DNA of 23,524 nt, from positions 1 through 23,524 of IMG/VR virus record IMGVR_UViG_3300005827_000122, one strand, 5' to 3'. The translations under genes and the position numbers were made by a program. The notes under the pieces were generated by a model, which searched no databases, was not told where the DNA came from, and worked only from the letters and a program-made list of their open reading frames with translations. The stretch comes from a virus. Every line of letters starts with the position of its first letter. The first letter of the stretch is position 1. Below, in pieces: positions 1 through 23,524 of the stretch.

Positions 1-36
1 AATGGGGGACCGTCTTGGTCCCCCATTTTATTTTCT
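1..36. terminator. Hairpin terminator at end of late operon
   Basis: A perfect 11-bp inverted repeat (1-11 with 17-27) encloses a 5-nt loop and is followed on the plus strand by TTATTTT. On the minus strand the stem is preceded by an A-rich run and directly follows the stop codon of the last late gene, so it sits where a minus-strand terminator would be expected. Whether a U-tract follows on the minus strand lies outside the window (only two T's are visible). It is plausibly bidirectional. Confidence 0.75.
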
Positions 37-135
37 CAACTCCCACCAAATCATAACCTGTTCCCAAGCGTAAATACCGGCAAGAATGAACATGGTTCCA
101 AAGAACCCGGCGATCATTCCGTCATAGAAGTCCAT
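28..135 (-). CDS. 35-aa single-span membrane protein, end of lysis cassette
   Basis: A 35-residue ORF starts at ATG 135 and stops at TAA 28-30. It has a strong Shine-Dalgarno site (AGGAGGGG) lying inside the end of the lysozyme gene, 5 nt before the ATG. The start overlaps the lysozyme stop (122-124) by 14 nt, suggesting coupled translation. The protein begins MDFYDGMIAGFF and is hydrophobic from about residue 7 to 31, consistent with one membrane span and a short basic end (ELRK). Its position behind holin-like and lysozyme genes suggests a small lysis accessory protein such as a second holin or pinholin, but the family is not recognised. It is too short for many gene callers. The terminator hairpin begins at its stop codon. 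Confidence 0.72.
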   Translation of the reverse strand: MDFYDGMIAGFFGTMFILAGIYAWEQVMIWWELRK

Positions 136-547
136 CAATACCCCTCCTGAACATCATTTCTTCGGCGTGTCTCCGCAAGACGAGGCCTGGGAGTTTCCGC
201 CCACCTCCGTAAACCCAACGCGAAAACTGCCCTGCTGCCCCTTCGTAATCGGCGCGGTTGAGCAGTCGTCTGAGCGTCGAAGCCCCGAACGCCCCAGTAT
301 TGAATTGAAAATCCACAAGAGCGTCCACCATATCAGGAGCAAGTTCGACGGACACTCGCCGCTTGACTTGCCCCTCGGCTTCCTGCAAATCACCCAACAA
401 GAGCTTTTCGGCGGTGGCAGTATCAATTTCGTCACCCTCCTTCACGCCCTTGGTATGACCGTAGCCATACGTCCACACCGATGCAGGACAGCGGTAGGCT
501 CTTAATCTAAGACCCTCAAACTCTTTTGCCAAGTCGAGTGCGCGCAA
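122..547 (-). CDS. Endolysin, GH24 (T4/P22-type) lysozyme
   Basis: This is a phage muramidase that cleaves the MurNAc-GlcNAc bond of peptidoglycan at lysis. The GH24 signature is clear: catalytic Glu in EFEG, then eight residues to Cys (YRCPAS), then five to Thr in VWTYGYGHT, giving the E-x8-C/D-x5-T triad. Cys replaces the usual Asp, as in some natural members. I chose the TTG at 547 because AAAGG lies 7 nt upstream and because the triad then falls at residues 11, 20 and 26, exactly as in T4 lysozyme. The protein would be 141 aa, with no signal peptide or SAR segment seen. In-frame ATGs at 583, 601 and 631 exist but would overlap the upstream gene by 68 nt or more. The downstream membrane ORF overlaps its end. 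Function is secure; the start is uncertain. Confidence 0.93.
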   Translation of the reverse strand: MRALDLAKEFEGLRLRAYRCPASVWTYGYGHTKGVKEGDEIDTATAEKLLLGDLQEAEGQVKRRVSVELAPDMVDALVDFQFNTGAFGASTLRRLLNRADYEGAAGQFSRWVYGGGRKLPGLVLRRHAEEMMFRRGIDGLL

Positions 548-1109
548 CCTGGAGCCTTTCGCCAAACCAGAACCCGAGAACATAGCCCATGACCGCCTCA
601 TCGCCATCTGTCCACATGCCCAACACCGCATTGTCCCACGACTCTGTGCGGATTAGAGCGGTGTATTTCGCGTAGTGGACAAGCCCCCACACTCCGACGA
701 TGGCGTAGGTAATCGCGCTGCGGGTAAAATACCGAAGTGTGACCGCCAAGGTTATAATTGGAGACAACATGGGATAAACGACCCACTTGACGGGCCATGA
801 ATCAGATGACGCCAGCGTCTTATAAAACGACTGCATCTCATCGCCAAGGCGAGAATCGTGAGCCAGAAGAGCTTTCTGCTGCTCCAGAGTCGCCTTTGTT
901 TCAGCCAGCGCAAGCTCGAATAGCTTGGATATTTCAAGGTTTTCCGTCTCGTGCTTGTACTGGACATCCCGCATTTTGAAGGCGAAGTCCTGCTGTGTGC
1001 GAAGCATTTCAAGTTCATGCTTCGCGTCCGCCTTCTGCGTGAAGAACTTCAGAAGAGGACCGGCAAAGGACGAGAAAAAGCCAAGTACTGCGGTAATTGC
1101 CGCTATCAT
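516..1109 (-). CDS. Holin-like membrane protein, 3TM GTA-holin type
   Basis: This 197-aa protein has a hydrophobic N-terminus (residues 1-23, IAAITAVLGFF), a long charged helical stretch likely to be coiled coil (about 25-95), and membrane spans near 108-126 and 131-147. It ends with a hydrophobic segment carrying GFWFGER (about 179-185). The combination of charged linker, paired spans and a terminal WFG-R motif resembles the holin family with three transmembrane segments described from gene transfer agents (PF11351). This assignment comes from memory of the pattern, not from a search. It starts in an ATGA overlap with the preceding small membrane gene, and the lysozyme gene begins inside its 3' end. 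Holins permeabilise the inner membrane to release or activate the endolysin. Confidence 0.75.
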   Translation of the reverse strand: MIAAITAVLGFFSSFAGPLLKFFTQKADAKHELEMLRTQQDFAFKMRDVQYKHETENLEISKLFELALAETKATLEQQKALLAHDSRLGDEMQSFYKTLASSDSWPVKWVVYPMLSPIITLAVTLRYFTRSAITYAIVGVWGLVHYAKYTALIRTESWDNAVLGMWTDGDEAVMGYVLGFWFGERLQVARTRLGKRV

Positions 1110-1357
1110 CTCGCCACGCTCACAATCGCAATAATAGCCCCGATAACCGCAGTCGTCGCAGCTACAGTTGCCCCTATTGTCTTCCAGACCTCCGACTTGC
1201 CTTTTTCCGCTCCGGTCTCCTTGGCGTGTCGGATGGTGATCGTCTCCAAACTCTTGGCGAACGTAGTCACCTTGGCGTCAATCTCGGAGAGCGTCGAGCG
1301 CATCTCCCCCATCATCATCATCATATCGTCGTGGGCAGCGCAGCGGTCGTTGGGCAT
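1106..1357 (-). CDS. Small C-tail membrane protein of lysis cassette (XhlA-like?)
   Basis: An 83-aa protein with a soluble helical N-terminal part (EMRSTLSEIDAKVTTFAKSL) and one hydrophobic span at about residues 61-82, ending VSVAR. A single N-terminal helix plus a C-terminal span is the layout of haemolysin XhlA-like and small holin-accessory proteins, but similarity is only architectural. Residues 12-16 are a run of five methionines encoded by an (ATG)5 tract. Its ATG overlaps the stop of the upstream fibre gene (TAATG) and its stop overlaps the next start (ATGA), so it is embedded in a coupled set. The likely role is holin partner or antiholin. Confidence 0.68.
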   Translation of the reverse strand: MPNDRCAAHDDMMMMMGEMRSTLSEIDAKVTTFAKSLETITIRHAKETGAEKGKSEVWKTIGATVAATTAVIGAIIAIVSVAR

Positions 1358-2112
1358 TATCCAAGAACCTCAATGGCAAAGGTGCATTCGGAGACAGGAA
1401 TGGTCCCGCTGCCATTCGACTGGTATGCGACCAGCCAGAAGTAGTCTCCGGCAGAGACGGCGATGGGGTTTGAGACGATGGAAAGCCCAGTCGTCACCTG
1501 ACTCCCTGCTGCGACGGTGAGACACCCGCCTGCTACAGCCCTATTGGGGCTTCCGCTCTTGTAAAACTGGAGCGTCCTAATGCCAGATGTTTTCCCGGTG
1601 TTGTCGAATGTGGCGCTGCCACTCAGGCGAACGTAGTTAACGCCAGCAGGAATGGTGATTCGCTCACGATTTGTGATGGTATCGTGAAACGCATTCGTGT
1701 CAAAAGACTCGACCCAAGCAATGCCACTATTCCCTACAATAACGCCGCTGGAGCCGTCTGGTACGGTTTCGGTCCCAGCACCAGAAGTCAGCAAGCACCC
1801 CCTGAATGGAATCACACCACCAGTTGCTGAACTTATGTGAGTATGGTTGTTTACACCATTAAAACTAATGGCATCGCCAGTTGTGGGAGAAGAATGGTTG
1901 TGAGCTATTGGGTTGGCGATTAATTCATATCCTGTGTGGTCAGACTTAACTGCAACAACCTTGTTAGCGTCTCCAGCAACGAGAGTTGTCGGAGGTACAA
2001 TGTCATTCACGACATTTACCGCCGAGTCAATCAAGTCCCCAAATTGACTCTCGGTCGGCACATCGCCTGCGTTGAAGTAGGTCTTCAGGGTAGTGCGGGA
2101 TACTTGGGTCAT
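1357..2112 (-). CDS. Tail fibre-like protein with HxH motifs
   Basis: This is a 251-aa putative virion fibre. The N-terminus (SRTTLKTYFNAGDVPTESQF) resembles an attachment module I recall from other phage fibres. The middle is Gly/Ser/Thr/Asn-rich and carries two HxH motifs (HNH at 71-73 and HTH at 90-92), reminiscent of the metal-binding HxH repeats in T4-type fibre tips. From about residue 150 it is beta-rich (VNYVRLSGSATFDN ... CTFAIEVLG), compatible with a trimeric jelly-roll head domain. It lies between the last ejection gene (ATGA overlap at 2109-2112) and the lysis cassette (TAATG), a usual place for fibres. A receptor-binding role is inferred from these traits. Confidence 0.7.
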   Translation of the reverse strand: MTQVSRTTLKTYFNAGDVPTESQFGDLIDSAVNVVNDIVPPTTLVAGDANKVVAVKSDHTGYELIANPIAHNHSSPTTGDAISFNGVNNHTHISSATGGVIPFRGCLLTSGAGTETVPDGSSGVIVGNSGIAWVESFDTNAFHDTITNRERITIPAGVNYVRLSGSATFDNTGKTSGIRTLQFYKSGSPNRAVAGGCLTVAAGSQVTTGLSIVSNPIAVSAGDYFWLVAYQSNGSGTIPVSECTFAIEVLG

Positions 2113-3941
2113 TTCTTCCTCTTCATGGCGGAAGTAAATCCAGGATACAAAGCCTCAAAACCAACTTTGGCTGCTTCAGGTATCGCAACGCCTTCGGTCA
2201 GGTAGCGCCTGCCTGGGCCGGAAAGGATCAACTTGGATAGGGCGTATGGGAGCGCAATCATCCCTGCTGTTCCGGCAGGACCACCAGCTACACCGGCTGC
2301 CCCGCCTGCTGCGATAGTCCCCAACGCCCCGAGAAGCCTCTGCCCCCCAGCAATGGTAGCCGTATTTGATGTGTTGACGATACCGCGTTGCGCCACATCT
2401 GCGACACGCGACAGGCGCATAAGCCGGTTGAACTGCTCAGGCTCAAGAATCTCCTTGAGCGTAGGTTCACCGTACCTTTTAATAACAGAAGAAAGTTTAG
2501 CAGCAGACGGAGGCGAGAAGGCTACGCCGCCACTTCCAACCACCTTCATCTCCACGTCGGAGAACAAGTCGGTAAGGAAGTTGCGACGGAGGACATCAAA
2601 AGCCTCGTTCCCGACGATGGTCTTGAGTTTGGAAATTTTTGTCGTCTGACCAGGAACAAAAAACTTTTTGACAACCTGCTCAGGGGCGTCTTCCATTACA
2701 GAAGCGAACTCTTTACCTACTTTGCCACGAATGACTCCTATTTGCTTACCGTAGAATTTTCGAGCTTCGGCCCAAGCATCCGCAGCGTCAGGACCAGCAG
2801 ACGCGGCCCAATCAGCAATATCATTGTCCAGCGTGTTAAGAAGGCGCTTAAAAACGCCTGCCTTCTGCTGCGCGATAAGGTCTTTTGAGTCTGCAAGCAT
2901 TCGGACGTTTTCTCGCAGCAGCTTCAGGTCGTCATAACTCAACGAACCTCCAGACTCATCAACGATCTTTGATAGTTTGTCAATCGTCTCAGGACTTTGC
3001 GTTTGCAGCCCTGAGACGACGGATTGCTTGATACTGTCCAACTGCTTCTTAAAATTATCCAATGTAATAGGTCTATCACCGGCAAGAGTCCTAGCCTCGT
3101 CAAACTTCTTTGCGGCTTCACTGCGGAACAGCCCGAGCGTCTTCTGCGCCCCGGCCTTAGCCTCGGAGCCAGCAACAGCACCTTCGACCTTGCCACCGGC
3201 AGTTGTAAGAATGTTTTGCACTTCATCCGCAAGGGCCTGCATATTAGCGCCTTGAGCGCGTTCCATTGTCCCGGCAGAGCCTATGGCATTCTTTAGCCCC
3301 CCCTCGATGATCTGCTGACCTCGACCTCCTGTAGCTTGCCCAGGAAGAGGCTTGACGCCCATTGCCTCTGCTTCGCCAAGAACGGCAGCTGCTTCTGGAA
3401 CAATCCCACCAGAAGGGCGCAACACCTTCTGGACCCCAGCGCCAAGGAGCTTGCCCCCAGCTTCTCCGCCAGCGCCAAGCAACGCAGATTCGCCAAGGTC
3501 TGAGGCTATATCCATCGGGGTTTGGTTCTGTTCAACACCCATAGCCCCAGCGATGAGCTTTTTAACGCCTCTACCTGCCGCAGTTCCTACAGCAGCACCA
3601 CCAATTTGACCGGCTGGGCCAAGCGGTGTGCCTGCAACAACGCCAGCAGCCCCACCTACTAACTCAGGAACGTCACCTGCAAAGTCAATGGCGTCAGCCC
3701 ACGACAAGCCTTCCTCGTCAGCCCGACGCCAAGCGCCATCCTTTTTGAAGTAGAATTCACCTGTCTTCTTATTTCTCGCAGCGTTACCGTCTCCGAAAGC
3801 CTTGCGGAGAACGTCCATACGCCCCTCGTCGGTGTCTGCAAACGAGAATAGCGCACGAGTACTGGCGGGGAGTCCGGCCCCCTGTTGCGACGTGGTGTAT
3901 GCAGTATCCGGTGTTTCACCAGTTGGGAACATGGTAAGCAT
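2109..3941 (-). CDS. Ejection (internal virion) protein, P22 gp16-like by position and size
   Basis: A 610-aa protein. The ATG at 3941 forms TGATG with the upstream stop and has GGAG 5 nt before it, so it is preferred over the in-frame start at 3953. Near the N-terminus is a conserved-looking block (RALFSFADTDEGRMDVLRKA, then FYFKKDGAWRRADEEG). It is followed by a long Gly/Ala-rich hydrophobic region (about 90-165), a charged helical middle, and a second Gly/Ala-rich hydrophobic region near the C-terminus (GTIAAGGAAGVAGGPAGTAG). P22 gp16, which leaves the capsid with DNA and acts at the inner membrane, is about 609 aa and occupies the same last place of the gp7-gp20-gp16 trio. I saw no lytic transglycosylase motif. 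The role is inferred from synteny, length and composition. Confidence 0.7.
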   Translation of the reverse strand: MLTMFPTGETPDTAYTTSQQGAGLPASTRALFSFADTDEGRMDVLRKAFGDGNAARNKKTGEFYFKKDGAWRRADEEGLSWADAIDFAGDVPELVGGAAGVVAGTPLGPAGQIGGAAVGTAAGRGVKKLIAGAMGVEQNQTPMDIASDLGESALLGAGGEAGGKLLGAGVQKVLRPSGGIVPEAAAVLGEAEAMGVKPLPGQATGGRGQQIIEGGLKNAIGSAGTMERAQGANMQALADEVQNILTTAGGKVEGAVAGSEAKAGAQKTLGLFRSEAAKKFDEARTLAGDRPITLDNFKKQLDSIKQSVVSGLQTQSPETIDKLSKIVDESGGSLSYDDLKLLRENVRMLADSKDLIAQQKAGVFKRLLNTLDNDIADWAASAGPDAADAWAEARKFYGKQIGVIRGKVGKEFASVMEDAPEQVVKKFFVPGQTTKISKLKTIVGNEAFDVLRRNFLTDLFSDVEMKVVGSGGVAFSPPSAAKLSSVIKRYGEPTLKEILEPEQFNRLMRLSRVADVAQRGIVNTSNTATIAGGQRLLGALGTIAAGGAAGVAGGPAGTAGMIALPYALSKLILSGPGRRYLTEGVAIPEAAKVGFEALYPGFTSAMKRKK

Positions 3942-5497
3942 CAGTACTCCCAATCGGATGTAGGTGCTACAGTTGCTGGCGACGTTGATGCGATCTTCCC
4001 GCTCAGAATATCCCGAAACTCTTTTTTATACCTAGACACCTTATCTGCAAGAGCCTCAAGTTGCTTCTGCGAAGCCTTCTTACCAGATGCGCGAATATCG
4101 TCAAGTTCTAATTTTGCACGGGCGATAGCATTAATTGCTTGTAGCGCACCTGAGAACTGAGGAGCCGACATGCCAGCGGAGACAAAGTTATTCTCAAGGC
4201 GGGTCAACTCTGCGTCAGCAGCCTGCGCCCCGGTAATTTGCTTGCGGTATACGTCGAAGGTGCGTCCAACGGCCCCTCTCCATGACCAATAATCTTCTGT
4301 GCCAATGCCTGAAAGGTCGCTATAGTCGCCACCAAGAATTTTGTCCTTGTATTTCTGATATGTATTTTCGTACTGCTTGGCATAATCAAAATACTCAGGA
4401 CGAGTTTCCTTAGCCAAGACGAGAGTAGAAAAAATAAGGTCTTGGTTTGCAACTTGGCTTTCAAGCGCCTTTTCTCGCAGCGCAGGGGTCGTAGTTGGAA
4501 TTTCTCCACGAGCGACTTCGATGCTTTCGCCTGGGGCAACCCACTGGAATGACGGTGTTCCGTCAGCCATGGGAACCGTTACTTGCTTGTATCCTTTAGC
4601 ACCAAGTTCGCGAGACATCGCATCGTAAGCGTTTTTCTCTCGCGGCGTGAGCGGCCGAGACTTCTTAATCTCTTCAAGTTTTCCCATATCCTGCTGCATA
4701 CGCATGAGCTGCGTAGGAGCAAAACTGGCTACTTTTCTGGCGCGTTCTTCCCTGAGTTTGTTCTTCTCTTCTTCGCTGATGTCCAACTTAGAGAGAAGCG
4801 CCTCGAAGTCTCCACCCGCCTTGCTTACAACGTCGTAAGCTCCTACCTCTTGCGGTACTTCTCCAGAAGACGGATCGTATCGGTAAAACTTCCCTCCTGC
4901 CTGCAAAATCTGGTACTTTTTATTCGCACCAGCCTTCGCCAATGCTGTATTGTATTCCAACTCCAAAGCCTGTTTCAGCGACTCGGAAGGAGCACCAGCC
5001 GCCATCGCAACCCTTTTGGCTCGAAGCGCATTAGCAGCAGCATTGGCATTGTCGAGAACGTCCCAGCCTTGAGAGGAAGCGGAGAGCGGCGTCATGGGAG
5101 ACTCGCCTTGCGTAGGGCCTTCAGGCTGATAGCCCTGCATAGTCGGCATCACCTTAGAAACTTGGTCAACGGTAACTTCCGGTACGCTCTGCCGTGCAGC
5201 TTCCTGCGCTCCAGCCAGAGTAGCCTCTTCCGCCCTCTTCTTCCGCACCGTCTCAGCCAACGTCATGGCCTCAGCGGGGCGCAGATGGGGGATGACGGCT
5301 TCAGCACGGGCATAAAAGTCTCCGGGGGTGTCCTGCCAAATCTTGTCAACGCGAGACAAGCGCTCAGACTCGGCTTGCTTTGCCTTCATCTCCTGCAATG
5401 CACCAGCCGTGTTTACCGACTTCATGTACACGTCGGCAAGCGACGGCACGCCGGACATAATCTCGTCTGAGGTCATGCCAAAGTTGCCAATCGGCAT
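3941..5497 (-). CDS. Ejection (internal virion) protein, P22 gp20-like by position
   Basis: A 518-aa, strongly helical, Ala/Glu/Lys/Gln-rich protein without membrane spans or recognisable enzymatic motifs. Helical stretches include residues about 30-110 (EMKAKQAESERLSRVDKIW, AEAMTLAETVRKKRAEEAT) and the C-terminal 90 residues. A short beta-like segment (KYQILQAGGKFYRYDPSSGE) lies near 195-215. It is the middle gene of three between the fibre/needle gene and the distal fibre, matching P22 gp20 (471 aa) in order and roughly in length. P22 gp20 is one of the proteins injected ahead of the genome. Its stop overlaps the next ATG (TGATG). Confidence 0.66.
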   Translation of the reverse strand: MPIGNFGMTSDEIMSGVPSLADVYMKSVNTAGALQEMKAKQAESERLSRVDKIWQDTPGDFYARAEAVIPHLRPAEAMTLAETVRKKRAEEATLAGAQEAARQSVPEVTVDQVSKVMPTMQGYQPEGPTQGESPMTPLSASSQGWDVLDNANAAANALRAKRVAMAAGAPSESLKQALELEYNTALAKAGANKKYQILQAGGKFYRYDPSSGEVPQEVGAYDVVSKAGGDFEALLSKLDISEEEKNKLREERARKVASFAPTQLMRMQQDMGKLEEIKKSRPLTPREKNAYDAMSRELGAKGYKQVTVPMADGTPSFQWVAPGESIEVARGEIPTTTPALREKALESQVANQDLIFSTLVLAKETRPEYFDYAKQYENTYQKYKDKILGGDYSDLSGIGTEDYWSWRGAVGRTFDVYRKQITGAQAADAELTRLENNFVSAGMSAPQFSGALQAINAIARAKLELDDIRASGKKASQKQLEALADKVSRYKKEFRDILSGKIASTSPATVAPTSDWEY

Positions 5498-5498
5498 T

Positions 5499-6245
5499 TT
5501 AGTAGCTCCCCGACTTCCAGCGATCCATCATGGACATGAATTGGTCGTCGCGCTTGTTCCGCATCGACTGGTTGAGGTAGTAGTCGATGGCGTTAGTAGC
5601 GGCAGAACCAAGAGCGCCACCGACTCCGCCCATCTGAGCGTTAGCTGCATAGGCTGGCTGCGTAGCACTGATAAGCCCCATGTACTGCTGCCCCAACTGC
5701 TGCGCGTTGGCGGCGTCGATAGCAGCCCCTTGGCGCATCATCGCGTTCTGGTATGCCGCACCGCGAGTACCACCGGCAGCGCGGGCAGCACCGGCTCCTA
5801 CATCCGCCAACCGCTGCGCCCTAGCAGCGCGAAGCGCCGGGTCTTTCTCGTACATCGACTGCGGGTTGGATAGGAAGCGCTTGTACCACTCCATCGCGTT
5901 CTTGCGGGCATTGACATCGCCCTTCATCGCCTTGTTCTGCTGGTACGACTTGAACAAGTCGAGACCGCCCTTGAGAAGGGCCGCGTACATCGGGTTCATG
6001 TCGCGCTTGCGATCATCCTGTGCGACGGACGACGGCATACCAAAATCCTGATATCCGTAGTCCTGCGTGGGCTGGAACATCGGCTGATACGAAGGCGAAT
6101 ACGCACCGCCAATGCCTCCCATACCTCCAGCGCCCATCGAGGCGTCAAAGGACTGGTAACTCGAAGGCGAGGTATAATAGTCATCATACGACATGTCGTA
6201 AGATGAGGAGTACGGCGAGACGTTCATATCGGTGTAATCGTCCAT
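5499..6245 (-). CDS. Ejection (internal virion) protein, P22 gp7-like by position
   Basis: A 248-aa protein with a low-complexity N-terminus very rich in Tyr, Ser, Asp, Gly and Met (residues 1-75, for example SYDMSYDDYYTSPSSY and GAGGMGGIGG). It then has an Ala/Gln/Arg-rich helical domain (about 80-245). The start is preceded by a strong GGAGGG 5 nt from the ATG. It is first in a set of three with lengths 248, 518 and 610 aa, parallel to P22 gp7 (229), gp20 (471) and gp16 (609). A disordered head and helical body fit a protein that is packaged and ejected through a narrow portal. No sequence family was recognised beyond this. Confidence 0.64.
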   Translation of the reverse strand: MDDYTDMNVSPYSSSYDMSYDDYYTSPSSYQSFDASMGAGGMGGIGGAYSPSYQPMFQPTQDYGYQDFGMPSSVAQDDRKRDMNPMYAALLKGGLDLFKSYQQNKAMKGDVNARKNAMEWYKRFLSNPQSMYEKDPALRAARAQRLADVGAGAARAAGGTRGAAYQNAMMRQGAAIDAANAQQLGQQYMGLISATQPAYAANAQMGGVGGALGSAATNAIDYYLNQSMRNKRDDQFMSMMDRWKSGSY

Positions 6246-6269
6246 TTGTTCCCTCCTAAACGTATTTTA

Positions 6270-7265
6270 TCACGTATATTCGTTAAGTGTCCCACGCCTG
6301 TTGATCTGCACATGGGGGTCGCCAAAGATTAGAAAAACAGAGTCTTCGTAGGTGTCTGATGCGACTGACGACTTGCGCCTAAGCGTCCCACCAATGTCTG
6401 CGGACGCGCCAACGTTGGTCCCAGTTAGAGTCGTAATGGCACAAGTCAAATGAGTATACGCAGCAGTCCCCGATGGAATAAGGCAGTCGGTCGTGTAGGT
6501 GGATGTTGACAACGCGCTCCCCCTGTTGGTTACCCCGATAATAACCTCAAACCTGACGTACTCGTTTACAGCAGGAACTCTCGCTCCGGTATAAATATGA
6601 ACATGAAAGCGGATTTCACTGTTAGCCAAAATTCCATGCGTGGTTTGGACACCAAATGCCTGACGCTTTTCGTTGGCAGCGACTGCCTCGTTGGTGTATT
6701 CGTATGCATACCGACTGGTGCTATTGATATTCGCCAGTGCAGGTACGCCAACCCCGACCGAAGCTAGGTTGAGAAAATTGAAGCTGACATCATCCCACGC
6801 AGAGTTGCCGCCCGTGTCGGACACGAATAGCTTCTTGTCAATCTGACCCTGGACGCCGCTCGTCACGCCGTCCAAATAGCCCAACTCGGTATCGGACACG
6901 GTGGACGATACTGCTACTTTTCCAGACGCATTTGAAATAAGTGCCCTATTTGCGGTCAGGTCAGCCGACGTTATGGTCGTTGCCGCGCCAGTTATGGTCG
7001 CCTGTTTGCCGTTAATCTGAGTTTGGATATTACCGGATGCACCGGTAAGATATCCCAACTCCGTCGATGTAACCGCAGACGTAGTGAGTTCCCCACCAGC
7101 ATCGGTGATGACAGCCCGGTTAGTGAACGGGAGGATCACCGCCCCGGCTGCAACGCGAAGAACGACCTCCTTCAGTCGAAGCAGCCAGTTCATAAACGTA
7201 ACCGGCAAGCCAAACTTGCGAAGGTCGTTAATCGGAGGATCGGGGATAGTAGATACGGATGCCAT
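6270..7265 (-). CDS. Tail needle or fibre protein with ELGYL repeats
   Basis: A 331-aa protein starting at the ATG that overlaps the upstream stop (TAATG at 7267-7263); two further in-frame codons upstream were rejected. After a hydrophobic N-terminal region (about 20-48) come two copies of a repeat common in phage fibres: NRAVITDAGGELTT..TELGYLTG (about 49-88) and NRALISNASGKVAV..TELGYLDG (about 106-146). Each ends in a Gln/Lys-rich helix-like tail. The last 170 residues look beta-rich and end in FGDPHVQINRRG. The position directly after the gp10-like gene is that of the P22 tail needle gp26, which plugs the portal, so a needle with a distal knob is one reading. A side fibre is the other. 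Confidence 0.75.
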   Translation of the reverse strand: MASVSTIPDPPINDLRKFGLPVTFMNWLLRLKEVVLRVAAGAVILPFTNRAVITDAGGELTTSAVTSTELGYLTGASGNIQTQINGKQATITGAATTITSADLTANRALISNASGKVAVSSTVSDTELGYLDGVTSGVQGQIDKKLFVSDTGGNSAWDDVSFNFLNLASVGVGVPALANINSTSRYAYEYTNEAVAANEKRQAFGVQTTHGILANSEIRFHVHIYTGARVPAVNEYVRFEVIIGVTNRGSALSTSTYTTDCLIPSGTAAYTHLTCAITTLTGTNVGASADIGGTLRRKSSVASDTYEDSVFLIFGDPHVQINRRGTLNEYT

Positions 7266-8962
7266 TACCACTCACACGCGGTAGCAGAAACGTAAGCAGA
7301 GTTGATATTCACCGGGAAGTCTGCGTCTATGGAGATTTTGTACACCCTATTCTGCCGAGCGTACCCCAACCCGAAGATTTCGGTTCGGCTCCCGCGTCCG
7401 GTAAACTGAGTCGTTACAGGCGTCGAGTAGTTATGCCCACCGTCATCAGACCAAGACAGGGAGATGTCTCCAACCCCGTCTGGATGCTCCATATCGCAGA
7501 TAAAGCACTCATGGATGATGCCCATTGCCTTGGAGTGGAGCGCACCAGAGATGCCATATCGCTCGACAGACTCGCCCATTTCGGTGTTGACATCACGAGT
7601 CAGTTGCATTAACCTAGCCTCAGACCTGTCGGAGACGATGTGCTTGTTGGCGACGAATACATGATACGTCGGACGGGCAGCATCACCGTTGGAATCCATG
7701 CGCTGATGCCACATTGGGATACCGGCCTTGAGCGTCTGAATGGGGTCAAATACCCACGTCTGGTTGTCAAACGTGAGGCAGTAGTACTCCCCGCCTTCGT
7801 CTCGATAGCAGTATGCGGTAGCATCGGCAAGTTGCGTTGACGTGAGTTTGCCCAACTCGTACTCAAGTGCCTTCGTCGCAACCGGAGTCGCGTCGTATCC
7901 GTTGGTTAGGAGGACAGTTGGGTTGCCGTTGACCTTAACGCCAAGGAAGATGAGTCCGCTACCACCCTGCTTGACGGTATACGGTCCGACGCATCCCCAG
8001 GGGAGCGATGACGGGCGAGTCGGCTCAAACGGCATGAGCGACGATGCCCCGCTGTTGTAGTACGTCTCAATGCTCTTCGACCCGAACAGCCAAATGTCGC
8101 CCTGATAGGGGAACATGGCAACGAGCGGGTCGGGTTCTCGCTGGGCAGAGGCAGTGTTGGCAATCCCCCAAATGCGGAAGTCGGAAGACTTGGACACAAA
8201 GAAATCGAAGTCCAGGACACTTTTGTCCGCAGCGTTGGTGGTGTTGTTGATAACCCCGTAACTGTCCATGTAGACGATGTGCGTCGGGGTAACGTCGAGC
8301 GCGGTATGCTGAATTTCTGCCAAGACTCCAGACGGGAACGGAGACGGAATAGTCAGCCCAGCCGTAGCCGTAATCGTAAACTTCTTCGGCTGTCCCCCAA
8401 CCGTTGTCAGAGAGAACCAAGGCCCTATCAACTCCACCGGCAGGGAGTTGGTGCTGTCAACGAGAATAACCTTATCGCCAGTCGTAGCGCCATGATCGGA
8501 AGAAAGCGTCACCGTGTATGTCCCAGCGGGAGCCTCTGCAATGGCAGTAACGTCCCATTCGTCCGACCACTTGGTAACGTCATAAAACGTCGTCCCATCC
8601 CACACGTAAATATGGGCGTCACCCTGGACAAAGGCGAGTTGCGACTCGTTATGCGTGAAAACACACGGATTCGACGACGACGCGATACCGGTCCCCAGCG
8701 TGGAGACAACACCCAAGGAGGTGCACTTATACAGCGTCGTACCTGATACGAAGTAGATGTCGCCGTTCCACTCGTGCATCCCACGCACGACGCCAGCAAT
8801 GGTCGCAAACGCCTCAAGACCCGGCGATGAAATCCAATACAGGTTATCCTTTGCGCCCGTATTGGAGGTCATGGGCATCAGATTCATCGACTTATGCGAG
8901 TTGATGTCAGGCGTTCGCCCGTTATCAGATACGCCGACCAGAGGAATCTGGATATTAGCCAT
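7265..8962 (-). CDS. P22 gp10-like tail hub / packaged-DNA stabilization protein
   Basis: This 565-aa protein resembles the P22 gp10 family, which binds below the gp4 ring and completes the short tail so that packaged DNA is retained. Typical features are an N-terminus (MANIQIPLVGVSDNGRTPDI) followed by SMNLMPM, then repeated beta-propeller-like segments: GMHEWNGDIYFVSGTTLYKC, LAFVQGDAHIYVWDG, and LVAMFPYQGDIWLFGSKSIE near the middle. P22 gp10 is shorter (about 472 aa). It lies between the gp4-like gene (8-nt overlap at 8955-8962) and the needle/fibre gene (TAATG), the same order as in P22. Assignment rests on recognised family pattern and synteny. Confidence 0.9.
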   Translation of the reverse strand: MANIQIPLVGVSDNGRTPDINSHKSMNLMPMTSNTGAKDNLYWISSPGLEAFATIAGVVRGMHEWNGDIYFVSGTTLYKCTSLGVVSTLGTGIASSSNPCVFTHNESQLAFVQGDAHIYVWDGTTFYDVTKWSDEWDVTAIAEAPAGTYTVTLSSDHGATTGDKVILVDSTNSLPVELIGPWFSLTTVGGQPKKFTITATAGLTIPSPFPSGVLAEIQHTALDVTPTHIVYMDSYGVINNTTNAADKSVLDFDFFVSKSSDFRIWGIANTASAQREPDPLVAMFPYQGDIWLFGSKSIETYYNSGASSLMPFEPTRPSSLPWGCVGPYTVKQGGSGLIFLGVKVNGNPTVLLTNGYDATPVATKALEYELGKLTSTQLADATAYCYRDEGGEYYCLTFDNQTWVFDPIQTLKAGIPMWHQRMDSNGDAARPTYHVFVANKHIVSDRSEARLMQLTRDVNTEMGESVERYGISGALHSKAMGIIHECFICDMEHPDGVGDISLSWSDDGGHNYSTPVTTQFTGRGSRTEIFGLGYARQNRVYKISIDADFPVNINSAYVSATACEW

Positions 8963-9647
8963 GCTGGTTCCCGTAGCGATAATCGGGCTGCAGGTAGATA
9001 TCCGCTTGCTCGTACTCCTGCTTCTTTGCTAAGTCGAGAGAGGTCTGCGCCAACTTGTCGAGGTGTTGGTTAACTGGACGCCCGTTCATCACGGCAAACT
9101 TGATGGCAAGGTTGTTGATTGCCGCCTCTACCCAATGGTCAGGCATATCGGGGACAGTGCCCAAAGCCGACTCGGAGAACGGGATCATCACGTCAAAGGT
9201 GACAGACATCGGGATAAGAGTTGCGTCTGGCACGGGCCACAGAAAGATGTTCCCGACAGGGCTTTCCTGGTCGTAGTAGTACTGGACCGGGATGCCAGCC
9301 TGAGCCTTGTTGGGGATATTGTAGTACTCCTGCTTGGAGTACTCGTTTAGAGGTACGTCAATAGAAGAATAAGAACGGTAACCAAACAGAACACGAAGAG
9401 GCCGCGCATCATCGTAATCACCTCCGGGGCCGACAGAGTAAGACGCCTGACCCGCGACGAGCGGGATGGTATACGACGCCCTGGCCCACGTATCTACGCC
9501 GTAGCCCATCCAGTTCTTCAACATGGAGTTGAAGTGGACAAGCCCCTGCGACAACTGCGCTGCGGTAGGCGTACCACCGTCGGGAATCAGCCCGACCATG
9601 CGGTACGAGGCGGTGATGATGTCCTGCGTGGTATAAAGAAGTGCCAT
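8955..9647 (-). CDS. P22 gp4-like head-completion / tail adaptor protein
   Basis: A 230-aa protein of the P22 tail accessory factor type. Diagnostic stretches are the N-terminal ITASYRMVGLIPDGGTPTAA followed by an HFNSMLKNW helix, and the central IPLNEY-like segment with PVQYYYDQ. A C-terminal helical part has NNLAIKFAVMNGRPV. In P22, gp4 forms a dodecameric ring under the portal and has been reported to have muramidase activity; no muramidase signature is visible here. P22 gp4 is about 166 aa, so this is a longer member. The ATG is preceded by AGGCGGT. Upstream lies a GC-rich hairpin that separates it from the coat module, and its stop is 8 nt inside the gp10-like gene. Confidence 0.9.
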   Translation of the reverse strand: MALLYTTQDIITASYRMVGLIPDGGTPTAAQLSQGLVHFNSMLKNWMGYGVDTWARASYTIPLVAGQASYSVGPGGDYDDARPLRVLFGYRSYSSIDVPLNEYSKQEYYNIPNKAQAGIPVQYYYDQESPVGNIFLWPVPDATLIPMSVTFDVMIPFSESALGTVPDMPDHWVEAAINNLAIKFAVMNGRPVNQHLDKLAQTSLDLAKKQEYEQADIYLQPDYRYGNQHG

Positions 9648-9667
9648 TATTCACCGCCTAAGAGAAA

Positions 9668-9687
9668 GGGGGAGGTTGCCCTCCCCC
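9668..9687 (-). terminator. GC-rich hairpin between decoration and gp4-like genes
   Basis: An 8-bp perfect stem (9668-9675 with 9680-9687) and 4-nt loop lie between the stop at 9697 and the ATG at 9647. On the minus strand the stem is followed by CTTTCTCTT, a pyrimidine-rich but imperfect U-tract. It could be a partial terminator that lowers tail-gene transcription relative to coat genes, or a processing barrier. Confidence 0.5.
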
Positions 9688-9696
9688 CAATTTGTG

Positions 9697-10083
9697 CTAG
9701 GAAGATTTGGCCCAAGTACCCTTGACGTTGACCACGTTCCACCTGTTGGCTCCGGTGCAAACAACCGTAACCATATCGTTCAGCGCATCGGTAGCCCCGG
9801 TGTTGATAAGGCTGACGTTGGCGGTGGTAGTCGTGTAGATGATGGCGTCGGAAGTCGAGCCAACCGCCACAGACGTGCCAGTCCCGGTAGAGAGAGAGCC
9901 GGTGATGATGGTGTAGTAAATGCCCTGCCGCTCAGTCGTAGCAGTGGGCAACGTGACAACCAGATCGGCAGCAGAACAATAGATGATCTTGCCGTGGTCG
10001 TCTTCGGTGAGCGTCAAATTACCAGTAATGGACTGATAATTATTGCTCTGTCGAACCCCGTTGGGATAAGTAGTAACTTGCAT
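9697..10083 (-). CDS. Putative capsid decoration / small structural protein
   Basis: A 128-aa, Thr/Ser/Val/Ala-rich, predicted beta protein with no charged helical regions, no membrane span and no catalytic motif. The early part (NLTLTEDDHGKIIYCSAADL then VVTLPTATTERQG) matches a pattern I associate with small capsid decoration proteins and with beta domains at fibre ends. It lies directly downstream of the coat gene with its own strong AAGGAG site 6 nt before the ATG. A very stable hairpin occupies the gap. Position and good ribosome binding site suggest a high-copy virion component. The exact family is unknown. Confidence 0.6.
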   Translation of the reverse strand: MQVTTYPNGVRQSNNYQSITGNLTLTEDDHGKIIYCSAADLVVTLPTATTERQGIYYTIITGSLSTGTGTSVAVGSTSDAIIYTTTTANVSLINTGATDALNDMVTVVCTGANRWNVVNVKGTWAKSS

Positions 10084-10096
10084 CTCAAGCTCCTTA

Positions 10097-10122
10097 GCGG
10101 GGAGAGCCGAAGCTCTCCCCGC
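10097..10122 (-). other. Very stable UUCG-tetraloop hairpin between coat and decoration genes
   Basis: A perfect 11-bp stem (10097-10107 with 10112-10122) closes a loop that reads C(UUCG)G on the minus-strand transcript, the exceptionally stable tetraloop. It begins 8 nt past the coat stop codon and is followed by the decoration gene's AAGGAG rather than a U-run. An intrinsic terminator is therefore unlikely; a 3' stabiliser or RNA-processing element is more plausible. Confidence 0.8.
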
Positions 10123-10130
10123 CGCAAAAG

Positions 10131-11051
10131 TTAGGCCGCGCCCACGGAGCCGTAGACACCACGGGGATCGCCCCAGCCGAACGTGTAACGCTCGAACCCG
10201 AAGAACTTGACGTTCTGCGTGTCCGCGTCGTTGTCACGACCGAACTTCAGGGGAGTGCGCTCCTGGTAGATCAGACCCTCGGGAGCGTCGGTGGTGATGA
10301 AGAACGCACCGTTGCCAGCGTCGAAGTAACGGTTGATGACGACGCCCTTCTTAAAGACGCCTTCCATGTTCAGCACGTTGACAGCGTTGTTGCCGGTGTT
10401 GTTCTGCAACACGGACTTGACGATGCGCTGCGCGTTGAACCAGTCAGCCGGGGTCACGACAAGCGCCTGCGGGACCAAAAGAATCTTCTTGCCACGGTCG
10501 TCAGTCGCGTTCATAATGTTGACGACAAGCTGTTCGATGGACGCCTCGGAGATGTCCGCGCCAACGGTAAGCTCATTGGAGTACGTGCCGCCAGCCTTGT
10601 TCGGATGGTCAGTCGCGCACAGTTCCTTGCCATCGCCGCCAGCGTAGGTGCTGGTAAAGGCACGGGTAAGAACCAAACCGCCCTGCGTTTCCTTGGTCTG
10701 GATGAACGACTTAGCCAGAGCCTCGGCACGTTTGGGGGCCTCGGGGAGCCACTTGTTGTCCTCGATCATTTCCATCGTGATCTGGAAACCAAGGGCAAAG
10801 GTGGTGTTCGTCATGCGGGTGATGAAGCCCTGACGGAAGGTATCATACGACAGGCCAGAACCTTCGTTCTTCGCCACAGCCAGGCCGAAGGGAGAAGTGC
10901 CGACGTACTCTTCATACGCCTTGTCGCTCACGACCTTCGTAAAGACCTTATCGTACTCAGGGGTGTGTTCGGCATAGGTATCGCCAAAAGCAGCCTTAAC
11001 GCCGGGCCACAACCCTTTAGGAATAGAACCAGTGGTGATAAGATTAGCCAT
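10131..11051 (-). CDS. Major capsid protein (Mu gpT-like / HK97-fold family)
   Basis: A 306-aa coat protein with features of the Mu gpT-like major head family. These are an N-terminal helical region (VKAAFGDTYAEHTPEYDKVF), then RMTNTTFALGFQITMEMIED, the LCATDHPNKAGGTYSNEL loop, and the spine segment LLVPQALVVTPADWFNAQRI. The C-terminal part contains FKKGVVINRYFD and YQERTPLKFGRDND. The ribosome binding site is AGGAG, 9 nt before the ATG. It follows scaffold and two paralogous capsid-associated genes and precedes the decoration gene. No N-terminal prohead protease cleavage region or protease gene was seen in the window, in keeping with a separate scaffold. P22 coat is longer (about 430 aa), so this head module differs from P22 itself. 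Confidence 0.92.
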   Translation of the reverse strand: MANLITTGSIPKGLWPGVKAAFGDTYAEHTPEYDKVFTKVVSDKAYEEYVGTSPFGLAVAKNEGSGLSYDTFRQGFITRMTNTTFALGFQITMEMIEDNKWLPEAPKRAEALAKSFIQTKETQGGLVLTRAFTSTYAGGDGKELCATDHPNKAGGTYSNELTVGADISEASIEQLVVNIMNATDDRGKKILLVPQALVVTPADWFNAQRIVKSVLQNNTGNNAVNVLNMEGVFKKGVVINRYFDAGNGAFFITTDAPEGLIYQERTPLKFGRDNDADTQNVKFFGFERYTFGWGDPRGVYGSVGAA

Positions 11052-11076
11052 TTTTCAAATCTCCTATATTGCGGGT

Positions 11077-11700
11077 CTACAGACCGGCGGTTCCCTTGAA
11101 GAAGTGTTCGTTAATGAGTACACGCCACTTGGCATTGGTCCCGATGGCGTTGGTAAGACCGACCTGCGCGTTCGCAGGGGCGAGACCAAGAATACGAACG
11201 TTCGCGGTGGACGGGGTGGTGGTGCTGGAGTCGATCTCCATCTGCGAAAGACCGGTAGTAGCATCGGCAGTGGCAACGATGATGTCGCAATTCGTGCCAA
11301 CGTCAGCAGCGGCAAGATTCGACCCGACGCTATCTTCCTGCGCCTCATAGATGATATACGGGTCGTCTGTGACTCCAACGTACATCGCAGTCGAAGCGGG
11401 GCGATAGGTGTAGCGAGGGATGGTGTTGTCGCCCTGAAGCCCACGAGGAGTCGAAGGCGGGTCAGTGCGGAAGGCGACAGCAGAGCCGAGCAGCACAGTC
11501 GAGCCAGCAGTAGCCTGAGCGCAAATCGGGAACTCGCCAATGGCTTCCGCGCCAGTGTTTACGGGGATGACCAAATCGTACAGCCCGATAGCCGTACCAT
11601 CGGTAGCAGGCACGAAATACCACCGCACCTTCTCCGACCAGTCAAGCCCCTGAAGATGACCAACGGGTTTGAACCCGAAGGGGGAGTCAGTATTAGCCAT
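11077..11700 (-). CDS. Capsid-associated structural protein, paralogue B
   Basis: A 207-aa protein clearly homologous to the adjacent upstream gene product (11711-12361). Both begin MANT..PFGF/PSGF, then PVGHLQGLDWSEK and W. Both keep QGDN.IPR.Y.PAST.MYVGV..DPY..YEA in the middle, and both end LIN.HF.K.T.GL. It is beta-rich with no catalytic motif or membrane span. AGGAG lies 7 nt before the ATG. It sits immediately upstream of the coat gene. I recall similar proteins beside coat genes in other podophages as unnamed structural proteins; a cement, decoration or minor capsid role is inferred. The two copies differ most between residues about 35 and 85. Confidence 0.75.
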   Translation of the reverse strand: MANTDSPFGFKPVGHLQGLDWSEKVRWYFVPATDGTAIGLYDLVIPVNTGAEAIGEFPICAQATAGSTVLLGSAVAFRTDPPSTPRGLQGDNTIPRYTYRPASTAMYVGVTDDPYIIYEAQEDSVGSNLAAADVGTNCDIIVATADATTGLSQMEIDSSTTTPSTANVRILGLAPANAQVGLTNAIGTNAKWRVLINEHFFKGTAGL

Positions 11701-11710
11701 TTTCTATCTC

Positions 11711-12361
11711 CTAGAGTCCAGTCGTATTCTTGTAGAAATGGTTGTTGATGAGGCAGTTAACCTTAGCACTTGCGCCGAGAGTGTTCCCACCAGGAAGCGA
11801 CTCATACGGAGCCAACTTCAGGATGCGAATCTGCGCGGCTTCAGTGCCAGCGCCAGTCGTCTTGCCACCGGGAAGGCCGGTGTTGATAAGCTGACCAGAC
11901 AACGACGCTTCCGTAAGCGCACCGTTCTTGATCGAGAAGTTGTTCCCAATCATGGTAGCGGTGAGCGGGTAACTGGTGTGCGTAGACGCCTCGTACACAA
12001 CGTACGGGTCAGTCACGACACCGACGTACATCTCGGTGGACGCAGGGCAATATTCCTTGCGGGGAATATTGTTGTCGCCCTGGATGGAAGTGTGAACATC
12101 ATCAGGTCGATCAGACCGAAAAGCCACCGCAACACCCAAAATGGGCTGCTGATTCGACGCGCTTCCTTCCGCTGCCTTGGTAGCGATAGCAAACGTGCCA
12201 GTGGTATCAGACCCATCAGACGTCGCCTGAACGCAGTCGTACAAGCTAATCTGCGAGGTCAGCGCGGCGGGGTGATAGCACCACTGAATCTTTTCGGACC
12301 AATCCAGCCCCTGAAGATGACCAACGGGTCGAAACCCACTGGGACGGGCGGTATTAGCCAT
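11711..12361 (-). CDS. Capsid-associated structural protein, paralogue A
   Basis: A 216-aa product and the first of a tandem duplicated pair. The first 27 residues, the central PAST.MYVGVV.DPYVVYEA block and the terminal LINNHFYKNTTGL match paralogue B. An insertion-rich segment (GLPGGKTTGAGTEA) and the region from 30 to 80 differ. The DNA encoding PVGHLQGLDW is almost identical in the two genes, so the duplication is recent or the end is kept similar by selection or conversion. GGAG precedes the ATG by 6 nt, and the ATG abuts the stop of the zinc-ribbon gene (TAAATG). The likely role is virion structure; the precise function is unknown. Confidence 0.75.
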   Translation of the reverse strand: MANTARPSGFRPVGHLQGLDWSEKIQWCYHPAALTSQISLYDCVQATSDGSDTTGTFAIATKAAEGSASNQQPILGVAVAFRSDRPDDVHTSIQGDNNIPRKEYCPASTEMYVGVVTDPYVVYEASTHTSYPLTATMIGNNFSIKNGALTEASLSGQLINTGLPGGKTTGAGTEAAQIRILKLAPYESLPGGNTLGASAKVNCLINNHFYKNTTGL

Positions 12362-12922
12362 TTAATTCTCCTCGATAGACCGCACCATATTCGACGCGAT
12401 CTTGGTTTTATAGCCATTCGGTTCGTAAAAGTCGGACTTCTCCTTAGAGCGGTAGATGTCCTTCTCCAACTCGGTAGCCCGAGCCTGGATTTCACCCATG
12501 TCCTCGTCGTACCAATCTTTCGGTTTCCGCATGAGAACATGGTTTTCGCCGTTCCCAGCAGGCATGATGCAAGCCTTACCGGGGAGTTTCCCTCTTACGG
12601 TATTGGGAGTGCAAGCCTCCGCTTCACCGTCCACAACGACCTCCCAACCTGCCTGTTCCAGCCGTTCGATACGTCCCGGCCTGTCAACAGGGTTGTAATA
12701 CACAAAGTTGGGGTCCATGTGGTTGTACGTCAAAACGTCCCGCGTGTTCATGGGAACGCGCTTCTTACGTTCGGACGCACGACTTTCACCAGCCTTGGGA
12801 CGAGGACTGTCCTCTTCCTTCTTTGCAAAACGTGCCGCCATACAGACCTTGCACGTCTTGCCATCCTTGCTCATTTCAACCGATTCAGCACCGCACTTCT
12901 TGCAAGACCCTGTGGTCTCCAT
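12362..12922 (-). CDS. Zinc-ribbon phage protein of unknown function in head module
   Basis: A 186-aa protein with an N-terminal treble-clef or zinc-ribbon signature: C7-x2-C10 (CKKCG) and C24-x2-C27 (CKVC). It is followed by a basic, disordered linker (about 30-58) and a mixed domain containing MNTRDVLTYNHMDPNFVYYN and RPGRIERLEQAGWEVVVDG. The tail (about 150-180) is charged and helical. A GGAG site precedes the ATG. It lies between scaffold and the capsid paralogues, so a late or assembly-related role is likely, perhaps as a virion or regulatory protein. No enzyme family was recognised. Confidence 0.7.
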   Translation of the reverse strand: METTGSCKKCGAESVEMSKDGKTCKVCMAARFAKKEEDSPRPKAGESRASERKKRVPMNTRDVLTYNHMDPNFVYYNPVDRPGRIERLEQAGWEVVVDGEAEACTPNTVRGKLPGKACIMPAGNGENHVLMRKPKDWYDEDMGEIQARATELEKDIYRSKEKSDFYEPNGYKTKIASNMVRSIEEN

Positions 12923-12924
12923 GT

Positions 12925-13809
12925 TTAGCTCCTGACCTGAAAGATGGATTCGCTAAGGATTTCCTTGGCGTAATTTTCCTGTGCCTTCTCTAAGCTACCT
13001 GCTCTTTTGAAAATCCCTCTCCGGTAAAGCGCGTCAAACGTCTGCTTGTCCTCCGCAGAGAGGTCAGAGAAACGCTTGCCCTGCTGGGGTGCGGGACGGT
13101 TCCCGGTAGACGGTGCAACGGGCGTCTTTGGAGTCGCCTGCGGCGCGTATCTGCGACCGGCTTCGTTCAGCAACCCGCGAAAATCCTCGGGCATGAGGAC
13201 TCGACCTTCGCTTTGTGCCTTCGTGATAGCAAGGGCAACAAAATTCTGCGCTGCTTCAGTTCTTACCGGATCGCGCTCGAACCAAGTGTTCGCGGCCTTA
13301 AACTCTTCAGCAGCCTTTTGAGCCTCATACGCCAGAGCCTGATGATCGGGAGCAGGTGCAGTATTCCGTGTGCCATTTTCAAGCTCCCGTCGAGCCGCAT
13401 CCGCAGCCTCAAACGTGTTCCAATCACCAGCCTCAAATGCAGCCTTCTGCTTGCCGCGAATTTCCTGAATCTTCTTTTCAGCATCCTCACGGGCAATGCG
13501 CTGGATGTCGTTCATCGCGGAAATCATCTGAGCGCGTTCACGCTCATGCTCCCGCCTGAGTTTGGCGATTTCGTCCTTGAGAGGACGCATAATCTCGCCA
13601 CGCTTCACCCAAGTGTCGGCATCAACCCACTTGTTCGGGTCTCCGCGAAACTCCTCCTTGGGAACCCAGCCTTCCTTACGCGCAACGTCGTCAGAACTGG
13701 GCGTTTCTACAGATGTATTATACTCTTCTTGAGACTGATTATCAACATCATTACTAGCAACCTGCTGCTCGTCGCCAACGGTCATTACCATCGTCTCGTC
13801 GAGTCCCAT
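12925..13809 (-). CDS. Scaffolding protein
   Basis: A 294-aa highly charged protein, close to the roughly 303 aa of P22 gp8. The N-terminus is acidic and Gln/Ser-rich (about 1-40), followed by GWVPKEEFRGDPNKWVDADT and a long helical coiled-coil region (about 75-135, EIAKLRREHERERAQMISAM onward). There is then a helical domain, a Pro-rich linker (about 222-245, TPKTPVAPSTGNRPAPQQGK) and a basic helical C-terminus. In P22-type assembly the basic C-terminal helix-turn-helix binds coat and the scaffold exits before maturation. The position between the co-chaperonin and coat-associated genes, the size and the architecture all agree. The start overlaps the upstream stop as TAATG. Confidence 0.85.
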   Translation of the reverse strand: MGLDETMVMTVGDEQQVASNDVDNQSQEEYNTSVETPSSDDVARKEGWVPKEEFRGDPNKWVDADTWVKRGEIMRPLKDEIAKLRREHERERAQMISAMNDIQRIAREDAEKKIQEIRGKQKAAFEAGDWNTFEAADAARRELENGTRNTAPAPDHQALAYEAQKAAEEFKAANTWFERDPVRTEAAQNFVALAITKAQSEGRVLMPEDFRGLLNEAGRRYAPQATPKTPVAPSTGNRPAPQQGKRFSDLSAEDKQTFDALYRRGIFKRAGSLEKAQENYAKEILSESIFQVRS

Positions 13810-14135
13810 TAGGCGTCCTCCCTACGGATGATGCCAACAATGTCCTCATCGTTGATGACCTTCATAAAGCCCATCTTATCTTCATCGTAGCCGGGGAAAT
13901 CGACCGTCTTCCCGCCGTGCTTCATAAAGATAACCTCGTCGCCCTCGTTGATGCCCCAGGCGTCGATACCGCCAAGTCCACCAGAGAAGGCAGTAGGGCC
14001 GATGGCAACAACAATGCCAACGTCCTGATGCTTGTCCTGCGCCGTGTCGGGAATGTACAGCCCGCCAGCAGTTCGCTTCTCCGGGGGGTTACATTTCACC
14101 AAAATCCTGTGTCCTGCCGGTTCGATCTTGACCAT
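13809..14135 (-). CDS. GroES-like co-chaperonin
   Basis: A 108-aa protein with full-length Cpn10 architecture. It begins MVKIEPAGHRILVK, comparable to the GroES start (..RPLHDRVIVK). It then has the mobile loop NPPEKRTAGGLYIPDTAQ (about 16-33), whose AGG-hydrophobic triplet is the GroEL contact in GroES. AIGPTAF, a short roof-like insert and EGDEVIFMKHGGKTV follow, and the end is KVINDEDIVGIIRRED, matching the GroES C-terminal strand. The start is the ATG at 14135, preceded by GAGGAG 9 nt upstream; an earlier in-frame ATG at 14156 lacks a good site. It overlaps a small upstream gene by 47 nt and its stop overlaps the scaffold start. By analogy with T4 gp31, it probably redirects host GroEL to fold the coat protein. 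Confidence 0.92.
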   Translation of the reverse strand: MVKIEPAGHRILVKCNPPEKRTAGGLYIPDTAQDKHQDVGIVVAIGPTAFSGGLGGIDAWGINEGDEVIFMKHGGKTVDFPGYDEDKMGFMKVINDEDIVGIIRREDA

Positions 14136-14328
14136 ATTCGACTTCTCCTCGCGCATTGTCCTTTGCGCGTTGAATTGCCCCCTGAAGGGCGGCTATTTTC
14201 CCACGCAGATGCGTGGTTTCGTCCCAATCCATACGTCCAACGAGGCAACTCTTGCCGCGATCAACGTCCGACTGCAAGTCGGCTAGAAACTTCTCTGTAG
14301 CAGGGTGTTGCAACCATTCGATCCACAT
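14089..14328 (-). CDS. Small helical phage protein of unknown function
   Basis: A 79-aa protein. The ATG at 14328 was chosen because it overlaps the upstream stop as TAATG; an in-frame ATG at 14349 would overlap by 22 nt. It begins MWIEWLQHPATEKFLADLQS, contains one central helix rich in Ala, Gln and Arg (RGKIAALQGAIQRAKDNARG), and ends in a polar tail. There are no cysteine motifs or membrane span (one Cys only). Small helical proteins like this commonly sit between portal and scaffold in podophages, but I do not recognise a function. The co-chaperonin gene starts inside its 3' end. Confidence 0.66.
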   Translation of the reverse strand: MWIEWLQHPATEKFLADLQSDVDRGKSCLVGRMDWDETTHLRGKIAALQGAIQRAKDNARGEVEYGQDRTGRTQDFGEM

Positions 14329-14660
14329 TATTGGATATACCTGGGCCAATCATTAGCCAGCCAGAGGTTAAGTTGGTCTTGAGTAAGCCCACCGGGGGCG
14401 ACGACAAAGGTATGCCCTACCGACCAAACGCCAACACCGGCAGTGGGAATCTCCGTATTGGTGTTATATGGACGATTCCAAGGGACGGCTTGCGTATCAG
14501 GGGGGGTCTTCAGAAACTCCTGCGGATGACGCGGCTCGTCCCAGTCACGACACACCATGCGCCCGTCCCAGCGGCGAACGAGTTGATCCGACTTCATCAC
14601 GAAGCCGGACACCTCGTCCATCACCTTCCAAGTGCGGGGCTTATACCTCGTTCGGTACAT
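14328..14660 (-). CDS. Conserved phage protein next to portal (RRWDG-type)
   Basis: A 110-aa protein with a conserved-looking N-terminal half: PRTWKVMDEVSGFVMKSDQL, then VRRWDGRMVCRDWDEPRHPQ. I recall comparable portal-adjacent proteins in other tailed phages, always unnamed. The C-terminal half contains a Val/Gly-rich beta stretch and a short helix (QDQLNLWLANDWPRYI). It overlaps the portal 3' end by 20 nt and ends in TAATG with the next gene. A virion or head-tail role is likely from context; the biochemistry is unknown. Confidence 0.72.
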   Translation of the reverse strand: MYRTRYKPRTWKVMDEVSGFVMKSDQLVRRWDGRMVCRDWDEPRHPQEFLKTPPDTQAVPWNRPYNTNTEIPTAGVGVWSVGHTFVVAPGGLTQDQLNLWLANDWPRYIQ

Positions 14661-16626
14661 TTGCGCTCATCTCGTCGATGTCCAAGCCGCGATGGTCGGT
14701 CAGCGCCTTGATTGCCATCTTGCGATGTTCCAACTCCAACTTGGCGCTGCCCAGCACCCCCTCCTGTTCGACGCGCTTGGCTTCCGCATCGGCTCGGGTC
14801 TGCTCGATACCGACTCGCGCCTGATCCATTTGGGCGTTGTGCTGCGCCTCGAACTCCGCCATCTGCTGCTCGGGTGACGGCCCCTGCGGAGGCGGCATGA
14901 AGACCGAACCCTTCTCGGAATCGGGGAGGCCCAACGCAACGAGCAACTGCCGTTCGATGTAAGCCGGGTTGACTTGCATACCAGCCTGTTGCATCTGCAT
15001 CAGCAGTTGCATACGGAACATGGCGACCTGCTCGGACGAAATTTGCTGGTCGGCGGAGAGCGAAACGTCGGTGTCGTCCCGGTTGAAGTCGGTACGATAC
15101 GCCATACCAGCGGAGGCAGGAGTAGCCCCCTCGGTCATAAACCTCTCAAGATCGTCGTCAGACGGCTCAAGGGGCTGGTTGTCCAGAACCTTGTAGTACT
15201 CGATGGGGTTCATGTACTCGCGGTTCAAGTCTTTGAGTTTTTTCAACTCGCGGCTCATCGCCCGGAAGATGCGCTGATAAATCCCCTGAAAGACCTTTTG
15301 ACCCTGTTCAAGCATCGCCAGCGTGGTCGTAGCCGGGACATTCGACGGGGGAGAGACACCTGCCATTGCGTCAGAAACGGCAGTAACGCGCTGCCCCCAG
15401 TCGATCAGGAGCGTCATCAACTGGTAGAGAACCTGAGACGGGGGCTGCTGGGGCCACGGATAGATCGACCGCGAGAGGTCGCCCATCGTGCTATCTACGC
15501 GAGTCCACTGCCCAGGTCTGGTGCGAACGTCACCAGACGCCATGCGGAGTTCGGTTGAAATCAACCCGCCGCCGAGATTATTCAGCGTCCCCGCATCGGT
15601 AAGCTGGTTCATCGTGCTGTTGATCGTCTGGTTGATGTGGTACAACATCGTACCCCAGCCGATACCCAAATTGCCACCAGACGGGTCAGGAAAGAAAATG
15701 TACTGCGTGAAGTAGTGCTTGGGGTTGATCTTGGCGATGCGCCCGTCAGCCCCGACGATAATATCCCGCTCTGAATAACGCGGGACGATGCGAAGCACCA
15801 GACGTGAGTTTTCCTCAACCGTGCAAATGTACGGTTCCTCGTAACCATCCTCGTCGATGTCATACCAGCAGTGGCATTCCAGGATTTTGTTCGGCGTATC
15901 CTGACCGGAAGGGCGCTCGGTTAGGTTTACCGAGTCCCTTGTGTGGAAATCGTCGTCGTCTGGCGTCGATCCGCCGTTGATATCGACATTTCGGTACAAC
16001 CCAAGTCGCTTGTATTCCTCGATTTCCTGCTCGTAGAGGTAAAACCAGTGCGTTACAGTACGCGCAACCTCGATGTTCTTCGCGTAGTAGTCAAAAACGA
16101 CCCTATCTGGGAGAATCGCGTCGGAAACGTTGACATTATTTGCAAAATCTCGGTATGTTTTCTTAAAAACCGACCCGTAAATGGGAAGGGAGTGGCACAA
16201 TTTGTCCTGATCTTCGATCCAGTCGGGCATATCGTCGGTAAGCTGCCACGACATATACTTCGCCATGCGCTCCCCGGCTTCCAATTTTTCATCTGTCTTG
16301 TACCCGTTGATACGAGCGGATACCGGATAGGGCATTTTGACCAACGCGGGGAACACACGCGAGGCAAACTGGTGCACCGCGACGGTCAGCAGGGGGAACT
16401 TGATGTTACTCGCGCCGACCCAAGGGTAACTCTTCTCCTCGATGGTCTGCATACAAAGTTCTACTGCCGATTTCGTGCGGTCATCCCATCCAGCGCGAGA
16501 TTCCTTGTCCTTCTTGTACGCCTCGATAACGTGATTCGCGAACCTAGAAAGCATCGCGTCGTCCAAATGCTCCGCGACGTTCTCCCCGGCGTTGTTGATT
16601 TCAAGAATATCGGCTACGGTCAGCAT
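14641..16626 (-). CDS. Portal protein, P22 gp1-like
   Basis: A 661-aa portal, close to P22 gp1 (725 aa). The portal forms the dodecameric vertex through which DNA is packaged and ejected and to which TerL docks. Supporting stretches are an N-terminal helical region (ending KSAVELCMQTIEEKSYPWVG), GASNIKFPLLTVAV, TVEENSRLVLRIVPRY in the wing/clip region, and FFPDPSGGNLGIGWGTMLYH near the middle. The stem and crown part carries ATTTLAMLEQGQKVFQGIYQ. The C-terminal 75 residues are a charged coiled coil (AEFEAQHNAQMDQARV...), likely the barrel. The start overlaps the TerL stop as TGATG. This is one of the most certain calls here. Confidence 0.96.
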   Translation of the reverse strand: MLTVADILEINNAGENVAEHLDDAMLSRFANHVIEAYKKDKESRAGWDDRTKSAVELCMQTIEEKSYPWVGASNIKFPLLTVAVHQFASRVFPALVKMPYPVSARINGYKTDEKLEAGERMAKYMSWQLTDDMPDWIEDQDKLCHSLPIYGSVFKKTYRDFANNVNVSDAILPDRVVFDYYAKNIEVARTVTHWFYLYEQEIEEYKRLGLYRNVDINGGSTPDDDDFHTRDSVNLTERPSGQDTPNKILECHCWYDIDEDGYEEPYICTVEENSRLVLRIVPRYSERDIIVGADGRIAKINPKHYFTQYIFFPDPSGGNLGIGWGTMLYHINQTINSTMNQLTDAGTLNNLGGGLISTELRMASGDVRTRPGQWTRVDSTMGDLSRSIYPWPQQPPSQVLYQLMTLLIDWGQRVTAVSDAMAGVSPPSNVPATTTLAMLEQGQKVFQGIYQRIFRAMSRELKKLKDLNREYMNPIEYYKVLDNQPLEPSDDDLERFMTEGATPASAGMAYRTDFNRDDTDVSLSADQQISSEQVAMFRMQLLMQMQQAGMQVNPAYIERQLLVALGLPDSEKGSVFMPPPQGPSPEQQMAEFEAQHNAQMDQARVGIEQTRADAEAKRVEQEGVLGSAKLELEHRKMAIKALTDHRGLDIDEMSANVPNEV

Positions 16627-18236
16627 CAGTACCCCGTCACAGGATTGCCCATGTTCATGCCCATTGAGTCACTACCCGACATCTTGGTCTCCCACAACTC
16701 TTCATCTTGCTCTTGATAGTCAAACTCATTATCAATGATTGAATGTCCGAAGAGGCGGGTACAAACATATTCAAACGCCTCAACGGGGTGGGAAAACTCG
16801 TTCTTGTCGGGCTTGTCCTGGTAATGTTCCCCGGATACCTGCTTACGTTTGTAGCAATATCCGCCCATCAATCCCTTGCGTAATTTAACACATTTCGGAC
16901 CAATCTGGAAAGTTGGGCGTCCCTCATTCATCTCGCGCAGGACTTTCTTCACCGATTCCTTGCGGATGGTCGGACTCTGCAAGCCTGCCTGCAACTCGAT
17001 GCCCTTAGCACGAAGGATAATGGCTGGGGAGCGGTCCTCAAGTTGTGATTTAAAGAATATCGACGGGTCGCCGTAATCGACGAAACGATATCCTGGGTAG
17101 TTCGCAGCGCAGTGGCGGTTTACAACGTCGGCAAACTCGGAAAGCCCGATGTCCTCCGACGTTAGCTCGTCAAACGCCATGACGTGACCACGCGGGGTCA
17201 TCTGCATGAACTCGACTGCCGGGGTTCGCCCACCGTCCCAGCCTCGCAAGATGACCCGGTTCCCCTCGTCTGGCCCGAGCAGACTATCGCGGTAGTGAAC
17301 CGAATCGTTGTACTCGGGATATATGGCCCGACCGTCGAATATGACGCCATAATTCCCGTTGACGAAGACGTTAACCCACTCAGGGTCTTTGCCCATCGCT
17401 GCACGGTAATAATAAGACGGGTCGAGGTTCGCCAGATTTTCGGCATTTCTCGACAGACCTGACGGCTGCTTGAAAAACTCGTATTTGGAGGTCATTTGGT
17501 CGAACATGGCAGTCGCTTCCTCGTCGGACACATGACCAAACGAGAAAAGACCACCTGTAAGTTGCATGACCTCCGTAAGCGCATCGACTGGGGTCTTAAA
17601 CTCCTTGCGCCTAAGTTCTGCCACGCGGGGCGCGAACTCTTCCGCAAGCCGATACCACCAGTGTTCGGTATCGGGGGGGTTGGTGTCCAAGATAATGAAG
17701 GAGCGGTAATTTCGGACATTCCCCTTCGACGGGTAGCGCCCTACGCGCCCTTCAAGCATCTTCAAGACGGAGTAGTCGATCTCCTTCGCCTCGTTGATCC
17801 ACGCGCCGGTCAATTCCAGCGAGAGGAGCTTTTTCACGTCGTCGGGCTTGTCAAGGGCGCGAAAAAGCATGTCAAATTTGATGTTCCCCAAGTCGATATG
17901 GTGAACCATCTCGTTCTTGTTGAACGCGCCGAAAACGTCCTCCGGGAATACCTGAAGCCACGTTTGCAGTGTGGTATCCATCAGTTCGCGATAAGTACCC
18001 CGGATGGCGCAGAAACGCGAACGGCGAACTCCGTCCTTGCCTGGGTCGATAGTCAGAGCCTGACGAAGAATTTCGACGCAGCAAGCCGTGGATTTACCGG
18101 AGCCAATCGGTCCCATGATGCCACGAACGAATGCCTCCGACATGATGAAGGAGGCGATTGTCGGGGAACCCGTGAAGTCCCAGTTAAAATTGAAATTTCG
18201 CGTCTCGCCCATTAGGGGGCGAAGGGACCGAGCCAT
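16626..18236 (-). CDS. terL: Terminase large subunit (packaging ATPase/nuclease)
   Basis: A 536-aa packaging motor. The ATPase half has Walker A GPIGSGKST (42-50), a Walker B-like strand GAWINEA with the probable catalytic Glu at 149, and a motif-III coupling segment ILDTNPPDTEHWW (182-194). The nuclease half shows candidate acidic metal ligands at D334 (RGWDGG) and at D387/D390 (FVDYGDPS), as expected for an RNase H-like TerL nuclease. The ATG overlaps the upstream stop as TAATG, and the stop overlaps the portal start as TGATG. No small terminase is recognisable upstream; the neighbour is a beta-helix protein instead, which is unusual for this gene order. Confidence 0.97.
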   Translation of the reverse strand: MARSLRPLMGETRNFNFNWDFTGSPTIASFIMSEAFVRGIMGPIGSGKSTACCVEILRQALTIDPGKDGVRRSRFCAIRGTYRELMDTTLQTWLQVFPEDVFGAFNKNEMVHHIDLGNIKFDMLFRALDKPDDVKKLLSLELTGAWINEAKEIDYSVLKMLEGRVGRYPSKGNVRNYRSFIILDTNPPDTEHWWYRLAEEFAPRVAELRRKEFKTPVDALTEVMQLTGGLFSFGHVSDEEATAMFDQMTSKYEFFKQPSGLSRNAENLANLDPSYYYRAAMGKDPEWVNVFVNGNYGVIFDGRAIYPEYNDSVHYRDSLLGPDEGNRVILRGWDGGRTPAVEFMQMTPRGHVMAFDELTSEDIGLSEFADVVNRHCAANYPGYRFVDYGDPSIFFKSQLEDRSPAIILRAKGIELQAGLQSPTIRKESVKKVLREMNEGRPTFQIGPKCVKLRKGLMGGYCYKRKQVSGEHYQDKPDKNEFSHPVEAFEYVCTRLFGHSIIDNEFDYQEQDEELWETKMSGSDSMGMNMGNPVTGY

Positions 18237-19732
18237 TAGATCGTCACGTCCATGCCGCTGTCCATCGCCGCGTCCATCGTCCGGTCCATCATGCCGACAC
18301 CTCCGGTCGCGTGAGAGTACCCGGTATCATACGCGGAAAGGCTGCTTCCCCCGTAGGTGTTGACACCAGACACCCAATAATAGTATACGACGTCAACAGT
18401 AACAGTCGTGTCGTCATACGGAGACGTAACGCCGGTAAATGTCGCGCTGCCTGGAGGCGTAGTCGTCGTGCTTCTGTAAATGCTATACGATGTGCTGCCA
18501 GCAGAGGCATTCCACGACACCGTGACCTTGCTCGCAGATGTCCCGTCAGACGCGGCAACGCCGGTAGGAATGTCCGGGACAAACCCGAGCAGCGGGGACG
18601 GGGATGAGGCTCCACCATATCCTGCATACCCAATGGTTGCAGTCTCGATTGGGCCTGGCGTAGTTGCCGACGTTGCCCTGCTGTATCCGTAAATATCGTA
18701 GAGATTATCCCCAGATAGCGATGCGTGGAAGTCAGCTATAGAACCGACGAGTGCCGACCCCTTCAGCAGCCCAACCGTAGGCACGAAGGACATCACCGCT
18801 TGATCGGTAAAACCGGTAAGCGTCTGTACGTTGCCGACATTGTAGTTGCCGGTATCGGTCCCACGCGATGAGCCAGAGTTGATGTTCTGCGTGTGCAGCA
18901 GGCAGTTGGTAGCCTCGAACGTAGTTCGCGTTCCCTGAGAACCCATCGCATAGCGGTCGCCGCTTGAAACAGAGCCATTATACCCAAAAAATGTGCATTC
19001 GTTTACGGCGACTTTGCTGTACGGAGTATTGTCGTCGATATAAAACAAGCCCTTCGGAGATGTATTTGAGTTCGACCCGATGGAATTGAATACGCAGGTG
19101 TCCAAGATGAACGTCGAGGTGGATACAGGGGCCACCTCGTTGCTACCAATGCCCTGGGCCGGGTGAGATGCATTGAGAATACATCTGGTGAATTTGTGTG
19201 GCGCTACCTGTGTCCCACCAGCGAAGAACGTACCGTATCCAGTCCCCCATGCGGTGCAATCTTCCGCTTCGCATCCGATGGGATGCGCCCCGGCAAGCGC
19301 GTAGAACATGAACGGGAAGGCATCGACGCCGGACCCGTAGAACGTAGTCGAGAAGGTCAGGTTCTTGAGCTTCCAATAATCGAGCGATACCCGTATCGCC
19401 TGTTTCCACGTCCCAACGTTGGCAAGGATGAATACCTGTCCAGGTGTCTCCTGAAAGGTCTGCCCAGCTGGGTCGGTAAGCGTACAGGTCGTATCCCCGT
19501 GAATAACGTTTACGTTGGCAGCGGTCCCCTTGTACGGAGTAACACACTCTGAGGTCTCATCATATGTTCCGGGGGCGATTTCAATGCGCCAACCCCCTAG
19601 CGCATCTGTCACCAAGGAAAGAGCCTTGAAGATCGTCTTTACGGGGCCGACGTTTCCGGTCCCGTGGCGCTTGCGCGTACCGTCATAGGTGTCAAGCCCG
19701 TAGGTGTTTGAAACATAGATGGTATACGCCAT
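18236..19732 (-). CDS. Beta-helix tail spike-like protein with FN3-like domain
   Basis: A 498-aa protein starting MAYTIYVSNTYGLDTYDG. It has the pectate-lyase-type entry pattern of parallel beta-helices (GPVKTIFKALSLVTDALGG, then IEIAPGTYDET) and many short strands of the form WKLKNLTFS, FTRCILNAS, FILDTCVFNS and VAVNECTFFG over about 40-380. Near residues 390-475 lies a fibronectin type III-like domain (PTGVAASDGTSASKVTVSW ... YSIYRST ... YYYWVSGVNTYGGSSLS). The end is a Met/Asp tail (MMDRTMDAAMDSGMD). It is the second of two beta-helix genes (TAATG junction to terL). A tailspike, depolymerase or surface-binding role is likely; catalytic residues were not identified. Confidence 0.8.
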   Translation of the reverse strand: MAYTIYVSNTYGLDTYDGTRKRHGTGNVGPVKTIFKALSLVTDALGGWRIEIAPGTYDETSECVTPYKGTAANVNVIHGDTTCTLTDPAGQTFQETPGQVFILANVGTWKQAIRVSLDYWKLKNLTFSTTFYGSGVDAFPFMFYALAGAHPIGCEAEDCTAWGTGYGTFFAGGTQVAPHKFTRCILNASHPAQGIGSNEVAPVSTSTFILDTCVFNSIGSNSNTSPKGLFYIDDNTPYSKVAVNECTFFGYNGSVSSGDRYAMGSQGTRTTFEATNCLLHTQNINSGSSRGTDTGNYNVGNVQTLTGFTDQAVMSFVPTVGLLKGSALVGSIADFHASLSGDNLYDIYGYSRATSATTPGPIETATIGYAGYGGASSPSPLLGFVPDIPTGVAASDGTSASKVTVSWNASAGSTSYSIYRSTTTTPPGSATFTGVTSPYDDTTVTVDVVYYYWVSGVNTYGGSSLSAYDTGYSHATGGVGMMDRTMDAAMDSGMDVTI

Positions 19733-20890
19733 TTACGGCCTCACCGGATGGTTGATGACTTCTGGTGTACCACCAAATTCAGGCGGTTTTACGAGCTTGG
19801 TAAACGCGTCAACATATTCGGAAGCACCAGGTGTCTTGCCAGCCGTACGCGTATTACCCATGATGTCAGGGTTGGCCGAGAACGAGGAGAGAATATCGTT
19901 CAGCGGGAGTGTCAAGCCGCAAGCCGGGACGAGGACGTACGGAATTTGTTTCACTGCGGTCCAGCCAGACGTTATTCCATTGTTCCCGTAGGAGATACAT
20001 CCAGATATTGTCCCGTCTGTTACCGTTAAATTGGGCGAATATGGTGACGGCCCTCCACCAATAACCTGACATCGTGTTGCGTTGTACTTTGCGTTAGCGG
20101 TGTGAAAATTCCCGCAAGCGATAAAACTATTCAGGTTGTTGTTTGTCGTGTCCCTAATACCAGGGGAAACGACAAGCGTGTCAAAAAACGACACTTCGCA
20201 TTTAGAAGTCGAGTTAGCAGCAATGATGTTGTTTGCAGGAAAGGTTCGTCCACCGATGATAACGCAATCATAAACGTTTATCATGCCGGAGATAAACGCA
20301 CCGCCAGCCGTTGACTGGCTCCAGTTGATCCCAGCGGCAGCGCAGATGAAGAGGCACTTGCTGAAGTAATTCGCATCAGTAGCCGGGGTAGCCGAGTCAG
20401 ACGCAAAGAAGTTCATCAGACCGGTATTATTCCCGAAGACAATGCAGTCTGCCAGTTTGAAGCCCCTGGAATACCCGATGCTCACCGTAACGGTGGTCGA
20501 AGACGGGCGGAAGAGATAGGGTGCTATTACAAATCCTCGGATCTCCCAAAAGTCGGCTACGGCGTTCCCAAAGGCGATGGCGGAAAGACCAGAGGCCCCG
20601 ACGAGGTAGACGAATCCAGGCGTCTGCCCATGGTAATTCCCGCCCCCGTCCTGTACGGTCCCGTACGGGTCTGCGATAATGCGGTTCGGGCTACCGGAGA
20701 CTCCAACAGAAGGAGGGTTTACGATGGTCTCAGTATTTTCAGTCCGGTCGGAGGCGACGTAGATGGTGTTGCCACCACCAGCGTCAACGGCAGCGATAGC
20801 AGCAGCTACGGTACGCTTCGCAAGCGCCCATGTAGCCCCGCTATTGCCGTCATTCCCGACTCCCTTGATTACAAAGAGGGTTTTTGCCAT
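19733..20890 (-). CDS. Beta-helix spike-like protein
   Basis: A 385-aa protein whose N-terminus (MAKTLFVIKGVGNDGNSG then ATWALAKRTVAAAIAAVDA) is the classic lead-in of right-handed beta-helix proteins and parallels the neighbouring gene. Repeated short strands follow (WEIRGFVIAPY, FKLADCIVFG, INVYDCVIIGG, YNATRCQVIGGG, ISGCISYGNNG) to about residue 315. The C-terminus (about 320-385) is a short Pro-rich tail. It lacks the FN3-like domain of its neighbour. Junctions are TGATG upstream and TAAATG downstream. A virion surface protein or spike component is inferred; no catalytic residues can be assigned by eye. Confidence 0.77.
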   Translation of the reverse strand: MAKTLFVIKGVGNDGNSGATWALAKRTVAAAIAAVDAGGGNTIYVASDRTENTETIVNPPSVGVSGSPNRIIADPYGTVQDGGGNYHGQTPGFVYLVGASGLSAIAFGNAVADFWEIRGFVIAPYLFRPSSTTVTVSIGYSRGFKLADCIVFGNNTGLMNFFASDSATPATDANYFSKCLFICAAAGINWSQSTAGGAFISGMINVYDCVIIGGRTFPANNIIAANSTSKCEVSFFDTLVVSPGIRDTTNNNLNSFIACGNFHTANAKYNATRCQVIGGGPSPYSPNLTVTDGTISGCISYGNNGITSGWTAVKQIPYVLVPACGLTLPLNDILSSFSANPDIMGNTRTAGKTPGASEYVDAFTKLVKPPEFGGTPEVINHPVRP

Positions 20891-21450
20891 CAGGTAAGAA
20901 CCCAGGGGCTAATGGTAGGCGTCCACGCAGGGGCGGCGAAATCATACGAATAGGTCCGCGTCAGCGTTCGGAACACCCCGTCAACCGTACCGGAGACGAC
21001 CTCTGACGAGATCATGTTGTGAACCGGTTCACGCGTAAAGACTTGGGAACGGTCGGCAACCCCGTCGAGTTTCCCGACAATCCCCAAAATCTTCCGATGA
21101 TAAAGTGTCGCAGCATCAGGCATCGCCATTCCATCGACGGCTGGGTCAAGCAGTTGGAGCGCCTCGTCGTTCGTACACGCCCTGACGAGGGCGACAACCT
21201 GTGCAGAGGTTGGGGTGTTCCCGCCAAAGCTCATCCCTGCTATCCAGCGCGACAGCACCGTCTGGTTGGTAATACCCTCAAGGACGACCGGGAGCGTACC
21301 CGCGTAGGTATTGATCGCGGAAAGAGATGCACCAGGGTTGTTCCTAATGTATGCGAACATAGCCCTGATGAAACTCTTCCAGCGGGGACGCGCCCACGTC
21401 CATAGGTCTTCCTTGACCGAAGTAATGACCCAATCGTCGGAAAGCGCCAT
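20890..21450 (-). CDS. Unknown phage protein, possible structural component
   Basis: A 186-aa protein beginning MALSDDWVITSVKEDLWTWA. The first 130 residues look helical (RWKSFIRAMFAYIRNNPGAS, SAQVVALVRACTNDEALQLL) and the C-terminal 45 look beta-like (SGTVDGVFRTLTRTYSYDFA). There are no membrane spans or metal-binding motifs, and I recognise no family. It sits between a beta-rich small protein (TAAATG junction) and the first beta-helix gene (TGATG), so it may form a baseplate or spike-mounting piece with them. A small terminase was considered because terL is three genes away, but no HTH or coiled coil supports it. Confidence 0.66.
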   Translation of the reverse strand: MALSDDWVITSVKEDLWTWARPRWKSFIRAMFAYIRNNPGASLSAINTYAGTLPVVLEGITNQTVLSRWIAGMSFGGNTPTSAQVVALVRACTNDEALQLLDPAVDGMAMPDAATLYHRKILGIVGKLDGVADRSQVFTREPVHNMISSEVVSGTVDGVFRTLTRTYSYDFAAPAWTPTISPWVLT

Positions 21451-21792
21451 TTAAATCTCCGCAGCCACTTGGCGGACAACCAACTGAGCCGAACCGGATG
21501 CACGTGCGGTTACATTCAGCCGAACCGCAGTAGCCGGGGAATCCAGGCTCGCAGCAGCCGAAGCCGTCTTGCCCGCAAGGTTGGTCGTGTCGATCCACAC
21601 CGCCGTCTCACCCGCCTGCAAATCAGACAGGGTATACTGGACTGTATAGGTCAGGTTTGCGCCTGCCGATACCTCGACGGCGAGGGACAGCGGAGCCCCG
21701 TGCGGGTTCCGGTAGTTGAGCATGTACGCCGGGGATGCCGCGACAGACGACACCGCATCAGAACGGTAGAAACCCCTTCCAGTAGCGCCCAT
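21451..21792 (-). CDS. Unknown beta-rich phage protein
   Basis: A 113-aa protein starting MGATGRGFYRSDAVSSVAAS at an ATG that overlaps the upstream microprotein stop (TAATG). It alternates Val/Ala/Thr/Leu strands (PLSLAVEVSAGANLTYTVQY, ETAVWIDTTNLAGK, ATAVRLNVTARASGSAQLVV) and is probably an all-beta sandwich. There are no cysteines and no membrane span. Such compact beta proteins are often virion decoration or spike-base pieces. The placement directly before an unknown protein and two beta-helix spike genes supports a surface-structure role. The family is not recognised. Confidence 0.66.
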   Translation of the reverse strand: MGATGRGFYRSDAVSSVAASPAYMLNYRNPHGAPLSLAVEVSAGANLTYTVQYTLSDLQAGETAVWIDTTNLAGKTASAAASLDSPATAVRLNVTARASGSAQLVVRQVAAEI

Positions 21793-21878
21793 TACTTAGT
21801 ACCCGCCGGGCTATTCAGGGTCTCCTGAGATTCGCCTTCTTGAATCTTCGCCTTCTTCATCCGATTCACACCGCTCAT
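21792..21878 (-). CDS. 28-aa basic/polar microprotein
   Basis: A 28-residue ORF (begins MSGVNRMKKAKIQEGE, ends PAGTK). GGGAG lies 3 nt before the ATG. The start overlaps the preceding microprotein stop as ATGA and its stop overlaps the next gene as TAATG. The exact junctions and absence of slack on either side argue for real translation, although no family is known. The composition is polar and probably disordered, with a basic N-terminal half. Confidence 0.55.
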   Translation of the reverse strand: MSGVNRMKKAKIQEGESQETLNSPAGTK

Positions 21879-21937
21879 TTTCTCCCACCTTTCGGCTTTT
21901 TACCGCCGCATTTATCAACTTTATACCCGCCACCCAT
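21875..21937 (-). CDS. 20-aa Gly/Lys-rich microprotein
   Basis: A 20-residue ORF beginning MGGGYKVDKCGGKK, ending in a Gly/Lys/Arg tail, with one Cys. The ATG overlaps the upstream gene's stop as TAATG, and its TGA overlaps the next ATG. A leader-type role for coupling to the downstream genes is as likely as a functional peptide. It is supported by junction geometry only. Confidence 0.5.
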   Translation of the reverse strand: MGGGYKVDKCGGKKPKGGRK

Positions 21938-22266
21938 TATCGCACTCCAGACTGGGGGACATCCCCGAACATATCCCATTCACTATTCCCATAGTTCCCA
22001 AATGCACCACCTATATCGCCCGACACTGTAAACGACTTCCGCTTAGCCTGCTCCAGGGGCGACTCTGCTGTCCCTGTCAGGTTGCCAAACGTCTTTGATG
22101 CAGGCGACCTTACAACGTACTCAAGCCACTTGTTCGCATACTGCATCGGGTCTGAACCGGGCGGTAACTTGCCAGTCCCTGTCTCGTAGGCGTACGACTG
22201 CAAGGGAGCAGCCATAAGCTGCGAATATAGCCCATACAAGTTGCCAAGAGTGTTACGACTGTCCAT
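21937..22266 (-). CDS. Unknown phage protein, possible paralogue of the operon's first gene
   Basis: A 109-aa protein starting at ATG 22266 (MDSRNTLGNLYGLYSQLM); an in-frame TTG two codons upstream is the alternative. It is aromatic-, Gly- and Ser-rich. Segments YANKWLEYV, FGNLTGTAESP and SGDIGGAFGNYGNS align by eye with AN.W..YV, DLTGT and SGDYYKLIGYGQS in the gene product just upstream, suggesting an old tandem duplication. No motif or membrane span is seen. It overlaps the upstream gene by 14 nt and ends in TAATG with the 20-aa ORF. Its position at the head of the structural operon is suggestive of a virion protein, nothing more. Confidence 0.62.
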   Translation of the reverse strand: MDSRNTLGNLYGLYSQLMAAPLQSYAYETGTGKLPPGSDPMQYANKWLEYVVRSPASKTFGNLTGTAESPLEQAKRKSFTVSGDIGGAFGNYGNSEWDMFGDVPQSGVR

Positions 22267-22654
22267 AGCCAATCAACTTGTAATAGTCCCCCGACAGGTC
22301 GCCACGTCCCCCCCCCAAACGTGCGTAGGCGTCACCCCACGGATTCCCCGACCCCATCATCGTACCGGTGAGGTCGGTCATCTCCTTACCACCTGTCACA
22401 TACTTCGACCAAGCGTTTGCCAATCCTCTCTGCGAAGGAGCTTCTTCCGGCACGTTATAAAACAGCCCGTTGATCTTATCCAGCCCACCAAGTCCGGAGA
22501 GACTATACGCCTCTGGGCTGCGCTCCATTCCGGTCATTGGCAGAAACGCGTTGAAATAATAATAATTGGCAGCAGCCGATGCTAGCGCATCATCGCTGCT
22601 AGCGGCTGTCCCGACCGGGCTGTGATAATAATTCCAGAACGAGTCTTGTGCCAT
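22253..22654 (-). CDS. Unknown phage protein, first gene of the late operon
   Basis: A 133-aa protein beginning MAQDSFWNYYHSPVGTAASS, rich in Tyr, Gly, Ala and Ser, with a short helix (DDALASAAANYYYFNAFLP) and a Gly-rich C-terminal part. It is not recognised. A perfect TATAAT ends 6 nt before the ATG, so transcription from that element would give a nearly leaderless message; no good Shine-Dalgarno site is seen. A run of nine G's encodes the LGGG near residue 115, a possible slippage site. It may be a distant paralogue of the next gene. Being the first gene after the regulatory repeats, it should be among the earliest late proteins made. Confidence 0.65.
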   Translation of the reverse strand: MAQDSFWNYYHSPVGTAASSDDALASAAANYYYFNAFLPMTGMERSPEAYSLSGLGGLDKINGLFYNVPEEAPSQRGLANAWSKYVTGGKEMTDLTGTMMGSGNPWGDAYARLGGGRGDLSGDYYKLIGYGQS

Positions 22655-22660
22655 GAGCGT

Positions 22661-22666
22661 ATTATA
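22661..22666 (-). promoter_or_regulatory. Perfect -10 hexamer (TATAAT) before the late operon
   Basis: The minus strand reads TATAAT at 22666-22661, ending 6 nt before the ATG at 22654. No good TTGACA-like -35 is found 16-18 nt upstream (TCATAA at 17 nt), so an activator bound to the adjacent repeats may replace it. Each upstream repeat also contains CATAAT. Confidence 0.5.
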
Positions 22667-22678
22667 TCACCAACTCGA

Positions 22679-22726
22679 AGCGATTATGACATCCGGCAGC
22701 CGAGCGATTATGACATCCGACGGCCG
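22679..22726. repeat. Two tandem 24-bp repeats plus degenerate third copy
   Basis: Two head-to-tail units (22679-22702 and 22703-22726) match at 22 of 24 positions, including a 17-bp identical core starting AGCGATTATGACATCC. A degenerate third copy, AGCGTATTAT, continues the period at about 22656 and contains the TATAAT. They lie in the 84-bp gap between the metallopeptidase stop and the first late gene. This looks like an operator or activator-site array controlling the late operon. Confidence 0.75.
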
Positions 22727-22738
22727 ATGCTCGACGGC

Positions 22739-23053
22739 TCACCTATACTCCATCGTATCCAACGCCTGCTGCAACAACCCGCCGAGTAGATCTACCAGTG
22801 CCTCATCGGTATGCAGGGCTTCCTCATATTTCCCGGTGTACCCAGCATACAAGAGCCAGTGGACAAGCTCGTGGCAGAAGGTATGGGCCAATTGCTCTTG
22901 GGTTCGACGGATGCCATCCATATTCCGCTGGATTTGAATCTTGTTGGAACGGAAGCAGGCGAGACCGTACGCATCGTCCTCGTGGCGCAGGTCATCGACA
23001 AACTCGACCTCGATGGTTTGGCCTAGCAACTTAAATCGACGGGGGATTTTCAC
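22739..23053 (-). CDS. Zinc metallopeptidase-like protein (HELVH)
   Basis: A 104-aa protein with an HExxH motif HELVHW at residues 61-65 within HTFCHELVHWLLYAGYTG, followed by acidic residues at D83/E84 that could supply the third metal ligand. It resembles the short phage-type peptidases of the ImmA/IrrE or SprT-like kind; the fold cannot be settled by eye. Start GTG at 23053 was chosen because GAGG lies 7 nt upstream and it forms a GTGA overlap with the stop of the upstream zinc-ribbon ORF. A GTG five codons further upstream is weaker. ImmA-like peptidases cleave repressors, so a regulatory proteolytic role is possible. The late-operon control region follows its stop. Confidence 0.8.
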   Translation of the reverse strand: MKIPRRFKLLGQTIEVEFVDDLRHEDDAYGLACFRSNKIQIQRNMDGIRRTQEQLAHTFCHELVHWLLYAGYTGKYEEALHTDEALVDLLGGLLQQALDTMEYR

Positions 23054-23148
23054 GGAATTTCCTCGCACCCTTCAGTCCGACGGTGTTGGCACGACCAGCA
23101 AATATCCGAGCTAAGGTTCGCACAGCCGCAGTTATCGCAGACCCACAT
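23050..23148 (-). CDS. 32-aa zinc-ribbon microprotein
   Basis: The ORF begins MWVCDNCGCANLSSD and has a second pair CWSC: C4-x2-C7 and C17-x2-C20, a complete four-cysteine zinc knuckle, then a short charged tail. GGAGGT precedes the ATG by 4 nt, a near-ideal ribosome binding site. The stop overlaps the GTG start of the metallopeptidase (GTGA). An alternative in-frame ATG at 23178 with GGGGAG 7 nt upstream would give 42 aa. Function is unknown: nucleic-acid or protein binding is typical for such ribbons. Confidence 0.68.
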   Translation of the reverse strand: MWVCDNCGCANLSSDICWSCQHRRTEGCEEIP

Positions 23149-23260
23149 GGCGACCTCCAAGCCGAGATGGACCCACATGGCGACGCTCCCCGCAGTTCTG
23201 GCAGTACGTTGACGGGCGATTTACATACCCGCATTGGCAGGTCCAGGTTTTTGGTTTCAT
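23132..23260 (-). CDS. 42-aa zinc-ribbon microprotein next to tRNA
   Basis: The ORF begins MKPKTWTCQCGYVNRPSTYC and continues QNCGERRH: CxC (residues 8 and 10) then CxxC (20 and 23), a rubredoxin-knuckle pattern with a basic tail. The start lies only 15 nt past the tRNA 3' end, with a weak GAG upstream. It overlaps the second zinc-ribbon ORF by 17 nt in another frame. The Cys spacing resembles the neighbour, and a 15-bp direct repeat links the two, suggesting local duplication. Function is unknown. Confidence 0.6.
   Translation of the reverse strand: MKPKTWTCQCGYVNRPSTYCQNCGERRHVGPSRLGGRHVGLR
23140..23184. repeat. 15-bp direct repeat inside the zinc-ribbon genes
   Basis: GACCCACATGGCGAC occurs at 23140-23154 and 23170-23184, exactly 30 bp apart (10 codons). 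On the minus strand each copy carries ATGTGGGTC, so both contain an in-frame start for the second zinc-ribbon ORF. Confidence 0.85.
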
Positions 23261-23275
23261 GCCGTTATCTCATTT

Positions 23276-23351
23276 TGGGGCCGACTGTCGGACTCGAACC
23301 AACAACCTGCTGATTACAAATCAGCGGCTCTACCGTTTGAGCTAAGTCGGC
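23276..23351 (-). tRNA. tRNA-Thr (anticodon TGT) with encoded CCA
   Basis: A complete cloverleaf is present: a 7-bp acceptor stem (23345-23351 with 23280-23286), D stem GCTC/GAGC, and anticodon stem GCTGA/TCAGC around loop TTTGTAA (anticodon TGT, reads ACA). The variable loop has 5 nt and the T stem is GTTGG/CCGAC around TTCGAGT. The 3' CCA is encoded at 23278-23276. The first two acceptor pairs are G1-C72 and C2-G71, which are known threonine identity elements. The discriminator is C73, unusual for tRNA-Thr. The first zinc-ribbon ORF begins 15 nt downstream. It is either a phage tRNA or a host tRNA at a prophage edge. Confidence 0.95.
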
Positions 23352-23406
23352 ATGTTGAACTATTAAGTATTATTTACCAGTTCAGTTTCTTTTTATGCGT
23401 TCTGTG

Positions 23407-23427
23407 AAAAATGGGACCCAATTCCCA
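23407..23427 (-). terminator. Weak terminator-like hairpin upstream of tRNA
   Basis: On the minus strand TGGGA (23427-23423), a 6-nt loop and TCCCA (23416-23412) are followed by TTTTT. The stem is only 5 bp, so termination would be partial. It may separate transcription entering from the right from the tRNA and zinc-ribbon genes. Confidence 0.35.
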
Positions 23428-23433
23428 CATCCA

Positions 23434-23481
23434 CCCCCACCCCGTTGTTTTGGCCCCCGGCCCCCGAAAAATCAACCCCCC
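23434..23481 (-). other. G-rich tract with G-quadruplex potential
   Basis: Five C-runs of 4-6 on the plus strand (23434-23438, 23440-23443, 23454-23458, 23461-23465, 23476-23481) give closely spaced G-runs on the minus strand, including a GGGGG-CC-GGGGG pair. The run pattern fits a quadruplex with loops of 2, 10 and 1 nt. No ORF is convincing in 23352-23524. Confidence 0.55.
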
Positions 23482-23524
23482 ACAGGCAAAACGGTCTACA
23501 AAGAGGTTATTCCGTGTTACCCAG

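Follow-up and report, generated by a model that had tools for sequence, protein, structure and literature searches.

Gene order at the right end of the window

The window, i.e., the entire stretch of 23,524 bases that was analysed, is a single virus record and represents a podovirus-like phage fragment. The window portal and major head proteins return profile matches to PF23899 and PF10124, respectively, while the TerL protein exhibits 24.5-39% identity to that of annotated phages, including Vibrio phage VA-RY-3 (39%) and Burkholderia phage BcepC6B (35%). The capsid gene cluster also contains a GroES-like Cpn10 gene (PF00166, E 2e-15), the product of which may be a co-chaperonin that assists the phage in head folding, as well as a gene whose 186-aa product carries a four-cysteine motif at its N-terminus and has no Pfam match.

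Near the right end, the minus strand carries a tRNA-Thr(TGT) gene followed, after 15 nt, by two genes for four-cysteine (C4) microproteins, designated ZnR1 and ZnR2, and by the gene for an HExxH peptidase (Table 1). The coordinates of the cassette and the lengths (42, 32 and 104 aa) of these three open reading frames (ORFs) are as given in the original prediction, and the tight coupling that it described is also borne out: ZnR1 and ZnR2 overlap, while the TGA stop codon of ZnR2 and the GTG start codon of the peptidase are shared as GTGA. Between the peptidase and the next gene lie two 24-nt direct repeats and an extended -10 element. The latter, TGATATAAT, is the only TGnTATAAT in the window and immediately precedes the ATG of a 133-aa gene. 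This region is a likely promoter/operator of the packaging-head operon, in agreement with the earlier placement of the three genes just before a late operon control region.

Table 1. Features of the window discussed in the text.
Feature	Coordinates	Strand	Basis
tRNA-Thr, anticodon TGT	23276..23351	-	ARAGORN; Rfam RF00005, 66.4 bits
ZnR1, 42-aa C4 zinc-finger microprotein, RanBP2/NZF-like (predicted)	23132..23260	-	ORF, motif null, AlphaFold2
ZnR2, 32-aa C4 zinc-finger microprotein (predicted); alternative start 23178, 42 aa	23050..23148	-	ORF, Shine-Dalgarno
104-aa HExxH metallopeptidase, phrog_1233; predicted zinc ligands H61, H65, probably E84	22739..23053	-	
15-nt direct repeat, ZnR2 start region doubled	23140-23154 + 23170-23184		
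Likely packaging-head operon promoter/operator: two 24-nt repeats (22679-22726) and TGATATAAT (22669-22661)	22661..22726	-	consensus match only
GroES-like Cpn10 gene	13809-14156	-	PF00166
186-aa protein, N-terminal four-cysteine motif	12362-12922	-	

Two overlapping four-cysteine microproteins

ZnR1 begins with ATG and contains a C-x-C...C-x2-C arrangement within the motif WTCxCGxxNx5CxxCG. ZnR2 has two in-frame ATG codons, of which that at 23178 (Shine-Dalgarno GGGGAG) yields 42 aa, while that at 23148 (Shine-Dalgarno GGAGG, 5-nt spacer) yields 32 aa and is the best ZnR2 start; the overlap with ZnR1 is 47 or 17 nt, respectively. A 15-nt repeat is read in two frames in this region, being responsible for a doubled RHVG tail in ZnR1 and for the two Shine-Dalgarno/ATG starts in ZnR2. 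Upstream, the ZnR2 frame stays open no further than 23223, and a single two-finger protein produced through a frameshift inside ZnR1 is possible in principle.

The two microproteins have the motif W-x-C-x(1-2)-C-G-x-x-N-x5-C-x-x-C in common. When 200 dinucleotide-shuffled versions of the window were searched for a strict form of this pattern (W.C.{1,2}C.{3}N.{4,6}C.{2}C, in ORFs of 28-120 aa), none contained it, against two adjacent and overlapping ORFs in the real sequence; a looser C4 pattern occurred 0.145 times per shuffle. The zinc-finger pattern of the two microORFs is far above chance, and metal binding, as originally proposed, is probable. The evidence for coding is uneven. In synonymous codon usage ZnR2 resembles coding sequence, ranking at the 50th percentile of coding windows and the 98th of spurious ORFs, while ZnR1 is weaker (15th and 78th percentiles, respectively). 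Raw codon scores, which are confounded by the Cys-rich amino-acid composition, are non-coding-like: among spurious ORFs, ZnR1 ranks at the 35th percentile and the 32-aa ZnR2 at the 52nd. No close homologue was found for either microprotein, and no significant match in phage records.

Searches of Pfam, PHROG and NCBIfam returned no family above chance for ZnR1 or ZnR2; in particular, neither the RanBP2-type family PF00641 nor the SprT zinc-ribbon models in Pfam were matched at E up to 5. The best PDB sequence match of ZnR2 is the RBM10 finger (2mxv), at a non-significant E of 0.24. A profile constructed from ZnR1, ZnR2 and similar microproteins of two other viral loci (L053 and L031) matched PDB entry 8s05 (E 0.0012) and ArnA (E 0.0042), the N-terminal domain of the latter being a RanBP2-type zinc finger according to an excerpt of PMC6509490. 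Furthermore, Foldseek comparison of the ZnR1 AlphaFold2 model (pLDDT about 80-88 across residues 1-30) placed RanBP/NZF fingers, a fold of two orthogonal hairpins with a C4 site, in five of the top seven rows, at 0.7-1.6 A and with E above 1, as expected for a very small domain; the neighbours, none of them significant by E value, include Trabid NZF1, RanBP2, Nup153 and ZRANB2. Based on these profile matches and structural neighbours, the predicted domains, although they do not formally match PF00641, are better described as RanBP2/NZF-like fingers than as the zinc ribbons of the original prediction. The ZnR spacing corresponds to the RanBP2 consensus minus one residue. ZnR1 and ZnR2 are probably a tandem duplicate pair, an idea that rests on the common motif since their pairwise alignment is not significant. 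A defence library gave no useful match (ZnR1 to PDC-S64, E 0.0097, weak).

A probable minimal HExxH peptidase of the phrog_1233 family

The peptidase starts with GTG, is preceded by GAGG and contains the motif HELVH. An alternative GTG at 23068 would yield 109 aa; the start at 23053 is favoured because the nearest relatives begin at or near K-I-P. Residues 2-101 match the phrog_1233 profile (E 1.6e-10), for which no curated cut-off exists, and all ten relatives scanned against this profile also match it. The closest relative found is about 51-53% identical. In an alignment of 19 sequences, from which L026 and L030 were omitted as near-duplicates and L045 as divergent, the HExxH motif and a downstream Glu are invariant in all 19; the phrog_1233 proteins examined are stand-alone, at 95-131 aa. 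The invariant H, E, H and downstream E are what a one-metal zincin requires, and this is the ground on which the protein is read as a minimal zincin that is probably catalytically active, in line with the predicted HExxH peptidase.

Similarity to named families is limited. The SprT-like family PF10263 matches with E 0.001 and 19.4 bits, which is below the gathering score of 25.6 bits, while no IrrE/ImmA (M78) model in Pfam or NCBIfam matches at E up to 5. When a genome collection was scanned using the alignment of the peptidase, a single weak partial match was returned, in Ruminococcus. A zinc ribbon on the same chain is a feature of the SprT-like family; the 39 residues that follow the HExxH of the window peptidase do not include a Cys, and thus no such ribbon is present.

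In the AlphaFold2 model (pLDDT 84, pTM 0.80), helix 52-71 carries H61, E62 and H65, and helix 84-100 begins with the invariant E84. The model thus presents, with predicted metal ligands, an HExxH helix followed by a helix bearing a third-ligand Glu, the arrangement expected of the broad zincin superfamily. It is matched by models of phage ‘SprT-like’ proteins (E 1.6e-7, TM 0.83/0.86), and twelve viral models, named SprT-like or peptidase and in several cases unnamed, have E values at or below 0.001. Among solved structures (PDB), Foldseek returned no match at E <= 0.001. VIA-align Z scores were 7.1 for IrrE (3dte; rmsd 3.5, 85 aligned), 6.3 for 1oz9, 6.1 for both CapP and PprI, 6.0 for Wss1, 5.9 for ArdC and 5.5 for Spartan, all of them under 8, a range in which a match may reflect a common arrangement. 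Our reading of the predicted fold is that of an IrrE/SprT-like zincin domain in minimal form.

Distribution of the three genes among other phages

Twenty-one peptidase loci besides the window were examined (L002, L003, L004, L006, L025-L027, L029, L030 and L035-L046), these representing fewer independent contexts because of near-duplicates (L025-L027, L029/L030 and L036/L037). Of 31 Javan384-type records, 10 were retrieved. In none of the 21 do the 300 nt upstream of the peptidase contain a same-strand C4 microORF. Loose proximity does occur, as the Cellulophaga phages (three of the 21, of one lineage) possess a C4 55-aa ORF 0.8-1.2 kb upstream of the peptidase, and L041 a C4 ORF 337 nt downstream. 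L002 accounts for another two C4 rows, both of them ORFs that lie out of frame within its portal and peptidase genes.

In the converse direction, a DNA pattern with the ZnR1 spacing, which also matches the window itself, identified 26 viral loci, in 11 of which the match falls within an ORF of at least 24 aa. A phrog_1233-like ORF was found near the motif in none of these 26, within the DNA fetched. The clearest motif locus, L053, encodes a stand-alone 37-aa microprotein that is very like ZnR1 (2590-2703, minus strand). A pattern with four-residue N-to-C spacing identified a further stand-alone microprotein with a similar motif (L031) and a bacterial-type protein with a C-terminal finger (L032).

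Relatives of the window phage were also sought through its structural genes. TerL relatives were found at 15 loci, seven of which include at least 5 kb upstream of TerL, and none of these carries a phrog_1233-like ORF; the major capsid scan returned no locus, and no close relative of the window phage was found. A conserved ZnR-ZnR-peptidase cassette was rejected for distant relatives. The co-occurrence result weighs heavily against a general system but only lightly against a pairing confined to the lineage of the window, since the relatives are distant (at best about 51-53% identity for the peptidase). A recent lineage-specific pairing of the ZnRs with the peptidase is improbable.

The neighbourhood of the peptidase is variable among the 21 loci. 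For example, portal or minor-head genes lie beside it in L002, L003, L036, L037, L039 and L040, and a gene for the terminase small subunit lies downstream in L043 and, with one gene between, in L006. In L029, L030, L035 and L038 the peptidase gene is directly upstream of an exonuclease gene (phrog_69 or phrog_298), which makes a DNA-linked role for the phrog_1233 family possible. A VRR-NUC nuclease is encoded near the peptidase in L004, while L042, L044 and L046 exhibit lysogeny-type genes of a repressor/antirepressor region.

Interpretation of the gene arrangement

The trio probably represents independent accessory genes that are packed by translational coupling before the packaging-head operon and that do not form a module. 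This is the simplest account, as the association of ZnRs and peptidase is absent elsewhere. Start and stop codons commonly overlap in phage operons, which gives co-expression, and translational coupling fixes co-expression, not a shared complex. The original prediction had proposed a joint function, i.e., a proteolytic switch with metal-binding adaptors, and had itself set relatives that keep the peptidase without zinc ribbons as the result that counts against it; this is what the 21 peptidase loci display, and the 26 motif loci, which are free of the peptidase in the DNA fetched, agree. A joint module, in which the ZnRs act in trans as adaptors that target or activate the peptidase, as in a Spartan/SprT-like enzyme split into coupled genes, is consistent with the overlapping ORFs and GTGA coupling, the weak PF10263 match of a peptidase that lacks its own ribbon, and the presence of Spartan and Wss1 among its nearest folds. 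It is nevertheless improbable in view of these two absences, the stand-alone nature of phrog_1233 proteins and the lack of a SprT zinc-ribbon match for either ZnR. Its most specific form, a split Spartan-like protease comprising a bare zincin and two coupled microproteins that serve as substrate- or nucleic-acid-binding fingers, targeting the protease or switching it on, is very unlikely. A literature search, which had most subscription papers outside its reach, found no description of a system with this composition.

Two further accounts were considered. The peptidase may aid virion assembly or maturation by cutting a head or packaging protein, the microproteins being unrelated; it lies just before the packaging-head operon in the window and beside or near portal, minor-head or terminase genes in eight of the 21 loci, and for jumbo phages it has been proposed that a zincin-like peptidase takes part in virion maturation (excerpt of PMC7824862). 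Exonuclease or repressor neighbours in other phages do not fit a conserved structural role, and we consider this account unlikely. It is also conceivable that one or both microORFs are untranslated and that the peptidase is the sole gene, as their low raw codon scores, the intermediate synonymous score of ZnR1 and the lack of a significant homologue in phage records would suggest. This is very improbable given two adjacent ORFs with a pattern that never arose in the shuffles, the strong Shine-Dalgarno and coding-like synonymous codon use of ZnR2, and the occurrence of a microprotein with the same motif in another virus (L053).

According to the favoured reading of independent but coupled genes, three accessory genes, one of them duplicated, would occupy the interval between the tRNA gene and the packaging-head promoter, and the overlapping start and stop codons would couple their translation on one message downstream of the tRNA gene. 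As conservation and the fold model suggest, the two His of HELVH and the Glu on the next helix would hold one metal, while the Glu of HExxH would, by the general zincin mechanism, activate water. In the infected cell, the peptidase would most likely cut a regulatory protein of the host or a protein bound to DNA, given that the nearest solved folds (IrrE/PprI, CapP, ArdC, Wss1 and Spartan) are largely DNA-linked. Host-protein targets have been proposed in published reviews for SprT-like and ArdC-like phage peptidases (PMC7824862), while the zincin domains of phage polyproteins have been proposed to act in self-processing or on host targets (PMC5512222). ZnR1 and ZnR2 would be single-domain C4 fingers, most likely binding RNA or a protein, as RanBP2-type fingers do in cases cited in an excerpt of PMC6509490.

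Small phage zincins of phrog_1233 are widespread, are listed as of unknown function and lie beside packaging, nuclease or lysogeny genes. The present analysis provides this family with a specific and testable candidate identity, that of a minimal HExxH+E zincin with a predicted IrrE/SprT-like fold. Pairing with zinc fingers does not extend to the family in general. Were it functional in the window, it would constitute an unusually small protease-plus-adaptor module, but the evidence points to ordinary gene packing.

Comparison with known systems

The window peptidase most resembles the other phrog_1233 proteins (phage, about 100 aa, function unknown), with which it has in common its length, a whole-protein profile match and the same HExxH...E; unlike it, the relatives examined are without coupled zinc-finger microproteins. 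To SprT-like proteins, Spartan and Wss1 (PF10263; WLM, PF08325) it bears weak similarity around the HExxH, and Wss1 and Spartan are among its nearest folds, but it is much shorter, has no zinc ribbon of its own and falls under the Pfam gathering score. The IrrE/PprI, CapP and ImmA-type protease domains, likewise with HExxH and a downstream Glu, are the best fold matches (3dte, 7t5t and 8sln, with Z scores of 7.1, 6.1 and 6.1, under 8 as above), yet the matched IrrE/PprI/CapP chains are 240-278 aa in length, whereas the window protein is a stand-alone domain without a Pfam or NCBIfam IrrE/ImmA match. The zincin-like MPTases of polyvalent proteins and ArdC also possess HExxH and a Glu on the next helix (6sna, Z 5.9, again under 8); as described in an excerpt of PMC5512222, these are domains of large polyproteins, in contrast to the separate 104-aa protein of the window.

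The microproteins exhibit the same W-x-C-x(1-2)-C-G-x-x-N-x5-C-x-x-C as the RanBP2/NZF fingers of ZRANB2, RBM10, Trabid NZF1 and ArnA, and the ZnR1 model lies within 0.7-0.9 A of the Trabid NZF1 and RanBP2 fingers over 25-26 columns. Unlike these fingers, ZnR1 and ZnR2 are stand-alone, of 32-42 aa, and without a PF00641 match. They can be likened, by description, to the one-domain zinc-finger micro-proteins of Haloferax, which are similarly stand-alone and under 70 aa but are archaeal cellular genes (excerpt of PMC6562870).
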